A stretch of 64,000 bases of DNA from Paenibacillus sp. G2S3 (GTDB lineage: Bacteria; Bacillota; Bacilli; Paenibacillales; Paenibacillaceae): NCBI RefSeq assembly GCF_030123105.1, contig NZ_CP126095.1, forward strand, positions 1,240,001 to 1,304,000. The letters are read 5' to 3'. Shown here piece after piece: positions 1 through 64,000 of this stretch. The position numbers were made by a program, and so were the translations under genes. The notes below the pieces were generated by a model, which saw only the letters and a program-made list of their open reading frames with translations, made no database searches and had not been told where the DNA came from. Every line of letters begins with the position of its first letter. Position 1 is the stretch's first letter.

Positions 1-1070
1 TAATCTGCCGTATCGTAACGATCCGTACTGACGTAATCGGCAATAATGCTCTCGGTTGCTTTACGGCTAACCCCATAACGGGAAGCGTAATGCACGTTGC
101 GAGTATAGGATCTAGCCCCGCAGCCTAGCCCGACCATTCCTTCTTCCTGACAGCTATAGTCAAGAATGCGTTTATCTGTTCCTGCGGTTTCTTTGGCGAA
201 ACGACGCATGGAATATTGGCGATAACCTCTGGCTTTAAGCAGTTGACCAGCGGCCTTGTAGCAGTCTAGGCGAATATCCTCCTGACGCTGGATATCCCCT
301 GGCTTTACGATGGTATGCTCACGGGTGTAGAGCGGATAAATAAAGATTTCTTCAGGATCATAGCTAAGCGTTTGATTTAGAGAATACAGCCAAGAGTCGA
401 CAGTTTGCCCCGGAAGACCATAGATCAAATCCAAATTTAGAATTGGAAAATCATATTTTCCCAGCAGCTCCAGTGCGCGATACACCTCATCCGGATTCTG
501 CGGGCGATAGATGGCCGCTGATTCAGCCGCGACAAAGCTTTGGATGCCCATGCTGACCCGATCTACTGTATATTCTTTTAGAATATTCAGCTTTTCTGCG
601 GTAAGGGTCTCTGGGGAGGTTTCCGCCGAGATGGAGGCTGAACTCGTCTCCAGTCCCATTGTATCAACGGCAATGTGGAACAAACGGCGCAGTTGATCTG
701 CCGCCAGTAATGTAGGCGTACCCCCGCCAATCGCGAAACGAGCATACGGTTTATGTCTAGTGAACTCGGCCCACTGCTTGGCTTGACGTTCTAGCGCGTC
801 TACGTATGTAGCGTGAACATTCGCGCGTTTATCAGGCAAGGTGAACAGGTTGCAGAATCCACAGCGAGCACCGCAAAACGGAATATGCATATATAGAAAA
901 AAGGATTCAGCAGGCTCATCTCGCCATAAGGATTCTAGTGGAATCGGAGGCTGTAGATCCCTGTAAGCCGTTTTGTGTGGATAGGAATACAGATAAGATC
1001 GGTAAGGGTAAGCAGTAATATTGTCTTTCCATTGATGAAGCTCTTCTAAAGAGAAGGACGATAACGTCAT
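1..1070 (-). CDS. STM4012-family HemN-like radical SAM protein (partial, C-terminus outside window)
   Basis: This reading frame starts with ATG at 1070 and runs off the left edge, leaving about 356 codons. A radical SAM CxxxCxxC motif is visible as CGARCGFC at residues 66-73, followed by a GGGTPT glycine-rich motif near residue 120, the layout of HemN/coproporphyrinogen oxidase-like enzymes, which bind a 4Fe-4S cluster and S-adenosylmethionine. It is the fourth gene of a minus-strand set whose upstream members are a sulfatase-fold hydrolase, an ATP-grasp protein and a leucine-rich repeat protein. This matches the STM4012-STM4015 neighbourhood known from Salmonella annotations. Family assignment rests on that context plus the motif. 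The substrate is unknown, and a haem biosynthetic role should not be assumed. Confidence 0.85.
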   Translation of the reverse strand, partial: MTLSSFSLEELHQWKDNITAYPYRSYLYSYPHKTAYRDLQPPIPLESLWRDEPAESFFLYMHIPFCGARCGFCNLFTLPDKRANVHATYVDALERQAKQWAEFTRHKPYARFAIGGGTPTLLAADQLRRLFHIAVDTMGLETSSASISAETSPETLTAEKLNILKEYTVDRVSMGIQSFVAAESAAIYRPQNPDEVYRALELLGKYDFPILNLDLIYGLPGQTVDSWLYSLNQTLSYDPEEIFIYPLYTREHTIVKPGDIQRQEDIRLDCYKAAGQLLKARGYRQYSMRRFAKETAGTDKRILDYSCQEEGMVGLGCGARSYTRNVHYASRYGVSRKATESIIADYVSTDRYDTAD

Positions 1071-1098
1071 AACAGTTCTCCATCCTTTCCTTTTCCTT

Positions 1099-1881
1099 TT
1101 ATAAAATAAATTCCCGATAAGGGACGTTCCATACGGTATTGTGAGCCAGGCGATGCCCCTGATAGCCATCTTCGCCAAAAGCGGTTCCATGATCAGAAAA
1201 CGCTAGACAGAAGGTAGGATTACCGCGTTCCCGGAAGGTATCGAATAATCGGCCCAGTTCACCATCCACATATCGGAGTGCGGCGCGCTGGCTGTCTACG
1301 GAGTCTTTTTTAGCGCCGGGTATAAAATAATGGTTCGGCCCGTGGATGGCAGAGACATTGAGGAACATGAACAATCTTTGCTCGCGCGGAGTATCCTTCA
1401 GCAGCTTCAAGGCATGATTTACCTGATGCTCTGTGGAACGCGGGTTGGTGACCCCAAACGTCATCCGCCAGTAGCTGTGCTGGAAATAGCTTGGTAACAC
1501 ACGAGCGAGTGGATTTTTTTTGGTGAAAAAAATAACGCCCCCAATACAAATCGTCCGGTAGCCCTCGGCAGCAAGTCCGGATACGATATCGGGTGTATCG
1601 AACAGCCAGGTATGCGGATGCGTCTTCATTCCGGTGTTTCGGGAATGGAACATGCGGATATGCTCTGTCTTATCCGTTGTGGCTGGAGTAGGCAAGAAAC
1701 CGCCGAAGAAGGCGTGATGGGCCGCATAGGTGAAGCTGCCAGGGGTATGTCTTTTCTCCCATGATCCTGTTCCGCATAAGTTCGGACAGTTTGCTTCTTC
1801 CATAACAGCAGCATCATAACGTAGCGTATCGAGTGTGATCATAAGAATGTCATGCGTGCCGACGATGGTGTTCATATCCAT
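1099..1881 (-). CDS. STM4013/SEN3800-family alkaline-phosphatase-fold hydrolase
   Basis: The 260-residue product has the sulfatase/alkaline phosphatase superfamily pattern. An N-terminal ILMITLDTLRYDA segment (residues 12-24) carries the first metal-binding aspartate, and a C-terminal SDHGTAFGEDGYQGH segment carries the Asp-His metal ligands. Members hydrolyse phosphate or sulfate esters; the substrate here is unknown. No signal peptide is visible, so it probably acts in the cytoplasm. The ATG at 1881 directly abuts the stop codon of the upstream gene and is preceded by an AAGGAAGGA ribosome binding site; an ATG two codons later is also possible. The next gene begins 28 bp downstream, so the genes are very likely co-transcribed. 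Confidence 0.85.
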   Translation of the reverse strand: MDMNTIVGTHDILMITLDTLRYDAAVMEEANCPNLCGTGSWEKRHTPGSFTYAAHHAFFGGFLPTPATTDKTEHIRMFHSRNTGMKTHPHTWLFDTPDIVSGLAAEGYRTICIGGVIFFTKKNPLARVLPSYFQHSYWRMTFGVTNPRSTEHQVNHALKLLKDTPREQRLFMFLNVSAIHGPNHYFIPGAKKDSVDSQRAALRYVDGELGRLFDTFRERGNPTFCLAFSDHGTAFGEDGYQGHRLAHNTVWNVPYREFIL

Positions 1882-3171
1882 TTAAGATAATCCTTCCTTT
1901 ATAAGCGGTGTGGAGGGAGGCGTGATATAGTCTCTAGCCGACAATACCTTCATTTCCCATTCGTAGGTGCTGGAGCCACGGTATTTCACATCGTACAGCA
2001 AGTCGCCAAATGGATTGACATCCGCGACAAAACATTGCTGTGAACCCCCGGATACCAGTACATCGATTCCGGCTACCCCGGAACGGGGAAAAGCAGCCAG
2101 TGCTTGCACAGCGGTATTCCGCACCTGCTCCTGTACGGGTTCAGACAGACCGGCTTCCGAAAGAGACATCCGCTGGTTGCGTAAATGCAGATTCGTAATT
2201 GGTGTAGGACTGACCCGGGCAACCGCGTGGCAGGCCTCGCGGAGAACGACTAGCTGGCGAATATCGAATGCTTTTCCCTTAAGCCCGGCTTTAGGGATCC
2301 ATTGCTCAGCATAAGCCCCGTGCTGGTAGATCCAGTTCACAATTCCCGAGATCGTGGCGGTATCCGTGTACCGTTGCAGTTTACCGGAATTATAGTAAAT
2401 GGGTGGTCGAGTGATGTAATTCTCGACCCCCACTGTTGTTAAGGCAATTTCGGCACCCGTCACGGGATGGATCTGATAGGCGACCACCCCAGAAGCCGCA
2501 GAGCCGAAGGCCAGCTTAATGAATACCCGGTGCATGCGCCGGGATAACATCATCTCCCGGAGAGAGGCATAATCCGTAGGCTGCTGATCTTCGCCTACTG
2601 GGCGAGGGATTGGAATCCCTGCCTCGCTCAGAATCTGTTGTGTCTGGCGTTTATCGGTCATGGCCGCAATGTCAGTAGGGTCATTTAACCATAGCGAACC
2701 TGGACATGCGGTTTTGGCCTCGCGCTGTAGTCTAGCCAGCATTCGGCAGTAGCCGCGGAACCATTGGGATGGATGATGCAGTACACCTTGCATTTCCGTC
2801 AATTGACAGGCTAATTTCACGCGGAGTGGTCGCGGATCAGGTCTATCGGCGTAGGGATGAAGCGAATCGTCCATATCATCCGAATCCGGTGCACCCAGAG
2901 CGATTAAGGCCCGTTCTACCTCGAAGCTGCTGCCAGGTGATTCTAGCCTCAGTAGCGGTGGAGCTGCACTGAGATCTACTCCGTTGTAAACGGAGGACTG
3001 ATGGGGTAATTGCTTCTTCTGCTCTTCCATAAGATCACCTAATGATCTACCTTGCAGAAACTCAGCGTAAGATAAAATAATGGCAGGGGGCATTCCTAGA
3101 TCGGAACGCGCTTGCTGGATGCCGCTAGTCCGTTTATCACCGGGAATACCGATAACGATCATCGGCCTCAT
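1882..3171 (-). CDS. STM4014-family ATP-grasp-like protein
   Basis: The open frame extends to 3258, but that would overlap the upstream gene by about 80 bp, so I prefer the ATG at 3171. It begins MRPMIVIGIPGD, a typical first beta strand and glycine turn, and gives about 429 residues. The middle and C-terminal parts resemble an ATP-grasp ligase: FIKLAFGSAASGVVAY in the central part, then EQWIPKAGLKGKAFDIRQLV, and a C-terminal GIDVLVSGG...FVADVNPFGDLL segment corresponding to the metal-binding end of the fold. ATP-grasp enzymes join a carboxylate to an amine or thiol through an acyl phosphate. Its position between the LRR and hydrolase genes is that of STM4014. The substrate is unknown. Confidence 0.8.
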   Translation of the reverse strand: MRPMIVIGIPGDKRTSGIQQARSDLGMPPAIILSYAEFLQGRSLGDLMEEQKKQLPHQSSVYNGVDLSAAPPLLRLESPGSSFEVERALIALGAPDSDDMDDSLHPYADRPDPRPLRVKLACQLTEMQGVLHHPSQWFRGYCRMLARLQREAKTACPGSLWLNDPTDIAAMTDKRQTQQILSEAGIPIPRPVGEDQQPTDYASLREMMLSRRMHRVFIKLAFGSAASGVVAYQIHPVTGAEIALTTVGVENYITRPPIYYNSGKLQRYTDTATISGIVNWIYQHGAYAEQWIPKAGLKGKAFDIRQLVVLREACHAVARVSPTPITNLHLRNQRMSLSEAGLSEPVQEQVRNTAVQALAAFPRSGVAGIDVLVSGGSQQCFVADVNPFGDLLYDVKYRGSSTYEWEMKVLSARDYITPPSTPLIKEGLS

Positions 3172-3178
3172 GAGAGGC

Positions 3179-4024
3179 TCACTCTGTGATGGAAGGATAA
3201 CGCCAGTCTTCCTCATCATCGCTTTCCTGCTTGTCGCTAACATCAACAGGCAATCCACTTTGCTTCCAGCGGCTAATCATCTCGTCAGACATATAATGAT
3301 GGCTTAGGTTTAATGCTTTTAATTTTTTGATTCTGTCGCTGGCTAGAAGCAATTCTGCCCCCTCATCGCTTAGGGTACCAAGCGACAGGTCAAGCGTGTC
3401 CAGTTGATCCAGAATAGGAGCATTTGCTAGTGCACCTGCGATCTCATCTTGGATCTGGCTATTTTTTAAACCAAGATAAGTAAGCTTAGGGAACTTTCCT
3501 ACTTCTATAAGAGGAAGAAGATCTGCTAAGCTGCCGTCAAATCCGTAGTTATCTACGCCGAGATATAGCTCCAGCTTGCGCAAATTCGGCAATTGGCTTG
3601 CTGCAATATGTTCAAGAATGGCTTTACCTAAGCCTCCACTTATAATAATCAGTTCTTCTAGCTTGTCGTGTTTTAGTTCTGAGAGGCTTAGCTCATTCCC
3701 ACCTTGAATCGTGAGTGACTGTAGCTCTGGAAAAGCGGGGAGCAGCGGCGATAGATCGCTTTGGGTAATCCAAGAAATCTCGCATTCCTCATAGCCCATC
3801 TCGCCTATGAAAAGCTTGCGCAAAGCAGGGAAGCTAGCACTATGCGTAACCAGTGACTCTACAACTTCTTCTGAACTATTTTCGTAGGCTTGCCCCCAAT
3901 CACCGATAATTAGACTTGTCAGCGAAGAACTTTCAGGGCTGCTACTAAGTTTCTCAATTTCAGTGCCAATTCTTTGGCCTTCTTCGAATTCATCGTATCC
4001 GATACTAAGCTTTACTTCCGTCAT
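3179..4024 (-). CDS. STM4015-family leucine-rich repeat protein
   Basis: This protein of about 281 residues is built mostly of leucine-rich repeats. From roughly residue 75 onward, units such as FPELQSLTIQGGNELS, LPNLRKLELYLG, FPKLTYLGLKNSQI, LDQLDTLDLSLGTLSDEG and IKKLKALNLSHHYMSDE recur at about 25-30 residues. There is no signal peptide, so it is probably a cytoplasmic binding scaffold. I chose the ATG at 4024 because the GGGAGGGA ribosome binding site sits about 6 bases upstream; the ATG at 4030 touches it. It is the first gene of the minus-strand set and its stop lies 7 bp from the preferred start of the ATP-grasp gene. Its binding partner is unknown and may be another product of the cluster. 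Confidence 0.8.
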   Translation of the reverse strand: MTEVKLSIGYDEFEEGQRIGTEIEKLSSSPESSSLTSLIIGDWGQAYENSSEEVVESLVTHSASFPALRKLFIGEMGYEECEISWITQSDLSPLLPAFPELQSLTIQGGNELSLSELKHDKLEELIIISGGLGKAILEHIAASQLPNLRKLELYLGVDNYGFDGSLADLLPLIEVGKFPKLTYLGLKNSQIQDEIAGALANAPILDQLDTLDLSLGTLSDEGAELLLASDRIKKLKALNLSHHYMSDEMISRWKQSGLPVDVSDKQESDDEEDWRYPSITE

Positions 4025-4184
4025 GGGCATTCCCTCCCGGAAAAATTTAACTTCGAAAATACCCTATCATCTGTAGCCGAGGGAGTCAAATCACAGGTTT
4101 AAATAATTATAGTCAAATTCGTCATGTCCTTGAGCTAATCATTTATGGTAGGTTTATGCTAGGGAGAATTACATAATTTTGAAA

Positions 4185-4277
4185 TATAAGAAAGTACGTT
4201 TCACACTATACTTTATCCTTATATTTCTCGCTAAACGCTTACCGTCCTTATAAGGACGCCGAAGGCGATTATACTTG
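4185..4277 (+). repeat. Interspersed structured repeat, copy A (about 93 bp)
   Basis: This segment aligns along its length with 15727-15820. It can fold into a first hairpin (ATAAG 4186-4190 with CTTAT 4218-4222, and AAAGTA 4191-4196 with TACTTT 4209-4214) and a second one around the self-complementary GTCCTTATAAGGAC. An outer stem pairs TAAACGC with GCGATTA with one mismatch. It lies between the divergent LRR and amidase genes and ends just before the amidase ribosome binding site. Confidence 0.7.
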
Positions 4278-4291
4278 AAGGAGCTGCTCTG

Positions 4292-5767
4292 ATGAAGATC
4301 AAATTTCAGGAATGGATAATAGAAGCGGATATTGCAAAGCTGCAAGCGGCTATGGAAGCAGGCGTAGTCAGCTCAGAAGATTTGGTAGTAGCCTATTTGG
4401 AACGGATTCATAAGTACGATATAGACATAAACGCCATCTTAGAAATCAATCCAGAGGCTAAAGACATCGCGAGAGCACTGGATATTGAACGTAGGGAACA
4501 AGGAAGTCGGGGAAGTCTGCACGGTATTCCTATATTGTTGAAGGATAATATAGATACTGCGGATAAGATGCATACGAGTGCTGGGTCAGTAGCTTTAGCA
4601 GGATCATTTGCGGCAAAAGATTCCTTCGTAGCTGCGAAGCTTCGGTCGGCAGGAGCTGTTTTGCTTGGAAAGGCGAATATGTCGGAGTGGTCTAACTTTA
4701 TGTCTAGTTCAATGCCGGCTGGGTATAGCTCACGAGGTGGTCTAGTACTTAATCCATATGGGCCAGGGAATGTATTTGTCAGTGGTTCAAGTTCTGGACC
4801 AGCGGCAGCTATTGCGGCAAATTTGGCAGCAGCATCGATCGGAACGGAAACCGCGGGATCAATTGTTGGGCCAGCCTGTCAGCATGCTCTCGTCGGGATC
4901 AAACCAACAGTTGGATTGGTCAGTCGTACTGGAGTGATTCCTATTTCAGTTAGCCAAGACACTCCTGGACCTATCGCTAGAACGGTCACGGATGCGGCGA
5001 TTATTTTGGGGGCATTAACGGGAGTGGATGACAAGGATGAAGCAACATTATTGAGCGAGAAGCATGCTTTTACGGACTATACTCCTTTTTTAGATAAAAG
5101 CTTTATACGGCAAGCAAGAATAGGTGTTCCACGGGCTTATTATAAACATTTAGATGCAGAGCGACTTTCAATTATGGAAGCAGCTATCCAGACTTTGAAG
5201 AATGAAGGGGCTACGATTATAGATCCAGTTACGCTTTATGTTGAACAACAAAACTGGAATAATGATGTGATCTGTTATGAATTTAAAAAGGGGCTCAATG
5301 CATATTTATCTCAAGTAGATGATTCCGTTCCGGTTCACTCTTTGCAACAATTGATAGCGTATAATGAAAGGCATGCTGAAATCGCATTACAATATGGGCA
5401 AGACACATTAACTAGGTCAGAGGAAGTAACTTTAACCGAAGAAGAATATCAGCAAAAGAAACAAGAATACAGAGAGTTAGCACTTGAGAAAGGTATAGAT
5501 TATGTGTTGGAGCAGTATAGCTTGGATGCATTATTGCTGCCTGGTGATGTAGATGGTATGTATATTGCGGCACGCTTGGGGTATCCGTTAATTACTGTTC
5601 CGGCAGGGTATGTAGCACAGGGCATTATTGATGCTGATGGTGATCCTACTCGGGGGCCCTTTGGGGTAGTTTTTTCCGGAAAAGCCTATAGTGAGCCTAC
5701 GCTCCTATCCATAGCCTACGGGTTTGAACAAGCTACGCAGCATCGTATTCCTCCTCAACTGGAATAG
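4292..5767 (+). CDS. Amidase signature family protein
   Basis: The 491-residue protein is an amidase-signature hydrolase of the GatA/FAAH fold. The Ser-cisSer-Lys triad can be placed as Lys84 (ILLKDNIDT), Ser166 (SGSSSGPAAA) and Ser190 (TETAGSI), with the family's 24-residue spacing between the serines. Such enzymes hydrolyse amides or transfer ammonia. No gatB or gatC is adjacent, so a stand-alone amidase is more likely than a tRNA amidotransferase subunit. There is no signal peptide. The ATG at 4292 follows a GAAGGAG site that sits at the end of the structured repeat at 4185. It heads a short run of same-strand genes of unrelated type. Confidence 0.88.
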   Translation: MKIKFQEWIIEADIAKLQAAMEAGVVSSEDLVVAYLERIHKYDIDINAILEINPEAKDIARALDIERREQGSRGSLHGIPILLKDNIDTADKMHTSAGSVALAGSFAAKDSFVAAKLRSAGAVLLGKANMSEWSNFMSSSMPAGYSSRGGLVLNPYGPGNVFVSGSSSGPAAAIAANLAAASIGTETAGSIVGPACQHALVGIKPTVGLVSRTGVIPISVSQDTPGPIARTVTDAAIILGALTGVDDKDEATLLSEKHAFTDYTPFLDKSFIRQARIGVPRAYYKHLDAERLSIMEAAIQTLKNEGATIIDPVTLYVEQQNWNNDVICYEFKKGLNAYLSQVDDSVPVHSLQQLIAYNERHAEIALQYGQDTLTRSEEVTLTEEEYQQKKQEYRELALEKGIDYVLEQYSLDALLLPGDVDGMYIAARLGYPLITVPAGYVAQGIIDADGDPTRGPFGVVFSGKAYSEPTLLSIAYGFEQATQHRIPPQLE

Positions 5768-5803
5768 GTATTAACTACTTTATTATAGAAGGAAGAGAAC
5801 AGC

Positions 5804-6337
5804 TTGAAATATTGCCTAGAATGTGGAACAGCGTTAGTAATGAAAGAAAGCGATGGGGAAGGGCAGGTACCTTATTGTAATGCATGCGAAATGTTCCGAT
5901 TTCCTATTTTCAGCACAGCGATCAGTACAGCGGTATTAAATCGGGATATGAATAAGATTCTATTGATCCAGCAGTATAACCGACCAGATTATATTTTGCT
6001 TGCAGGGTACGTGAATAAAGGTGAAGATGCGGAAACCACACTTATTCGTGAGGTAAAAGAAGAGGTAGGAATTGATATTGTAGCCTATGAATATATGCGC
6101 AGCTTGTATTTCGCACCTTCTAATACGCTGATGCTGAATTTTATAGGTGTTGCAGATACGGAGGAATTAAGTCAGGTGAGTGCTGAGGTAGATCATGCAG
6201 AATGGTTTACCTTGGAAGAGGCCGCCAGTGCTATTAAAAAGAATAGTCTAGCCGAAACCTTCCTGTTGGCGATTATTGAAAAATTGCATGCAGATCAGGT
6301 ACAGGTAAATCCAGTATCGGTAGGAGGAACAGTGTAA
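5804..6337 (+). CDS. Nudix hydrolase with N-terminal zinc ribbon
   Basis: The 177-residue product starts with a CLEC...CNAC zinc-ribbon pair (first about 30 residues), followed by a Nudix domain. The Nudix box is readable as GYVNKGEDAETTLIREVKEE, which fits GX5EX7REUXEE. The combination resembles NudC-type NAD(H) pyrophosphatases, although this protein is shorter. It would hydrolyse a nucleoside diphosphate linked to another moiety; the true substrate is unknown. The start is TTG at 5804 behind GAAGGAAGAG. The stop lies one base before the start of the next gene, so the two are translationally close. Confidence 0.87.
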   Translation: MKYCLECGTALVMKESDGEGQVPYCNACEMFRFPIFSTAISTAVLNRDMNKILLIQQYNRPDYILLAGYVNKGEDAETTLIREVKEEVGIDIVAYEYMRSLYFAPSNTLMLNFIGVADTEELSQVSAEVDHAEWFTLEEAASAIKKNSLAETFLLAIIEKLHADQVQVNPVSVGGTV

Positions 6338-6338
6338 G

Positions 6339-6710
6339 ATGATAGTATATAGCTTTGCCAAAGAAGTCGGTAAATCGATTGATGCATTCGGCAGCCAGCA
6401 GCTTTATATGTCCAGAATACTGACAGAGGCGGTTTCTCCGCAAGTGGGTTGTATGCACTTGGGCGTGAATGGACTTGTTGGCTGGCATCAGGCTCCGATT
6501 CCACAGCTGTTTCTGGTCGTTAGCGGAGAAGGCTGGGTCAGAGCAGGGGAAGAAGTAGAGATTTCAGTTAGCGCTGGCTCTGCCGTATATTGGGATAAGG
6601 GCGAGTTTCATGAGACACGCACGGGGACAGGACTAACAGCGATAGTGATCGAAGCTGAGAATATGAGTTTGGCGATGCCGATGGTGCAAGAGATTTTTGA
6701 GCGGAGGTAA
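6339..6710 (+). CDS. Cupin-domain protein
   Basis: This 123-residue protein reads as a single cupin barrel, with a GWHQAPIPQLFLVVSGEGWVRAG-like segment (motif 1, residues 49-70) and a PAG-type turn, SAGSAVYWDKGEFHETRTG, for motif 2. Metal-binding histidines are present (H51, H89 region). Small cupins bind sugars, metals or small acids and may be sensors or isomerases; nothing here narrows the role. It starts with ATG at 6339, one base after the Nudix stop, with GGAGGAAC upstream inside the Nudix gene. It overlaps nothing and is followed at once by a GNAT gene. Confidence 0.75.
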   Translation: MIVYSFAKEVGKSIDAFGSQQLYMSRILTEAVSPQVGCMHLGVNGLVGWHQAPIPQLFLVVSGEGWVRAGEEVEISVSAGSAVYWDKGEFHETRTGTGLTAIVIEAENMSLAMPMVQEIFERR

Positions 6711-6714
6711 AACA

Positions 6715-7260
6715 ATGTTTAATCAAGAGAAAAGAACAATGACGACCGAAAGATTGATTTTGAGACCCTTTGAATTATCTGATGCAAAACGTGTCTCTGA
6801 CCTCTGCAATAATTATAATATCTACAAAAGTACGTTGACCCTACCTTATCCATACACTATCGAATGTGCAATATCATGGATTGAAGCTCATGAAGAGAAT
6901 TTTATCAATAATATGTATTATGAGTTTGCGATTACTGATAAAAGTACAAACGAGCTTTATGGAGCTATAGGACTGACCAATAAGAAAGCACACAGAAATG
7001 GTGAAGTTGGATATTGGATCGGTGAGGAATATTGGGGTAAAGGATACGCGACTGAAGCAACAAAAGCGATCATTGCGTTTGCTTTTTCAGAAAAGCATTA
7101 TCATAAAGTGTTTGCAAGACACCTTGCTTCAAATCCAAGCTCTGGGCGAGTGATGCAAAAATGTGGAATGGTGAAGGAAGGCATTTTATTACAGCATATT
7201 TATAAAGAAAATAAATATGATGACCTTATTCATTATGGAATTATTAACACGGAAGGCTAA
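6715..7260 (+). CDS. GNAT family N-acetyltransferase (RimJ/RimL-like)
   Basis: The product of about 181 residues begins MFNQEKRTMTTERLILRPF, the usual opening of RimJ/RimL-type acetyltransferases (TERLxLRPF). The acetyl-CoA pyrophosphate-binding region is visible as GYWIGEEYWGKGYATEATKA, followed by LASNPSSGRVMQKCGM. It would transfer acetyl from acetyl-CoA to an amine, perhaps a protein N-terminus or a small molecule. I chose the ATG at 6715 because GGAGG lies about 9 bases upstream; a TTG at 6697 would overlap the preceding cupin gene. It is the last gene of its run and is followed by a bidirectional terminator. Confidence 0.85.
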   Translation: MFNQEKRTMTTERLILRPFELSDAKRVSDLCNNYNIYKSTLTLPYPYTIECAISWIEAHEENFINNMYYEFAITDKSTNELYGAIGLTNKKAHRNGEVGYWIGEEYWGKGYATEATKAIIAFAFSEKHYHKVFARHLASNPSSGRVMQKCGMVKEGILLQHIYKENKYDDLIHYGIINTEG

Positions 7261-7304
7261 GCTACATAAAGTGAATTTTAAAATTTTTACAAGCAAATAG
7301 ATAA

Positions 7305-7333
7305 GAAAAAAGGAGCCGAGAGGCTCCTTTTTA
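7305..7333. terminator. Bidirectional rho-independent terminator
   Basis: A perfect 8-bp stem, AAGGAGCC/GGCTCCTT with a GAGA loop at 7310-7329, has an A run on the left and a T run on the right. It lies between convergent genes (GNAT and alpha-glucosidase) and can serve both. Confidence 0.85.
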
Positions 7334-7376
7334 TAGTTCTACCATTGACCATTGCTGACAAATCCGATGGATTTTA

Positions 7377-9065
7377 TTAGCTAAGCTTATACACACGAGC
7401 TTCATAAGGACGAAGCTGAATGGTGTTTAGTTCTTCTTCTGGATTTACTTCATAGTTAGCAATGAGCAGTTCCTTCGCTTGGAATTTCACAGTAGAAGGA
7501 AGTTCGAAGGTCGCAGGCTCTCCGAAGAAATTCAATACAACTAGTAGCTGTTCTTCTCCAAGAGTACGCAGATAAGCATATACCTGCTCATTCTCCTCAG
7601 CCAAAATTGTATAATTTCCGTATACGATAATCTCATGCTGCTTACGTAGCTCAATTAGCTTCTTATAGTAGTGAAAAATAGAATCGGGATCAGCCAGTGC
7701 CTTCTCCACGTTGATATCTTTGTAGTTAGGGTTCACAGCCAGCCACGGAGTGCCGGTGGTGAAGCCTGCTTGCGGCTCCGAGTTCCATTGCATCGGCGTA
7801 CGGCCATTGTCCCGACCTTTGATATAGATGGAATTCATGATTTTTTCTTCCGAGTGTCCGGCAGCCAAGTATTCCTTATACATATTTAGAATTTCAATAT
7901 CCTTGTAGTCATCGATGGAAGCAAACTGTACATTTGTCATGCCGATTTCTTCACCTTGATAGATGTAAGGTGTACCTTGGAGCGTGTGAAGCAGTGTTGC
8001 CAGCATTTTGCCAGACTCTTTCGGGAACAGCTTATCATCTCCAAATCGGGATAGCATACGCGGCTGATCATGGTTGTTCATATACAAGCTGTTCCAACCC
8101 TTGCCGTCGAGTGCGACTTGCCACTTGGAAATAATGGACTTAATGTCCGCCAGCTTCCAAGGCTGTACATTCCATTTACCTCCAGGTCCGGAATCGACGT
8201 CCATGAGCTCGAAATGGAATACCATGTTCAGCTCGTTACGATCCTCGGAAACATACAGTGAAGCTTCTTCTGGAGTGACATTAACGGCTTCACCCACTGT
8301 CATGATATCGTACTTGGATAGTACCTCACGGTTCATTTCCTGCATATACTCATGTACGCGTGGACCGTTAACGAAATAGTCTCCACCGAAGTGGTACGTA
8401 GGCTGTTCTCCGTTACTTTCCCCAGAAACGCTAGGTAATTCCGGTACTTTGGAGATCAGGTTGATTACGTCCATGCGGAATCCGTCAATTCCTTTATCCA
8501 GCCACCAGGTCATCATATCGTAGATTTCCTTGCGGAGCTTTGGATTGTCCCAATTTAGGTCCGGTTGTTTACGGGAGAAGAGATGGAGGTAATATTCCTC
8601 CGACTTCTCATCGTATTCCCAAGCTGATCCACTGAAGAAGGAGCCCCAGTCGTTCGGCGGCTGGCCGTCCTTTCCAGGACGCCAAATATAATAATCACGA
8701 TAAGGATTATCCTGCGATTTGCGGGATTCCACGAACCAAGCATGCTCATCTGAGGAATGGTTGACCACAAGGTCCATAATCAGCTTCATGCCACGGCTGT
8801 GAAGACCAGCGAGCAGTTCTTCCCAATCGGAGAGCGTTCCGAAATCATCCATAATACTTTGATAATTACTGATATCATAACCGTTATCGTCATTAGGCGA
8901 CTGGTACACTGGGCACAGCCACACCACGTCGACACCAAGATGATTTAAATAATCAAGTTTCGAGATAATCCCTTGCAGATCACCAATACCATCCCCATTA
9001 CTGTCTTTAAAGCTGCGGGGGTAAATTTGATACACTACGCTTTCTTTCCACCATTTTTTATCCAA
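7377..9065 (-). CDS. GH13 alpha-glucosidase / oligo-1,6-glucosidase
   Basis: The 562-residue enzyme has the complete GH13 pattern: DLVVNHSSD (region I, residues 98-106), GFRMDVIN with nucleophile Asp199, TVGEAVN with acid/base Glu259, and NNHDQPR with Asp333. Length and the start WWKESVVYQIYPRSFKDSNGDG match cytoplasmic oligo-1,6-glucosidases and alpha-glucosidases acting on short alpha-glucosides. There is no signal peptide, which agrees with hydrolysis after uptake by the ABC importer encoded just upstream. The start is TTG at 9065 after AGGAGA. It is the last gene of a minus-strand operon with two permeases and a binding protein. Exact linkage specificity cannot be read from the sequence; trehalose-6-phosphate hydrolase is a less likely alternative. 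Confidence 0.92.
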   Translation of the reverse strand: MDKKWWKESVVYQIYPRSFKDSNGDGIGDLQGIISKLDYLNHLGVDVVWLCPVYQSPNDDNGYDISNYQSIMDDFGTLSDWEELLAGLHSRGMKLIMDLVVNHSSDEHAWFVESRKSQDNPYRDYYIWRPGKDGQPPNDWGSFFSGSAWEYDEKSEEYYLHLFSRKQPDLNWDNPKLRKEIYDMMTWWLDKGIDGFRMDVINLISKVPELPSVSGESNGEQPTYHFGGDYFVNGPRVHEYMQEMNREVLSKYDIMTVGEAVNVTPEEASLYVSEDRNELNMVFHFELMDVDSGPGGKWNVQPWKLADIKSIISKWQVALDGKGWNSLYMNNHDQPRMLSRFGDDKLFPKESGKMLATLLHTLQGTPYIYQGEEIGMTNVQFASIDDYKDIEILNMYKEYLAAGHSEEKIMNSIYIKGRDNGRTPMQWNSEPQAGFTTGTPWLAVNPNYKDINVEKALADPDSIFHYYKKLIELRKQHEIIVYGNYTILAEENEQVYAYLRTLGEEQLLVVLNFFGEPATFELPSTVKFQAKELLIANYEVNPEEELNTIQLRPYEARVYKLS

Positions 9066-9102
9066 GGTTGTAATCTCCTATCTCTATATAGATCTTGCAA
9101 TT

Positions 9103-9924
9103 TTATTTAATGGACCCTGATGTAAGTCCGCTGATAATCCATTTTTGTGCGAACAAATAGACGATGAGCATCGGGGTTAATGCGAGCAGATATGAAGCGA
9201 AAGCTAAGTTGAAATCTGTACTGAACTGCCCCTGGAATACATATTGTACCAGCGGAAGTGTGTAGGAATCCTGATCGCCGAGCAGAACCAGCGGTAGCAT
9301 AAAGTCATTCCAAGTGGACAGACAAGACAGGATACCGATCGTTGCACTAACAGGAGCAAGAAGTGGAAAAATAATCTTCCAGAACGTTCCGAAGGTCGAT
9401 GCGCCGTCTACTGTTGCCGCTTCTTCCAGTTCATACGGAATGGAACGGATATAACCGGTGTAAACAAACACGTTAAAGGCCAGACCATAAACAACGTAAA
9501 GAATAATAATTCCCACAATGTTGTTCATGTGCAGGTCCGTAGTCACTTTGACCACAGGCAGCATAATAATCTGGAAAGGGATAAACATTGCGCTGATAAA
9601 ATAGAAGTAAAGCACTTTGAAAAATCTTCGTTTCATATTACGTGCAATAGCATAGGCTACCATGGAGTTGGTAAGCAATATGAACACGACTGTTGTAACT
9701 GTAATCACGGTACTATTTCCTAATGCATTGAAGAAATTCGTTGCCTTAATCGCATTGGTGAAGTTCTCAAAATGCAGGCCAGTCGGAAGCGAAAAGATAG
9801 ATTGAGCCATTTCCTCGGGATTTTTGAGTGCGATGGCAATGGTCATGTACAGCGGAAACAGGATCAGTAGTGAGCCTAGGGCAATAAGAATCGTTACAGG
9901 CCAGTTGGTTGGTTTTTTGATCAT
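9103..9924 (-). CDS. Carbohydrate ABC transporter permease (MalG-like)
   Basis: This 273-residue membrane protein has about six hydrophobic spans and the binding-protein-dependent permease EAA loop, seen as EAATVDGASTFGTFWKIIF. The C-terminal half and the WNDFMLPLVLL segment are typical of MalG-type sugar permeases (CUT1). It pairs with the permease encoded immediately upstream; the start overlaps that gene's stop by four bases, indicating translational coupling. No ATPase gene is in the operon, so a shared MsmX/UgpC-type ATPase encoded elsewhere is expected, as is usual for CUT1 systems in Firmicutes. Confidence 0.92.
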   Translation of the reverse strand: MIKKPTNWPVTILIALGSLLILFPLYMTIAIALKNPEEMAQSIFSLPTGLHFENFTNAIKATNFFNALGNSTVITVTTVVFILLTNSMVAYAIARNMKRRFFKVLYFYFISAMFIPFQIIMLPVVKVTTDLHMNNIVGIIILYVVYGLAFNVFVYTGYIRSIPYELEEAATVDGASTFGTFWKIIFPLLAPVSATIGILSCLSTWNDFMLPLVLLGDQDSYTLPLVQYVFQGQFSTDFNLAFASYLLALTPMLIVYLFAQKWIISGLTSGSIK

Positions 9925-10790
9925 AAGTCCATCTCCCGTTTCTGCAGAAATTTAAGCTGAAGGGCGGAGATAACGACGATCACGATAAAGTAAATCACGG
10001 CGTTCGCCGATTGGTAGGCAAATTCTCCGCCTTGGAAGCCGCCTGTGTAGATTAAGTGGGCAATGGATTGCGTTGAACGACCTGGACCCCCGCCTGTCAA
10101 GGCAACGATTTGGTCGAATACCATCAGACCGCCCTTCATCGCGAGTACCATATTGATGGTGAAGAAGGAAGCAAGCATTGGGAACGTAATGCTCCAGAAT
10201 TCTCTCCAACGGCTAGCACCGTCCAGATTGGAAGCTTCGTAAAGATCTTGAGGAATGGTCTGAAGACCCGCCAGATAGAGAATCGTGTTATAAGCAATTC
10301 CCTGCCAAACGGCTACAATGACGATACCGATCCAAGCCCAGTCCGAGTTACCGAGAATGTTTTGTGATAGGAATTCGCTGCCGATCTTCGCACCCCAGAT
10401 TGGGAATACATTAGCGAACAAGTAGTTAAAAATAAAGCCAACAATCAGCACACTCAGGATATTCGGCAAGAAATATACGCCACGGAAAAAGTTTTTAGCT
10501 TTAATTTTGGCGTTAAGTCCTAGCGCAATCAACAAGCTGATGACGTTGATAAGAATAGTTGTAAGGATGGCATATTTAAAAGTGAACACATATGAATTCA
10601 GCACATTTTCGTCTTGAAAAATGTTAATAAAGTTCTTAAATCCTACGTAATCAAAGCTGTCACTAAAGCCGTCCCAGTTTGTGAACGAATAATAAATCCC
10701 CTGCAGTGCAGGGAAGGTATGAAAGGCAAAGAAAAGAAGTAATGCCGGTATAGTCATCAGATAAAAGGCGACTCGGCGTTTGGCCATCAT
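9921..10790 (-). CDS. Carbohydrate ABC transporter permease (MalF-like)
   Basis: The protein has about 289 residues from the ATG at 10790, which follows a clear GGAGGATTAC site; the open frame extends further upstream to 10853 but without support. It contains about six transmembrane spans and the permease EAA loop, EASNLDGASRWREFWSITFP. The N-terminal span AFYLMTIPALLLFFAFHTFP and the LTGGGPGRSTQ segment near the end are typical of the MalF/LacF/UgpA family. It forms the transmembrane channel with the downstream permease. The gene lies 78 bp after the binding-protein gene. Confidence 0.92.
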   Translation of the reverse strand: MMAKRRVAFYLMTIPALLLFFAFHTFPALQGIYYSFTNWDGFSDSFDYVGFKNFINIFQDENVLNSYVFTFKYAILTTILINVISLLIALGLNAKIKAKNFFRGVYFLPNILSVLIVGFIFNYLFANVFPIWGAKIGSEFLSQNILGNSDWAWIGIVIVAVWQGIAYNTILYLAGLQTIPQDLYEASNLDGASRWREFWSITFPMLASFFTINMVLAMKGGLMVFDQIVALTGGGPGRSTQSIAHLIYTGGFQGGEFAYQSANAVIYFIVIVVISALQLKFLQKREMDL

Positions 10791-10868
10791 GTAATCCTCC
10801 TCATTGTAAAAGCGAAAGAGAAAGGGGAAGCCCCGTTCTCTTTCGCGGTTCATGTTTGTCTGATCTGG

Positions 10869-12134
10869 TTATTTCCGGTCAGCTACTTTATCCCATTCTG
10901 TATCAAGCTGTTTTAGGTAAGCATTAATGTCTTTCTTTTGCAAGAAGGCTTGGTTGATGGTTTCCACTTTCATTGCACTTGGGATGTAGTGGTCAGCAAA
11001 GTCAGCTAATTTGCCTTCGGCAAAGGATGCTTTGAAGCCGTCCATCGTTGGATCATCTTGCGTTACACCTTGTACAGCTGGGAATGCTTTTTGCTCGTTG
11101 ATATAAAGGGTGACATTCTCAGGTTGAAGCAGGAAGTCAATGAATTTTTTAGCTTCTTCTTTATGTTTAGTGTTCTTGGAAACAGTCAGCAATGTGTCTA
11201 CACCAGAAATGACCTTATTATCGGCAGCATCATTTGTCGCTGGGAATGGGAACACACCAAGTTCAATGGATGGATTGGCTTTTACGATTTCTGGGATCGC
11301 CCATACGCCTTGCAGGTACATTGCGGATTCGCCTTTAGCGAATGCTGTGTTGCCGTCATTGTAATTTTTTCCGAAGATATCTTTTTGTCCATATTCGGTC
11401 AGCTTAAGCAGCTTTTCAGCAACCTCGTTAAAGCTGTCTGAGAAGGTTACAGTGCCTGCCGTACGCTCCTTGAAGAAATCATTCCCTTTTATAATGGTCG
11501 TGAGGGAATTGAAAGGTGTAAGTGTTGTCCATGCATCCTTAAATGTCAGATAGAAAGCATTCTTACCGCTGTCTTTAAATTTTTGAGCGACGGCCATGAA
11601 CTCATCCCAGGTAGTTGGTACGGTAACGCCAGCTTCAGCGAACATCGCTTTATTGTAAATGACACCACTTGCGTTGGAAGAGAACGGAAGTGCGTTCAGT
11701 GTGTCAGTACCCGTCAGGTCTTTCATCATTTGCACATATGCAGGTTGAATATTTTTAGCTAGCGGATCAGCAGTAAAGTCTTCAAACAGACCGCTTGCAG
11801 ATAAAGTCTTATAAGTATCGGTGGCACCCATACCGACCACGTCAGGAATGTCTTTCTTAGCCGCACGAGTCTTCAGTACAGTTTCAGCATCCGGTGGGTT
11901 CACTTGGGAAACTACAATGTTCGGATTGGCTTCATTAAATTTCGCAACCAGCTTGTCGAAAGTGGCTTTGGCTTCGGACTTACCTTGGAAGAATTCAATT
12001 TTTACTTTTTCACCAGAGGCATTTCCACCACTATTCGTGTTACCAGCCGCATTGTTGCTACTATTGCTACCACAGGCACTAAGTACGGACATAGCCAGTA
12101 CACTAACCACTACGGGTTTGATTGTTTTTTTCAT
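10869..12134 (-). CDS. Sugar ABC transporter substrate-binding lipoprotein
   Basis: This 421-residue protein begins with a lipoprotein signal peptide (VVVSVLAMSVLSAC, modified Cys about residue 21) followed by a Ser/Asn/Gly-rich linker. The mature part resembles family 1 extracellular solute-binding proteins such as MalE (for example VKIEFFQGKSEAKATFDKLV and PDVVGMGATDTY). It would be anchored outside the membrane and deliver oligosaccharide to the two permeases. The ATG at 12134 follows AGGAGGA. It is the first structural gene of the operon, and its upstream region carries an operator-like GTAAACGTTTAC palindrome at 12259. Confidence 0.93.
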   Translation of the reverse strand: MKKTIKPVVVSVLAMSVLSACGSNSSNNAAGNTNSGGNASGEKVKIEFFQGKSEAKATFDKLVAKFNEANPNIVVSQVNPPDAETVLKTRAAKKDIPDVVGMGATDTYKTLSASGLFEDFTADPLAKNIQPAYVQMMKDLTGTDTLNALPFSSNASGVIYNKAMFAEAGVTVPTTWDEFMAVAQKFKDSGKNAFYLTFKDAWTTLTPFNSLTTIIKGNDFFKERTAGTVTFSDSFNEVAEKLLKLTEYGQKDIFGKNYNDGNTAFAKGESAMYLQGVWAIPEIVKANPSIELGVFPFPATNDAADNKVISGVDTLLTVSKNTKHKEEAKKFIDFLLQPENVTLYINEQKAFPAVQGVTQDDPTMDGFKASFAEGKLADFADHYIPSAMKVETINQAFLQKKDINAYLKQLDTEWDKVADRK

Positions 12135-12258
12135 GATTAAATCCTCCTAATAATTTGTTGGTATTATGAACATGTAAGAGATTAAACATGTACGTAAATG
12201 AAAACTAATTGATATTCTGCTACTTATAGGCGGCAGATATGCATTACCAGTAGAGAGA

Positions 12259-12270
12259 GTAAACGTTTAC
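12259..12270. promoter_or_regulatory. LacI-type operator palindrome
   Basis: GTAAACGTTTAC is a perfect 12-bp palindrome with the central CpG typical of LacI/GalR sites. It lies between the LacI gene and the binding-protein gene. Similar sites occur at 13331, 13376 and 13615. Confidence 0.65.
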
Positions 12271-12289
12271 GTAAAAGGGGTAAAAAGAC

Positions 12290-13294
12290 TCAGGTAAGTG
12301 ATCTTACCGTTTGTCTTTCCACGATTAAGTGATCGACAATTTTGCTATCCACTGTCTCGCCTGTTTCAATCATCTGAATAAGCTTCTCTACGGCAATCTT
12401 ACCAATATCGTACAGCGGTTGACGCACTGTAGTTAACGGAGGAATAATCATTTTTGCCATTCCAAGATCGTCATAACCCATAATGGATATATCGTCGGGA
12501 ACACTTAAACCATATTTGATGACCGTGGAAAGAGCACCAATCGCCATTTCATCACTAGCGGCAAAGACAGCAGTGACATCAGGTGCTTGCTCCAAAAGAG
12601 CTTCCATTGCAATGCTCCCGCTTTCATACAGAAAGTCTCCATAAGTGAGATAGCGGCTGTCGAAAGGAATTCCACTTGCTTCAAGCGCTTTACGATATCC
12701 CTCGGCTCTGGGTGCACCAGCGATAGCATCGCTTGGATTTCCGCTGATCATGGCGATTTTGCTATGACCTTTGGAAATTAAGTAGAGGGTAGCATCATAA
12801 GCAGCCTGGTAATCGTCTACTTTCACGTAAGGTACACTGGCAAATTCCGTTTGGGAAGAAACCAACACAACTGGGATCTTCATGGTTTCCAGCACATCGT
12901 AATACTCTTTCTTCAAGACCTCACTAGAGTAAATAATGCCATCGACCTGCTTCTCCCTTAGGAGCTGCAAGTACTTTAACGTCCGTTTACCATCCTGGTC
13001 GGTGTTACAGACCATTACACTGTAATTGCGGTCATTGGCCAATTCCTCAATGCCTTTTAGCAGATCTGAGGAGAAAGCTCCAGAAACACTCGGGAACATT
13101 ACACCAATGGTCTGCGTACGCTTATTGATTAGGCCACGAGCAATCGCGTTAGGTTGATAGCCGAGTTCTTTGATAGCCTCATTTACCTTTTGTTTCGTCT
13201 TGTCGGAGTACCCACTTAAATTGTTTAGCACGCGAGAGACTGTTGCAATGGAAACGTTCGCTTTTTGTGCAACATCTTTAATTGTTGGGTTCAT
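12290..13294 (-). CDS. LacI/GalR-family transcriptional regulator
   Basis: The 334-residue protein has an N-terminal LacI helix-turn-helix, IKDVAQKANVSIATVSRVLNN (residues 4-24), with the hinge region IARGLINKRTQTIGV. A periplasmic-binding-like effector domain follows (AGAPRAEGYRKALE, AASDEMAIGAL). It probably represses the adjacent alpha-glucoside importer and GH13 genes until a sugar binds. The start ATG at 13294 follows AAGGAGC. Palindromes of the form GTAAACGYTTAC lie on both sides of the gene and also before the divergent AraC gene, so it may control both transcription units. The effector is unknown; an oligosaccharide is the natural guess from context. Confidence 0.92.
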   Translation of the reverse strand: MNPTIKDVAQKANVSIATVSRVLNNLSGYSDKTKQKVNEAIKELGYQPNAIARGLINKRTQTIGVMFPSVSGAFSSDLLKGIEELANDRNYSVMVCNTDQDGKRTLKYLQLLREKQVDGIIYSSEVLKKEYYDVLETMKIPVVLVSSQTEFASVPYVKVDDYQAAYDATLYLISKGHSKIAMISGNPSDAIAGAPRAEGYRKALEASGIPFDSRYLTYGDFLYESGSIAMEALLEQAPDVTAVFAASDEMAIGALSTVIKYGLSVPDDISIMGYDDLGMAKMIIPPLTTVRQPLYDIGKIAVEKLIQMIETGETVDSKIVDHLIVERQTVRSLT

Positions 13295-13330
13295 TCATAC
13301 GTGCTCCTTAAATTACGGTTAGCCTTAGAT

Positions 13331-13340
13331 TAAACGTTTA
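13331..13340. promoter_or_regulatory. LacI-type operator-like palindrome
   Basis: TAAACGTTTA matches the core of the other sites in this region and lies just upstream of the LacI start, suggesting autoregulation. Confidence 0.5.
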
Positions 13341-13375
13341 CGCTTCGAAAATCAAATTGCTTTAAAAAGAATTAC

Positions 13376-13387
13376 GTAAACGCTTAC
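13376..13387. promoter_or_regulatory. LacI-type operator
   Basis: GTAAACGCTTAC is identical to the site at 13615 and differs by one base from that at 12259. It lies in the 395-bp divergent region between lacI-type and araC-type genes. Apart from this site, those at 13331 and 13615 and the AraC promoter, I see nothing else in that spacer. Confidence 0.65.
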
Positions 13388-13614
13388 CCTGAATATAAAT
13401 CCTGGTAGGTATGCTTGTCAACTCCACTTAAATAATATCTGGATGATAAGAACGATGAAAGGTAATTATTTTTTAATAGAATGAAACCGATTAAATTACC
13501 AGAAAATCTCTATTGAAGCGTTGTGTAAGAGGGAGAAATGTAGTTGGAGCAGGATATTAAGAATACAGAGACCCAGAATTGACAAAAGAATATTAGAGGA
13601 CTAACATTTAGACG

Positions 13615-13665
13615 GTAAACGCTTACGTGAAATCGGATTGACATGTTCATCGTTTGGTCTAATGT
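13615..13665 (+). promoter_or_regulatory. Operator plus promoter of the AraC-type gene
   Basis: A GTAAACGCTTAC operator at 13615-13626 lies just upstream of a good sigma-A promoter, TTGACA at 13638-13643 and TAATGT at 13660-13665 with a 16-bp spacer. The ATG of the AraC gene is 25 bp downstream. The arrangement suggests that the adjacent LacI protein, or a catabolite regulator, acts on this promoter. Confidence 0.65.
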
Positions 13666-13689
13666 GTAACCGGATAAGGAGCTGCGCTT

Positions 13690-14643
13690 ATGAATATTTA
13701 TCTCGAAATTCCAGATGTGGATAAGCATTTTCCTTTTAGAAGTTTACTATGTGGAGGAGATACGCTGTGCTATCCGCATTGGCATAAAGAAATTGAAATT
13801 ATATATGTAACTAAAGGAAGTCTAAATCTGGGAATAAATGATACCCCTATTCACATGGAGCAGGGTGAGGTTCAATTTATCAACGGTGGGGATGTCCATT
13901 ATTTTCTCGCCTCACCTGAAAGCGAACGGGTAGTAATTCAATTCGATCTTAACCTGTTTCAGGAAGTCGCAGCTTTGAGCGGAAATGATTATTCGCTTCG
14001 TGAGGTTTTTACGCTTATGGAGCATTCTAGTTCAAAATGGCCCGAGGCAACCGCCGTGAAGATCAAAGGGCTGATTGAGAGTATTTATGAGGAAGACGTG
14101 CAGCGAAGAGATGGGTACGCTTACTTAATCAAAGCTAGATTGTTTGAACTATTGACCGTTATTTTACGGGAAGTGCCGAAGAGTGCACTCAATAAACAGC
14201 CTAAGTTCTCGGAAGATACGCTGAACCAGTCTAGAGAAACACTGGAAAGATTAGAGCGGATTTTTATCTATGTAGAGCAGCATTACCAGGAAGCCATTAC
14301 GCTGAATGAGGTAGCTAGCTATATGGGCTTTAGTCCGTATTATTTTACCAAGCTATTCAAGAAGAATACTGGCATGACCTTTATAGCTTTCTTAAACGAA
14401 TATCGGCTTAACAAAGCTAAATGGATCTTAATTAATGAAGATTTGCCGATGTCTGCTGTAGCGGAAGCCGCCGGGTTTGGCAGCGTGAAGACCTTCCATC
14501 ATTTTTTCAAAGATGCCACGGGGATATCCCCCCTAAAATACCATAAGACAATATTCGGGAATAATACAGCAAGAATGCAGGAAGAAAGCAGACCCCGAGC
14601 TTTGTATGATAGAGATATCAAAACAGGAACAAGTGGAGGTTAG
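13690..14643 (+). CDS. AraC-family transcriptional regulator with cupin sensor
   Basis: This 317-residue regulator has an N-terminal cupin-like sugar-sensing domain (HWHKEIEIIYVTKGSLNLGI, residues 29-50) and a C-terminal double helix-turn-helix. The latter is clear in LNEVASYMGFSPYYFTKLFKK and in MSAVAEAAGFGSVKTFHHFFK. It starts with ATG at 13690 after AAGGAGC. The dehydrogenase gene begins 8 bp after its stop, so it probably activates its own operon of dehydrogenase, ThuA-like protein and isomerase. The inducer is unknown. Confidence 0.92.
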   Translation: MNIYLEIPDVDKHFPFRSLLCGGDTLCYPHWHKEIEIIYVTKGSLNLGINDTPIHMEQGEVQFINGGDVHYFLASPESERVVIQFDLNLFQEVAALSGNDYSLREVFTLMEHSSSKWPEATAVKIKGLIESIYEEDVQRRDGYAYLIKARLFELLTVILREVPKSALNKQPKFSEDTLNQSRETLERLERIFIYVEQHYQEAITLNEVASYMGFSPYYFTKLFKKNTGMTFIAFLNEYRLNKAKWILINEDLPMSAVAEAAGFGSVKTFHHFFKDATGISPLKYHKTIFGNNTARMQEESRPRALYDRDIKTGTSGG

Positions 14644-14650
14644 AACAAAA

Positions 14651-15730
14651 ATGACATTAACAGTAGGAATTATCGGCTGCGGAGGCATTGCAAACGGCAA
14701 ACATATGCCAGCGCTATCAAAAGTGGAAGGTGCTCGAATGGTTGCTTTTTGCGATATCGTTCCAGAGCGTGCTGAGAAGGCAAAAGCGGAGTTTGGGGAT
14801 GAGGGCTCCGTGGTTTACACAGATTATAAAGAGCTTCTTAAAGATGCAAGTATAGATGTAATTCATGTATGTACACCAAACATTTCCCATGCAGAGATTT
14901 CCATTGCAGCTATGGAGGCAGGCAAGCATGTAATGTGTGAAAAGCCGATGGCTAAGACCACAGCAGAAGCACAAGCGATGATCGATGCCTCAAAACGAAC
15001 TGGGAAGAAGCTGACCATCGGTTACCAAAACCGTTTCAGACCAGATTCAACTTATCTGCATACGGTATGCGAGAATAACGGTCTTGGAGAGATTTATTAT
15101 GCTAAAGCTAAGGCGATCCGTCGTCGCGCCGTTCCAACGTGGGGCGTGTTTCTGGACGAGGAAGCGCAAGGCGGAGGTCCATTGATTGATATCGGTACTC
15201 ATGCCCTTGATTTGACTCTTTGGATGATGGATAACTACAAACCAAAATATGTTGTCGGTAACGCTTATCATAAGCTGTCCGGTCGTAAAAACGCTGCGAA
15301 CGCTTGGGGCCCGTGGGATCCAGAGAAATTTACAGTTGAGGATTCCGCTATTGGATTCATTACTATGGAGAATGGAGCTAGCATCGTTCTCGAAGCAAGC
15401 TGGGCGTTGAATACCCTTGATGTTGGTGAAGCTAAGACTGTGCTTTGCGGTACTGAAGGTGGAGCGGATATGGAGAACGGTCTGCGCATTAACGGAGAAG
15501 AATACGGCAAAACATTCGAGAAGCATATCAGCTTGGAAGCCGGTGGCGTTGACTTTTATGATGGCGCGGGAGATGATCCTGCATTGACGGAGGCTACTCA
15601 GTGGATCGAAAGCATCGTCAATGACACCGAGCCTGTAGTGAAGCCAGAGCAGGCGCTCGTTGTTACCCGCATCTTGGAGGCTATTTATAAATCCTCTGAG
15701 ACTGGCATGCCTGTATTTTTTGAAAAGTAA
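14651..15730 (+). CDS. Gfo/Idh/MocA family oxidoreductase
   Basis: The product of about 359 residues opens with TVGIIGCGGIANGKHMPAL, a Rossmann NAD(P) site, and contains the CEKPMAKT motif (the conserved EKP lysine) and GGGPLIDIGTHALDL in the C-terminal domain. These enzymes oxidise or epimerise sugars and inositols. The ATG at 14651 has a GTGGAGG site about 10 bases upstream; the longer frame from 14606 would overlap the regulator gene. Neighbouring ThuA-like and isomerase genes point to catabolism of a sugar or sugar acid. The gene's stop codon is the first part of the structured repeat at 15727. Confidence 0.93.
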   Translation: MTLTVGIIGCGGIANGKHMPALSKVEGARMVAFCDIVPERAEKAKAEFGDEGSVVYTDYKELLKDASIDVIHVCTPNISHAEISIAAMEAGKHVMCEKPMAKTTAEAQAMIDASKRTGKKLTIGYQNRFRPDSTYLHTVCENNGLGEIYYAKAKAIRRRAVPTWGVFLDEEAQGGGPLIDIGTHALDLTLWMMDNYKPKYVVGNAYHKLSGRKNAANAWGPWDPEKFTVEDSAIGFITMENGASIVLEASWALNTLDVGEAKTVLCGTEGGADMENGLRINGEEYGKTFEKHISLEAGGVDFYDGAGDDPALTEATQWIESIVNDTEPVVKPEQALVVTRILEAIYKSSETGMPVFFEK

Positions 15731-15820
15731 GAAAGTATAAGTTCCACGTTATACTTAATCCTTACTTTTCTACGAGAAACGTTTGTCATCTTCTAAGGAT
15801 GACAACGGCGTTTCTTCTTG
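15727..15820 (+). repeat. Interspersed structured repeat, copy B (about 94 bp)
   Basis: This is the second copy of the element at 4185. Stems are GTAAG 15727-15731 with CTTAC 15761-15765, AGTATAA 15734-15740 with TTATACT 15749-15755, GAAACG 15776-15781 with CGTTTC 15809-15814, and GTCATC 15785-15790 with GATGAC 15798-15803. Several differences from copy A are compensatory. The element begins inside the stop codon of the preceding dehydrogenase gene. Confidence 0.7.
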
Positions 15821-15875
15821 AATAAACAGTCAAGTTTAACGACATAGATAACTATGAACTAGGAGTGTGTCCAAA

Positions 15876-16607
15876 GTGACCAGAGTAACGGTATGGAATG
15901 AATTCCGCCATGAACGGCAGGAAGAGAGAATTCTCAAGGTCTATCCGCAAGGGATTCACGGACAATTGGCAAGCTTCCTTCAGGAAGCTGGACTGGACGC
16001 TCAGACAGCTACGCTGGATGAACCGGAGCATGGACTGACACAAGAAGTGCTGGATAACACGGATGTACTGATTTGGTGGGGACATGTCGCCCATCAAGAA
16101 GTTAGTGATGAGATTGTAAATCGTGTACATGCACGAGTGCTGCAAGGTATGGGACTTGTGGTGCTTCATTCGGGTCATATGTCCAAAATATTCATGAAGT
16201 TGATGGGCACCAGCTGTGATCTAAAGTGGCGTGAAGCAGGGGAGAAGGAGCGCCTCTGGGTCATGGACCCAAGTCACCCGATTGCTGAGGGCATTGGCGA
16301 ATATATTGATCTGGAGCAAGAAGAAATGTACGGAGCACATTTTGATGTGCCAGCACCAGAGAGTCTTATTTTTGTCGGCTGGTTCGAAGGCGGCAATGTG
16401 TTCCCAAGCGGATCGACCTATACTCGTGGGAACGGGAAGATCTTTTACTTCCAGCCCGGTCATGAATCTTACCCAACCTATTACAACAAAGAAATTCAAA
16501 GAGTCATCATCAATGGCGTGAACTGGTGTGCACCAACGAAGCGTGATTATCCAGTTTACGGACATTCTGAAGCTTTGGAGCCAATCAAAGAAAAGGTGGT
16601 ATTATAA
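15876..16607 (+). CDS. ThuA-like (trehalose utilisation) domain protein
   Basis: This protein of about 243 residues resembles the ThuA family, which has a glutamine-amidotransferase-like fold: [15 protein letters not shown] at the start, then [17 protein letters not shown] and [21 protein letters not shown]. The biochemical role of ThuA proteins is poorly defined; they accompany sugar oxidoreductases and are linked to disaccharide catabolism in rhizobia. I prefer GTG at 15876 because AGGAG lies 10 bases upstream; the GTG at 15867 is only one base from it. The next gene starts 1 bp... immediately after this stop, so the two are coupled in the operon that begins with the AraC regulator. Confidence 0.87.
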
Positions 16608-17576
16608 ATGAAATTAGGCGTATTTGATCCTGTATTTGGAAGTTTAACTCTCGAAGAGATGCTTGATAAAATTGCTGCTGCTGGTTTGAATGCGGTAGAG
16701 ATCGGTTCAGGAGGCAATCCCGGGAATGCCCACTGTCCAACGGATGAGCTGCTTGCCAGCGAATCAGCACGTAAGGAATATCTGGAGAAGTTCACGAAAC
16801 GTGGCATTATGATTAGTGCGTTCAGTTGCCATAATAACCCGATTTCGCCGGATAAAGAAGAAGCTCGTGAAGGCGACGAAATTCTGCGTAAGTCGATCAA
16901 GCTAGCTTCGCTAATGGGCGTTAAGGTAGTGAACACTTTCTCTGGAACCGCGGGTGATAGTGACGAGGCAAAAGCACCGAACTGGCCAGTTACACCTTGG
17001 CCTACCGTGTACAGTGACATCAAAACCTGGCAGTGGGAGCATAAACTGATCCCTTACTGGAAGGAAATCGGTAAGCTAGCCGAGGAGCATGGCGTTAAGA
17101 TCGGTATCGAGCTTCATGGTGGATTCCTCTGCCATACTCCATATACGATTCTGAAGCTTAGAGAAGCGACTTGCGATGCGATCGGCGCGAACCTAGACCC
17201 GAGCCATCTGTGGTGGCAGGGCATCGATCCTGTGGGCGCGATCAAGATTCTTGGTAAAGCTGGTGCGATCCATCATTTCCATGCCAAGGATACGTACCTG
17301 GATCAAGACAATATCAATATGTATGGTCTGACAGATATGCAGCCTTATGGTGATGTTCAGACCCGCGCGTGGACCTTCCGCTCCGTTGGCTGTGGACACA
17401 GCATATCTGAATGGTCGGATATCATGAGTGCGCTGCGTACTTACGGTTATGATTATGTGGTCAGCATCGAGCATGAAGACCCTCTTATGACGGTAGACGA
17501 AGGCTTCCATCGTGCAGTGACCAATTTGCAATCCATTCTTATTCGCGATCAGCCACAAGGTATGTGGTGGGCGTAA
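16608..17576 (+). CDS. Sugar phosphate isomerase/epimerase (TIM barrel)
   Basis: The 322-residue protein fits the xylose-isomerase-like TIM-barrel family that includes IolE/IolI and hydroxypyruvate isomerase. Visible features are LEEMLDKIAAAGLNAVEIG at the start, HGVKIGIELHGG with a metal-ligand Glu, NLDPSHLWWQGIDP, IHHFHAKDTYLD, and VSIEHEDPLM with the C-terminal ligand Glu. It would isomerise or epimerise a sugar or cyclitol intermediate produced by the upstream dehydrogenase. GGTGG precedes the ATG. It is the last gene of the operon, ending in a strong terminator at 17593. Confidence 0.9.
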   Translation: MKLGVFDPVFGSLTLEEMLDKIAAAGLNAVEIGSGGNPGNAHCPTDELLASESARKEYLEKFTKRGIMISAFSCHNNPISPDKEEAREGDEILRKSIKLASLMGVKVVNTFSGTAGDSDEAKAPNWPVTPWPTVYSDIKTWQWEHKLIPYWKEIGKLAEEHGVKIGIELHGGFLCHTPYTILKLREATCDAIGANLDPSHLWWQGIDPVGAIKILGKAGAIHHFHAKDTYLDQDNINMYGLTDMQPYGDVQTRAWTFRSVGCGHSISEWSDIMSALRTYGYDYVVSIEHEDPLMTVDEGFHRAVTNLQSILIRDQPQGMWWA

Positions 17577-17592
17577 GGATAGTTTAAGAACG

Positions 17593-17640
17593 AAAGGTCT
17601 TGATTCTATAGTTTCTGTAGAGGATCAAGACCTTTTTTTG
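17593..17640 (+). terminator. Rho-independent terminator
   Basis: AAAGGTCTTGAT (17593-17604) pairs perfectly with ATCAAGACCTTT (17624-17635), followed by a T run. It ends the AraC/dehydrogenase/isomerase operon. Confidence 0.9.
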
Positions 17641-17750
17641 CGTGTTTATTTGGATGAGGGAGCTACTTAGCGCAGATTAGATTTTTGGTTAGCGCACAGT
17701 TATCTTAACCTATTGAATTCGGACTTTGTGCTGGTGTTCATAAGTGATCA

Positions 17751-17850
17751 ATGACTCCTGACTCCTGGCGAATGGCGAATAGCGAAAACCAAATGCCGAA
17801 TGCCGAATAGCGAATAGCGAATAGTACTGACTACTGACTACTGACTGATT
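17751..17850. repeat. Low-complexity short tandem repeats
   Basis: Three blocks of short repeats follow each other: GACTCCT twice, then units related to GCGAATA/GCCGAAT about eight times, then GACTACT about three times. No coding frame or promoter is visible. It sits in the 655-bp spacer between the isomerase and cutC genes. Confidence 0.75.
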
Positions 17851-17874
17851 ACTTCGTGCCGGCTCGTGTTTAAC

Positions 17875-18048
17875 GGACCCAGATGCAGCTATTTGCGCAT
17901 TTTAGGCCTTTTGGAGCGAGTTTCGGACCGGAGAGACGTTATTCATTAAAAAAGCAAGAATTTCGAGGTGTTTAGAGCAAATAACTGCGCTGGAGTCCGA
18001 TAGCATTCCAAAACAACGGAATTGTTGCAAATAAGGGCTCTGGAGTCC
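17875..18048. repeat. CGGAC-type four-motif element, copy 1
   Basis: Four 19-bp motifs of consensus GGACYCCAGNNNNGYTATT start at 17875, 17925 (direct) and 17980, 18030 (inverted). Spacings are 50, 55 and 50 bp. Related copies lie at 33748 and 61669. The linker before the second motif contains the shared CTTTTGGAGC...GTTTCGGAC. Confidence 0.8.
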
Positions 18049-18071
18049 GCTGCTCACGCGATGGCCGTATT

Positions 18072-18137
18072 TCGGTGGCTAACACGTAGAGTCTGGTGGC
18101 TAAACGTAGAGTTCGGTGGCTAACACGAGTAGTTTGG
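18072..18137 (+). repeat. Three imperfect tandem repeats of about 22 bp
   Basis: The unit GGTGGCTAACACGTAGAGT recurs three times with small changes directly after the CGGAC-type element. No coding or regulatory role is apparent. Confidence 0.6.
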
Positions 18138-18231
18138 GGGTAGTTCGTGTCGACCTTTCAAGGAATTTCCTACGATTCGTAGGAAAGAATAGCAGATAGC
18201 AAGGTTCTGAGATGATGAAGGAGAGACAACA

Positions 18232-18930
18232 ATGCTACTAGAAGTTATTGCAACAACATTAAGTGATGCAGTGCTGGCCGAGCGTTATGGTGCGGATCGA
18301 ATTGAACTGATCACAGCGATTAGTGAAGGGGGATTAACGCCCAGTCTGGGTCTGATAGAAAAAGTCCGCGACGCCGTCTCGATCCCAGTTAGAGTAATGG
18401 TTAGACCTCATGCCAGATCCTTTTTTTATGATCAGGATGATATAGAAACCATGGAGCAGGATATTCAGCATATCGCATCTATCGGCGGGTTATCTGTCGT
18501 AATGGGCATGTTACGCCCTGGTGGAACAATTGACGAAGAGTCACTTCAAAGACTGCTTCATACTGCAAAAGGTTTGGAGGTGACATTCCATCGTGCTTTT
18601 GATGAAGTGAAAGATCAGTTCGAGGCACTCAAAGTATTGACCCGTTATCCTCAAATTACTGACATTCTAACATCAGGAGCCGAGAATACAGCGCCAAAAG
18701 GTGCGGAACGTATTGCTGCGCTTGAGCAGCTGACTTCGGGGCGATCTATCTCCATTTTGGCGGGGAGTGGGTTAACGGTGGAAGGAATAAGCGGCTTTAT
18801 ACATCAAACGGGTGTGCGACGAGTGCATTTCGGTTCAGCCGTTAGAGAAAATGGAGATGCTTTGAAGCCGATAGACCCTCTTCGTTTGCAGTCTGTTCGA
18901 AACATTCTGGATCAAAAAGCAGATCGCTAG
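18232..18930 (+). CDS. cutC: CutC-family protein
   Basis: The 232-residue protein matches CutC closely: LLEVIATTLSDAVLAERYGADRIEL, EGGLTPSLGLI, VRVMVRPHARSFFYD, VMGMLRPGGTID, VTFHRAFDEVKD and ILAGSGLT. It is a TIM-barrel cytoplasmic protein first linked to copper homeostasis, although its biochemical function remains uncertain and recent work doubts a direct copper role. It starts with ATG at 18232 after AAGGAGAG and stands alone, with the element-rich spacer upstream. No copper-responsive operator was recognised. Confidence 0.93.
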   Translation: MLLEVIATTLSDAVLAERYGADRIELITAISEGGLTPSLGLIEKVRDAVSIPVRVMVRPHARSFFYDQDDIETMEQDIQHIASIGGLSVVMGMLRPGGTIDEESLQRLLHTAKGLEVTFHRAFDEVKDQFEALKVLTRYPQITDILTSGAENTAPKGAERIAALEQLTSGRSISILAGSGLTVEGISGFIHQTGVRRVHFGSAVRENGDALKPIDPLRLQSVRNILDQKADR

Positions 18931-18992
18931 CCTCATCGATAAATATTGATTCTATTCCTCGATAGGCTTGTCAGCAGATTTCGGTTTAATTT

Positions 18993-19037
18993 CCGTAAAT
19001 TGGATGATATTATAAAATCGGAATATTAAATTTACGG
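18993..19037 (+). promoter_or_regulatory. Inverted repeat upstream of VOC gene
   Basis: CCGTAAATT (18993-19001) and AATTTACGG (19029-19037) form a perfect 9-bp inverted repeat with a 27-bp A/T-rich centre that may hold the promoter. It could be an operator pair or an RNA stem; I cannot decide. Confidence 0.4.
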
Positions 19038-19079
19038 ATATAGAACAAGCCAATTATTACAATCGGAGGATGATCCACA

Positions 19080-19472
19080 GTGAGTAAGGTACAGTTTTCG
19101 GTTCAAGTAAGGCTGGTAACTAATCTGGAGCAATCAAAGGAATTTTACGCTACAGTGTTAGACTGTGAAGTGACAGATTGGTGGGCGGTGCGCGATGAAT
19201 TTGCACTGGGATTCAAGCTAATACAAGCAGCCCGTATTGAAGATGTACTACCCAATGCAGTAGGACAAGGTCAGATCATTCCGTGGGACACCTATGCTTA
19301 TGTGGAAACTCATCAAGAGCTCGATGATCTATATGAAGAGCTCAAGGGTAAGGGAGCAGAATTTGTTCAACAGCCTGATCTTCAGGAAGCGGACTGGGGG
19401 AGCTGGAAGGATTTTGCGATTAAAGATCCGGATGGGTACGTGATTGCATTTGGTTCAGGGAAGAAACTGTAG
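19080..19472 (+). CDS. VOC (glyoxalase/bleomycin-resistance) family protein
   Basis: This 130-residue protein is one vicinal-oxygen-chelate unit: NLEQSKEFYATVLDCEVTDWW at the start, then AYVETHQELDDLYEELKGKGAEFV and FAIKDPDGYVIAFGSG at the end, with a candidate metal-ligand Glu in the central strand. Members include glyoxalases, dioxygenases and antibiotic-binding proteins; the specific role is unknown. The start is GTG at 19080 with GGAGGATG about 12 bases upstream. It is a single-gene unit. Confidence 0.85.
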   Translation: MSKVQFSVQVRLVTNLEQSKEFYATVLDCEVTDWWAVRDEFALGFKLIQAARIEDVLPNAVGQGQIIPWDTYAYVETHQELDDLYEELKGKGAEFVQQPDLQEADWGSWKDFAIKDPDGYVIAFGSGKKL

Positions 19473-19503
19473 TCGCTGATCATATAATACTGTGCTATAA
19501 AAT

Positions 19504-19545
19504 AACAAGCTGATCATTGGTTATCCAAAGGTCGGCTTGTTTGTC
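19504..19545 (+). terminator. Possible terminator
   Basis: ACAAGCTGA (19504-19512) can pair with TCGGCTTGT (19532-19540), with one G-U pair, followed by a short T-rich stretch. The poly-T tract is poor. Confidence 0.4.
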
Positions 19546-19674
19546 GTGTGTTCACTTGGTTACAGTATTGCAATCTCTGCGTCAAATGCGGAGGACGAGT
19601 TGAAAAGAATAGGTACAGGCTGGCATGCAACTAAATTGAAATGATTTCGTCTTTATATATGGAGGTGGAGAAAA

Positions 19675-20589
19675 TTGGGATTTTTTGTTTCGGGTAGCCG
19701 GTTTGAATCTTTATTACAGCGGAACGTGAAGCTGATGCTTGTATTTGGGCTTCTGTTCGCTGCATGTTTTACAGGTGTGGGAAAGGCGGAAGCTGCTGCT
19801 GGATCCGATCTGATTATCGTAAATAAAAAAACAAACAAACTCGCGTACTTCAGTGACGGCAAGCTAGTGAAGACTTTTCCAGTCGCAACTGGAAAGTCGA
19901 AGGAACTGACACCCGAAGGTAGCTTCAAAATGGTAGTTAAAGTAAAGAACAGACCCTATTACAAGGAGAAAATACCCGGGGGTGATCCGGCCAATCCACT
20001 TGGCGACCGCTGGCTAGGACTAGAAGTGAACGGAACTTATGGAACAACGTATGCAATTCATGGCAATAACAATGAGTCATCCATAGGAAAGTATGTTAGC
20101 GCTGGATGTATCCGAATGCATAATGATGACATCCACTGGCTGTACCCAAAAATAGCTAAAAATACAAGGGTCATCATTACAACAAGTACACTGGCTATGG
20201 AGAGCATTGCGACTAAGAATGGCTATTCCGTGGGAAGTAAGATGTTTGCTGGAGCTTTTGAGATAGATGGAGTCACGACAAAGCTGATAGATCCTTTTTT
20301 AATGGATAATTCCCGTGTATTTGTTCCGCTGAGAGAATCTGTAGCCTTATTAGGTGGATCATTACAGAGCGAAGCTGGAACGGGTGCACTGCTAATTACG
20401 ATAGGCGATCGCACGGTGACACATAAGCCGTTATCTGATCAGGCTATTGTGAATGGAAAAAAACTTACGATACCAGCATCCCGCAATGAAAATGGTCGGT
20501 TGCTGATTCCGCTGAGTATCTTGCCCGAATTATTTGGTATTCAGGTGCAATGGAGTTCGCAGTCTCAGTCGGTAAAGATTATTTTATAA
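19675..20589 (+). CDS. L,D-transpeptidase (YkuD) with copper-amine-oxidase-N domain
   Basis: The 304-residue protein has an N-terminal signal or anchor (LMLVFGLLFAACFTGVGKAEAAA, residues 20-42) and a YkuD catalytic domain ending in the motif HG...SAGCIRMHN, with His129 and catalytic Cys145. From about residue 185 it has a copper amine oxidase N-terminal-like domain (RVFVPLRESVALLGG, LLIPLSILPELFGI), common in Paenibacillus envelope proteins and thought to bind wall polymers. It would cross-link peptidoglycan stem peptides outside the membrane. The start is TTG at 19675 behind GGAGGTGG. It is monocistronic. Confidence 0.92.
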   Translation: MGFFVSGSRFESLLQRNVKLMLVFGLLFAACFTGVGKAEAAAGSDLIIVNKKTNKLAYFSDGKLVKTFPVATGKSKELTPEGSFKMVVKVKNRPYYKEKIPGGDPANPLGDRWLGLEVNGTYGTTYAIHGNNNESSIGKYVSAGCIRMHNDDIHWLYPKIAKNTRVIITTSTLAMESIATKNGYSVGSKMFAGAFEIDGVTTKLIDPFLMDNSRVFVPLRESVALLGGSLQSEAGTGALLITIGDRTVTHKPLSDQAIVNGKKLTIPASRNENGRLLIPLSILPELFGIQVQWSSQSQSVKIIL

Positions 20590-20677
20590 CTATTCTTGAA
20601 CTTTTAATTCTGGCTTAAATGGGTATATACTATATTCATTCAAACCAATTCGGACAATGACGGAGGACCACCGACTG

Positions 20678-20689
20678 ATGAATAACTAA
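20678..20689 (+). CDS. Putative three-residue leader peptide (Met-Asn-Asn)
   Basis: ATG AAT AAC TAA is preceded at 20661-20667 by CGGAGGA with about 10 bases of spacing. Its position early in the ABC-F leader suggests that drug-stalled ribosomes could alter folding of the downstream terminator. Translation is not proven. Confidence 0.45.
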   Translation: MNN

Positions 20690-20912
20690 CACGTTTCCTA
20701 GAAGTAGACCACTCAAGCTTGTGAAGTAAATATGCACAAGTCACGGAGCACCCATGCAGGGTGATAACGGTCAGGGATACGTGTGTCGGTCGGGAACCTT
20801 ACGTTGCTTTTATATGGATAGATCTATTGTTGAGTTGCCTCTGTTTACAGCAGGTGATCACGGCCGTAGTTTATTCATGTTATGGCATATTCCCCCCATC
20901 ATACGCTATTTG

Positions 20913-20940
20913 ACCGCAGACCGCTGGCTGCGGTTTTTTA
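20913..20940 (+). terminator. Leader terminator before the ABC-F gene
   Basis: ACCGCAG (20913-20919) pairs with CTGCGGT (20928-20934), followed by six T residues. It lies inside the transcript leader and not after a gene, as expected of a transcription attenuator. Confidence 0.8.
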
Positions 20941-20967
20941 TTTGCAATACAATTGGAGGAATGGAAT

Positions 20968-22818
20968 ATGACCCTAATAAAAGTAAAAAATTTACGTAAA
21001 GAATGGAACGGGAACCTGTTATTCGAGAAGGTGTCCTTTGAGATAGCAGAAGGAGAGCGTGTGATCTTGTTCGGTCGTAATGGAATCGGCAAAACCACAT
21101 TGCTTAAAGGACTAATCGGTCGCCTCACCTTTGAAGAGGGAAGTATTTATCATGGCTTGCCACGTGAGGAATGGGGAGTGCTGGATCAGCAGCTAGAAGT
21201 ATCAGAAGAAGTAACTGCCTTGGATTACGTTCTCGCCGGATCGCCAGAGCTTCCCCAATTGAAGCGCCGACTTGAATCCCTAAGTCAGAGGTTACAGGAG
21301 CAGAACGACGAGAGCGAAGTGGGATTGGCAGAATACGCCGAAGTGTACGATCAGTACCTGCGGCTTAATGGATATGACTGGGAGGCTAAAGCGGAAAAAT
21401 GCTTGAAGCAGCTCAAGCTAGAGCGTTCGGTTTGGGATTTGCCATATCCATCGCTAAGCGGAGGGCAGAAGACACGTGTACAATTAGCAGCTTTACTAGC
21501 CCAGCAGCCGAAGCTGTTGATTCTAGATGAGCCGACGAATCACTTAGATGGAGAAACGATGGAATGGTTGGAACAATGGGTGTACACCTACCCCGGAACT
21601 GTGTTTTATGTTTCGCATGATCGTACGTTTATCGACCGAACGGCAACGGCTTTACTGGAACTAAGTACAGAAGGGTGTCGTCGGTATTCGGGTGGATATA
21701 CACACTATCGGGAGCAGAAGGCGGTCGAGGCACGAACACTGGAGGGACAATATAAAAAGCAGGAACAGGAAAAGGAGAAAATACTGGAGAGCATCAGAAG
21801 GTATTCCGAATGGTTCCAGCAGGCACACCATGCGGCCGGACAGCATGATTTCCTCCGTGCGAAAGCTAAGAAGAACGTATCTCGTCTGCATGCGAAGGAA
21901 GCTGCACTCGAACGTTTAAATAAGAACCGTGTGGAATTGCCACGCGAGACAAGCAAGCTGAAGATGAAGCTGGAGAGTGAAGCATTTATGGCGGACACTT
22001 TGCTCTCTCTCCGTGAGATTGATTTTGCCTATGAGGGTAGTTTACCTGTATTAAAAGATTTCAGTTTGTCTCTGAATCGAGGAGATCGTCTCGCTATTCT
22101 GGGTCCTAATGGTGTCGGTAAGTCTTCTTTGTTGAAGCTGATTGCTGGTATTCATCAACCAACCCAAGGCGAAGTGCGACTGCATCCGCGGACGAAGATT
22201 GGTTATTTTGCGCAAGAGCTCGATAATTTAGCGGTGTCATCCACTATTCTGGATAGTTTACTTGAACTGCCAGGTATGACCCAAACGGAGGCGCGAACGA
22301 TTCTAGGTTGCTTTTTATTTTCGCGGGAGGATGTCTTTAAACGAATTGGTGATTTAAGCCTAGGAGAGAAATGTCGTGTAGCTTTCCTTAAACTGTACTT
22401 TGGAAAAGCTAACCTACTGGTACTGGATGAACCCACCAATTATCTGGACATTGACACTAGGGAGCGGGTAGAAGAAGCGCTTATGGTTTATCCGGGGGGA
22501 CTTGTGATGGTCTCACATGACCGCTATCTTCACACTAAAGTAGCTAATCGTTTGGTAATCTTGGCACCGACTCAGACACCGAATTTTTTCCAAGGCTCCT
22601 ATGATGAATATTTTTCGAAAGATAGAAGTCGTGTGCTTAACCATAAGGAACAAGCTCGGGAGGATGATCTTGCTCTTTTGGAGCTACGTCTGAATCAATT
22701 GATTCAGAGCGGAAGTATGGATACGGAGGAGGAGAACGGGGCCCTAATGGCGGAAATCATTAATCTGAGGGCGCATATTCAGGAACTTGAGGGTAAGGAA
22801 GACGCTACACACTCATAG
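20968..22818 (+). CDS. ABC-F family ATPase, probable ribosome protection protein
   Basis: The product of about 616 residues has two ABC ATPase domains and no transmembrane segments, which defines ABC-F. Walker A motifs are GRNGIGKT (residues 36-43) and GPNGVGKS; signatures are LSGGQKTRV and the variant LSLGEKCRV; Walker B regions are LLILDEPTNHLD and LLVLDEPTNYLD. The domains are separated by a charged helical linker rich in Glu, Lys and Gln. ABC-F resistance proteins (Vga, Lsa, VmlR, and TaeA from Paenibacillus) bind the ribosomal E site and dislodge antibiotics from the peptidyl transferase region. The attenuator-like leader supports that role over a housekeeping Uup/EttA role, but drug specificity cannot be read. 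The ATG at 20968 follows TTGGAGGA. Confidence 0.88.
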   Translation: MTLIKVKNLRKEWNGNLLFEKVSFEIAEGERVILFGRNGIGKTTLLKGLIGRLTFEEGSIYHGLPREEWGVLDQQLEVSEEVTALDYVLAGSPELPQLKRRLESLSQRLQEQNDESEVGLAEYAEVYDQYLRLNGYDWEAKAEKCLKQLKLERSVWDLPYPSLSGGQKTRVQLAALLAQQPKLLILDEPTNHLDGETMEWLEQWVYTYPGTVFYVSHDRTFIDRTATALLELSTEGCRRYSGGYTHYREQKAVEARTLEGQYKKQEQEKEKILESIRRYSEWFQQAHHAAGQHDFLRAKAKKNVSRLHAKEAALERLNKNRVELPRETSKLKMKLESEAFMADTLLSLREIDFAYEGSLPVLKDFSLSLNRGDRLAILGPNGVGKSSLLKLIAGIHQPTQGEVRLHPRTKIGYFAQELDNLAVSSTILDSLLELPGMTQTEARTILGCFLFSREDVFKRIGDLSLGEKCRVAFLKLYFGKANLLVLDEPTNYLDIDTRERVEEALMVYPGGLVMVSHDRYLHTKVANRLVILAPTQTPNFFQGSYDEYFSKDRSRVLNHKEQAREDDLALLELRLNQLIQSGSMDTEEENGALMAEIINLRAHIQELEGKEDATHS

Positions 22819-22830
22819 GGAGAAACCAAC

Positions 22831-22876
22831 ACAACCCTAGCTCAGGATAGAAGGTATCTTGGGCGGGGTTGTTTTT
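22831..22876 (+). terminator. Terminator of the ABC-F gene
   Basis: ACAACCC (22831-22837) pairs with GGGTTGT (22866-22872), followed by a T run. Confidence 0.7.
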
Positions 22877-22970
22877 CGAATATCCGATAGGAGTCATCAT
22901 AGGTAAGGTGTATAATTGGATGAATATGGATGTCAAGTGAACAGAAAATCTCGAAGGGAAGGCTGTAATA

Positions 22971-23270
22971 ATGACAAAACTAGGCTCTTTTATATTGGAA
23001 TTACTTCGATTGTGTGTATTGCTCGTGTTGACCTTGTTTATTTTAGGCGGGGTAGAGAGATTTGTATATCAATCTATATTTGGTCAGCCCTTATATAACT
23101 GGAGTATGGCGCTCGGTAATTTATTGATATTTTTCATGCTGTATCGGAATCATTTTCAGTTTAAAGGCTGGTACAAATCAGAAAAGAATATCAAGCTAAC
23201 GATCCTCACTACGAGAATCATAACGGTTGTATCGCTAGGACTTATCATCCTGCCGATCGGGCTCGGCTAA
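22971..23270 (+). CDS. Small membrane protein of unknown function
   Basis: The 99-residue product has three likely transmembrane segments: residues 5-24 (FILELLRLCVLLVLTLFILG), a second around residues 38-54 (GNLLIFFMLYRN), and a third near the C-terminus (ITVVSLGLIILPIGL). I do not recognise the family. An AAGGGAAGG sequence precedes the ATG. It ends 4 bp before a decayed kinase-like gene, which gives no help with function. Confidence 0.65.
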   Translation: MTKLGSFILELLRLCVLLVLTLFILGGVERFVYQSIFGQPLYNWSMALGNLLIFFMLYRNHFQFKGWYKSEKNIKLTILTTRIITVVSLGLIILPIGLG

Positions 23271-23274
23271 GCCT

Positions 23275-23576
23275 ATGAAGATTAGAATTGCTAGAGAGTT
23301 GTCGAAAAAGTATGGTGTGGATTATTACGAAATAGATAATTTGGTATGGGATAGAAGTGGTGAGAACCTACGTTATTCCATTGAAGCAAGGGACGCGCAA
23401 TTGGAGGAGATTCTTGATCAACCCTCATGGATTCTCGAAGGCGTGCATTATAAGTGGGGGCAAGAAAGTTTTGAAAAAGCAGATTTAATCGTTATTCTGA
23501 GACCTAATCGAGTATTTAGGGATTCGAGCAAGCCAATTATAAGCAATCGTTTAAGAATCTGTATGTGATGATTTGA
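23275..23576 (+). pseudogene. Decayed P-loop kinase-like gene (topology-modulation/FlaR-like)
   Basis: The readable part (IARELSKKYGVDYYEIDNLVWDRSGE, and later QPSWILEGVHYKWGQESFEKADLIVILRPNR) matches the family of small P-loop kinases annotated as DNA topology modulation proteins. The N-terminus should carry a GxxGxGKS/T Walker A loop, but here MKIR runs straight into IARELSKKY, so about a dozen residues are missing. Near the end the frame breaks after RVFRD; the next frame continues as FEQANYKQSFKNLYVMI and stops at 23576. Both defects remove function. A short translated product without ATPase activity cannot be excluded. Confidence 0.75.
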
Positions 23577-23631
23577 AGAGCGGATAATCAAGATGAATGA
23601 ATAAAGTAAGCATAGAGAGTGAGGCACTAAT

Positions 23632-24171
23632 ATGGATAACAATAAAGTTGAGCGTTTAGAACACGAGGATTTCATAGGCTTTTGGAAAAGAGTTCTCGCT
23701 ACTATTCTTGATCTCCTTATCATTCTGATACCTGCGGTTATTGTATACTGGATATTCAATTCATTAGCTGTATCCTTGCATTCGGAGATTCCCATCATCC
23801 TTGAGTATATTTTCTTCGTTGTATTTGATGTTTTTATGATCGTTAGATTTGGCGGATCGCCTGGAAAACTGGTTTTAAAGATGAAAATTGTCAATCAGCA
23901 AGGGAATATCCCAACGTTGAAGGAAGCTTTAATTCGAAATATTTTCCGAATCATTAGTACGATTTTTTCAATGATTGTTGGTGTAAGCCTCTACGATCTT
24001 ACTGTGATTTCCACCACTCTTAATTTATGGGCACCTTTAGCTACTGACCTCAGTAAAATACTTGGCCCCATCATGCTTGTAGATTATCTATTTGTCGCAT
24101 TTTCTCCCCGTAAACGTGCGCTTCACGATATGATGGCTGGTACTTATGTTGTTGATAAAACTGCGATTTAA
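23632..24171 (+). CDS. RDD family membrane protein
   Basis: The 179-residue protein has the RDD layout: an N-terminal GFWKRVLATILDLLIILIPAVI segment with the conserved Arg and Asp residues, a second hydrophobic segment (EYIFFVVFDVFMIVRFGGSPGK) with the GxSPGK motif, and a C-terminal KRALHDMMAGTYVV motif. Two to four membrane spans are predicted. RDD proteins are of unclear function; some are Na+/H+ transporters, others helpers of membrane processes. The ATG at 23632 has only a weak GAGG upstream. It is followed by a strong terminator. Confidence 0.87.
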   Translation: MDNNKVERLEHEDFIGFWKRVLATILDLLIILIPAVIVYWIFNSLAVSLHSEIPIILEYIFFVVFDVFMIVRFGGSPGKLVLKMKIVNQQGNIPTLKEALIRNIFRIISTIFSMIVGVSLYDLTVISTTLNLWAPLATDLSKILGPIMLVDYLFVAFSPRKRALHDMMAGTYVVDKTAI

Positions 24172-24200
24172 AGGATGCTTTCAGAAGCATCCTTTTTTTA
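24171..24200 (+). terminator. Rho-independent terminator
   Basis: AAGGATGCTT and AAGCATCCTT form a perfect 10-bp stem with a TCAG loop, followed by T7, directly at the RDD stop codon. Confidence 0.92.
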
Positions 24201-24254
24201 CTATTAAATAGTTTATAGTTAAAAAGTTTACTATTAAATATTTTAGTGTTAAAA
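24197..24254 (+). promoter_or_regulatory. Two 28-bp direct repeats upstream of marR-type gene
   Basis: TTTACTATTAAATA opens two copies starting at 24197 and 24227 (30-bp period, about three helical turns). The first copy overlaps the T run of the preceding terminator. They cover the likely promoter of the MarR gene and look like a double operator. Confidence 0.6.
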
Positions 24255-24300
24255 TATATGTAGAAGTAGCCAATGATTATGAACATCTAAGGAGGATGTC

Positions 24301-24735
24301 TTGGAAAACCCAGATATTTTTAGACTCATACATGCAGTTGAATTATTCACGAATGAAATTATTGTTCGATGGATGAATGCTTTTGACCACAATATTGGAA
24401 TATCTCCTGTTCTCGTATTGGGAGAATTGAATAAAAGGGGTCCGCAGAAGCAAACTACTTTGGCTAAGAAGCTAGGTTATACGCCGGGAGCGATGACGAA
24501 CATTGCCAATCGTTTAATTAAGCAGGAAATGGCCGAGCGCAAATATAACGAGGATGATCGCCGAAATGTACTGCTGTCTATCACGGACAAAGGTAAAGAT
24601 GTATTGAAGGAAGCACAGCTAAAAGGGCAGGAGCTCCGAGTTGAAATGTTTCAGAAGCTCAATGAAGAAGAACTGCAGCAATTCTTGAAAATCTATGAGA
24701 AGTTGTTAACGAGCTTTGATAGCTCTGAAACATAA
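24301..24735 (+). CDS. MarR-family transcriptional regulator
   Basis: This 144-residue protein has a MarR winged helix-turn-helix: QKQTTLAKKLGYTPGAMTNIANRLIKQEMAERKYNEDDRRNVLLSITDKGK (about residues 50-100), including the wing DDRR and the ITxxG signature. It probably represses itself and the SDR gene that follows 46 bp later. The start is TTG at 24301 preceded by AAGGAGGAT. The two 30-bp-spaced direct repeats upstream are candidate operators. The ligand is unknown. Confidence 0.9.
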   Translation: MENPDIFRLIHAVELFTNEIIVRWMNAFDHNIGISPVLVLGELNKRGPQKQTTLAKKLGYTPGAMTNIANRLIKQEMAERKYNEDDRRNVLLSITDKGKDVLKEAQLKGQELRVEMFQKLNEEELQQFLKIYEKLLTSFDSSET

Positions 24736-24781
24736 ATGAAGTCATCTAAGAATCTTAATCACATTATAAAGGGGTATGGAT

Positions 24782-25591
24782 ATGGGAAGAGTTCAAGGTA
24801 AGGTTGCATTAGTAACTGGAGGCGCTTCAGGTATTGGCTTATCCGCCGCTACTTTATTGGCTAGAGAAGGAGCCAAAGTTGTCATCGCCGATTTTAATGT
24901 AGAGGCTGCGAAAGAAGCAGCGGCTAAGATTAAAAGTGAGGGTGGAGAGGCGGAAGGTCTTTTCTTGGATGCATCCCAAGCGGATTCGATCAAGGAAGCT
25001 GTTGATTTCACAGTCACTCAGTATGGCACAATTACAGTTTTGTTCAACAACGTGGGTCTAACTAATCTGCAAAAAGACCTAGATGTCGTCAACATAGATT
25101 TGGAAGAATGGGATCGCTTGATGAACGTGAACACCAAAAGTGTTCTGTTAGGCAGTCGGTTTGCCATTCCACATATGATTAAAGCGGGCGGAGGCTCGAT
25201 CATTAACACAGCTTCGATGTCAGCATTTGCAGGAGATTCATTGCGTACGGCGTATGGCTCCTCTAAGGCAGCTGTTGTGAACCTTACTCGTTACATCGCC
25301 ACGCAATATGGTAAGGATAAGATTCGTTGTAACGGAGTGGCCCCGGGCCTGATCCTAACACCTGCGGCTGCAAGAAATATGCCACCAGCTGTTCTGGATA
25401 TCTTCCAGAAGTTCAACGCTCTGCCTTACCACGGTGAAGCGGATGACATCGGAAACACAGTTTTGTTCCTGGCATCGGATGAATCTAAATTCATTACTGG
25501 CCAAACGATTGAAGTAGAGGGTGGTCACTATATGTCCAACCCAAGCATTACGGACTTCCAAAACTACATGATGGAAGCTAAAGGTAAATAA
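24782..25591 (+). CDS. Short-chain dehydrogenase/reductase
   Basis: The product of about 269 residues shows the classical SDR pattern: TGGASGIG cofactor site (near residue 13), NNVG after the fourth strand, and a catalytic Ser...Tyr-x-x-x-Lys set in TASMSAFAGDSLRTAYGSSKAAV. The C-terminal GHYMSNPS is typical of FabG-like SDRs. It reduces or oxidises an unidentified carbonyl or alcohol with NAD(P). I chose the ATG at 24782 because AAAGGGG sits 7 bases upstream; the ATG at 24776 is one base from it. It is likely co-transcribed with the MarR gene. Confidence 0.9.
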   Translation: MGRVQGKVALVTGGASGIGLSAATLLAREGAKVVIADFNVEAAKEAAAKIKSEGGEAEGLFLDASQADSIKEAVDFTVTQYGTITVLFNNVGLTNLQKDLDVVNIDLEEWDRLMNVNTKSVLLGSRFAIPHMIKAGGGSIINTASMSAFAGDSLRTAYGSSKAAVVNLTRYIATQYGKDKIRCNGVAPGLILTPAAARNMPPAVLDIFQKFNALPYHGEADDIGNTVLFLASDESKFITGQTIEVEGGHYMSNPSITDFQNYMMEAKGK

Positions 25592-25605
25592 ATTCATGCG
25601 TAATT

Positions 25606-25653
25606 AAAAATCCGGTCCATGCTCGTGTTAATCGAGAGGGACCGGATTTTTAT
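25606..25653. terminator. Bidirectional terminator
   Basis: AAAATCCGGTCC (25607-25618) pairs with GGACCGGATTTT (25639-25650), with an A run on one side and a T run on the other, between convergent genes. Confidence 0.88.
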
Positions 25654-25666
25654 TTGTTTCAATCGG

Positions 25667-27979
25667 TTAGCTTACCTCTTGAACAGCTTGCATAAAGGTC
25701 TTCAATGCGGAGGACTTTGCCCCTTTGATCCATTGCTTCAATGTATCCGACTGACCATTCACATACCATCCGAGTTTTTCCTTCAACTCCTGGTCAAAGT
25801 TATTAGGCTGTTTCGTTCGTTCGGTTATGAGCTGATCAACCATTTGTGGCCAACGATACCCACTAAGACCAAAGCTGTGTTCAGGGTAACGTTCAGCCAG
25901 TGTCAGTACAGAAGAGAGTGACTCACCAGCGTATAATTCTGCCGCCAAATAGCTGCCAATAAAGCGATGGCTGTTATCATGATCTAAGGCGATAGCAAAT
26001 TGTTCCCGAGTTTCTTTCAGCTTGCCTTGATGCATGAGAGCTACGGCGTTTATAGAGCGTACATAACTGTTTAATTCGATTTGGTTTAACTCGTTGTAGC
26101 GGGAATGAAATTCGTTATATGATTTCCAGTCCTTATGGTCAAAATAGTACTGCGTCAACGTGAAGGCATAATTAGAATAAGGATGTAACTGTATGAGCTT
26201 TTGGAGTGTAGGAATCGCCTGATCTTCTAATGAGTCATCCTTCGTGATGGACGATTTGGCGAGCAACAGCTTTACAAGCATGTGCAGGGCATGAGCATCC
26301 TCTGGATCATCTGCGACATTCTGTTGATACATTTCAAGGGCTTGATCAGGTTTCTTATTCAGTAAGAGTTGATCAGCCGTGGTCAGTTCTCGTTCCTTGA
26401 GATAAAAGAAAGGAAGATTGCCGACGGTGTCTTCGTTCAACCTGTAGCCATTACTGCGGGTAATCAGGCGTCCATCCGTATCAAATGCCTCGATATTCCA
26501 AGAAAAGCGTGCTTCCGGATTCATGAACACAAGAAAAGATAGAGGATCAATCGATTCAAAGCCTTCTCCGCCGCTACCGTAGGAGAAACCACTGTTGTAG
26601 TAGAGTTCATCTACTGGAATGGAGACTTGATTATCTGTGATATGGTCCCGAATCTGCGAACTGAAGGAGCTCCCCACCGTCGAGACCCCTCCGCTTAAAC
26701 GATAGTAAGCCGCACCATCAACAGCCTTCCAGTGAAAATCTACAGACTGACCTGTTATCGTCTCCTGATTAATAGGAGATTGAAGCTCAAGCAGAGGTTG
26801 CAGAACAATGCTCTCATTCAACCTATCACCCGGTTTAACTTCAATCCAATCATCATACTGTACAGGCCAAGTCCAGCCGTCGATCTGATCATAGCTAAGT
26901 CCAAGCTGCAATTGATAGAAGCCCGGTATTACACCGTGAAATTCGAAACGCCCTTTATCGTCAGTAACGATTCGGTACGGTTCAGCAGCAGTGATGCTGT
27001 GATGAACCTCGCTTTCAGCGCGGAGAAAAATACCTGCACGCGAGATTGGAGTCCCATCGCTTCGGGTTAGGGTTCCGGATAAAACAGCTGTTGAGGTACT
27101 TTCCATATCTACAGCTGACTGAATGGCGGATCTTAGCGCTTCCAGCTGCATTTCGGTTTCTGAAGTACCTATCGCTGGTGCTGAACTTGATGATGAGCCT
27201 GCTGCACCACTGTCTGCAGTTGCTTTATCCGAATTGCTAGTGACAAGACTCATTTGGTTATGAATATCCTGCCAGTATTTTTTGTAGCTCTCCAGGCCAC
27301 TGGTTACTACGGCAAGGGCTTCTGGCGCTTTGCCTTTCGTGAAGAGCAGACGCCCGGTAAGCCATACTTTTTGCGCTTCTAGATCTTTCTGATTCTCGTA
27401 TGGAAATGTGATTTGTTCAAGAATAGCTTCAGCGGCTGTTGTATCCCCACGATTCAGAGCACGTTCTGCACGAAGGAATGCCAGCTCTTTTGCCACGCTA
27501 GAATTGCTGTCTAACTGTTTCGCGGCGGTGTTTAGCGCTTGATCTCCGTCGTCCCTACGACCAAGAGCATCATATTCGTAGGCAAGCAGCTTAGCCGCAA
27601 ATATACGTGTATTATTCGCTGGCCCATCTAGGATGTATTCCTCTAGTAAAGCGATTTTATCCTCCGGCAGCAAATCGGAAGTACTCGGTTCATCATGATT
27701 CCACTGACTCATAGAGGGACCAATATTAACATCATATCTATAGGGATCGTAGCCGTGCTCCTTATCAATGATATTGGTTTGAATAAGCTCCATACGTTTA
27801 CTACCAGTTGTAGACTCTAGCTTTTTCAGAAGCTCTGTACGGGCCAGGTTAGATTGAACGGCTGGGAGTTCCTCTATTTGTGCCCTTGAGGAGGGTAAGA
27901 AGTTAAATAGAAGAATGAGCAGGGAGGCTGGGAGCAGCACAAATGACACCAGATGTTTGATCTTGATCTTAATTCTCAT
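25667..27979 (-). CDS. Membrane-anchored TPR and carboxypeptidase-regulatory-like protein, ECF-linked
   Basis: The 770-residue protein has an N-terminal anchor (HLVSFVLLPASLLILLFNFL, residues 9-28). The extracytoplasmic part starts with tetratricopeptide-like helices (residues about 100-250). A beta-sandwich of the carboxypeptidase regulatory-like type follows (TLTRSDGTPISRAGIFLRAE, DDKGRFEFHGVIPGFYQLQLG), then a fibronectin-like piece (QSVDFHWKAVDGAAYYRLSGG) and C-terminal TPR repeats. I do not recognise a named family. Its start overlaps the small membrane gene upstream by 11 bp, and that gene overlaps an ECF sigma gene, so it probably belongs to a signal-transduction operon, perhaps as sensor or effector at the cell surface. 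Confidence 0.8.
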   Translation of the reverse strand: MRIKIKIKHLVSFVLLPASLLILLFNFLPSSRAQIEELPAVQSNLARTELLKKLESTTGSKRMELIQTNIIDKEHGYDPYRYDVNIGPSMSQWNHDEPSTSDLLPEDKIALLEEYILDGPANNTRIFAAKLLAYEYDALGRRDDGDQALNTAAKQLDSNSSVAKELAFLRAERALNRGDTTAAEAILEQITFPYENQKDLEAQKVWLTGRLLFTKGKAPEALAVVTSGLESYKKYWQDIHNQMSLVTSNSDKATADSGAAGSSSSSAPAIGTSETEMQLEALRSAIQSAVDMESTSTAVLSGTLTRSDGTPISRAGIFLRAESEVHHSITAAEPYRIVTDDKGRFEFHGVIPGFYQLQLGLSYDQIDGWTWPVQYDDWIEVKPGDRLNESIVLQPLLELQSPINQETITGQSVDFHWKAVDGAAYYRLSGGVSTVGSSFSSQIRDHITDNQVSIPVDELYYNSGFSYGSGGEGFESIDPLSFLVFMNPEARFSWNIEAFDTDGRLITRSNGYRLNEDTVGNLPFFYLKERELTTADQLLLNKKPDQALEMYQQNVADDPEDAHALHMLVKLLLAKSSITKDDSLEDQAIPTLQKLIQLHPYSNYAFTLTQYYFDHKDWKSYNEFHSRYNELNQIELNSYVRSINAVALMHQGKLKETREQFAIALDHDNSHRFIGSYLAAELYAGESLSSVLTLAERYPEHSFGLSGYRWPQMVDQLITERTKQPNNFDQELKEKLGWYVNGQSDTLKQWIKGAKSSALKTFMQAVQEVS

Positions 27980-28316
27980 GTTTCTTCACCGCCTGCTCAT
28001 AGATATCCTTCCAGTACGTATTGCCTCCGGCCTCAATGAGTTCCCGGTTCTTGTGCTGCTGAACGTTTTGTTGTGGCTGATGTTTAACCTCTGGTTGATG
28101 CAGGGTCAGCGAAACAACTAAAATAATGGCGCCGACTGCGCCTAAAGGTTTGACGGGGATCTCGATTTCTTTATTCCAGTAAGCCAAGAGACGGGCTCCA
28201 AAGGTTGGAGGGTGGGTCATTTTCAGGACTCGTTTGTGTCCTTCGAAGTGGATGGGTTGTAGTTCTTTCTCTAGTTGTTGCTTGATAGCTTCGCGTTCCG
28301 TATTCTCCGTGTTCAT
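27969..28316 (-). CDS. Small membrane protein, putative anti-sigma factor
   Basis: The 115-residue product has a soluble N-terminal part (EREAIKQQLEKELQPIHFEGHKR), one likely membrane span around residues 60-75 (VGAIILVVSLTLH), and a short polar tail. It lacks an obvious ZAS zinc motif. Its start codon shares a base with the sigma factor stop (TAATG), and its 3' end overlaps the large surface protein gene, so the three form a tight operon. Membrane topology and position suggest a non-canonical anti-sigma factor; this is inference from context. Confidence 0.6.
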   Translation of the reverse strand: MNTENTEREAIKQQLEKELQPIHFEGHKRVLKMTHPPTFGARLLAYWNKEIEIPVKPLGAVGAIILVVSLTLHQPEVKHQPQQNVQQHKNRELIEAGGNTYWKDIYEQAVKKHEN

Positions 28317-28861
28317 TAGAAATGTCCCTCCTTCTCCAAAATCTTTTTTAAGAGCGTCCGTCCTCTAGCGAGCCGGGATTTAATCGTATTCTCAGGTGTA
28401 TTCAATTGCTCGGAAATTTCACGGATGCTCATCTCATGAAAGTAATATAACGTCAGACATTCGCGATATACATAATCGAGATTCCTGATGGAATCGGCCA
28501 GTCTAACATTATGCCATTCCACCATAAAAAGCTCTTCTGCCCCGGCAGTGAAGCCCGCATCATCGCTGGCTTGTAGCTCTGCTCCACCCGAGGGGAAAAT
28601 ATTACGCCAGCTCCAAGTCCGCTGCTTCATGCGGCAGCGGTTGACTACGATGCGAATGAGCCAAGCCTTTAACCGTTCCGGATCCTGTAACTGACTCATT
28701 TTGGCATACGCTTGAATAAAAGTATCTTGTACCGCTTCTTCGGCACTGTGTCGATCTTTGAGCAGTAAGCAAGCGGTTCGGAGCAGCATATCGCCGTAAT
28801 CGTCCATCAACAGGCGGAGAGCTGACTCATCCTTAGCTTTGATTCTGTCTATAATATTCAG
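28316..28861 (-). CDS. ECF RNA polymerase sigma factor (possible CTG start)
   Basis: Region 2 (LLMDDYGDMLLRTACLLL, SAEEAVQDTFIQAYAKM) and region 4 (YVYRECLTLYYFHEMSIREISEQL, ENTIKSRLARGR) define an ECF sigma factor of about 181 residues. The frame is open upstream to a TTG at 29041, but that stretch contains a TTGCA-type repeat element and unconvincing protein sequence. A strong AAAGGGAGGGG site lies 8 bases before a CTG at 28861, giving MNIIDRIKAKDESALR, which is where sigma region 2 normally begins. No ATG, GTG or TTG lies between this point and region 2. I therefore place the start at CTG, with moderate confidence. Confidence 0.8.
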   Translation of the reverse strand: MNIIDRIKAKDESALRLLMDDYGDMLLRTACLLLKDRHSAEEAVQDTFIQAYAKMSQLQDPERLKAWLIRIVVNRCRMKQRTWSWRNIFPSGGAELQASDDAGFTAGAEELFMVEWHNVRLADSIRNLDYVYRECLTLYYFHEMSIREISEQLNTPENTIKSRLARGRTLLKKILEKEGHF

Positions 28862-29006
28862 ATGAAGCTCCCCTCCCTTTACTAATAAGATGCGGCTTGG
28901 AGGATTAAGGTTGCGTTTGTTTGGAATATTTTTACTGAGGGGAAGGTGTTTCCCGTAATGATGTCTCGAGACGGCGTCCCATGAGCTCCTCAAGATGTGC
29001 CTCCCA

Positions 29007-29185
29007 TTGCACTTTGTACAATAGAACTTGTCCTGAAACAAGAGAAATTGAATTCTGCTGCATTTTGTACATTCAAAATAGCTAAGAAACGTCTAATTAG
29101 GGGGTTTTGGCGGATTCTATTGCAAGAAGTGCAATGCATTGCTTTTTTTGAAGCAAACAGCCCCAATCTATTACACTTTCTGCAA
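29007..29185. repeat. TTGCA-type four-motif element, copy 1
   Basis: Four 15-bp imperfect palindromes of the form TTGCA-N5-TGCAA start at 29007, 29058, 29120 and 29171 (spacings 51, 62 and 51). Copy 2 lies at 32844 with spacings 50, 62 and 51. It occupies the divergent region between the sigma factor and the lipoprotein gene. From its end to 29372 I see only probable promoter DNA. Confidence 0.8.
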
Positions 29186-29372
29186 TGAAATCCTCAAATG
29201 GGGAGAATTAATCCCTGATCTATTGATTTTCAGCAGATTTGGGTAAATGATAGTTAGGCACAAGCCTAGCCTTCCTTGTCGGATGTAACTTTTTAATTAC
29301 TCTAACGTCAATAAGTGCAGTTCCATTTGTTTGCAAAATGACTTTGAGCCAACCTACTAAGGAGATGACATC

Positions 29373-30053
29373 ATGTCAGCACAGATTAAATTTTTAGCAG
29401 TCTCAGTTTTGCTCACAGGAATGATTGGATTAGCTGGATGCAGCTCGAACAAAGAGCAAGCTAATTCAGCCACCCCAACGATAGCACCAACTGAAACGGC
29501 TGTAACAGCAACCACAGAACCAGAAGTTAGTCCATCAACCCCTCCTGCGGAAACTGCACCATCAGCGACCACTTCTCCTACGGAGACTAATAAAGATACA
29601 GCCAACGCAGGTTCGCAGAATAGCGACAAACAACTCAAAGAACTACTTGAGCTTGCCAAAAAGGGTAAGGTTCCGGGGGTTGAATATGTTGCTCATACCG
29701 GACTTATTGATGAGGTAGAAGCGGACTGGGGTAAGCCCGATCAACAAGAGCCAGCGGGAAAAGGTATTTATGCAACCTACACTGATGAACATGTCGTATT
29801 CGGATTCAATAAAGGGAGCCTAATCTTCGATGTTCGTTCCAGTGATACTGCGCTGCAAGACCTGACACTGAAACAAATCGAGGGGACGCTAGGCAAGCCG
29901 GATGATACCAAAGTGAACGGCGAGGATAAAATCTACACTTATCAAGCCAATGATCAATTTCAGTTGAAATTCATTATTCCAAATTCGACAGGTAAAGTGG
30001 GTCACATCTCCGTGTTTAGTGAACAGGATTCCACCAATAATATGGCTGGCTAA
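29373..30053 (+). CDS. YjgB-like (DUF4309) lipoprotein
   Basis: This 226-residue protein has a lipoprotein signal (VSVLLTGMIGLAGC, modified Cys23), then a Thr/Pro/Ser/Glu-rich linker to about residue 85, then a C-terminal domain matching the DUF4309/YjgB type: VPGVEYVAHTGLIDEVEADWGKPD, GIYATYTDEHVVFGFNKG and LKQIEGTLGKPDDTKV. The domain recalls SmpA/BamE-like folds; the function is unknown. The ATG at 29373 follows AAGGAGATG. It is monocistronic with a terminator at 30075. Confidence 0.85.
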   Translation: MSAQIKFLAVSVLLTGMIGLAGCSSNKEQANSATPTIAPTETAVTATTEPEVSPSTPPAETAPSATTSPTETNKDTANAGSQNSDKQLKELLELAKKGKVPGVEYVAHTGLIDEVEADWGKPDQQEPAGKGIYATYTDEHVVFGFNKGSLIFDVRSSDTALQDLTLKQIEGTLGKPDDTKVNGEDKIYTYQANDQFQLKFIIPNSTGKVGHISVFSEQDSTNNMAG

Positions 30054-30074
30054 GAATAATAACCGTTTCGTGCG

Positions 30075-30118
30075 AAAAGAGCAATCATGCAGTGAAATCT
30101 GTGGATTGCTCTTTTTGT
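30075..30118 (+). terminator. Rho-independent terminator
   Basis: AAAAGAGCAATC (30075-30086) pairs with GATTGCTCTTTT (30104-30115), followed by T residues. Confidence 0.85.
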
Positions 30119-30204
30119 ATGTTTATTTTTGCTCTGGAGTCCCCCTTGGGCTGACTGATATAATGTAACCAATGAGCGGATTCGGGGGAAAGTGAGGTTC
30201 TATC

Positions 30205-31356
30205 ATGCAGCTGGAATTAATCGAAAGTGAATACAAAGTGACCGGAGATGGGATAACGATCGAATTATTCCCAAAAGAATTTACGCTTTTTCAGTTCTTG
30301 TACAAAAATAGAGGACGTACGTTCAGTCGGGAACAGTTGCTGGATAACGTATGGCCATTGGAGTATCCGGTAGAACGAACGGTAGATGATCATATTTATA
30401 GGCTTCGTAAAAAGCTTAGCAAGCTACAAGGCTTAGATATTAAGACTGTTCGTGGATTTGGTTATAGTCTGACGATGCAGGAGCCATCTGTAACTATGAC
30501 CAATCCGACTACATATGACGCAAAGATGCAAGAGACGATGCGTGAGGTATTCGTAAAATATCATCAATACGGCCAAGGACGATCCATGTTAACCCTAGCG
30601 AGACAACAGGATGTTTTGGGTTATGAAATGGATCCGTTCTATTCGATCTATATTCATTTTGTGCAGGGAGATTTGGAATGGCTTCTGAACACAGAGGAAG
30701 TTGAGATAGAAGAGCGTTTCTATTCTTTGTTGATCTGTTATATTTTTTTGGGTGATCCAAAGCAGAAACTGGAGTTCTGCGAGCTAGTCCTTGAGAAAAA
30801 GATTCTTTTGCCGCCCCAGCATCGTGAAATGGAGATTCTTAATATTCTGGATTTGTACACATTTGCCGGGCAACCGGAAAAAGCACTACAACGATTAAAG
30901 CTAACGCATGAAGTGATTAAAGAGCCTGGGTATGAGAACTTCATTCCTGTAACGGCCATTTCCGAAATGCTCGTACACTTGTGGATGGGGACAGCAGATC
31001 AGGAATTGGAACGGATGGCGAAAGCCATTGAAGTGCTTTTGTTGGAAAAGCCCTTTTTGCGTGAGATCGGCAGTTATAAGGTTGCAAGAGGATTATGGAT
31101 GTTACGGCGTAAGTCTTGGCGTGAAGCAGAGGAATTATTGGATGAGGCGCTCCAGGTGCTGGAGATGTCGGGATTCGTGCCGATGCAGATATATGCATTA
31201 TACCGAATTGTTCACTATTGTAACGAGTTTTCCCCAAAGTCAGCTTTGCATCAGAAATATGCAGATTTATTTGAACGAGAGAAAGAAGAGCGGGGATTCC
31301 ATCGTTTGGAGCAAGCCTTGGAAAACGTGCTTATGAATATCGTGACAGGTCTCTGA
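30205..31356 (+). CDS. Winged-helix (OmpR-type) regulator with helical repeat domain
   Basis: The 383-residue protein starts directly with an OmpR/PhoB-type winged helix (LFPKEFTLFQFLYKNRGRTFSREQLLDNVW, then RTVDDHIYRLRKKLSKL and VRGFGYSL, residues about 15-95). There is no receiver domain in front. The remaining 280 residues are alpha-helical and resemble TPR/BTAD repeats (GQPEKALQRLKLTHE, KSWREAEELLDEALQVLE). This is the layout of SARP/CadC-like one-component regulators without a membrane span. The MFS gene follows 75 bp later on the same strand and is the likely target. The signal is unknown. Confidence 0.85.
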   Translation: MQLELIESEYKVTGDGITIELFPKEFTLFQFLYKNRGRTFSREQLLDNVWPLEYPVERTVDDHIYRLRKKLSKLQGLDIKTVRGFGYSLTMQEPSVTMTNPTTYDAKMQETMREVFVKYHQYGQGRSMLTLARQQDVLGYEMDPFYSIYIHFVQGDLEWLLNTEEVEIEERFYSLLICYIFLGDPKQKLEFCELVLEKKILLPPQHREMEILNILDLYTFAGQPEKALQRLKLTHEVIKEPGYENFIPVTAISEMLVHLWMGTADQELERMAKAIEVLLLEKPFLREIGSYKVARGLWMLRRKSWREAEELLDEALQVLEMSGFVPMQIYALYRIVHYCNEFSPKSALHQKYADLFEREKEERGFHRLEQALENVLMNIVTGL

Positions 31357-31431
31357 TAATTCTCTGACAATTCTCCGTTACATTAAGATCATGCTTCATA
31401 TGTTCTTAATTGTAACTTGGAGGAATGTCCG

Positions 31432-32727
31432 ATGAATGCTTCATCACAAGCAGGAACGAGTCTGCTAAAAAACAAAGTGTATATGCGTGTGTACAGCGCG
31501 TTCGCGACAGCTACTTTTGGGGATTGGTTCGATGCACTGGCAATTCAGGTGCTTGTAGGGTACCGTTGGCAAGCTAGTCCGTTAATGCTCGCCTTGATTC
31601 CGGTCTCTATAGCTTTACCTGGGATTCTCCTCGGCTCGGTTGCAGGGGTAGCGGCTGATCGGCTGAATAAGCTGAAACTAATGCGCATGTGCGATCTACT
31701 TACGGCATTGTTAACAGTACTAGTGCTTTTTGCTCCCAGTATGGTGTGGCTACTTCCGTTACTGATGCTGCGAGCTGCTATCTCCACGTTAAACGTACCT
31801 GCCCAGCAGTCGATGACCCGCAGTTTGGTTAGAGAGGATCAACTGCTTCAAGCCACCTCACTTAATGGAATCGTAAATCAGGGCTCCAAAATCGCTGGGC
31901 CATTGCTGGGTGGCTTTGCATTGTCTGTGCTGACACCACAGTGGTGCATTTTGATTAATGCTTGTCTCAGAGGTTGCTCGTACCTGCTTCTATTGACCGT
32001 TAAGAACAATGAGGTGGGTCAAGTCAGCTCAGATCAGGGCAAAAAAGAGGAACAGGTCCCCCTTCGCACGATGTGGAAGGAAGGCTGGAGTTTTATGCTC
32101 CGCAGCAGACTGCTGCTGAACAGCATGCTGTTTGGTTTAGTCGGTGCGTTAGCTATTCAGATGATCGATTTCCAGTTTACTAGTCTATTCAGAATTATTG
32201 CACCTGCTGAGGAATCTATGTTGGGCTGGCTTGTGGCGGCAACTGGCGTGGGTGCTATATTCATGATCATGGTCATGAACAAAATGAACCGGGGAACAGG
32301 CTACGGCTGGAAGCTAGGTACAGGTTATGCACTTATTGGTGTAGCGGTTGGAGGGCTTGGCCTGCTTCAGCCAGGCGTCACCAGCCTTCCTGTATTGCTG
32401 CTAGGATTTGTACTGGGTCTCGGAAACGGAATGTTTATGATTACGTTCAATTATTGCTTGCAAAAAGAAACACCGCCGCACATGACAGGGCGTGTGTTCG
32501 GTATTCAGAGTACCATTCTGAGCGGAGTTATGATTGGCGCTCCACTCCTCGGTGGAATGCTGGTTCAGGCCGCTGGGCCTAGCCGAATCTTTTTTAACTT
32601 TGGTATCGTAATCGCTTTGATTGGTGTGCTGGGCATCGTATTCGGACGCGTGCTTTGGCCTAAGGAGAAGGAGATGACGGATAGCATAGTGGAGCAATCT
32701 GTGAAGGTTAAAGTGATGGAAACTTAA
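31432..32727 (+). CDS. MFS transporter (probable drug or metabolite exporter)
   Basis: This membrane protein of about 431 residues has about 12 hydrophobic spans. Typical MFS features include the GDWFDALAIQVLVGYRW start, VAGVAADRLNKLKLMRMCDLL (motif A region) and a second-half GFVLGLGNGMFMITF span. It resembles the MDR-type family of Gram-positive exporters (MefA/MacA-like). I chose the ATG at 31432 because TTGGAGGA lies 7 bases upstream. It is paired with the winged-helix regulator upstream. Substrate unknown. Confidence 0.88.
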   Translation: MNASSQAGTSLLKNKVYMRVYSAFATATFGDWFDALAIQVLVGYRWQASPLMLALIPVSIALPGILLGSVAGVAADRLNKLKLMRMCDLLTALLTVLVLFAPSMVWLLPLLMLRAAISTLNVPAQQSMTRSLVREDQLLQATSLNGIVNQGSKIAGPLLGGFALSVLTPQWCILINACLRGCSYLLLLTVKNNEVGQVSSDQGKKEEQVPLRTMWKEGWSFMLRSRLLLNSMLFGLVGALAIQMIDFQFTSLFRIIAPAEESMLGWLVAATGVGAIFMIMVMNKMNRGTGYGWKLGTGYALIGVAVGGLGLLQPGVTSLPVLLLGFVLGLGNGMFMITFNYCLQKETPPHMTGRVFGIQSTILSGVMIGAPLLGGMLVQAAGPSRIFFNFGIVIALIGVLGIVFGRVLWPKEKEMTDSIVEQSVKVKVMET

Positions 32728-32843
32728 GGCTGCTGATTTATTCGGAAAAAAGCTTGCGGAAGTGGGAGTGGAGGTCAGGCAAACTAGCCAGACTAGAGAG
32801 CTTGAGTAGCACAGACTACCTAGCGGGCTTACCTAGCATTTAG

Positions 32844-33021
32844 TTGCAGAATCTGCAATTAAATGCTGTTCCATCGTTCAAAGCGAACTTTAGTTGTATT
32901 TAGTGCAGCTATAATTTGATTTTTTCTCTTTTGGGGTACAAATGATGGTTTTTAGTTGCACAAACTACACTTATTTGCTCAGCAGATCACTTTTTACGCT
33001 TAATAGTTGTATAGAGTGCAA
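32844..33021. repeat. TTGCA-type four-motif element, copy 2
   Basis: Four 15-bp motifs start at 32844 (TTGCAGAATCTGCAA), 32894, 32956 and 33007. Linkers show weak similarity to copy 1 in the same orientation, including a G4-5 run about 20 bp before the third motif. The 406-bp spacer holds no gene; besides this element only a small hairpin at 33056 is visible. Confidence 0.8.
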
Positions 33022-33055
33022 TTAAGTGATTTTCTAGCTCGATGGAATAGTTTCA

Positions 33056-33077
33056 GGCCCGCAAGGGCTCTTTTTAT
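33056..33077 (+). terminator. Short terminator-like hairpin
   Basis: GGCCC-GCAA-GGGCT followed by TCTTTTT. The stem is only 4-5 bp, so strength is uncertain. Confidence 0.45.
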
Positions 33078-33133
33078 TGTATGAAGGAGTTCGGATAGAA
33101 CACGAGAAATTGTAGAGGTAGAGGAGGGGAAGA

Positions 33134-33700
33134 ATGGCAACTTTTATTTATATGGTAAGGCATGGAGAGTCACCCAAGCTGCCCGGAGGAACTGAGAGAA
33201 CACGTGGATTAACAGCGAAGGGGGAGGCGGATGCCCGTAAGATAACGGAAAAATTACGTCTCGAAGGAATTCAAGCCTTCTATTCAAGTCCATATCTTCG
33301 GGCTATACATACGATTGCTGGATTGGCACAGGAGGTAGGGGCAGAGATTCAAGGAGTTGAAGATCTTCGGGAAATCCATTTTTCGAACGGAAATAAGATC
33401 ATGCCTGACCAGGAGCTATATCCATTACTGGCAACAATGTTTGCTGATCCGCATTTTGTTCCGGTTGGTGGGGAATCCATTCATACGTGTCAGAAGCGAT
33501 CAGTTAGCGTGCTGCAAGAAATACTGAATAAACACAGTGGGCAAAAGGTTGCGATTGGCACTCACGGTGCAGTCATGACGCTTATGATGAATTATTTTGA
33601 CGCCAATTATGATCTGGATTTTCTACTACAAACCACAAAGCCGGATATTTATAAAATGGAATTCGCAGGCGGAACGTTAGTGGGTGTAGAAAGGTTGTGA
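33134..33700 (+). CDS. Histidine phosphatase family protein
   Basis: The 188-residue protein belongs to the phosphoglycerate mutase-like branch: the phospho-accepting His is in MVRHGES (residues 7-13), the second Arg in FYSSPYLRAIHTI, and the C-terminal catalytic His in VAIGTHGAVMTL. It removes phosphate from an unidentified small molecule or protein. Cytoplasmic, no signal peptide. The ATG at 33134 follows GAGGGGAAG. It stands alone between two repeat elements. Confidence 0.9.
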   Translation: MATFIYMVRHGESPKLPGGTERTRGLTAKGEADARKITEKLRLEGIQAFYSSPYLRAIHTIAGLAQEVGAEIQGVEDLREIHFSNGNKIMPDQELYPLLATMFADPHFVPVGGESIHTCQKRSVSVLQEILNKHSGQKVAIGTHGAVMTLMMNYFDANYDLDFLLQTTKPDIYKMEFAGGTLVGVERL

Positions 33701-33747
33701 TATAGGGTGACCAGCTCCACCGCCGAGGCATCATCCGCTGAGCGAGC

Positions 33748-33922
33748 GGACCCAGATGGCGCTATTCGCAGATTTTTCGCTTTTGGAGCATAGTTTCGGA
33801 CTCCAGCGGCGTTATTCCTTAAAAAAAGCGCCATATGGGATGTTTTTTATACCATTAGCGACTCTGGGGTCCGATACCCTACTAAATTTGGGATAAAGCT
33901 GTGTTTAAGGTCCGTTGTGTCC
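33748..33922. repeat. CGGAC-type four-motif element, copy 2
   Basis: Direct motifs at 33748 (GGACCCAGATGGCGCTATT) and 33798; inverted motifs at 33854 and 33904. Spacings are 50, 56 and 50 bp. The linkers share CTTTTGGAGCATAGTTTC with the copies at 17875 and 61669. It lies between convergent genes. Confidence 0.82.
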
Positions 33923-33975
33923 GATACTTACATGATGGAAATTACGTATCCATAAATCAAGATGTGTTTATTCAT

Positions 33976-34022
33976 AAGGATGGTCTAGCTTAGATAATGT
34001 TTGCTAGGAACCATCCTTTTGT
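33976..34022. terminator. Bidirectional terminator
   Basis: AAGGATGGT (33976-33984) pairs with ACCATCCTT (34010-34018), followed by T residues, between convergent genes. Confidence 0.7.
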
Positions 34023-34026
34023 TTAT

Positions 34027-34809
34027 TTACAAGCTATAAAATCGCTTAGTATTCGCAGTTAGTATCTCTTCCGCTTGGCCAGGGTTGTAGTCATGGAGCG
34101 CTCCCCAAGCGGCGGCGACGTCTCGAATCATCGATGGATGGGTGATTTTACCCGCAAAAGATCCTTCAAACGGCCAAGGGCCATCGGTTTCCGCCATGAC
34201 AAGCTCTGGCGGATAGCGGCGGGCAAGCTCCTGAATCTCCGTCTCGTATAGGATATCAGGGGTGAAAGAGATATAGTATCCATTCTTAATCATACGGGCA
34301 ATGGCTTCCTCGGGTCCCTTAAACCAATGGAAGTGGGCACGCTGAATATTGTGTTTCACTAGCAGATCACAGGCAATCAGCGCATCCTCATAAACAGCAT
34401 GCAGCACGACAGGTTTATCTAAGCGTGCAGCAAGCTCAAGCAACTGATCAAGAAGCTGAATATAAGGCTCCATATCAAAAGCTTCGCCGCGCTCCAAAGC
34501 CTCAGCACGTGAATAATAAGGCAGACCAATTTCACCCACAGCGATGAAATCCTCCCGAGGTTGACCCTCAATCCATTCCAGCAGATTGGATAACTCAGTT
34601 TCCTGTGGTAATGGTTGTTCGGGATGAAAGCCATAAGCTGAGCGAACCACTCTGGGATAGGTAGTGGCAAGCTTTTGGGTGCGAATGCAAGAGTCTAAAT
34701 TCATGGAGACAGCAATCAGGGCTTCGATCCCCAAGCTAGGCAGCTCACGCAACATTTGTTCCGAAACCTCAGAATCGTATTGTTCTAAATGGATATGGGC
34801 ATCAATCAT
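34027..34809 (-). CDS. TatD-family metal-dependent hydrolase
   Basis: The 260-residue protein shows TatD features: MIDAHIHLE with the first metal-binding histidines, YGFHPEQPL, VGEIGLPYY with a metal-ligand Glu, VVLHAVYEDAL, HFHWFKGPEEA and a final AETDGPWPFEG with the catalytic Asp. TatD proteins are deoxyribonucleases or exonucleases; this one is of the shorter divergent type. Its ATG at 34809 overlaps the stop of the upstream lipoprotein gene by four bases, so the two are translationally coupled although their functions do not obviously fit. Confidence 0.88.
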   Translation of the reverse strand: MIDAHIHLEQYDSEVSEQMLRELPSLGIEALIAVSMNLDSCIRTQKLATTYPRVVRSAYGFHPEQPLPQETELSNLLEWIEGQPREDFIAVGEIGLPYYSRAEALERGEAFDMEPYIQLLDQLLELAARLDKPVVLHAVYEDALIACDLLVKHNIQRAHFHWFKGPEEAIARMIKNGYYISFTPDILYETEIQELARRYPPELVMAETDGPWPFEGSFAGKITHPSMIRDVAAAWGALHDYNPGQAEEILTANTKRFYSL

Positions 34810-35939
34810 AGCTGTTTACCCACTACGTAAGAGGCATACTCTTCATGAGGCTTAAAGCGAATGGATTTAGGTTCCATTCCATCTCTTCCCGATTTGTATT
34901 CAAAGGTTAGTGTGCCAATACTCTCCAGAAATCCAATATATACATTTGTTTCAGCCTTTAGCTTGCCTTCTTCCACCATGTAGTGAGTAACGGCACCAAT
35001 GCCGGCTTCATCGCCAAGATTGCCATCCTCGCCACGCTCCGGATATCGCATAGTAACCATAGATGGAGTTGAACCTTTAACCTGAATTTGAATTAGGGCA
35101 TCGCCTTTTTCATTGGAGATTTTTGAGGTCACCAATCCTGAGACAGCTTTTTCTGCGGAAGGTACATTTATTTCTTTCCACTCGTTAGGCTTAATCACGT
35201 GAAGCTCCTGCATAGACATACCCGTGCCTGTTCCAAGCCACAGTATGACAACAACTTCTTCCTGTCCATCCTGATCTATGTCGGCATAATGAATCTCAGG
35301 AGTGTAACTTAGCAATCTTGGTGCTTCCCAATTAAACGTATGCTTGCTACCGTTCACCTCTACAACAAATCCTTCATAGGTATCGCCATTTTTAAGGGCA
35401 GTATACAGCTTAACCTGGTCATTTTCTGTAGCAATAGCGAGAGGCTCGCTGGGTGTTCTTACGGTAGTACTAACATCCCCTGATGTAATTGATACTTCTG
35501 TTTGAGCGGCGTTAAGCTGCGTAGTGGCACCAGACAGAGAGTTTAGAGAGTCTGCCGGAATATAGAAGATACCGTTGCGCAGAATGGCTGGACCTTCAAG
35601 GGAGGCTTGAAATCCGTCACCTTGCATATACTCATTGCCCGGCTTCAAAACATATCTACTGCTTCCATCAGAGATGGTTAAGGTTTGCATAGTATTATCC
35701 CATTGTTGTTCAGATGAGTAGTACTCCATGAGTACTCTAGCAGGTACGTAGACCTTATCACCTGAGAAAAAAGGCGGAAGAGAAGGAAGAACGGTTTCAC
35801 CATCTACGATTAGCTTTAGTGGTGCTTCAGTAGTTTGTGTTTGGTTAATTGCCATTGATGTATCCATATCTATAGATGCCGATGCTCCGCATCCGGCTAA
35901 AAAGAGCGTGCTAGCTCCGATTATGATGATTTTATTCAT
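34806..35939 (-). CDS. Copper-amine-oxidase-N domain lipoprotein
   Basis: This 377-residue protein has a lipoprotein signal (IIIIGASTLFLAGC, Cys17), then a copper amine oxidase N-terminal-like domain (LIVDGETVLPSLPPFFSGDKVYVPARVLMEYY, FYIPADSLNSL, residues about 42-150). The C-terminal half resembles a repeat-type beta domain with IHYADIDQDGQEEVVVILW, an FG-GAP-like segment. It is expected on the outer face of the membrane; function unknown, possibly wall-associated. The ATG at 35939 follows CGGAGGTAA. It overlaps the TatD gene by four bases. Confidence 0.85.
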   Translation of the reverse strand: MNKIIIIGASTLFLAGCGASASIDMDTSMAINQTQTTEAPLKLIVDGETVLPSLPPFFSGDKVYVPARVLMEYYSSEQQWDNTMQTLTISDGSSRYVLKPGNEYMQGDGFQASLEGPAILRNGIFYIPADSLNSLSGATTQLNAAQTEVSITSGDVSTTVRTPSEPLAIATENDQVKLYTALKNGDTYEGFVVEVNGSKHTFNWEAPRLLSYTPEIHYADIDQDGQEEVVVILWLGTGTGMSMQELHVIKPNEWKEINVPSAEKAVSGLVTSKISNEKGDALIQIQVKGSTPSMVTMRYPERGEDGNLGDEAGIGAVTHYMVEEGKLKAETNVYIGFLESIGTLTFEYKSGRDGMEPKSIRFKPHEEYASYVVGKQL

Positions 35940-36042
35940 AATTACCTCCGAGGATTAAGTCCAGTCCTCTTAAGTATAGATTAAATCAGCGCGTAGTAGG
36001 TCACTTTCTGTAAACAAAGCAGAGACAAGGTTGTTACGTTTG

Positions 36043-36690
36043 CTATTTATTTAAAAATACGGTCCGAGCAACTTGTGATTTAGGGTCTATCACTAGACTT
36101 TTCCTATAGCGAACCTCCCCAATAGAACAACCCGGTCCGATGATAATATCTTCACCGCAAACGAGATCAGCTGTCGTTCGATATAACGTGATGCTAGCTC
36201 CTTCAATCATTTTGCAGTTAAGTTTCCGGAAGTAGGGGATTAGCGCATTCATTAGCTTCAAAGATGGCTTAACAGTAATGGTACCGCTAGATTTTATGAC
36301 ATCGATTGTGCTTCTGTTTCCTAAACGTAGCTCAATGGATGATTCAGCAGTTAACCTATGGATCTTCACAGCACCTTCGGCATAGAAGGTTTCGAGTGCA
36401 GCATCTTGTGCTGCAGAAAAGTATCCAGACGATTGCAGTCTGTCTGCCTGGATGTGTTGAACACGGAGACCTCCCAGATTGATAACCTGTTTGGCTCTAC
36501 AATGACCTCCAATCGAACAATCACCAGATACTTTTAACTTAGCGGTAGTAACATTCTTCTGTGCACTTAAATGGCCGACAACATCGATGGTATCCGCACG
36601 AACATCTTCTTTGAGGGTCAGTGAACCTCTTACTTTCAGCGGTGGACCGATCATTTCCTGGCGTTCAAAAAGATCATTAGCATTGGACAT
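36043..36690 (-). CDS. Bactofilin-like polymer-forming protein
   Basis: The 215-residue protein is made of short beta-helix-like repeats (LKVRGSLTLKEDVRADTIDVVGHLSAQKNV, LKVSGDCSIGGHCRAKQVINLGGL, IKSSGTITVKPSL), the pattern of polymer-forming cytoskeletal (bactofilin-type) proteins. No signal peptide or membrane span. In Bacillus relatives similar proteins affect flagella or shape; the role here is unknown. It lies downstream of a MarR gene on the same strand, separated from it by a terminator and a very A/T-rich stretch, so it probably has its own promoter. Confidence 0.75.
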   Translation of the reverse strand: MSNANDLFERQEMIGPPLKVRGSLTLKEDVRADTIDVVGHLSAQKNVTTAKLKVSGDCSIGGHCRAKQVINLGGLRVQHIQADRLQSSGYFSAAQDAALETFYAEGAVKIHRLTAESSIELRLGNRSTIDVIKSSGTITVKPSLKLMNALIPYFRKLNCKMIEGASITLYRTTADLVCGEDIIIGPGCSIGEVRYRKSLVIDPKSQVARTVFLNK

Positions 36691-36776
36691 TTACAGGGGC
36701 CGCCTTTCAAAAAAATATTTTAATAATTAAAATATATAATTATTATAATATATAGTCAATATAGTATTTTGGGCAT

Positions 36777-36809
36777 AAAAAAACTGCCGTCAGTTTCCTG
36801 ACAGGCAGC
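36777..36809 (-). terminator. Terminator of the MarR gene
   Basis: CTGCC-GTCAG-TTTC-CTGAC-AGGCAG forms a stem with one bulged base; read on the minus strand it is followed by a run of seven T residues. Confidence 0.82.
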
Positions 36810-36828
36810 ATATATAACCCAAAAGCTT

Positions 36829-37248
36829 TTAGTTCATCATTTTATCCATTAGCACATTTATTTGTTCTAAGGTTCCTGAGATTTTATTCAAATCCGAGGT
36901 AGGAAAGGCTTCAAAGATATGGAGAATCCGCTGATGCCCTTGTTCTGTAAGGACAATGTTGACGACTCTGCGATCCTCCTTCGTCCGCACACGTTCGATA
37001 AGACCGGCATCTTCCAACTTATCGCACATCGAGGAAGCGGCTCCTGGTGTAATAATGAATCGTTCGGAGATGTCAGTAATGTTCAAGCTACCTATAAGCC
37101 TGAGCTGGAACAGCAGTAGGATCTGATTGTGAGTCAGGGTCTCCTGCTTGGTGATCATATCAATGAAGAACTGGGATTTCTGCTGCACATTTGCCATAGA
37201 TTCCATAACCTTATGGATAGCATATTGTTTATCTTGCTCTGTGCTCAT
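36829..37248 (-). CDS. MarR-family transcriptional regulator
   Basis: The regulator of about 139 residues has a MarR fold with winged helix: LNITDISERFIITPGAASSMCDKLEDAGLIERVRTKEDRRVVNIVLTEQGHQ (residues about 50-105). I chose the ATG at 37248 because GGAG lies 7 bases upstream; the GTG at 37254 is too close. It faces the sigma factor gene at 37424, and a perfect 18-bp palindrome lies in the region between them, so it may control that divergent gene as well as itself. Ligand unknown. Confidence 0.88.
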   Translation of the reverse strand: MSTEQDKQYAIHKVMESMANVQQKSQFFIDMITKQETLTHNQILLLFQLRLIGSLNITDISERFIITPGAASSMCDKLEDAGLIERVRTKEDRRVVNIVLTEQGHQRILHIFEAFPTSDLNKISGTLEQINVLMDKMMN

Positions 37249-37378
37249 AGCCACGCTCCAATTTACTTTAGTTCCTAAAATATATAGAAGCTATAATAAG
37301 CTTGTCAAGTTAAGGGGTTCTCTCTTTCTTTTTAGTATCTTGTAATAGAATTGGAATTATTGCGTATTAACAGGCGAA

Positions 37379-37396
37379 TTTACTTAGCTAAGTAAA
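37379..37396. promoter_or_regulatory. 18-bp perfect palindrome, candidate operator
   Basis: TTTACTTAGCTAAGTAAA lies between the divergent MarR and ECF sigma genes, 28 bp before the sigma ATG. Size and symmetry fit a MarR-dimer site. Confidence 0.6.
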
Positions 37397-37423
37397 ATTT
37401 TGCTGGAAAGGAGAGTTTGATTG

Positions 37424-37990
37424 ATGCAAGAGCGCGCATTGCTTCACCCCTTTGTTAAAGAGAAAATCCAAGCAAAAACGGATATAGATGCTTTATTCAC
37501 AACGATTTTCGAAACCTTCTATAAAAGAATATTTAACTATATGGCTTATCGGGTTAGCTCACTCCATACGGCCGAGGATCTGACAAGCTTGGTCTTTGAG
37601 AAAACATTAGCTAAGCTTTCGACTTATTCCCAAGAAAAAGCTCCTTTGGAGGTATGGTTGTTTGCCATCGCTAGGAATGTGGTCAATGACCATTACAGAA
37701 GTCTGAAGCGGCGCAGTTTCTTCTCGCTGGATGCCGTCAAGGAACTGGTTTCTAGCAGGAAAGATCCGGAAAGCATGATCCTCCAGGGAGAACGCAATGG
37801 CAAGCTAATTAAAGCGTTGAACACGCTGAACTCGAGGGAAAGAAATATTGTGGCTCTTAAATTTGGGGCAAACCTGAAGAACATTGAGATCGCACAGGTT
37901 ACGGGGATCACAGAGAGCAACATTGGTGTGATTCTCTACCGGACTATGAAGAAGCTGAAGACTGAAATAGGGAGCGTGGAGCAACTATGA
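37424..37990 (+). CDS. ECF RNA polymerase sigma factor
   Basis: This sigma factor of about 188 residues shows region 2 (FYKRIFNYMAYRVSSLHTAEDLTSLVFEKTLAKL and LEVWLFAIARNVVNDHYR) and region 4 (LNSRERNIVALKFGANLKNIEIAQVTGITESNIGVILYRTMKKL). It would direct RNA polymerase to its own regulon and is released by a signal through the partner encoded next. The ATG at 37424 follows GGAGAG; the TTG before it is closer to that site. Its stop overlaps the next start (ATGA). The palindrome at 37379 suggests extra control by the divergent MarR protein. Confidence 0.9.
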   Translation: MQERALLHPFVKEKIQAKTDIDALFTTIFETFYKRIFNYMAYRVSSLHTAEDLTSLVFEKTLAKLSTYSQEKAPLEVWLFAIARNVVNDHYRSLKRRSFFSLDAVKELVSSRKDPESMILQGERNGKLIKALNTLNSRERNIVALKFGANLKNIEIAQVTGITESNIGVILYRTMKKLKTEIGSVEQL

Positions 37991-38949
37991 ATAGTAAAGA
38001 AATACAGCAGAAGTTCTCTGCGGATTTAGATGAAAGTATAAATGACACTGCGAAAGACATAAACGGTGTCGGGGAGTATAAGGAGCTACTGGAGCTTGGC
38101 AGAGCTTTGGCCCATAAAAATTTCAGCGAGGGTTCAGACAAGACAGCCATTCTAAATAAGGCACGGAGAACGTATGCCAGCCAAGAGGAGGGGAAAGGAT
38201 TGCGTACAAAGCATAGATTAAGACGTCCTGCTGTTGTACTAGCGACTTTGCTTGTAGTAGGTACATTAAGTGTAACTTTTGTGCAACCATCCTTCGCACA
38301 GGAGCTGTTATCTAAAGTATTGCAAACGATAAATTTAGGACATATTGTAGCCCATGAAGTAGAATACTCTGCGGATTACAATGTGATTCCGGAAGAATTG
38401 AAAGGTAAGATTTTTGATAGCAACGGAAATGTACTTTTGACCCCCGATGCAGCTCAAAAGGCTGGTGATGTTTACAATGCTGACGGGGAAAAAATCATAG
38501 GGTTTGAAGATGGTAGGTTGGTTACGCAATCTGAGAGGGATCAAGAGAAACCGGAAATATTGATCGTGAAGGATTCTAGCAAGCTAAATGAATATACCAT
38601 TTTTGATGTGGGATTGCCGGAGTACTTGCCGGATGGTTATACCTTTGATCACGCTGAGTTTTATAAGGACGATAACGGTGAAGTAACTAACAGTAAATAT
38701 ATCGACCTATATTTTATTAATAAAGCCTCAGATGAGAGGATTACTATGCAGCAGCGGCACGCTGATGAAGAGACGGCTTATGAGATGTCGACGGACGGTA
38801 CAATAGAAAAAGTGAAAATAAATGGAGTTGACGCTGTATTGTACAATGGCAAAGCTGTAGACTGGGAAGCCAATGGTGTGTTATACGGTGTAACATCCGC
38901 TAACTTGGATAAGGATGATTTGATCAAAGTAGCAGAGTCTATCCACTGA
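37987..38949 (+). CDS. Membrane anti-sigma-type protein with DUF4367-like domain
   Basis: The 320-residue protein has an acidic cytoplasmic part (residues 1-80), one membrane span about residues 85-103 (VVLATLLVVGTLSVTFVQPS), and an outer domain ending in a DUF4367-like segment (VGLPEYLPDGYTFDHAEFYKD, KVKINGVDAVLYNGKAVDWEANGVLYGVTS). This topology and the ATGA overlap with the sigma gene make it the likely anti-sigma factor. DUF4367 proteins are frequent partners of Paenibacillus ECF factors. What it senses outside is unknown. Confidence 0.85.
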   Translation: MNSKEIQQKFSADLDESINDTAKDINGVGEYKELLELGRALAHKNFSEGSDKTAILNKARRTYASQEEGKGLRTKHRLRRPAVVLATLLVVGTLSVTFVQPSFAQELLSKVLQTINLGHIVAHEVEYSADYNVIPEELKGKIFDSNGNVLLTPDAAQKAGDVYNADGEKIIGFEDGRLVTQSERDQEKPEILIVKDSSKLNEYTIFDVGLPEYLPDGYTFDHAEFYKDDNGEVTNSKYIDLYFINKASDERITMQQRHADEETAYEMSTDGTIEKVKINGVDAVLYNGKAVDWEANGVLYGVTSANLDKDDLIKVAESIH

Positions 38950-39011
38950 TCGATTAGATTAAGTAAATGGCAGGTGGCTTATGCTGCTGATTGGAATGCA
39001 GCGATACTGGA

Positions 39012-39034
39012 AGCCCGCATTGTGCGGGCTTTTT
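39012..39034 (+). terminator. Rho-independent terminator
   Basis: AGCCCGCA-TTG-TGCGGGCT followed by TTTT ends the sigma/anti-sigma operon. Confidence 0.85.
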
Positions 39035-39165
39035 GAATCGAAGCTCTCCCTATAGATTCCCCCATTTAATAAGTACATACTTTTTTTAATTCGTTAAAAT
39101 AAATCGAACGATATCTCTTTAATTTACCAATATATAGTGTAAGACCGAAGGAGGGATTGAGAGGG

Positions 39166-39753
39166 ATGAAACATCCAAATGAATATTCTCAGCTTATTGC
39201 GCTTACGCTAGCCGGCAGTCGTGAAGCGTATGGTGAGCTATATGAAGCAACGATCCGGGATGTGTATCAGACCGTTCATTTCCTCGTTCGCGAAACCTCC
39301 GATGTGGATGATATCGTTCAGGAGATTTACATTCAGGTGCACCGTTCTCTTGAACAATTTGACGTAAACCGCCCCTTTAAGCCTTGGCTGATGGGAGTGG
39401 TCATGCGGCAAATTCATGCCTATCGAAGAAAGAGATGGACGCATCTCCGAATGGTTAAAAAAGTAGAACAAACAGATCTAATGCTGGAGCATGATTTCAC
39501 GAGTGATGTTGTGGACAGGTTATCTAACCGCCGCCTGCTAGCAAGTGTAGATCGTCTTCCATTTAAGCTGAAGCAAGTGATTATTCTGCATTATTTAAAC
39601 GAATATTCACAGGAAGAAAGTGCTTCTATACTGGGTATTCCGGTCGGAACCGTGAAATCCCGTATTCACGCTGCACTGCAGAAGCTTCGTCAGAAGCCAG
39701 ACAATCATACTCTTTTTAAGGGAAAGGTGGAGGACCTGCATGAATTTCAATGA
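39166..39753 (+). CDS. ECF RNA polymerase sigma factor (SigW/SigV-like)
   Basis: The protein of about 195 residues has region 2 (YEATIRDVYQTVHFLVRETSDVDDIVQEIYIQVHRSLEQF, with KPWLMGVVMRQIHAYRRKR) and region 4 (LPFKLKQVIILHYLNEYSQEESASILGIPVGTVKSRIHAALQKLR). I prefer the ATG at 39166 with GGAGGG about 10 bases upstream. It overlaps the next gene by 14 bp. Bacillus homologues with this partner type respond to envelope stress, but no target promoter was identified here. Confidence 0.9.
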   Translation: MKHPNEYSQLIALTLAGSREAYGELYEATIRDVYQTVHFLVRETSDVDDIVQEIYIQVHRSLEQFDVNRPFKPWLMGVVMRQIHAYRRKRWTHLRMVKKVEQTDLMLEHDFTSDVVDRLSNRRLLASVDRLPFKLKQVIILHYLNEYSQEESASILGIPVGTVKSRIHAALQKLRQKPDNHTLFKGKVEDLHEFQ

Positions 39754-40498
39754 AGAGTTACGGACAGTTCTGCAGGAAGAGGCGAGAAATCTAAGTGCCC
39801 CACCAGAACTGAAGGAGCAAATACTAAATCAGACCGTGACGAGATTAGGGGGAAGACGAATGAAAAAATGGCTCGTGGCAAGTATTATGGCGGCTGCACT
39901 ATTAATTCCTACTGGTGCTTATGCCGGATATCATTATTTGGCAGACAACATGTATGGGTCCCCAGCAACTGCCGCTACGATTGGAGTAACTCAGCAACAA
40001 TATGATAGGCTTGAAGCCAAGCTGCAGAACGCGAAGCAAAGCTTTAACGAAGAGGAATTCACAAAGCTGATGTCCTTACTAAAGGAAATGGGCTCTTATA
40101 ATCTGCAAATGACTGATGCTGAAGGTGTCTTTCACTTAGAGCAGTTAAGTGCGAAGGATCAGAAGGCATATAAAGAATTACAGGCTAAGCTTGAACCTTA
40201 TTTCGAACAAATAAATGAAGCGAAAACATCAAAGAAATCAGTGCAATCCGTAGATCGTGATACGTTCTGGAATAGCTTGCTTGAAAAAGCTGAACAGAGG
40301 CTTACTGAAAAAGAGTTTGAGGAGACCGAACAATTAATAACTGAGTTACAAAGCTATGATGCCAAGGTATTTGATTCAGATGGAAGTGTTCATATGGAAC
40401 GGCTTTCGAAAGAGGAGATACAAAACCAAGAGAAGTTAATGGAAGCGCTCGACCCATATATTAAAAAGATAGATATGATGATTAAACCTAGCTCTTAG
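39740..40498 (+). CDS. Anti-sigma-type membrane protein with duplicated DUF3600-like domain
   Basis: This 252-residue protein has an N-terminal cytoplasmic segment, a membrane span near residues 48-64 (WLVASIMAAALLIPTGAYAGY), and an outer part made of two similar units. Unit one runs RLEAKLQNAKQSFNEEEFTKL...SYNLQMTDAEGVFHLEQLSAKD and unit two LLEKAEQRLTEKEFEETEQLI...SYDAKVFDSDGSVHMERLSKEE. The units resemble DUF3600, found beside ECF factors in Bacillus. It is probably the anti-sigma factor for the overlapping upstream gene. Confidence 0.82.
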   Translation: MNFNEELRTVLQEEARNLSAPPELKEQILNQTVTRLGGRRMKKWLVASIMAAALLIPTGAYAGYHYLADNMYGSPATAATIGVTQQQYDRLEAKLQNAKQSFNEEEFTKLMSLLKEMGSYNLQMTDAEGVFHLEQLSAKDQKAYKELQAKLEPYFEQINEAKTSKKSVQSVDRDTFWNSLLEKAEQRLTEKEFEETEQLITELQSYDAKVFDSDGSVHMERLSKEEIQNQEKLMEALDPYIKKIDMMIKPSS

Positions 40499-40548
40499 TT
40501 GAATTTAAATGCATGTATTGAATAACTGTGGATAGAAGTATCGTTAGA

Positions 40549-40597
40549 AAAGCCACCAGAAAAGGTCTAATACACCTTGTATTCTGGTGGTTTTTAC
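40549..40597 (+). terminator. Rho-independent terminator
   Basis: AAGCCACCAGAA pairs with TTCTGGTGGTTT across a 20-base loop, followed by T residues. The rest of the spacer to 40754 is A/T-rich promoter-like DNA. Confidence 0.85.
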
Positions 40598-40754
40598 ATT
40601 TGGATAACACTTGGTATATACATCTATTACTGAATAAATGCATAATAGACTAAGAAAGAAAAAAAGTATTTGACCACTGGAATAATTAGACATATATTTA
40701 TTAAAATACTATTTATTTTTATCTGTATTATGTTGGCGGAAGGTGGCTTTGATC

Positions 40755-42146
40755 ATGAAGCAGATGACCATTCGTGCAGAACTGGCGGACTATCTCAAGA
40801 AGCATGGAACAACGATCAATCAGTTCGCAGAGATGTCTAAAGTAAATTCAGGCACGATCAGTAATATCATTAATGGGAATCGCCCAATAGCCATGCAACA
40901 ATTAGATCGGATTACAGAAGGTATGGGTTTAGAAGAAGGTAGCTACTATGATTTGTATGTGGATGAGTGTTTTGTACACTCCAATCCGAATTGGAGGCGT
41001 CTTCGGCCATTTCTATATCGCTGTGCAGAGCTAGACAAGCTGGAATGTATGGCACGGGTAGTTGGGATCATGATGGACAGCTTATCTTATACGCCTTCGT
41101 TATTTGATACTGCGGAAGATTTTTTTACGCAAGGGAAACATAAAGCAGCAGCGATGTTATATCAGAGCGTGGCTGAGAGTGAGAAGTATCAGCATTCAGA
41201 GCGGTTGGCCCTTTGCCAATACAGGTTATTCACGATCGCTTTGGGTGAGGATCAGGATGCTAATTTACGAGCAGCTGTGCAATTTGAAGGATTTGTTAAC
41301 CGGCTTGATGAGGTGGACCAGCTTGATGCGCTGAAAGATTTGGCGAATACATATAGTGCTTTACGACATTGGGACAAGGTAAAGGCAATGGCTAAGGAAA
41401 TGGGGAATAAAGCAACGATTCAATATCATGCCAAATACGACCGTGCCAGAAAAAGTAGACTTCAAAAGGAACCTGAAATACCACTATTCTCATATATTCA
41501 ATACTCTTACGTGTTGCGTTCAGTAGTTTATAGAGAGCTAGGAGATTATGATAGAGCTTTACATTATGTTAACCTTTATATGGATATGAACTGGATTCGG
41601 GAAGACACGGAAGAAGCTTTGCAGCTTATGAATCAATGTATGGAGTGGGCAAGGGGTAATATTTACTTGCTGCGAATTTTAAAAGGGGATGTAACGGTGC
41701 TGCCGGAATACGTGGCATACATTGAACAAAGAGAGGAAGAAATCCTTTCTGGTCTTTTCAAAATTGTTCAAGCAGCTAATTACTACCAATTTAACGTGGA
41801 TGATATTCTTCTGCGGTTTGAGCAAAAAATATCGGATTGTAGAGATCGGCAGGTAGAGAGTAGATCCTATAATCAACAAATCTTCGAAGATAGATACACC
41901 AATTTGATGGCTGAGTTAGCTTTTTATTATATGAAAAGAAATAATTATAAGATTAGTATAAATTACATAATGGAAAGTTTGGAATATTCAATTAATATCA
42001 ATAGCGAATCATGCATTATAAAATGTGTTGGAATGTTCGAACAGCTTCGACATACGGCATCATTAGAAACGCAAAAAGAATACCAAAACCTAATTAGTAA
42101 GGTACAGCGAATTTACGAAAAGAACAATGGTTTTGTTATTTCTTAG
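40755..42146 (+). CDS. XRE-type regulator with C-terminal TPR-like domain
   Basis: The protein of about 463 residues starts with an XRE helix-turn-helix (ELADYLKKHGTTINQFAEMSKVNSGTISNIINGNRPI, residues about 5-42). The rest is alpha-helical with TPR-like pairs (GKHKAAAMLYQSVAESEKYQHSERLALCQYRLF; ELGDYDRALHYVNLYMDMN). This layout recalls RRNPP-type regulators such as NprR, PlcR and Rap, which respond to secreted peptides or bind response regulators. I see no peptide-precursor gene next to it; the following gene is a Spo0E-like protein instead. I chose the ATG at 40755, 8 bases after GGAAGGTGG. Confidence 0.8.
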   Translation: MKQMTIRAELADYLKKHGTTINQFAEMSKVNSGTISNIINGNRPIAMQQLDRITEGMGLEEGSYYDLYVDECFVHSNPNWRRLRPFLYRCAELDKLECMARVVGIMMDSLSYTPSLFDTAEDFFTQGKHKAAAMLYQSVAESEKYQHSERLALCQYRLFTIALGEDQDANLRAAVQFEGFVNRLDEVDQLDALKDLANTYSALRHWDKVKAMAKEMGNKATIQYHAKYDRARKSRLQKEPEIPLFSYIQYSYVLRSVVYRELGDYDRALHYVNLYMDMNWIREDTEEALQLMNQCMEWARGNIYLLRILKGDVTVLPEYVAYIEQREEEILSGLFKIVQAANYYQFNVDDILLRFEQKISDCRDRQVESRSYNQQIFEDRYTNLMAELAFYYMKRNNYKISINYIMESLEYSININSESCIIKCVGMFEQLRHTASLETQKEYQNLISKVQRIYEKNNGFVIS

Positions 42147-42232
42147 AGCATTTCTTTATAGTACTGCACTTTATTGTAAAGTTTAGAATTTGACATATGC
42201 CTCTAATATATTACTTTGAGGAGGTAGAGTTA

Positions 42233-42406
42233 ATGAATAATCCAGAAATTATCCAAAAAAGAATAGAAGGTGCTAGAGCCAAACTTTATTTGATGGAAAG
42301 GCAACACGGAGGGTTGTTACATCCCAATGTGATCAGACAGTCGATGAGGTTGGATGAATTAATCAATCAGTACAATAAAGCCATACATAGTGATAACGAG
42401 AGTTGA
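42233..42406 (+). CDS. Spo0E-like aspartyl-phosphate phosphatase
   Basis: This 57-residue protein matches the Spo0E family: two short helices, with EIIQKRIEGARAKLYLMERQHG then VIRQSMRLDELINQYNKA, including the SxxLDxxI signature (SMRLDELI). Spo0E-type proteins dephosphorylate Spo0A-P and so delay sporulation. The ATG at 42233 follows GAGGAGGT. It lies 86 bp after the XRE-TPR gene on the same strand, suggesting joint control of a phosphorelay output. The exact target is inferred from family knowledge. Confidence 0.85.
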   Translation: MNNPEIIQKRIEGARAKLYLMERQHGGLLHPNVIRQSMRLDELINQYNKAIHSDNES

Positions 42407-42488
42407 AACAAGAAGCTGATCGTATAATTTTCGCTCTATTTAATAGATAAGGCCTACATAATGTTATTCAATCTCTGTATAAAACATT

Positions 42489-42516
42489 AAGCCAGCGCTA
42501 TGCGAGGGCTTTTTTT
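42489..42516 (+). terminator. Possible terminator
   Basis: AAGCC...GGGCTT with a 12-base interior followed by T7. The stem is short. Confidence 0.45.
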
Positions 42517-42640
42517 GTTTGCATATTCCTAAAAAATAAATCTAAGCCCATGCTTGTCATGCCCGTCTGCATATTGCGGCCAAGTCCCTCATAGACATGT
42601 ACTAATCAATGCATTCAAAACAGGTTAAGGGGATGATGTC

Positions 42641-43726
42641 ATGCGCCGGACAATATGGGTACTCGCGATCATTATGAGCGTGGCCCTGGTGATGACGGGG
42701 TGCGGGAAGAAGGATGCCGCTTCCGTGGTCAAGGATTTGAACAATGTGGCCGACAAGTTGGAGAGTAAGCAGGGAACGTACCAAGCCTCAGGCATTATGA
42801 CCCTGTTCACCGGCGAGCAGCCGCAGGAGTATAAGGTAGAGGTATGGTACAAGAACCCTTCTTATTATCGGATCAGCTTGGCGAATGTTCAGAAGGATAT
42901 TACGCAGATCGTACTTCGTAATGATGAGGGAGTGTTCGTACTCACACCAAGTATGAATAAGAGCTTCCGCTTCCAAAGTGATTGGCCGGACAATCAAGGT
43001 CAGGTTTATTTGTATCAGACGCTAGTTCGGGGCATCGTCTCAGACAACAATCGTCAATTTGTGGAAGATGGAGATAACTATGTGTTCGAGGTAGCTGCGA
43101 ATTATCAAAGCAATGCCCTTGTGCGGCAAAAGATTTGGCTGGATAAAAAGACTTATGAGCCTAAACAGGTTCAAGTCTCTGATTCTGAAGCCAAGGTAGT
43201 TGTGGATGTGAAGTTTGACACTTTTAAATTCGATACAGATTTCACTAAGGATTCCTTTGATATGCAAAAGAATATGACTACAGGAGCTGCTTCAGAAAGT
43301 ACAGTAGCTCAGGTTGACGAAAATGGAAATCCGGTTGTAGTTCCTGAGGGTCAGGAGCAAGAGGGGCAACCTGTTGCTGCCGAGCTTGGTGACTTTGGTA
43401 TCATCGAACCGGGTTATGTTCCGGCAGGTGTTGAGTTGAAGGACTCCCATAAAATGGAGGGCAATAAGGACCATGCCGTTCTCATCCGGTATGATGGGGT
43501 TTATCAATACACCATTATGGAAGCCCGTCCATTGGACCGTGCAGTAGCATTGGCTCCCGGAACACTGATTGATCTTGGTTTTACCGCTGGACTTCTGAGT
43601 GGTGATGAGCAGCAGACTTTGACTTGGATGTCTGAGGGTATAGAGTATCGTATTACAAGTGCTAATCTTCCTGTTAATGAAATGATGCAAATTGCCGCTT
43701 CTATGGAGGCACAATCGGGTAAATAA
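42641..43726 (+). CDS. ydcC: LolA-like lipoprotein (YdcC-type)
   Basis: The 361-residue protein has a lipoprotein signal (ILAIIMSVALVMTGCGK-like, Cys21) and a LolA/LppX-type half-barrel (ADKLESKQGTYQASGIMTLF, YKVEVWYKNPSYYRISL, VRQKIWLDKKTYEPKQVQ). The C-terminal third (residues about 250-361) is a DUF4367-like domain (YVPAGVELKDSHKMEG, FTAGLLSGDEQQTLTWMSEGI). Gene order ydcC-alr-mazE-mazF is that of B. subtilis, which supports the name. In Bacillus YdcC is a sporulation-associated envelope protein; the biochemical role is unclear. It ends in its own terminator. Confidence 0.85.
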   Translation: MRRTIWVLAIIMSVALVMTGCGKKDAASVVKDLNNVADKLESKQGTYQASGIMTLFTGEQPQEYKVEVWYKNPSYYRISLANVQKDITQIVLRNDEGVFVLTPSMNKSFRFQSDWPDNQGQVYLYQTLVRGIVSDNNRQFVEDGDNYVFEVAANYQSNALVRQKIWLDKKTYEPKQVQVSDSEAKVVVDVKFDTFKFDTDFTKDSFDMQKNMTTGAASESTVAQVDENGNPVVVPEGQEQEGQPVAAELGDFGIIEPGYVPAGVELKDSHKMEGNKDHAVLIRYDGVYQYTIMEARPLDRAVALAPGTLIDLGFTAGLLSGDEQQTLTWMSEGIEYRITSANLPVNEMMQIAASMEAQSGK

Positions 43727-43731
43727 TATAA

Positions 43732-43797
43732 AGTAGGCGGATACTGCGTTTTGTGGGATTCTTTCCTCTACAACGTAGTATCCGCTTTTCTTTATTT
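43732..43797 (+). terminator. Rho-independent terminator
   Basis: GCGGATACT (43738-43745 region) pairs with AGTATCCGC (43777-43785), extended by GCGTT/AACGT, then TTTTCTTT. Confidence 0.8.
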
Positions 43798-43915
43798 GCC
43801 GGGGCTCCAGCACACATTGACAGCCACCTTCCATAGCATTACCATGAGTACTAAGACAAAAATCAATACAATACAGCTATGACGTTTTACTACAACGTAA
43901 GAAGGTGACTTTGAA

Positions 43916-45097
43916 GTGCAAGCAAGCTATCGACCGACAGTAGCCGAAATTAATCTGGATGAATTGCGTGCCAATTACGAAGCCTTTCGCCGCTACTTGC
44001 CGGCAGAGACAAAGTTTATGGGATGCGTCAAAGGAAATGCGTACGGCCATGGAGCAGTGGAAGTAACACGGGAACTGGAAAGACTCGGAGCAGATTATGT
44101 TAGTGTGGCTTTTCTGGATGAAGCATTGGAGCTGCGTCAGGCGGGAATACTAATTCCTATACTGGTGCTTGGCTACACTTCTCCTGAAGGAATAGCCGTT
44201 GCCTGGGAGAACCATGTAACTGTAACACTGTTCACACCGGAAGTATTAGAGGCTATTAGACAGCTTCCTATAGATCCGGAACATCGGCTGAAGGTGCATA
44301 TCAAGATTGATAGCGGGATGGGGCGACTGGGTCTTTTACCAGCTGACGCACCTGCATTTATCTCTGAAGTGCAGTCTGTTGCGCAGGCGGAGCTGGAGGG
44401 TATGTTTACCCATTTTGCCAAGGCAGACGAACTAGACAAAAGCTATACACTGGAACAGCATCGACGGTTCATGAGCGTGGCGGAAACGCTGCGGGAGCAG
44501 AACATTCAGATCCCGATCATACATACGGGCAATAGCGCTACGGCCATTGATTCACCTTATTTATCCAGCAACATGGTGCGGGTAGGTATCAGCTTGTACG
44601 GATTTTATCCCTCAACTGAGGTAAACCGTCAACTGGTAGATCTACATCCGGTAATGACGCTGAAGACGCAGGTTGTATATGTGAAGAGCCTGCCTCCTCA
44701 TTGGGGCGTCAGCTACGGCACTCGGTACTTCACAGACAGCGAGGAGATTATCGCAACGCTACCTGTGGGGTACGCAGATGGATATTCCCGCATGCTAACT
44801 GGCAAAGCGGAGGTGTTAATACGTGGACGCCGCGTTCCTGTCGTCGGAACAATCTGCATGGATCAGTGTATGGTATCACTCAAATCTTTCGCTGAAGAAG
44901 CGGAACAAATTAAAGCAGGCGAAGAAGTTGTACTCATCGGCCGTCAAGCTGACGTGATGGTCACGGCAGACGAGTTGGCTCTCCATCTTGGAACGATTCA
45001 CTACGAGGTAATTTGCATGCTGGCTCATCGGGTGCCCCGCGTTTATATCCGTGAAGGCACACTTCCTAAATTAGTTAATGCTCTGCTACAATCTTAA
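43916..45097 (+). CDS. alr: Alanine racemase
   Basis: This 393-residue PLP enzyme makes D-alanine for peptidoglycan. The PLP-binding Lys39 lies in CVKGNAYGHG, and the substrate-binding and catalytic region GVSYGTRYFT holds the second-subunit tyrosine. Other family blocks are KIDSGMGRLG, GMFTHFAKAD, NSATAID and VGYADGYSR, with TICMDQCMV near the end. The start is GTG at 43916 after GAAGGTGA. It lies between ydcC and mazE as in Bacillus. Cytoplasmic and complete in length. Confidence 0.96.
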   Translation: MQASYRPTVAEINLDELRANYEAFRRYLPAETKFMGCVKGNAYGHGAVEVTRELERLGADYVSVAFLDEALELRQAGILIPILVLGYTSPEGIAVAWENHVTVTLFTPEVLEAIRQLPIDPEHRLKVHIKIDSGMGRLGLLPADAPAFISEVQSVAQAELEGMFTHFAKADELDKSYTLEQHRRFMSVAETLREQNIQIPIIHTGNSATAIDSPYLSSNMVRVGISLYGFYPSTEVNRQLVDLHPVMTLKTQVVYVKSLPPHWGVSYGTRYFTDSEEIIATLPVGYADGYSRMLTGKAEVLIRGRRVPVVGTICMDQCMVSLKSFAEEAEQIKAGEEVVLIGRQADVMVTADELALHLGTIHYEVICMLAHRVPRVYIREGTLPKLVNALLQS

Positions 45098-45311
45098 AGT
45101 TCTTGACAGTGATGTTATTCAAGGGAGAAAATAGAAGGAATTGTATCGTTTTAGGAGATGTGACTAAAAGCCTATACGAACCGCCATTTCTAGTTTATAA
45201 TGGGATGCAGCATACTTGATATACTGGCGGCATATATTCCTTGTATAAAATTCCTTGTATATTGCAACACTGGAACACAAGGGCAGAAGGTTTGTGGGGG
45301 TGGAAGAGAAG

Positions 45312-45593
45312 GTGGCCAATTTGCAGAACACCAAAAGAATCATGATCAGCTTGCCCGATCATCTCTTACAGGAAGTGGACGGAATTGTTCAATTGGAGAA
45401 TTCCAACCGGAGTGAATTGATTAGGCAGGCCATGAAGCTGTATTTGAGCGAACGGAGGAAACGTTCTATCCGGGAGTCCATGCAGCGCGGCTACATGGAA
45501 ATGGCTAAGATCAACTTGACCATGGCATGCGAGGCGTTCCTCGCGGAGGAAGATGCAGACAGCACTCTTGGCCGCTTAGTAAGCGGGGTGTAG
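45312..45593 (+). CDS. mazE: Antitoxin MazE/NdoAI (ribbon-helix-helix)
   Basis: The antitoxin of about 93 residues begins with a ribbon-helix-helix DNA-binding part (TKRIMISLPDHLLQEVDGIVQLENSNRSELIRQAMKLYL), and its C-terminal half contains RRGYMEMAKINL-like sequence (QRGYMEMAKINLTMACEAFLAEEDADST) that wraps around the toxin, very close to B. subtilis NdoAI. I chose GTG at 45312 to match that length; GTG at 45300 is also possible. The toxin starts 3 bp after its stop. The pair normally autoregulates, but I could not define an operator in the 214-bp upstream spacer. Confidence 0.93.
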   Translation: MANLQNTKRIMISLPDHLLQEVDGIVQLENSNRSELIRQAMKLYLSERRKRSIRESMQRGYMEMAKINLTMACEAFLAEEDADSTLGRLVSGV

Positions 45594-45596
45594 ACA

Positions 45597-45947
45597 TTGA
45601 TCGTTAAACGTGGCGATGTTTTTTTTGCTGATCTTTCGCCGGTTGTAGGTTCTGAGCAAGGCGGAGTAAGGCCAGTACTGGTTATCCAGAATGATATTGG
45701 CAATCGCTTTAGCCCGACGGTAATTGTGGCCGCAATCACGGCCCAAATCCAGAAGGCTAAATTACCTACGCATGTGGAAATTGACGCAGCGGCTCATGGC
45801 TTTGACAGAGATTCTGTTATACTGCTGGAGCAGGTTAGGACGATTGACAAACAACGCTTAACTGACAAGATCACCCACCTTGATGATGAAACAATGAAGA
45901 AGGTGGATGATTCGCTGCAAATCAGCCTAGGGCTGATTGATTTTTAA
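45597..45947 (+). CDS. mazF: Endoribonuclease toxin MazF/NdoA
   Basis: The 116-residue toxin starts [32 protein letters not shown] and continues [21 protein letters not shown], nearly the Bacillus NdoA sequence. It cleaves mRNA at UACAU-type sites in Bacillus homologues; the local specificity is not known. The catalytic Arg (GVRPVL) and Thr (ITAQ) are present, so it should be active. The TTG start at 45597 is shared with many ndoA genes and follows mazE by 3 bp. Confidence 0.95.
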
Positions 45948-45975
45948 TCACCCAGGGTTATAGATAATCCATGAG

Positions 45976-46010
45976 ATAGGCGCTCGGGTACGAATCCGGG
46001 CGTCTTTTGA
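45976..46010 (+). terminator. Terminator after mazF
   Basis: GGCGCTCGG and CCGGGCGTC pair with wobble and one mismatch across a TACGAAT loop, followed by TTTT. Confidence 0.55.
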
Positions 46011-46050
46011 TGTGCATTTTTACGAACTGATGGTAATTAAGGATCAGGGG

Positions 46051-46098
46051 TTCACTTTTTAAAAATGATCTGATAGTATTAGACCGTACGGTCGGTTT
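46051..46098 (+). promoter_or_regulatory. Promoter and operator of the TetR gene
   Basis: TTCACT (46051-46056) and TAGTAT (46074-46079) with a 17-bp spacer form a plausible promoter. The 19-bp operator TAGACCGTACGGTCGGTTT follows at 46080-46098, with palindromic core GACCGTACGGTC, and touches the AGGAGG ribosome binding site. A near-identical site precedes the MFS gene. Confidence 0.75.
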
Positions 46099-46103
46099 AG
46101 GAG

Positions 46104-46712
46104 GTGCTTAGAATCAGAGGACGTTCAGATGGAGAAGAAACAAAGAAACGAATTGTACTTAAAGCCACGCAGCTCTTTGTTCAGAAGGGGTATGCAGCTG
46201 TAACCATGAATGAAGTTTGCGCAGCCTCGAATGTTAGTAAGGGCAGCTTATATCATCATTTTCCGAGCAAGGATGAACTTTTTCTATATGTAGTGGAAGA
46301 GGATACGGCGCAGTGGTTACAGGCGTGGGAAGATAAGAAGAAGGAAATTGTTGGTGTTGAAGAGCGTTTGTATGCATTAGCTGAGCACTATGCAAATGAT
46401 TTTCAGAACCCGTTGATTCAGGCGCTTGAGGAATTCTCAAGAAGCAGAGCCCATCCGGAGGATATCACTAAGCGGCTTGTTCTTTTATATGAGGCTGCCT
46501 CGCATGCATGTCGCGATCTTTTGAAGGAAGGCATGGACACGGGGTATTTTATAAAAGGTGACTTAGAGGATTATGTGATTATTGTAAATGGTATGCTCGA
46601 AGGGATCGGAAGAGTTTCCGAATACTCCATGCATGAAAAGACTTCGGATGATATCAAAAAATATTACCGGGAATCAGTACGATTGTTATTACGAGGGATA
46701 TATACGGGGTAA
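46104..46712 (+). CDS. TetR/AcrR-family transcriptional regulator
   Basis: The 202-residue regulator has an N-terminal TetR helix-turn-helix: RIVLKATQLFVQKGYAAVTMNEVCAASNVSKGSLYHHFPSKDELF (residues about 17-60), followed by an all-helical ligand domain. It probably represses itself and the MFS transporter gene through two matching 19-bp operators. The only canonical start in frame is GTG at 46104, but it shares a base with the AGGAGG site; an ATC at 46113 sits at the ideal distance, 8 bases after that site, and would give a protein three codons shorter. Effector unknown. Confidence 0.9.
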   Translation: MLRIRGRSDGEETKKRIVLKATQLFVQKGYAAVTMNEVCAASNVSKGSLYHHFPSKDELFLYVVEEDTAQWLQAWEDKKKEIVGVEERLYALAEHYANDFQNPLIQALEEFSRSRAHPEDITKRLVLLYEAASHACRDLLKEGMDTGYFIKGDLEDYVIIVNGMLEGIGRVSEYSMHEKTSDDIKKYYRESVRLLLRGIYTG

Positions 46713-46813
46713 GATATATGGGGGCATGAAAGAAGCTTTACATTCAGGAATCTTGAAGGCTGAAGCTTCTCGAAAGCACCGGAAACGGATAGACTATTTT
46801 TTTGATTATAATT

Positions 46814-46832
46814 TAGACCGGATGGTCGGTCT
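46814..46832. promoter_or_regulatory. TetR-type operator before the MFS gene
   Basis: TAGACCGGATGGTCGGTCT matches the site at 46080 in 16 of 19 positions. It lies two bases after a TATAAT -10 box at 46807-46812, so a bound repressor would block transcription start. Confidence 0.78.
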
Positions 46833-46892
46833 CTAGTCTCTACAGAAAAACTACTCGAAGAATTGGCTTTAGAAACTACGGAGGTTAACACA

Positions 46893-48092
46893 ATGTCATT
46901 ACTACTTAGAAACAGGGGCGCTATGCTTCTTGTTATGCTTAATATTTTTCTTGCTTTTACAGGAATCGGGCTTGTAGTTCCTATCATGCCTACTTACATG
47001 AATGAACTTGGGATCACCGGAAGTACCGTCGGGCTGTTAGTGGCTTCATTCTCCCTTGCCCAATTATTAGTATCGCCATTCGCGGGCAGGTTATCCGACA
47101 GAATTGGCCGGAAAAAAGTAATCGTTGCGGGTCTGATCGTGTTTGCTTTTTCAGAATTGCTCTTTGGTCTGGCGAATGTGTCCTGGCTCTTGTTCGTTTC
47201 AAGATTGCTCGGTGGTGTAGGTGCTGCGTTAATTATGCCAGCGGTTATGGCTTATGTAGCGGACACGACCTCTTTTGAAGAGAGAGCGAAAGGCATGGGG
47301 CTTATTAATGCAGCCATTACTACCGGATTTATTATAGGTCCAGGGATTGGCGGTTATCTTGCTGAGCTTGGCATGCGGGTACCCTTTTTCTGTGCGGCTG
47401 GTGCGGCTGGGATCGCAGCTCTAATCACAGTTTTGATCTTGCCTGAGTCTCTGTCTGCAGAGAAACGGATGGAAGCGAAGCTATCAAAGAATAATCAGGA
47501 GAGCTTCTTCACGCAATTGATACGTTCATATCGTGAACCGTACTTTTTCGGGTTAATTATTGTATTTGTTATGGCGTTTGGATTGGCTAATTATGAAACG
47601 GTGTTCGGATTGTTCGTGGACCATAAATTTGGCTTTACCCCTAAAGATATTGCTTTTGTGATTACCTTTGGCTCGATCGCCGGTGCTGTGGTGCAGGTAT
47701 CCGCGTTTGGCTGGATTCTGAATAAATTCGGCGAGAATAAGGTAATCTCCACTTGCCTTATAACTGCTGCGATGTTTATTCTGCTGACGCTGTTTGTAAG
47801 TGGCTTTTGGGCGATTTGTGCAATTACCTTTGTCGTATTCTTGGCTATGGATATTCTTCGGCCAGCGGTAGGCACCCAGCTATCCAAAATGGCCGGGGAA
47901 ACGCAGCAAGGCTTCGTAGCAGGAATGAACTCTGCTTATACGAGTCTTGGAAATATCGCAGGGCCTATCGTTGCAGGGTATCTTTTTGATCTAAGCATTA
48001 ACTTCCCATATGTGGCAGCAGCGTTTGTTCTAGCATTATGCTTTGTGTTGTCGCTAAGTTCTGGCAAAAGGGGAATGGGACAACGCGCTTAA
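46893..48092 (+). CDS. MFS efflux transporter (MdtG/TetA-like)
   Basis: This membrane protein of 399 residues has about 12 spans. Motif A appears as GRLSDRIGRKKVIVAGL, and motif C as GLINAAITTGFIIGPGIGGYL, the antiporter motif of drug exporters. The first span ends IGLVVPIMPTYMNELG, as in Gram-positive MdtG/Bmr-type proteins. I chose the ATG at 46893, 9 bases after CGGAGGT. The upstream operator matches that of the TetR gene, so a substrate of the pump is probably the TetR ligand. Confidence 0.9.
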   Translation: MSLLLRNRGAMLLVMLNIFLAFTGIGLVVPIMPTYMNELGITGSTVGLLVASFSLAQLLVSPFAGRLSDRIGRKKVIVAGLIVFAFSELLFGLANVSWLLFVSRLLGGVGAALIMPAVMAYVADTTSFEERAKGMGLINAAITTGFIIGPGIGGYLAELGMRVPFFCAAGAAGIAALITVLILPESLSAEKRMEAKLSKNNQESFFTQLIRSYREPYFFGLIIVFVMAFGLANYETVFGLFVDHKFGFTPKDIAFVITFGSIAGAVVQVSAFGWILNKFGENKVISTCLITAAMFILLTLFVSGFWAICAITFVVFLAMDILRPAVGTQLSKMAGETQQGFVAGMNSAYTSLGNIAGPIVAGYLFDLSINFPYVAAAFVLALCFVLSLSSGKRGMGQRA

Positions 48093-48211
48093 ACCTCTGT
48101 ATCTGCCCCCTCCCCTAGGCTGGACTTTGGAACAGAGCCGATCTGTGATACTATTTTAGTTATGAGAACAAGAATTGTATAAGCAGATTGTGTACGGGAA
48201 GAGGGATACTA

Positions 48212-50440
48212 ATGACGGTAGATAACAGCAATACGGGAGTCATTACGGATGAGGCGGCCACACAGCGGGAGCAGGAATTGATTACTGTTGCGATTGCCAA
48301 GGAATTGAACATTAGCCTGAAGCAGGTGCGTACAACGGTTGGACTGCTGGATGAGGGGAATACGATTCCGTTCATCGCCAGATACCGGAAGGAAATGACG
48401 GGTGAGCTGGACGAGAATGCGCTGCGTGATATTGAAGAACGCCTGGCTTATCTTCGCAATTTGGGCGAACGTAAGAAAGACGTTATCCGCAATATTGAAG
48501 AGCAGGGCAAGCTGACCAAGGAGCTTCATGAACAAATCACCAAAGCGGTCAAGCTTCAGGAAGTAGAGGACTTATATCGTCCTTTCCGGCAGAAGCGTAA
48601 GACTCGTGCTAGTGTTGCGAAAGAAAGAGGCTTAGAGCCGCTTGCGAACTGGATTATGGAGCAGCAGAGACAAGGGGACCCACAAACCGAAGCTGCGAAA
48701 TATATAGATGTTGAAAAAGGAGTGGAGACCGCAGATCAAGCACTTCAAGGCGCACTGGATATCATCGCCGAGAATATTGCTGATGATCCTGCGATCCGCT
48801 CTTGGGTTCGGCAATATACGGCAAGTCAGGGCATCCTTGTGTCTGAAGCTAAGGATGCAGAGCAGGAATCCGTATACGAGAACTACTATAGCTACCGTGA
48901 GCCTGTACACAAAATGCCACCTCACCGTATACTCGCCATTAACCGCGGTGAACGGGAGAATATTCTGAAGGTAGGCATTGAGGTTGTCACTGACAAAATT
49001 CATGCTTACATTGCGCGGAAAATCATTAAAGGTCCATCCCCGGTGAAGGAGCTGCTAGAAGCAGTGACTGAGGATGCCTACAAACGTCTGATTGCTCCTT
49101 CCGTGGAGCGTGAAGTTCGTGGGGAGATGACCGAGCGGGGCGAGAATCAAGCGATTTCGATCTTCTCTGGTAATCTACGTAGCTTGCTCCTGCAGCCGCC
49201 AGTAAAGGGACGCTGTGTGCTGGGCGTTGACCCTGCCTACCGTACCGGCTGTAAGCTGGCCGTCGTAGACGATACTGGTAAGCTGCTTGAAGTAGCCGTG
49301 ACTTATCCTACGCCGCCGAACAACAAGAAAATTGAAGCTGCTGCTAAGTTTAAAGAACTAATCGCTAAATATGGCATTCAGCTCATCGTGATCGGGAATG
49401 GGACAGGCTCTCGTGAGACCGAACAATTTACGGCAGAAGTGATCGCCGAAATTGGCGATCCAGAGCTGGCTTACCTGATCGTTAATGAAGCCGGAGCGAG
49501 TGTCTATTCGGCTTCCAAGCTGGCGCAGGAGGAGTTCCCGGATCTGGATGTGGCAGAGCGCAGTGCAGCTTCTATCGCCCGCCGTGTGCAGGACCCGCTG
49601 GCGGAGCTGGTGAAGATCGATCCGAAGGCTATAGGTGTGGGACAATACCAGCATGACGTCTCCCAGAAGCATCTGGAGGAGAGCTTAAAGGCTGTCGTAG
49701 AATCGGCGGTTAACCATGTAGGTGTAGATGTGAATACGGCATCTCCAGCCTTGCTCTCTTATGTGGCAGGAGTTAATGGAACGATTGCTAAAAATATCGT
49801 TAAATACCGTGAAGAGAACGGTAAGTTCACGACTCGGAAGCAGTTGCAAAAGGTACCTCGTCTAGGTGCGAAGTCCTATGAGCAATGTATCGGCTTCCTG
49901 CGGATTCCTGGTGGAGACAACACCTTGGATCGCACACCTATTCACCCCGAGTCATATCCGGTGGTGGATCGCTTGTTCCGCGAGCTAAGCCTCGATGTAA
50001 ATAAGCTTGGCAGCAAAGAAGTGGCTTCACAGCTGGAGGCACAAAATGCCGAGGAGCTGGCTGTGATGCTGGATGTCGGCGTGCCAACGCTTCGCGACAT
50101 CCTGGAGAGCTTGCAGCGTCCGGGCCGCGATCCTCGCGAGGAGCTGCCGCTGCCGATCTTCCGCACCGACGTGCTGAAGATCGAGGATCTGGTTCCCGGC
50201 ATGGAAATGCAGGGAACGGTCCGCAACGTGATCGATTTCGGCGCATTCGTCGATATCGGGATCAAGAACGATGGGCTGGTGCATATATCCCAGCTTAGCG
50301 GCAGCTTTGTGAAGCACCCGATGGACGTTGTCTCCGTAGGAGACAATGTCACCGTTTGGGTGATGGGTGTTGACCTGAAGAAGGGCAGGGTCAGCCTGAC
50401 CATGCGTCCGCCACGTGTTGAGGCGGGAAGTCTTAGCTAA
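48212..50440 (+). CDS. tex: Tex-family S1 RNA-binding protein
   Basis: The protein of about 742 residues has the full Tex architecture: an N-terminal helical domain (ISLKQVRTTVGLLDEGNTIPFIARYRKEMTG), a YqgF/RNase H-like domain (VLGVDPAYRTGCKLAVVDDTG), helix-hairpin-helix units (ASPALLSYVAGVNGTIAKNIVKYREENGKF), and a C-terminal S1 domain (GMEMQGTVRNVIDFGAFVDIGIKNDGLVHISQL). Tex proteins bind RNA and contact RNA polymerase and the ribosome in transcription-translation. I chose the ATG at 48212 after GAGGGATACTA. It follows the TetR/MFS pair, which is placed between mazF and tex. Confidence 0.95.
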   Translation: MTVDNSNTGVITDEAATQREQELITVAIAKELNISLKQVRTTVGLLDEGNTIPFIARYRKEMTGELDENALRDIEERLAYLRNLGERKKDVIRNIEEQGKLTKELHEQITKAVKLQEVEDLYRPFRQKRKTRASVAKERGLEPLANWIMEQQRQGDPQTEAAKYIDVEKGVETADQALQGALDIIAENIADDPAIRSWVRQYTASQGILVSEAKDAEQESVYENYYSYREPVHKMPPHRILAINRGERENILKVGIEVVTDKIHAYIARKIIKGPSPVKELLEAVTEDAYKRLIAPSVEREVRGEMTERGENQAISIFSGNLRSLLLQPPVKGRCVLGVDPAYRTGCKLAVVDDTGKLLEVAVTYPTPPNNKKIEAAAKFKELIAKYGIQLIVIGNGTGSRETEQFTAEVIAEIGDPELAYLIVNEAGASVYSASKLAQEEFPDLDVAERSAASIARRVQDPLAELVKIDPKAIGVGQYQHDVSQKHLEESLKAVVESAVNHVGVDVNTASPALLSYVAGVNGTIAKNIVKYREENGKFTTRKQLQKVPRLGAKSYEQCIGFLRIPGGDNTLDRTPIHPESYPVVDRLFRELSLDVNKLGSKEVASQLEAQNAEELAVMLDVGVPTLRDILESLQRPGRDPREELPLPIFRTDVLKIEDLVPGMEMQGTVRNVIDFGAFVDIGIKNDGLVHISQLSGSFVKHPMDVVSVGDNVTVWVMGVDLKKGRVSLTMRPPRVEAGSLS

Positions 50441-50460
50441 AGTGAGCTAAATGAGCAAAG

Positions 50461-50500
50461 AAAGCCATCTACTTCGTTGAGGAGTAGATGGCTTTTTCTT
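50461..50500 (+). terminator. Terminator of tex
   Basis: AAAGCCATCTACT (50461-50473) pairs with AGTAGATGGCTTT (50484-50496), followed by T residues. Confidence 0.92.
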
Positions 50501-50529
50501 TTGACTGAATGGTATTAAAACAGCTTTAT

Positions 50530-50901
50530 CTATGAAGATCTCGTTAAATTGTCTAACTTAATAGCTAATTCATTTAGATTGCTGATGCTGATCACCGTTT
50601 CAGAAACATGTTGTTGCTGAACCTCAGCGTTAGCAAGGACTTGTTCAATAGCTGGTGTATTCTCTTCGGTAATTGCAGCCACTAAATCGACTTCGCCCAG
50701 TACAAGGGTGGAAGCGTGCGGATATGATCGCTCCTATCCTTCAGGTCTTCTGCTTGTTCAAGCACCTGATGTGTGTTATTCCGAATGTCCTCAAACAATC
50801 GAGCAAAATCATCAGCGGAGTTTGTTCAAGATGCTAATTTTCGGATTTCATTGGATACCACTGCGAATCCTTTACCGTGTTCTCCTGCGTGTCTGGTTTT
50901 T
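50530..50901 (-). pseudogene. Remnant of a methyl-accepting chemotaxis protein (signalling domain)
   Basis: Reading the minus strand from about 50901, a frame begins ARHAGEHGKGFAVVSNEIRKLAS, the conserved hairpin of chemotaxis receptors, then meets a stop codon where the family has Glu/Gln. It resumes as TNSADDFARLFEDIRNNTHQVLEQAEDLKDRSDHI, shifts frame near 50700, and continues VLGEVDLVAAITEENTPAIEQVLANAEVQQQHVSETVISISNLNELAIKLDNLTRSS to a stop at 50530. At least one nonsense and one frameshift change are present and the N-terminal receptor part is missing, so the gene is dead. The AGGGA-type element lies about 80 bp further right. Confidence 0.85.
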
Positions 50902-50980
50902 TAGTGTAAGAGGTCCTGAAATGCTGTCTATGATGTTATGTTCAGGGATGTTCAGAAAAATGGTGTTTGGGAGAGTAATT

Positions 50981-51159
50981 AGGGAAAAAATCCCTCAAAA
51001 AAGCCGATAATTGCATAAAATCAAAGGAATAAGGGAATTCCTCCCTAAAAATCGGGCTAATTTCTATATTCGCCTACGAATCAGATGAATTATAGGGAGA
51101 TTTTCCCTAATTAGTAGTCTGATGTGCTTAAATCTCATAAAAATAGGGAGATTCTCCCT
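50981..51159. repeat. AGGGA-type four-motif element
   Basis: Four 15-bp palindromes of form AGGGA-N5-TCCCT start at 50981, 51032, 51094 and 51145, with spacings of 51, 62 and 51 bp. The architecture is the same as that of the TTGCA elements, but the palindrome sequence is different. It lies between convergent genes tex (through the MCP remnant) and the DeoR regulator. Confidence 0.85.
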
Positions 51160-51218
51160 AATTTATATGAGGGCACCGGTTTTCCGGCATGAGAAAATGA
51201 GGCTTGAGCAAAAACGCA

Positions 51219-51256
51219 AAGGAACGCTTCTCAAATATCGGGAGAAGCGTTCCTTG
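51219..51256 (-). terminator. Terminator of the DeoR gene
   Basis: AAGGAACGCTTCTC (51219-51232) and GAGAAGCGTTCCTT (51242-51255) form a perfect 14-bp stem. Read on the minus strand a T-rich tract follows. Confidence 0.88.
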
Positions 51257-51290
51257 CTTACGTTTGTGATTGTTTAAATGAAGAAAGTTA

Positions 51291-52052
51291 TTATTCCGCA
51301 ATAATCAAGCTCGTGCGTTTGGTTTTAAACTTCTGCAGGTAGCTTCGATCTATATTACGGTCGGTAATAATGTACCCAATTTTATCGAGGGAGGCGATGC
51401 CGATGGTCACATCTTTCCCAAATTTAGTATGGTCTGCCGCAACATAAACTTCTTTGGAGAGATCGATAATTTTTTTGCGCGTTTGGGCCTCCTCCAGGTT
51501 ATAGTCGGAGATGCCTTTTTCAAGGGTAATGCCGCTGGCGCAAATAAAAGCTTTAAGTATATTTAGCTCACTGAAATTAAACAGATAATCGTATGCAATG
51601 ACAGACTGCTCATTTAGCCGGACCTTTCCGCCAATGATAATAAGCTCAACCGCACTGTTCATCAGCTCGTTGACCACAGGAATGGAGTTCGTAATGACTG
51701 TGAGATTCTTTTTATTCTTGATATATTTGGCGATCTGATAGGTGGTAGAGCCGCTGTCCAGATAGATGCAATCCCCATCGTTGATATATTCGCTGCATTT
51801 TCGGGCGATCATTTTCTTTTCCTCTAAGTGACCGACCATCCGCGCATCCATTGGAGATTCAGCAAACTCCGATTCCACCAGTTTAATTCCACCATAAATC
51901 TTCTTGATCTTCCCTTGCTTGTCCAGCAGGTTGATATCTCTGCGAAGGGTATCGATAGAGATATTAAGCTCTTCTGCTAGCTCCGGCAGCTTCTGAACCT
52001 TTTTCAGCATTAAGATCTCTATGATTTTCTTTTGTCTTTCCAGAGGAAACAT
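51291..52052 (-). CDS. DeoR/GlpR-family transcriptional regulator
   Basis: The regulator of about 253 residues starts FPLERQKKIIEILMLKKVQKLPELAEELNISIDTLRRDINLLDKQGKIKKIYGG, a DeoR helix-turn-helix, and continues with the DeoR sensor domain (YLDSGSTTYQIAKYI, VITNSIPVVNELM). It is divergent from the phosphonate transporter operon and is the likely regulator of it, with a phosphorylated or phosphonate effector. I prefer the ATG at 52052 with GGGTGA before it over that at 52064. Direct repeats AAAGTTTA(T/C)AT near 52070 and 52179 are possible operators. Confidence 0.88.
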   Translation of the reverse strand: MFPLERQKKIIEILMLKKVQKLPELAEELNISIDTLRRDINLLDKQGKIKKIYGGIKLVESEFAESPMDARMVGHLEEKKMIARKCSEYINDGDCIYLDSGSTTYQIAKYIKNKKNLTVITNSIPVVNELMNSAVELIIIGGKVRLNEQSVIAYDYLFNFSELNILKAFICASGITLEKGISDYNLEEAQTRKKIIDLSKEVYVAADHTKFGKDVTIGIASLDKIGYIITDRNIDRSYLQKFKTKRTSLIIAE

Positions 52053-52069
52053 GTAATCACCCATTCAAA

Positions 52070-52195
52070 GTTTATATCGCTTTCGATAGTTGAAGTATAA
52101 AGGGATTAGTATAGGGTAGCAACAACTCCTTTTTAAGTTAGTCATGATATACTTATAATATAGTCACAACTTATTTAAAGTTTACATACATTTTA
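52070..52195 (+). promoter_or_regulatory. Divergent control region of the phosphonate locus
   Basis: A TATAAT box at 52154-52159 fits a plus-strand promoter for the transporter operon. AAAGTTTATAT near 52068 and AAAGTTTACAT near 52179 flank it and may be regulator sites. No clear -35 box was found. Confidence 0.4.
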
Positions 52196-52261
52196 CCTAA
52201 CTGTTTATCCTCAAAAACAAAACCTTTTTATACTGAGGTTGTACTTGAGGAGGTGGAACCT

Positions 52262-53014
52262 TTGCTTAAATTACAAAACATAAGCAAGCATTACGATAAC
52301 AAGGTTGTTTTAGAGGATATTAGTCTAGACATCCAAGCAGGGGAAATTGTCTCCTTACTCGGCCCCAGCGGGAGTGGCAAAACCACCTTGCTAAACATCA
52401 TCTTGGGACTGGCAAAAATGGAGCAAGGGAAAATTATTTTTAACGATCAGGATTTGAGTAATGTACCAATGAAGAAACGTGGATTTAATATAGTGTTCCA
52501 AGATTATGCATTGTTCCCTAACTTAAATGCTTACGAGAATATCGTTTATGGTCTGAAAAATAAAAAAGGATTAACGTCGGAGCATGAGATTCAGGAGTAT
52601 ATCGAGTTTCTGGAATTAAAGCCGCATTTATCGAAGAAGATCGGCGCTCTATCGGGGGGGCAGAAGCAAAGGGTGGCTTTGGCAAGAACGCTCGTGATGA
52701 AGCCTAAATTATTACTGCTCGATGAACCTCTAAGCGCTCTGGATGGAATCATCAAAGAATCTATTAAAGCCCGGATTAAATCCATCGCCAGAGAATATAA
52801 GCTTACGACGATTATCGTCACCCATGACCCTGAAGAGGCGTTAACCCTGTCGGATAAAATCCTCATTATCAATCAAGGTCATATTGCCCAATTCGGAACG
52901 CCGCAAGAGATCATTCATCATCCTAGTAATGATTTTGTGAAAGAATTTATTCTGGGGCAACTGCAAGTGAAACGTGAAAATATCTATAACCTGTTCGGTG
53001 AACATTATGCCTAA
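52262..53014 (+). CDS. ABC transporter ATPase, 2-aminoethylphosphonate-type (PhnT-like)
   Basis: This ATPase of about 250 residues has Walker A GPSGSGKT (residues about 35-42), the signature LSGGQKQRVALARTL, Walker B LLLLDEPLSALD and switch His in VTHDPEEA. It is a POTRA/spermidine-like importer ATPase without a long regulatory C-terminus. I chose TTG at 52262, 7 bases after AGGAGGT; GTG at 52253 lies inside that site. It overlaps the permease gene. Context (PhnW, PhnX) suggests import of aminoethylphosphonates. Confidence 0.88.
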   Translation: MLKLQNISKHYDNKVVLEDISLDIQAGEIVSLLGPSGSGKTTLLNIILGLAKMEQGKIIFNDQDLSNVPMKKRGFNIVFQDYALFPNLNAYENIVYGLKNKKGLTSEHEIQEYIEFLELKPHLSKKIGALSGGQKQRVALARTLVMKPKLLLLDEPLSALDGIIKESIKARIKSIAREYKLTTIIVTHDPEEALTLSDKILIINQGHIAQFGTPQEIIHHPSNDFVKEFILGQLQVKRENIYNLFGEHYA

Positions 53015-54626
53015 AGCTAAACCGGAAATGCGGATCATTTTTATCCCAATCGTATTGTTATTTATTGTTTTCCTGATCTTGCCGCTGGCAGTTTTATTTA
53101 TCCGCTCGTTTGAGACGGGCCAAGGTTATTCGGTATCCAATTATCTCACCATTCTGGCAGATCAAGAGATTCGAGAATCCATCGGAAATAGTATGAAGGT
53201 CTCCGGTGTTACGGCACTCATCACGACGGTTCTAGCCTTTATCCTAGCCTATTCTATCCATTGTACAAGAATCTATCGCCCGTTAAAAAGCATCATTAGA
53301 ACTGGAATCCTGATCCCCATGCTGCTGCCTACGATTACTTATGGGTTTGCAATTATGTACTCTTTTGGCAATCAGGGACTGATTACTAAAATCTTCGGAC
53401 GGAATTTATTCGAGATTTACGGATTTAATGGACTGTTGATAGGCTATGTGATCTATACCTTACCTTCGGCTTTCCTACTGATTCATAATTCGTTCAAGTA
53501 CATTGATAAAAAGTTCATCGTCGTATCCAAGCTTATGGGAGATGGGACGCTGCGAAGCTTCATGAACACGATCGTTCGGCCATTATGGGGTACTTTGGGA
53601 GGGGCATTTGTTCTTTCTTTTATCCTAAGCTTCACGGATTTTGGGATCCCTGCATCGGTGGGGGGGACGTATAACGTGGTTGCTACTCAGCTGTATCAGG
53701 TCATGCTTGGGGCTATACCGGATTTCAACAATGGGGCAGTTATTGCTGTACTGATGTTAATACCGGCGGCATTCGGGGTTGTGCTGTTAACGTATCTTGA
53801 AAAGTTCAATTTCCATTATGACAAGGTGACTGAAATCGAGATGATCCGGAATAAAGGCAGAGATTCGGTTCTTGGACTGATCTCATCCGTAATTCTAATT
53901 GGGCTACTGGCTGTGTTTGCAGTCATGTTCGTTGCACCACTGATGATTGGCTATCCTTATGATCTAACGTTTACGTTTAAGCATTTTGTGGATGTTTTTC
54001 AATCCAGCGATTTAATCAATGTATATAAAAACTCCTTGCTCGTAGCAGGGCTGACAGCAATCGTAGGTACGATCGTGGCTTATGCTGCGGCTATCATCAA
54101 TGTGCGAACGCCCGTAAAAGGGAAAGCGACTTTCGACATTCTATCGATGGTGACGAACACGGTACCGGGTATGGTCCTTGGTCTGTCGTATCTACTTCTG
54201 TTCAATAACAGCAGTCTCAAAGGAACCTTTACGATTCTTGTGCTCTGCACCCTTGTCCATTACTTTACGACTCCTTATTTGATGGCAAAGAACTCTCTGG
54301 CGAAAATGAATCCATCGTGGGAAACCACTGCTGAGTTATTAGGTGACAGCTGGCTGCAGACGATCCGCCGGGTCATTCTACCGAACTCTGCATCCACGGT
54401 GATCGAGATGGTCAGCTACTATTTTATCAATGCGATGGTGACTATTAGCGGAATTATCTTTCTAGTGACTGCCCAAACCTCGGTAGTTGCGAGCAAAATA
54501 AAAGAGCTGCAGCATTTCGCCAAATTTAATGAGGTGTTTGTCCTATCCATCCTGATCTTTTGCACCAACCTTATCATTAAGCTCCTAGGTGACTATCTCC
54601 AGAAACGGCAATCAAACTCTCGTTAG
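53007..54626 (+). CDS. ABC transporter permease with two fused permease domains (PhnU/V-like)
   Basis: The protein of about 539 residues contains two binding-protein-dependent permease modules in one chain, with about 12 membrane spans. The EAA-like loops are SKLMGDGTLRSFMNTIVRPLWG in the first half and AELLGDSWLQTIRRVILP in the second. This layout occurs in Fe3+/phosphonate-type (FbpB/PhnU2) permeases. The start ATG at 53007 overlaps the ATPase stop by 8 bp. It would form the whole channel with the upstream ATPase and the downstream binding protein. Confidence 0.9.
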   Translation: MPKAKPEMRIIFIPIVLLFIVFLILPLAVLFIRSFETGQGYSVSNYLTILADQEIRESIGNSMKVSGVTALITTVLAFILAYSIHCTRIYRPLKSIIRTGILIPMLLPTITYGFAIMYSFGNQGLITKIFGRNLFEIYGFNGLLIGYVIYTLPSAFLLIHNSFKYIDKKFIVVSKLMGDGTLRSFMNTIVRPLWGTLGGAFVLSFILSFTDFGIPASVGGTYNVVATQLYQVMLGAIPDFNNGAVIAVLMLIPAAFGVVLLTYLEKFNFHYDKVTEIEMIRNKGRDSVLGLISSVILIGLLAVFAVMFVAPLMIGYPYDLTFTFKHFVDVFQSSDLINVYKNSLLVAGLTAIVGTIVAYAAAIINVRTPVKGKATFDILSMVTNTVPGMVLGLSYLLLFNNSSLKGTFTILVLCTLVHYFTTPYLMAKNSLAKMNPSWETTAELLGDSWLQTIRRVILPNSASTVIEMVSYYFINAMVTISGIIFLVTAQTSVVASKIKELQHFAKFNEVFVLSILIFCTNLIIKLLGDYLQKRQSNSR

Positions 54627-54673
54627 TTAACGATTTTATATATAAAAAAACTAGTTAAAGTGAGGGAGAAATT

Positions 54674-55675
54674 ATGTCTAAGAGAATTAAGGGATTCAAA
54701 GGAATTATGTTGTCTATCGTGGCTTTGAGTTTGGTGTTTACATTAGCAGGTTGCGGAAATAAAGCATCGGGTGATGCGAGTAAAGTAGTGATTTTGACCA
54801 ATGCAGATGAAGAAGCTGTAGCCTCTATGGAGACTGCGCTAAAAGGTGCGGGGTACGAAGGGCAATATATCTTTCAATCCTTAGGCACTTCTGAGCTGGG
54901 TGGAAAGCTGATGGCAGAGGGAGACAAAATTGAGGCTAACCTGATCACGATGAGCTCTTATTTTGTAGAAAGTGCGCAAGAGAAACACGACATGTTTAAA
55001 GACCTATCATTTACGACTAATGCACTAGATTCCTATCCAGCGTACTATACGCCGATTTTGGCGAATACCGGTGCTATTTTTGTAAACACAGCGGTGCTTA
55101 AAGATAAAGGCTTGGCGATGCCAACGTCCATTAAGGATTTAACAAAACCAGAATTTAAAGGCTTGGTATCTGTTCCGAACATTATGGACTCCTCGACAGG
55201 CTGGTTGTTAGTTCAGGCGATTATATCGCAATACGGGGAAGAAGAAGGCAAAACGGTTCTGCATGATTTGGTTGCTAATGTAGGTCCACATCTGGAAAGC
55301 TCCGGTTCCGGTCCGATTAAAAAGGTAAAAGCAGGAGAAGTAGCTGCAGGCTTTGGACTTCGTCATCAGGCAGTACTAGCTAAAGAAGAAGGCGCACCGA
55401 TTGACTATGTAGATCCAACGGAAGGTAACTTCTCGCTTACAGAATCCGTTGCCGTAGTGAAAAAAGACGATGCGACTACAGAGCTGGCTATGAAAATGGC
55501 AGAAACGATTATTAAAGATGCTAGAAAAGATTTAATTACAAATTACCCAGTAGCTCTTTATAAAGATGAAACAGTTAGTGATATCCATAAACCTGCACAC
55601 AGTATGAAATTTGTTAAGCCGTTGACTGTGGAATTGCTGGAGCAACATCAACAATTCTTTAAAGAAAATAAATAA
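54674..55675 (+). CDS. ABC transporter substrate-binding lipoprotein (PhnS-like)
   Basis: The 333-residue protein has a lipoprotein signal (MLSIVALSLVFTLAGC, Cys27) and a type 2 periplasmic-binding fold resembling Fe3+/AEP-binding proteins (KVVILTNADEEAVASMETAL, NTGAIFVNTAVL, VPNIMDSSTGWLLVQAI). Its position next to phnW and phnX makes 2-aminoethylphosphonate or a close relative the probable ligand. The ATG at 54674 follows AGGGAG. Confidence 0.88.
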   Translation: MSKRIKGFKGIMLSIVALSLVFTLAGCGNKASGDASKVVILTNADEEAVASMETALKGAGYEGQYIFQSLGTSELGGKLMAEGDKIEANLITMSSYFVESAQEKHDMFKDLSFTTNALDSYPAYYTPILANTGAIFVNTAVLKDKGLAMPTSIKDLTKPEFKGLVSVPNIMDSSTGWLLVQAIISQYGEEEGKTVLHDLVANVGPHLESSGSGPIKKVKAGEVAAGFGLRHQAVLAKEEGAPIDYVDPTEGNFSLTESVAVVKKDDATTELAMKMAETIIKDARKDLITNYPVALYKDETVSDIHKPAHSMKFVKPLTVELLEQHQQFFKENK

Positions 55676-55697
55676 GATTAGAAGGAGTGTTAGGGCC

Positions 55698-56792
55698 ATG
55701 AACAACTATAAATTGCTGACACCCGGTCCATTGACAACTACTAACACGGTCAAAGAGCAAATGCTCTTTGACCGTTGTACTTGGGACCAGGACTATAAGA
55801 ACACTACACAACAAATCAGATCCAGACTTCTGGATTTGGCAAGGGCAACGAACGAGGAATATACGGCAGTTCTCATGCAGGGTAGTGGTACGTTTGCAGT
55901 GGAATCTGTGCTGACTACGGCGATCTCAGCGGATGATAAGCTTTTGATTATTACAAACGGTGCCTACGGAGAACGTATTGTGCAAATGGCGCAATATATC
56001 GGACTCCATTATCGTGTGTATAGTGCCCTATATAATGAATTCCCCCAAGAGGCAGAGCTTAGAGGGATTCTTAAAGAGGACCCAGCCATTACGCACATTG
56101 CGATGGTGCATTGCGAGACGACGACAGGGATTCTTAACCCGCTTGAGATGATCTCACAACTGGCAAAAGCCTACGATAAAACATTAATTATCGACGCGAT
56201 GAGCAGCTTCGGTGGAATAGAGATTGATGTACCTGGGCTTGAAATTGACTATTTAATCAGCAGCGCCAATAAATGTATTCAGGGTGTTCCGGGGTTTGGG
56301 TTTGTCATTGCAAAGCTGGATAAGCTGCTCACATGTAAAGGGAATGCACGTAGTCTATCACTTGATCTATACGATCAATGGAAGGCGATGGACGCGGATG
56401 GGAAATGGCGCTATACGTCTCCGACCCATGTAGTGGCTGCATTTTCGAAGGCGATTGAAGAACTGATCGAAGAAGGCGGCATTCCTGCAAGGGCAGCAAG
56501 ATACCAGAATAATAACCGCGTACTGAGAGAGAGACTTGCGAGAATAGGAATAGAGGCGTATATCTCAGACGATAAGCAATCTCCTATAATAACCACCTTT
56601 CTTTTTCCGAACGAGACGTTTAGCTTTGAAGATTTCTATGAATATGTGAAAGAAAAGGGCTACGTCCTCTATCCAGGCAAATTAACGGAGCACGACACCT
56701 TCCGGATTGGGAATATTGGTGAAATTTACGAAGAAGATATTCAGAGCTTATGTAATATTATCGAAGCATACATGGGAGGAATGACACAATGA
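55698..56792 (+). CDS. phnW: 2-aminoethylphosphonate:pyruvate aminotransferase PhnW
   Basis: This 364-residue PLP enzyme converts 2-aminoethylphosphonate and pyruvate to phosphonoacetaldehyde and alanine. Recognisable blocks are KLLTPGPLTTTNTVKEQML at the start, VLMQGSGTFAVESV, HCETTTGILNPLE, VDAMSSFGG-like IDAMSSFGGIEID, and SANKCIQGVPGFGF, which holds the PLP lysine (about residue 195). Length is normal for the family. GAAGGAGTG precedes the ATG. It overlaps phnX by four bases (ATGA), so the two are coupled. Confidence 0.95.
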   Translation: MNNYKLLTPGPLTTTNTVKEQMLFDRCTWDQDYKNTTQQIRSRLLDLARATNEEYTAVLMQGSGTFAVESVLTTAISADDKLLIITNGAYGERIVQMAQYIGLHYRVYSALYNEFPQEAELRGILKEDPAITHIAMVHCETTTGILNPLEMISQLAKAYDKTLIIDAMSSFGGIEIDVPGLEIDYLISSANKCIQGVPGFGFVIAKLDKLLTCKGNARSLSLDLYDQWKAMDADGKWRYTSPTHVVAAFSKAIEELIEEGGIPARAARYQNNNRVLRERLARIGIEAYISDDKQSPIITTFLFPNETFSFEDFYEYVKEKGYVLYPGKLTEHDTFRIGNIGEIYEEDIQSLCNIIEAYMGGMTQ

Positions 56793-57604
56793 ATCAAGTC
56801 GAAGGCGTAATTCTGGATTGGGCAGGAACAGCGGTTGATTTTGGCTGCTTTGCACCGGTGAATGTGTTCCTTGATATTTTCCGGGAAGCTGGGATTGAAG
56901 TTACGATGCAGCAAGCAAGAGCCCCTATGGGGATGCTGAAAATAGATCATATCCGCGCGATGTTATCCATGCCAAGAGTAGGTGCTTTGTGGGAAGAGAA
57001 ATTTGGCAGAGCTTTTACTGAACAGGATGTAGAGAACCTGTATGCTGAATTCGAACCGGCCCTGATGGCATCCTTATCCGAATATACCGATCCGATTCCG
57101 CAGGTCATTGAGACCGTCCAAGTGCTCAGAAGCCAGGGATTAAAGATTGGCTCGACCACTGGATATACCCAATCCATGATGGATGTTGTGATTCCAAATG
57201 CCGCTAGGAAGGGATACCAACCGGATTATGTAATCACGCCAGATGGGACGCATTCACTGGGAAGACCTTACCCTTATATGATTTATCATAATATGGAAGC
57301 TTTAAAGCTATCGGCAGCATGGAAGGTTGTTAAGGTAGGTGATACGATTTCAGACATTCAAGAAGGCGTTAATGCAGGCGTCTGGTCTGTAGGTGTAATT
57401 ATTGGAAGCTCTGAAATGGGCTTAAGCCAGGAGGAATTTAATGCACTTTCAGACGTGGAGAAGGAAACGGTGATCTCTGCGACACAGACCTCTTTTATAC
57501 AAAATGGCGCAGACTTTACGATTCAATCGATGAGTGAGCTGCCTCAGCTAATTGGGCGAATCAATGTCCTGATTTCTCAAGGAATCAGACCTTATGCGAG
57601 ATAA
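56789..57604 (+). CDS. phnX: Phosphonoacetaldehyde hydrolase PhnX (phosphonatase)
   Basis: The 271-residue HAD-superfamily enzyme splits phosphonoacetaldehyde into acetaldehyde and phosphate. The nucleophile Asp10 is in VILDWAGTAVDFG; Lys51 in PMGMLKIDHIRAML forms the Schiff base that defines this family; GSTTGYTQSMM and VKVGDTISDIQEGVNAG are the other HAD motifs. All key residues are present. Its start overlaps phnW and its end overlaps the next gene by 11 bp. Confidence 0.95.
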   Translation: MNQVEGVILDWAGTAVDFGCFAPVNVFLDIFREAGIEVTMQQARAPMGMLKIDHIRAMLSMPRVGALWEEKFGRAFTEQDVENLYAEFEPALMASLSEYTDPIPQVIETVQVLRSQGLKIGSTTGYTQSMMDVVIPNAARKGYQPDYVITPDGTHSLGRPYPYMIYHNMEALKLSAAWKVVKVGDTISDIQEGVNAGVWSVGVIIGSSEMGLSQEEFNALSDVEKETVISATQTSFIQNGADFTIQSMSELPQLIGRINVLISQGIRPYAR

Positions 57605-58949
57605 TTATGAGCTGAAAAGGGAAGGCGACATCAACTTTAGCCCCTTGCGGACAGAGTGGATGACCCAGCTTAGCGCTGTGAGTATGGAGCGGATCGAAGC
57701 GGATGAGCGTGCATATATGCGACAATCCATGTCAACGCCGTGCTTGAACAGCATCGTAGATGCTGAGGGATGTTATATCACAGATGTGAATGGACGCAAA
57801 TATCTTGATTTTCATGGAAATAGCATTCATCAGATTGGTTATAAGAATCCTTACGTAACTGAAGCTTTAAAAAAACAGCTCGACGAGCTACCGTTTATTC
57901 CAAGAAGATTTACAGCAGATATTGCGGTGAAAGCTGCAGAAGCTTTAATCAACAAAACGACTTCAAAGGACTATAAAGTACTTTTCACTCCATCCGGGAG
58001 TGCAGCTGTAGGTCTTGCCCTTAAGATTGCTCGCAAATGGACGGGAAAACATAAGGTCATCTCCATGTGGGAGTCTTTTCATGGCGCGGGACTGGACACG
58101 ATCGCTGTAGGTGGGGAGTATGTGTTTAAAAAGGATATGGGCCCGCAAATGCCAGGGATGCTGAAAGCCATTCCCTTTAACGGATACCGCAACCTGCTGG
58201 GAAGTCATTCCCATGAAGCAGTGGCTACCTTCTGCCTCGACTATCTGGAATATATGATTCAGCATGAGGGAGAGATCGGGGCGATCTTACTGGAGCCTAT
58301 TCGGGCGACGGATACGCATATCCCGCCTATCTCTTATTTCACAAGATTAAGAAAAATATGTGATGAATATGGGATTCTGCTGATTTTTGATGAGATTCCA
58401 ACAGCGCTTATGCGAAGCGGAAGGTTCTACGTCCATCAGAATTTTGAGATCGAACCGGACATCCTTGTGCTGGGTAAAGGGTTAGGTGGAGGGGTGATCC
58501 CGCAAGCGGCGGTGCTTACCAGAACGCAATATGATTGTGTAGGGGATATATCTTTGGGTCACTATACCCATGAGAAACCGGCGTTAGGAAGTGCGGCGAT
58601 CTGTGCCACCATCGATTATATCGATGACTTAAATCTGCAGGAACAATGTATCGGCCGGTCTGAATTTGTAAGAGGAAAGCTTGAGGCTCTGTCGGCTAAA
58701 CATGCTTGCATAGGAGATATTCGAATCGCTGGATTACTGATCTCCATTGAACTTGTGAATTCCAGAGACACCAAAGAGAAGAATGAGGAATTAGCTGAGC
58801 GAGTCCTATATTATTGCTTGGAGAAGGGTCTTTCTTTTAAATTGGCTGGAGGGAACTGCATCACTTGGCATCCCCCGCTTATTGTATCTGAAGAGCAATT
58901 AACATTTGCAGTTAACCTTCTGGATGAGGGATTGAGTAAATTTAGTTGA
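57594..58949 (+). CDS. pbfA: PbfA-like (R)-1-hydroxy-2-aminoethylphosphonate ammonia-lyase
   Basis: This 451-residue PLP protein has the class III aminotransferase fold: VNGRKYLDFHGNSIHQIGYKNP, FTPSGSAAVGLALKIARKWTGKHKVISMWESFHG, GAILLEPIRATDTHIPP, LLIFDEIPTALMRSG and the PLP-lysine region ILVLGKGLGGGVIPQAAVL. Class III members directly after phnWX include PbfA, an ammonia-lyase that turns hydroxylated aminoethylphosphonate into phosphonoacetaldehyde, the substrate of PhnX. Overlap with phnX supports that role. An ordinary aminotransferase remains possible. Confidence 0.82.
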   Translation: MRDNYELKREGDINFSPLRTEWMTQLSAVSMERIEADERAYMRQSMSTPCLNSIVDAEGCYITDVNGRKYLDFHGNSIHQIGYKNPYVTEALKKQLDELPFIPRRFTADIAVKAAEALINKTTSKDYKVLFTPSGSAAVGLALKIARKWTGKHKVISMWESFHGAGLDTIAVGGEYVFKKDMGPQMPGMLKAIPFNGYRNLLGSHSHEAVATFCLDYLEYMIQHEGEIGAILLEPIRATDTHIPPISYFTRLRKICDEYGILLIFDEIPTALMRSGRFYVHQNFEIEPDILVLGKGLGGGVIPQAAVLTRTQYDCVGDISLGHYTHEKPALGSAAICATIDYIDDLNLQEQCIGRSEFVRGKLEALSAKHACIGDIRIAGLLISIELVNSRDTKEKNEELAERVLYYCLEKGLSFKLAGGNCITWHPPLIVSEEQLTFAVNLLDEGLSKFS

Positions 58950-58970
58950 GAGATAAGTAAGCTTCAAAAC

Positions 58971-59014
58971 AGGTTTCTTCCGCTCCGTACATGGGGTTGA
59001 AGGAACCTTTTTTG
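58971..59014 (+). terminator. Terminator of the phosphonate operon
   Basis: AGGTTTCTTC (58971-58980) pairs with GAAGGAACCT (58999-59008) with one G-U pair, followed by T residues. Confidence 0.75.
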
Positions 59015-59100
59015 TCGTTTAAGGAGTGAAGGACCTGCTCTTTTTGGGTAAGTTTAGAGTAACAGTTGAAATAATGGCTTATTACTAGGAGGAGATAGAC

Positions 59101-59433
59101 GTGGGAAATCCATTGAAGGAATTAAAGAATAGTGTGAACGGTCTGAAGCAGTCCCTTGACGGAGTTAAACAATCGGTAGAGGGATTGAAGGAACCAATAG
59201 ATGAGATGAAGGGGAATATCCAGATCACGTTGGAGCAGGCGAAGGATAGATCAGCAGAATTCAAATCGGAGATCAATCGTATGAAGGAATGTGTAGAGGA
59301 AACTAAGCTGGTTGTAAATGAGGCGAAGCAAACGGTAATGGAGGCGGGCGAAGTGCTATACACCCAGAAACGCTATAAAAGATTGTTGAACCGAAACCGA
59401 AAAACGAAGCCTGCAAAGGCAGGCAGTCGTTAA
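59101..59433 (+). CDS. Small coiled-coil protein of unknown function
   Basis: The 110-residue protein is almost one long heptad-repeat helix: LKELKNSVNGLKQSLDGVKQSVEGLKEPIDEMK and later INRMKECVEETKLVVNEAKQTVMEAGEVL. Leu/Val/Ile recur every three or four residues. The C-terminus is strongly basic (RYKRLLNRNRKTKPAKAGSR). It resembles YtxH/DUF948-type envelope-associated proteins but lacks a clear membrane span. The start is GTG at 59101 after AGGAGGAGA. I cannot assign a function. Confidence 0.7.
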   Translation: MGNPLKELKNSVNGLKQSLDGVKQSVEGLKEPIDEMKGNIQITLEQAKDRSAEFKSEINRMKECVEETKLVVNEAKQTVMEAGEVLYTQKRYKRLLNRNRKTKPAKAGSR

Positions 59434-59499
59434 CTATATAAAATGAACTGTAGGAGCGATAGCGCCCGCCTTTGTCGTAGTGACGACCCATACCTAGAA

Positions 59500-60666
59500 T
59501 TAAAAATTATACGAATGGGCTGGAGCAGCATTTAAAAAGATTCGCAACAGCTCGTCCACCGCAGTGTCTAGACGGGAATGATTGTCGGCTGCAAGCCAAT
59601 CCTCTTGCACGATGATGTAGCTGCAGGAGCTGCTTTTTAAATAGCTGTATATAATTTGTGCTTCGTCAATTTCATGGCGAGTAATTGCTGCCGGGGCCTG
59701 GTTAAGTTCACCGCAGAAAGCGTCCATAATCGCTGATGTTATAACGGATTGCAAGTAGGTAATATCGGGTTGAGCGTATTCGAGCTTAGTATGCGTCAGG
59801 ATGCGATTGCCTTTGAGCAATATGAGTTTAAGTGTCTGTTCATCCATGGCCTCAAGGATAGCAATATTCTGATTCTCTGCGGCGAATTCGATAACCTTCT
59901 CTTTGTGATTCAGGAAGCTGATGGCTCCGATATAATCCCTGTATTTGGCGGCGGTTTCGAAGTCAAATTGCTCTGCTGCTTTAGTCATCTGTTGCTCCAT
60001 CTCCACAAGGAGGCTGGAATCCGTTCCATTTAGTAGGGCTATGACTTTATCAATGATTGTATTATATTGAACAGCGGCTTCGCCGCCTGCACACATCCCT
60101 ATGCATAAGCCAAGCGAATGGTTCAGGCATAAAGAATTTTTGAAGCTAGGATTGCTGCAAAGGATTTTTGAGCTTTCCTTGATGCCTTGCACGGCTCTTT
60201 CCACGGTACTTCTACTCGTGTAGGGCCCCCAAATCAGGTTCCCTTTCTGGACATCAGGATCATAGGTTATCTCTAACGAACGTATCTTGTCGTCTGCTCC
60301 TATTACGATATACGTATAGGCCTGTGGATTTTTCATTTTTCTATTGTACATGGGCTTTATTTCTTTAATTAATTTGCACTCTAGCATAAAAGCTTCGAAT
60401 TCGGTATCTGTAAGGATAATATCCAAATCTTTAATATGCCGAACGAGCTGTTTTACCTTTGGGGAATGAGACTTCGAGTTTTGAAAATACGATTTCACTC
60501 TCCGTTTCAACTGCTTCGCCTTACCTACATATATAATATGGCCGAGGCCATCCTTCATGAGATACACGCCGGGAGTCAGGGGAAGGCTCTTTAGTTTCTC
60601 TGATAAATCGATAGTAACCCCTCCGTCATTCAAGATCTGATTAATAGTTTTAGTATAAGCTTGCAA
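59500..60666 (-). CDS. Short UvrC-like GIY-YIG protein
   Basis: This 388-residue protein has an N-terminal GIY-YIG nuclease domain (TPGVYLMKDGLGHIIYVGKAKQLKRRVKSYF) and a UVR helix pair (VEMEQQMTKAAEQFDFETAAKYRDYI), but ends before the C-terminal RNase H-like and (HhH)2 parts of UvrC, which is about 600 residues. It is probably a stand-alone repair or degradation nuclease like Cho, not a truncated UvrC. The frame opens at TTG 60666, but a GGAGGGG site 7 bases before an ATC at 60612 would give MDLSEKLKSLP, a better match to the family N-terminus. Start uncertain. Confidence 0.8.
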   Translation of the reverse strand: MQAYTKTINQILNDGGVTIDLSEKLKSLPLTPGVYLMKDGLGHIIYVGKAKQLKRRVKSYFQNSKSHSPKVKQLVRHIKDLDIILTDTEFEAFMLECKLIKEIKPMYNRKMKNPQAYTYIVIGADDKIRSLEITYDPDVQKGNLIWGPYTSRSTVERAVQGIKESSKILCSNPSFKNSLCLNHSLGLCIGMCAGGEAAVQYNTIIDKVIALLNGTDSSLLVEMEQQMTKAAEQFDFETAAKYRDYIGAISFLNHKEKVIEFAAENQNIAILEAMDEQTLKLILLKGNRILTHTKLEYAQPDITYLQSVITSAIMDAFCGELNQAPAAITRHEIDEAQIIYSYLKSSSCSYIIVQEDWLAADNHSRLDTAVDELLRIFLNAAPAHSYNF

Positions 60667-60723
60667 CCTTCATTTGTTCAAATCAGTCTAATAAGAAATG
60701 ATCGAATAGTGAGGAGGGAACTT

Positions 60724-61548
60724 ATGCGTAGAGCGAGTAATATTGGAGGGATGCTTCTGATAACGAGCATGTTATTGCTTACAGCCTGTAGTAATGGAAC
60801 GCCTGAAAAAGGTGTAGATCCGAAGCAGACGCAAGAGCAGTCTCAAACGGAACAATCATTGACCTCAGCGGAACCCACACAGACGACACAAGAACCAACC
60901 GAAACAGAGCAGTCACAGAAGACACAGGAACCCTCGAGTACCGATCAGGAGCAGGAGAAGCAGGAACCATCGAGTACCGATCAGGAGCAGGAGAAGCAGG
61001 AACCATCGAGTACCGATCAACCTCAGGATAAGGAAGGACTTCCGCCATCGGTAACGGAAGCAGCATCTACGGTGATGAATGTGCTTCGGAACAAGGATAT
61101 GAACCAACTAGCTGCATGAGTCCATTCGGAGAAAGGACTTCGGTTCTCTCCCTATGCACACGTGGATACGAAGAATGATCTTGTGTTCAGCAAGGATGAA
61201 GTGGAAGGATTAATGAAAGACTCCACCAAAAGAGTCTGGCGAACATTTGCTGGCTCGGGTGATTTAATCGAGCTGACCTTCGCAGATTACTACAAGCGGT
61301 TTATTTATGATGCGGACTTCATTCAGACGGCCGAGATTGCTGTGAACAAGGGGCTTGGTCAAGGCACAATGATTAATAACTTAAACGAAGTGTATCCAAA
61401 GGAGAAATATGATTTCGTTGAATATCATATTGAAGGTATCGATCCTTCTGTGGAAGGGATGGACTGGCGCAGTCTGCGTCTAGTCTTTGAGAAGATTGGA
61501 GAGGATCATGCACTAGTAGGTATTATTCATGATCAATGGACGCCTTGA
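60724..61548 (+). pseudogene. Lipoprotein gene interrupted by one in-frame TGA
   Basis: The gene starts with ATG at 60724 after AGGAGGG. It encodes a lipoprotein signal (LLITSMLLLTAC), a Gln/Thr/Ser/Glu-rich linker with 12-residue repeats, and the start of a folded domain (VTEAASTVMNVLRNKDMNQLAA). A TGA at 61117-61119 interrupts it; the same frame continues without further stops to 61548 as VHSEKGLRFSPYAHVDTK...YHIEGIDPS. A tryptophan TGG-to-TGA change would explain it. The C-terminal part is a complete open frame, so the break is recent, or the stop is read through. Confidence 0.82.
60928..61020 (+). repeat. 36-bp tandem repeat inside the lipoprotein gene
   Basis: Two full units (60928-60963 and 60964-60999) and a partial third encode the repeat EPSSTDQEQEKQ, keeping frame. 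Likely to vary in copy number between strains. Confidence 0.85.
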
Positions 61549-61668
61549 GAAGTAGAGGTTTTTTTATTAGTCCTATCCGCTATTCACAACATCCACTGCG
61601 TCTTCTGCATTCACCAAATCTACCGCATCAGTAGCATTCACCAATCTACCACATCCGCAGAGGCTTAA

Positions 61669-61843
61669 GGACCCAGATGACGTTATTTACATGTTTTTAG
61701 CCTTTGGAGCACAGTTTCGGACCCCAGTGCAGCTATTCCATAGAAATAGGCTCATAATGAGTGTTTTTTATGCCAATAGCGACTATGGAGACCATTAGTA
61801 GTTCAAATATGCGATTTTGCTGCGAATAAGGTCATTTGTGTCC
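61669..61843. repeat. CGGAC-type four-motif element, copy 3
   Basis: Direct motifs at 61669 (GGACCCAGATGACGTTATT) and 61719, inverted motifs at 61775 and 61825, spacings 50, 56 and 50. Matches copy 2 most closely. It lies between convergent genes; the remainder of the 455-bp spacer holds only the terminator at 61922. Confidence 0.82.
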
Positions 61844-61921
61844 GATAACTGCTGCATTCGCCCAAAAACTACGAAGTCAAACAAAGAGAGTGGATTTTGA
61901 ACAAGGGGAAGGTCCCAAAAA

Positions 61922-61975
61922 AACGAAGGTGCCTCAGAAGCCATTTCACGGCTTTTGGGGCACCTTCGTTTGATT
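61922..61975. terminator. Long bidirectional terminator
   Basis: AACGAAGGTGCC (61922-61933) pairs perfectly with GGCACCTTCGTT (61959-61970), with an inner AAGCC/GGCTT stem. A run of A on the left serves the minus-strand SLH gene. Confidence 0.88.
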
Positions 61976-62003
61976 CGTTTCATAAGAATCGAGTCCGGAG
62001 CAT

Positions 62004-62975
62004 TTATTGCGTAGCGCTAGAAGAATAAGATGTAGATCCGGATACCGATTTAGCGATCGCTTTATATCCCTCTGGCAGATACGTGGTAACAGATGCTTTT
62101 GTGATCACCTGTGCGTACATTTTCCCTGGTTCAGGAGCTGTCACGTTAAAGTAAATCACAGCCGTATTGTCTTTTCCAAATTCGATTCGCTCAATCACTA
62201 GCCCATATCCAGGGTTAGGTAGATTATTAACGGTCAGCGTAGCTTTGTTTACGCCTTCACCCGCTTTGGTCAGTGTAACCTCTGTTTCGTAGGTTGGAGT
62301 AGTTGGGCTGTCATTTGACGTAATTACACGTTTGGCAAAAGCGGCTGCATCATAGGTCAGAGCGGCTGCTTCCGAGCGGGTAATGGCATCATTTGGCCGG
62401 AAATTACCATTCTTATCGAGTGTAGCAATATGTGTATTCAACAGGATCTGGAGGCTATTTATAACCTCTGTAGAGAGTTTATCGCCATCTTTAATGTCCA
62501 CATACATCAGCGTAACCGGGAAGTTACCTTTACTTTGCAGTGCTTGTGTCAATAAGTGAGCGAACTGAGCACGGGTGATGGTTCCGTTAGGGTCCACAGT
62601 CCGATCGAGTGAAAGGCCATTTTGTTTGGCAGTCAGGAAGGCCGAAGCATACCAGGATTTGTCGTTCACTTTATCAAAATAATCACTGGCTTTGGAAGAA
62701 CTACTACCCGCCGCTGGCTTCGGAGTCAGATTCAGACCCCCAACGATGAATTGTATCCCTTGCGCAAAGCTTACCTTAGATTTAGGAGCAAATTTATCTT
62801 TGTCTACTCCGTTTATAATCCCCTCTTTATGCAAAGAGTTGATTTTTGCTTCCGCAGGATCACCTTTCAAATCTGAAAAAGCAAAAGCGGATGCCCCAAA
62901 AGACACACTCGCTGCCAAAATGCCGCAGGCTATAGTCATTTTTTTAGCGTTATTTATGAATAATGTTTTTTTCAT
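62004..62975 (-). CDS. S-layer homology (SLH) domain protein
   Basis: The protein of about 323 residues has a signal peptide (MTIACGILAASVSFGASAFAF) and three SLH domains: residues about 33-75 (FSDLKGDPAEAKINSLHKEGIINGVDKDKFAP), about 97-145 (WYASAFLTAKQNGL...GTITRAQFAHLLTQAL) and about 162-210 (STEVINSLQILLNTHIA...NDAITRSEAAALTYDAAAF). A beta-rich C-terminal domain follows. SLH domains bind pyruvylated secondary wall polymers, so it is a cell-surface protein. I chose the ATG at 62975 because GGAGGTGA precedes it; the earlier ATG lies inside that site. Confidence 0.9.
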   Translation of the reverse strand: MKKTLFINNAKKMTIACGILAASVSFGASAFAFSDLKGDPAEAKINSLHKEGIINGVDKDKFAPKSKVSFAQGIQFIVGGLNLTPKPAAGSSSSKASDYFDKVNDKSWYASAFLTAKQNGLSLDRTVDPNGTITRAQFAHLLTQALQSKGNFPVTLMYVDIKDGDKLSTEVINSLQILLNTHIATLDKNGNFRPNDAITRSEAAALTYDAAAFAKRVITSNDSPTTPTYETEVTLTKAGEGVNKATLTVNNLPNPGYGLVIERIEFGKDNTAVIYFNVTAPEPGKMYAQVITKASVTTYLPEGYKAIAKSVSGSTSYSSSATQ

Positions 62976-63060
62976 TTGCGTCACCTCCATACTCTTAGAT
63001 GGTAGTTTAGACCAAAATGTTGCATAGAATTTAAAATATTATAATGATTCGAATAAAACG

Positions 63061-63852
63061 TTATCCGCGCAGGAGCGATTCGGCACCATCTACATAAATC
63101 TCAGTTCCTGTCACATGAAAAGATTCATCCGATGCGAGAAATAATACCAGATTGGCTACTTGTTCAGGTTTACCGGGCGCATTTTCCAGTGGATGATTGC
63201 CTTCCGGAAATTCTACAGGAATCTTTACTTCTTGAAGATCATCGCTCTTATCCGTATTATCCCCAATTTGAGTGTCGATCGATCCAGGACATACCGCATT
63301 TACGCGGATACCGTATTGTGCCAGCTCTAGCGCAGCCATTTTCATAAAAGCGACTTGTCCAGCCTTGGAAGAGGAGTACGCAGCAGCGCCGATGTTCGAG
63401 AACACTCGGTTGCCGTTAATGGAGCTAGTGATAATGATGCTGCCGCCATTTTCTTTCATATGGGGGATCGCATATTTTACTGTGGCAAAGGTACTGCGTA
63501 GGTTGGTATCTAGCGTCTGGTCCCAATCTTCGATTTCTAATGTTTCGATGGGAGCCCATGTACCATTAATGCCAGCATTAGCAAAAATAATATCAATCTT
63601 CTGAGCTTCATCCGCAACCTTACGGATACTTTCTTCGACCAGACCTGGATTGGAAACATCGCATTCAATAACTGTAGCTATTCCTCCAATGGATTCAATT
63701 TCACGTTTAGTTTCATAGGATTCCTCAGGTGTGCGGTCAAGCATATATACCTTAGCTCCGTGCTGAGCAAACCTTATGGCTGTAGCTTTTCCAATACCGG
63801 ACCCTGCGCCTGTGACTACTGCAACTTTATTTTGCAAACGTTGATCTAACAT
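63061..63852 (-). CDS. Short-chain dehydrogenase/reductase
   Basis: The 263-residue protein has the SDR cofactor motif TGAGSGIGKA (residues about 15-24), NAGINGTW, catalytic SSINGN...YSSSKAG, and a C-terminal GTEIYVDGAESLLRG. It is a FabG-like NAD(P)-dependent oxidoreductase of unknown substrate. AAGGAGGAAAT lies before the ATG at 63852. It is a single-gene unit with no informative neighbours. Confidence 0.9.
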   Translation of the reverse strand: MLDQRLQNKVAVVTGAGSGIGKATAIRFAQHGAKVYMLDRTPEESYETKREIESIGGIATVIECDVSNPGLVEESIRKVADEAQKIDIIFANAGINGTWAPIETLEIEDWDQTLDTNLRSTFATVKYAIPHMKENGGSIIITSSINGNRVFSNIGAAAYSSSKAGQVAFMKMAALELAQYGIRVNAVCPGSIDTQIGDNTDKSDDLQEVKIPVEFPEGNHPLENAPGKPEQVANLVLFLASDESFHVTGTEIYVDGAESLLRG

Positions 63853-63963
63853 GATGAATTTCCTCCTTGGCGTTAGACTTCTTACTTAGTAATTACATAC
63901 CCGGCATAGCTGAATTTAACCAATTTAGTAGGAGGGTGGAACAACAAGGAGGGATATATTACT

Positions 63964-64000
63964 ATGGAATATAAGAATGCAAATAATATAAATTTTGATC
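63964..64000 (+). CDS. Start of a gene cut by the window edge
   Basis: ATG at 63964 follows an AAGGAGGGA site at about 63947-63955 and opens MEYKNANNINFD to the end of the window. Too short to identify. Confidence 0.5.
   Translation, partial: MEYKNANNINFD

Follow-up and report, generated by a model that had tools for sequence, protein, structure and literature searches.

The four-site elements of the window

The window, a stretch of 64,000 nucleotides at positions 1240001 to 1304000 of a 6.70-Mb single-contig genome (handle G000), contains an element of the AGGGA class between the convergent ends of a tex-like gene (48188-50440, plus strand) and a deoR-like gene (51291-52064, minus strand). 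The element has an orthologue in Paenibacillus sp. VTT E-133291 (G072). An earlier note on this DNA had described it as four 15-bp palindromes spaced by 51/62/51 bp, and the palindromes were found at exactly the positions that it gave. Of the two TTGCA-class elements in the same note, both have the spacings claimed for them (51/62/51 and 50/62/51); their dyads are imperfect, and the first 35 bp of the element at 29007 overlap the 5′ end of a minus-strand ORF (28316-29041, a mechanical call, sigma-70-like). The three CGGAC-class elements also exist, but their sites start one base to the left of where they had been placed, and the central spacing is 54-55 rather than 55-56 bp. All six elements are present, with spacings correct to within one base (Table 1).

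Two properties were overlooked in the earlier note. The sites are oriented + + − − (two direct, then two inverted) in every class, AGGGA included, and the spacers are not free. In the AGGGA class, the central N5 of the dyad is asymmetric, reading AWWNC in sites 1 and 2 and its complement in sites 3 and 4. The CGGAC sites are not palindromic.

Table 1 Four-site elements of the window and their parts (window coordinates)
Feature	Position	Sites	Spacings (bp)	Remarks
AGGGA-class four-site element	50981..51159	+ + − −	51/62/51	
Dyads of the AGGGA element	50981-50995, 51032-51046 (+); 51094-51108, 51145-51159 (−)	15 bp each		Perfect 5-bp arms
Outer flank AGAGTAATT	50972..50980	+		Precedes site 1 in AGGGA copies repeatedly; complement after site 4; moderate conservation
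TTGCA-class element	29007..29185	Dyads 29007, 29058, 29120, 29171	51/62/51	
TTGCA-class element	32844..33021	Dyads 32844, 32894, 32956, 33007	50/62/51	Orthologue in G001
CGGAC-class element	17874..18049	17874, 17924 (+), 17978, 18028 (−); 22-mers	50/54/50	
CGGAC-class element	33747..33923	33747, 33797, 33852, 33902; 22-mers	50/55/50	Orthologue in G001
CGGAC-class element	61668..61844	61668, 61718 (+), 61773, 61823 (−); 22-mers	50/55/50	

Fixed geometry across copies and classes

The earlier note had raised the objection that spacings might vary freely in a larger set. We searched the G000 genome for two perfect AGGGA-N5-TCCCT dyads with a free gap of 25 to 55 bp, a test of the AGGGA class only, and found 41 dyad pairs at 20 places. 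The spacings do not vary freely: they are 51 bp in 24 pairs, 62 bp in 13, 61 bp in two, and 52 and 48 bp in one each (tally of 41 rows). The backward pattern, used as a control in the same genome, had no matches.

A second objection, that shuffled sequence might yield comparable arrays, was examined with a sequence-free scan for four 22-mers in + + − − orientation (site spacing of 47-54 and centre of 44-69 allowed). Across 462 kb comprising AGGGA-centred loci and the window, the matches listed with scores of at least 78 all belong to the AGGGA, TTGCA, and CGGAC classes, and the top score of the Markov-shuffled control was 70. The three classes were also recovered from a contiguous 400 kb of the G000 genome that was not chosen around AGGGA (control maximum, 71). 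Shuffled sequence does not yield such arrays. In the contiguous 400 kb, however, scores of up to 100 were also reached by low-complexity repeats, a minisatellite, and tandem arrays unrelated to the classes. In G001, a minisatellite with ATGCACCTAAGTATGGTTGT-type units (L070, ~940-1220, at 675 kb) is read both ways by the scan. Every perfect AGGGA dyad in the ~862 kb of G000 sequence that was scanned is part of an array; three that had been flagged as isolated are members of imperfect arrays.

Setting aside 32 further scan matches, which were weak or were tandem repeats, we classified 107 elements: 63 AGGGA (62 without an identical one), 33 CGGAC, 8 TTGCA, and 3 CGAAAC. The geometry is 51/62/51 in 40 of the 63 AGGGA elements, 50/57/50 (20-mer ends) in 26 of the 33 CGGAC elements, and 50/59/50 in all three CGAAAC elements, while the TTGCA elements divide into five with 51/62/51 and three with 50/62/51. 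A literature search of PMC, which most subscription journals lie outside, returned no description of such a family in Paenibacillus.

The classes share a rhythm of about 10 bp, not sequence

In elements of the four classes aligned at their centres, A/T minima and G/C maxima recur every ~10 bases, spacers included. When only spacer positions were used (43 per half), G/C profiles were correlated in each of the six class pairs (r = 0.49-0.64) at a best shift of 0 or −1, and the correlation turns negative at shifts of 4-5 bp. None of 2,000 spacer shuffles reached the observed correlation in the three class pairs tested. Because the shuffles also break the kinship within classes, the weight of this result rests on the agreement of three or four classes and not on 107 elements. 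Each class is internally coherent in phase (R = 0.94-0.98), with a mean close to pi in all four (3.11, 3.11, −3.08, and −2.90 rad). The best spacer period is 10.1 bp in AGGGA and TTGCA and 10.2 bp in CGGAC; in CGAAAC, a class of three elements, it is 11.9 bp (z = 7.4), with z = 4.7 at 10.2 bp.

Where different classes have the same A/T or G/C kind, comparisons of up to 30 elements per class show their letters agreeing at a rate of 0.49-0.55, and at 0.48-0.55 after a 10-bp shift, which is about chance level. Given that the letters agree only at chance while the phase matches, the classes share a rhythm and not a sequence. The spacers of AGGGA, TTGCA, and CGGAC have no residual sequence kinship. 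The common phase could nevertheless reflect descent shared too long ago to show in the letters. We read the spacer rhythm as a probable signature of the bendability of duplex DNA, in which A/T grooves would face one way at each turn along ~180 bp.

Sites are constrained in orthologous elements

The G072 stretches that align with the G000 genome are mostly 90-96% identical to it, and the MAG UBA10396 (G073) is another near relative. Across 11 orthologous AGGGA pairs from G000 and G072, 32 of 220 N5 positions and 196 of 1,152 positions in equal-length spacers (four unequal-length spacers excluded) are changed, versus 7 of 440 dyad-arm positions in a set that was picked via perfect dyad pairs in both genomes and is therefore biased toward low arm divergence. 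In one pair (L033/L182), which may represent a replaced copy, the spacers and near flanks are very different; without it, by subtraction, 5 of 400 arm and 149 of 1,033 spacer positions are changed. For about 13 of 21 G000 elements (two of the 13, L189 and L195, outside the alignment), G072 carries at the corresponding place an element that includes a perfect pair, versus an expectation of about 2% if all 20 arm positions had to be kept at 17% neutral divergence.

The three orthologous CGGAC pairs from G000 and G001 have 14 of 132 key site positions changed, compared with 21 of 108 other site positions and 82 of 291 spacer positions, and one pair alone has 9 of its 44 key positions changed. At some matching places, the spacers are wholly different while dyads and distances are kept, as if spacers had been exchanged among copies. 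The G000 copy at 1908133 is without exactly one 51-bp unit that is present in G058.

Gain and loss proceed class by class

A count of classes per genome, proposed in the earlier note, was run for AGGGA and CGGAC. Of 61 genomes of the genus, 6 (G000 among them) contain matches to a three-dyad AGGGA pattern. CGGAC half-elements, counted as forward plus reverse matches with no matches in controls, occur in 13 of 18 genomes: G001 (123+113), G007 (61+75), G000 (64+61), G014 (30+27), G003 (23+15), G018 (12+12), G012 (12+9), G009 (10+4), G058 (4+2), G011 (2+2), G010 (1+3), G072 (2+0), and G015 (1+1). By the same pattern count, G002, G004, G005, G006, and G073 have none.

Further classes were found outside G000. 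In G014, another genome of the genus and one without a match to the three-dyad AGGGA pattern, the de novo scan revealed the CGAAAC class (AACGAAAC...CGCTATT), which has the CGGAC layout, and a TTGCA variant with the word TTGCGAAAGTGCA; the AACGAAAC class and CGGAC may be one lineage with an altered word. G006 has no AGGGA or CGGAC match but contains tandem palindromes at 51 bp. In the 120 kb of G010 scanned, there was no class element (the top match, scoring 75 against a control of 70, is G+C rich), and scans around the AGGGA copies of relatives gave only minisatellites and low scores as candidates for extra classes.

The CGGAC class is nearly gone from G072 (2 half-elements versus 125 in G000), although it is kept in the more distant G001. 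Two CGGAC-empty sites in G072 are deletions in which a remnant similar to site 4 or to spacer 3 survives; we rejected the possibility that they had never been occupied, since the remnants indicate losses in that lineage. The window's element at 33747..33923 is missing from both G072 and G073, with a spacer-3-like piece remaining, and the G072 place matching the element at 61668 has other sequence. For AGGGA, phages and viral contigs gave nothing convincing: the exact pair pattern had no match in viral contigs, and all matches of the element in a BLAST against phages were short and weak (best E, 3).

The proposal of class-specific candidate binding sites on a common scaffold, arranged along one face of the DNA, is strongly supported. 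The same geometry recurs in four motif classes; A/T-G/C blocks are in phase across spacers of unrelated sequence, and the sites are constrained; and presence, loss, and decay go class by class between genomes.

Placement in the chromosome

Among 32 AGGGA and CGGAC loci, 18 lie in convergent, 12 in tandem, and 2 in divergent intervals, compared with shares of gap length, over 464 kb, of 30%, 33%, and 37%, respectively. The binomial P is 0.002 for the excess in convergent intervals and 8e−5 for the lack in divergent ones. The gap shares are based on gaps of at least 200 bp between crude ORF calls of at least 100 aa, and loci were classed with ORFs of at least 70 aa. Three tandem CGGAC loci at a piece edge, two degenerate AGGGA loci (one tandem, one convergent), and three TTGCA loci (two tandem, one divergent) were excluded, and the triple at 4960351 was counted once.

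On a larger scale, none of the 41 perfect AGGGA pairs of G000 falls between 2.31 and 4.10 Mb, where the GC skew changes sign (the terminus side) and where only BLAST-level AGGGA matches occur, at 2.66 and 2.92 Mb. This is a post hoc observation; among the matches listed for G001, a similar AGGGA gap spans 2.64-4.91 Mb. CGGAC elements also occur in direct tandem, as three copies at ~200-260 bp, at two places in G000 (L035, 4960351-4960932; L114, 1444039-1444686), and the L114 cluster is triple in G001 as well.

A candidate nucleoprotein particle

The superfamily recognised by its geometry is real and unusual. We observed fixed geometry, a phase common to the classes, independent class sequences, site constraint, class turnover, and a preference for 3′ or convergent positions. 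From these features we infer protein binding and wrapping, probably by a different protein for each class and with an architectural job. We consider it somewhat probable that the elements are sites at which a multimeric protein, different for each class, bends or wraps ~180 bp, and that selection keeps them, dispersed, in 3′ or convergent DNA. Each element would be the assembly site of one nucleoprotein particle. A multimeric DNA-binding protein specific to the class would occupy the four sites (dyad-symmetric about the centre), and the whole ~180 bp could bend or wrap smoothly round this protein owing to its phased A/T-G/C pattern (~10.1-10.2 bp). Because divergent intervals are avoided, such a particle would act in local chromosome architecture, organising the nucleoid or a supercoil domain, and not in the control of promoters. 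Copies may have been spread by whatever moves intergenic DNA; in one genome, they are carried by a MITE-like unit.

A period below 10.5 bp is a sign of left-handed, nucleosome-like wrapping, and nucleosome-positioning DNA has an A/T-G/C alternation of ~10.2 bp across 150-180 bp. The rhythm of the elements is alike, but the Paenibacillus elements are bacterial and have four strict sequence-specific sites. More tentatively, and with less confidence than we place in the binding and wrapping itself, we suggest that the elements may belong to a sequence-addressed bacterial counterpart of the nucleosome: a standard ~180-bp particle with left-handed-type 10.2-bp phasing, in which an exchange of address words goes along with an exchange of the proteins. 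Several independent systems would then coexist on a chromosome and turn over between species.

A repeat family defined by geometry is easily missed by sequence-based repeat finders. If the elements are wrapped into particles, they would offer a natural system of fixed register in which to study bacterial DNA wrapping and the co-evolution of proteins and sites. Natural losses are at hand, such as the CGGAC collapse in G072, and a set of paralogues that tracks the classes would name the proteins directly.

Lrp/AsnC proteins as candidate binders

It is possible, though we think it unlikely, that the class-specific proteins are Lrp/AsnC proteins, with a dimer on each 15-bp dyad and an octamer of four dimers carrying the wrapped DNA. 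The likeness is to Ss-LrpB arrays, which have several regularly spaced 15-bp palindromic sites (consensus TTGCAAAATTTGCAA), each bound by one dimer, and in which the DNA is wrapped (PMC4046817); wrapping of DNA by Lrp oligomers is likewise described (PMC2995911). The TTGCA dyad is nearly that of Ss-LrpB (TTGYA-N5-TRCAA versus TTGCAAAATTTGCAA), and AGGGA has the 5-5-5 dyad plan of Lrp/AsnC operators, but another word. The Ss-LrpB operator itself is unlike the elements, being composed of three juxtaposed sites with ~100 bp wrapped (PMC4046817, PMC2995911), whereas the Paenibacillus elements are dispersed 180-bp arrays at 51/62/51.

We searched 15 genomes for PF01037 and grouped 49 proteins by tree and 11 more by BLAST, with a few matches of G002, G009, and G011 falling outside the grouping. 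Group A is present in all 15 genomes. For AGGGA, no class-tracking PF01037 paralogue was found among these genomes: G058 has only groups A and B, and G072 keeps AGGGA elements with a broken group B gene, and therefore no class-specific PF01037 protein fits AGGGA. Co-occurrence thus speaks against Lrp/AsnC for AGGGA, while for CGGAC it is mixed. In the CGGAC-depleted G072, the group B lrp gene that neighbours a CGGAC element (L265, contig C67, ~1130-1480; relatives of this gene elsewhere are intact) has lost 8 bp from its HTH region, and the element next to it is decayed. No group B protein is among the matches examined in G004 (2 of 2), G006 (6 of 6), and G002 (3 of 5), three genomes with no CGGAC half-elements. 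Against this, G003 has 38 half-elements and no group B orthologue among its 5 PF01037 matches, G058 has group B and merely 6 half-elements, and G005 has a 55% B-like protein and none. The CGGAC sites are, moreover, not palindromic, and the adjacency of CGGAC and lrpB is a single locus shared by descent.

The CGGAC collapse in G072 is consistent with decay of the sites once a trans factor had been lost, but the link is weak, as G003 is without group B. For the same reason, group B was retained only as a weak candidate for the CGGAC factor. Group F was rejected, as none of the 4 matches in G007, a genome with 136 half-elements, belongs to it. That the binders work like Lrp/AsnC proteins is a lead; their identity as Lrp/AsnC fails for AGGGA.

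Mobility

An unlikely alternative to the wrapped particle is that the arrays are ends (two sites each) or internal transposase-binding sites of non-autonomous mobile elements, in which case site conservation would reflect transposability. The copies are dispersed, their + + − − orientation is what two-site transposon ends would give, and presence/absence differences between species exist. In G003, CGGAC arrays lie inside a MITE-like unit of 285 bp whose ends are inverted repeats (GGCTC-N12-AGC[GT]GTTGAC, aligned by eye). Both ends are found in 12 of 22 copies examined (38 pattern matches in total). Six of the 12 show a direct repeat of 8 bp in which six or more positions match (mismatched pairs, 0.8%). 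The terminal inverted repeats, however, start 74 bp to the left and end 35 bp to the right of the array and differ in sequence from the CGGAC sites. The earlier suggestion that ends and inner sites co-evolve within a mobile element finds no support in this one case in which the ends of a mobile unit are visible, since they are outside the array and unrelated to its sites: the CGGAC arrays of G003 multiplied recently as the unit's cargo. No IS1595 that might be tied to the unit ends was among the matches listed.

At three AGGGA presence/absence sites compared between G000 and G072, the size difference (~290-320 bp) is larger than the element, and neither target duplication nor inverted ends were seen, unlike in MITEs; target-site duplication, a check that the earlier note had proposed, is accordingly found at G003 CGGAC units but not at these three sites. 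No empty AGGGA site was clean, that is, without extra changed DNA; the closest is L190, with 8 bp in G000 versus 297 in G072 and a shared terminator-like hairpin adjoining. Also opposed to the mobile interpretation are the conservation of sites in copies at orthologous places and the occurrence of every perfect AGGGA pair within an array, with none bounding a gene.

Topological and RNA-level interpretations and known repeats

Still further from the favoured reading of wrapped particles, we regard as very unlikely a BIME-like role, in which gyrase or another topoisomerase would be recruited between convergent genes and the dyads would serve an accessory factor. Convergent or 3′ placement, the wrapping-like periodicity, and the many copies are in line with it. 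Gyrase, however, is one protein, which leaves the unrelated class words unexplained, and it wraps DNA right-handed, whereas a period below 10.5 bp suggests left-handed wrapping. An action at the RNA level, as four 3′ UTR hairpins, terminators, or protein-binding RNA, is scarcely credible: the 3′ location suits it and AGGGA dyads could form 5-bp stems, but CGGAC sites form no hairpins, the common 10-bp phase is a property of duplex DNA, sites 1 and 4 often differ in N5 (listing read by eye), ordinary terminator-like hairpins adjoin some elements, and the window has no Rfam match at gathering thresholds.

REP/BIME repeats of enterobacteria and pseudomonads are the nearest repeat kind: they occur in many intergenic copies, as regularly spaced palindromic units of alternating orientation (PMC2817692), and are hit by insertion sequences (PMC1525189). 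They are not known to have fixed geometry and interchangeable words, whereas the Paenibacillus elements have four sites, fixed helical spacing, phased spacers, and several words on one geometry. REP/BIME families are defined by a palindrome of 20-40 bp that carries a GTAG or CGTC tag on one side (PMC3733652); this tag is absent from the profile of 18 AGGGA rows and from the other classes as viewed by eye. 

Two insertion sequence copies in G000, 99.6% identical to each other (L017 8169-9690, ~575.7-577.2 kb; L023 8362-9885, ~4108.2-4109.7 kb), both terminate precisely where an AGGGA dyad starts on its left side. Their 371-aa transposase ORF is, judging by its motifs, presumably IS110-like. Palindromes repeated at 51 bp, or five turns, also occur with unrelated words and without a 62-bp centre (L124, 1434-1694; L117, ~16975-17026), and G006 has repeats of the same kind at L128, L129, and L131. 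Their words are AAGGCA..TGCCTT, ACGG..CCGT, and AAGTCCC..GGGACTT.
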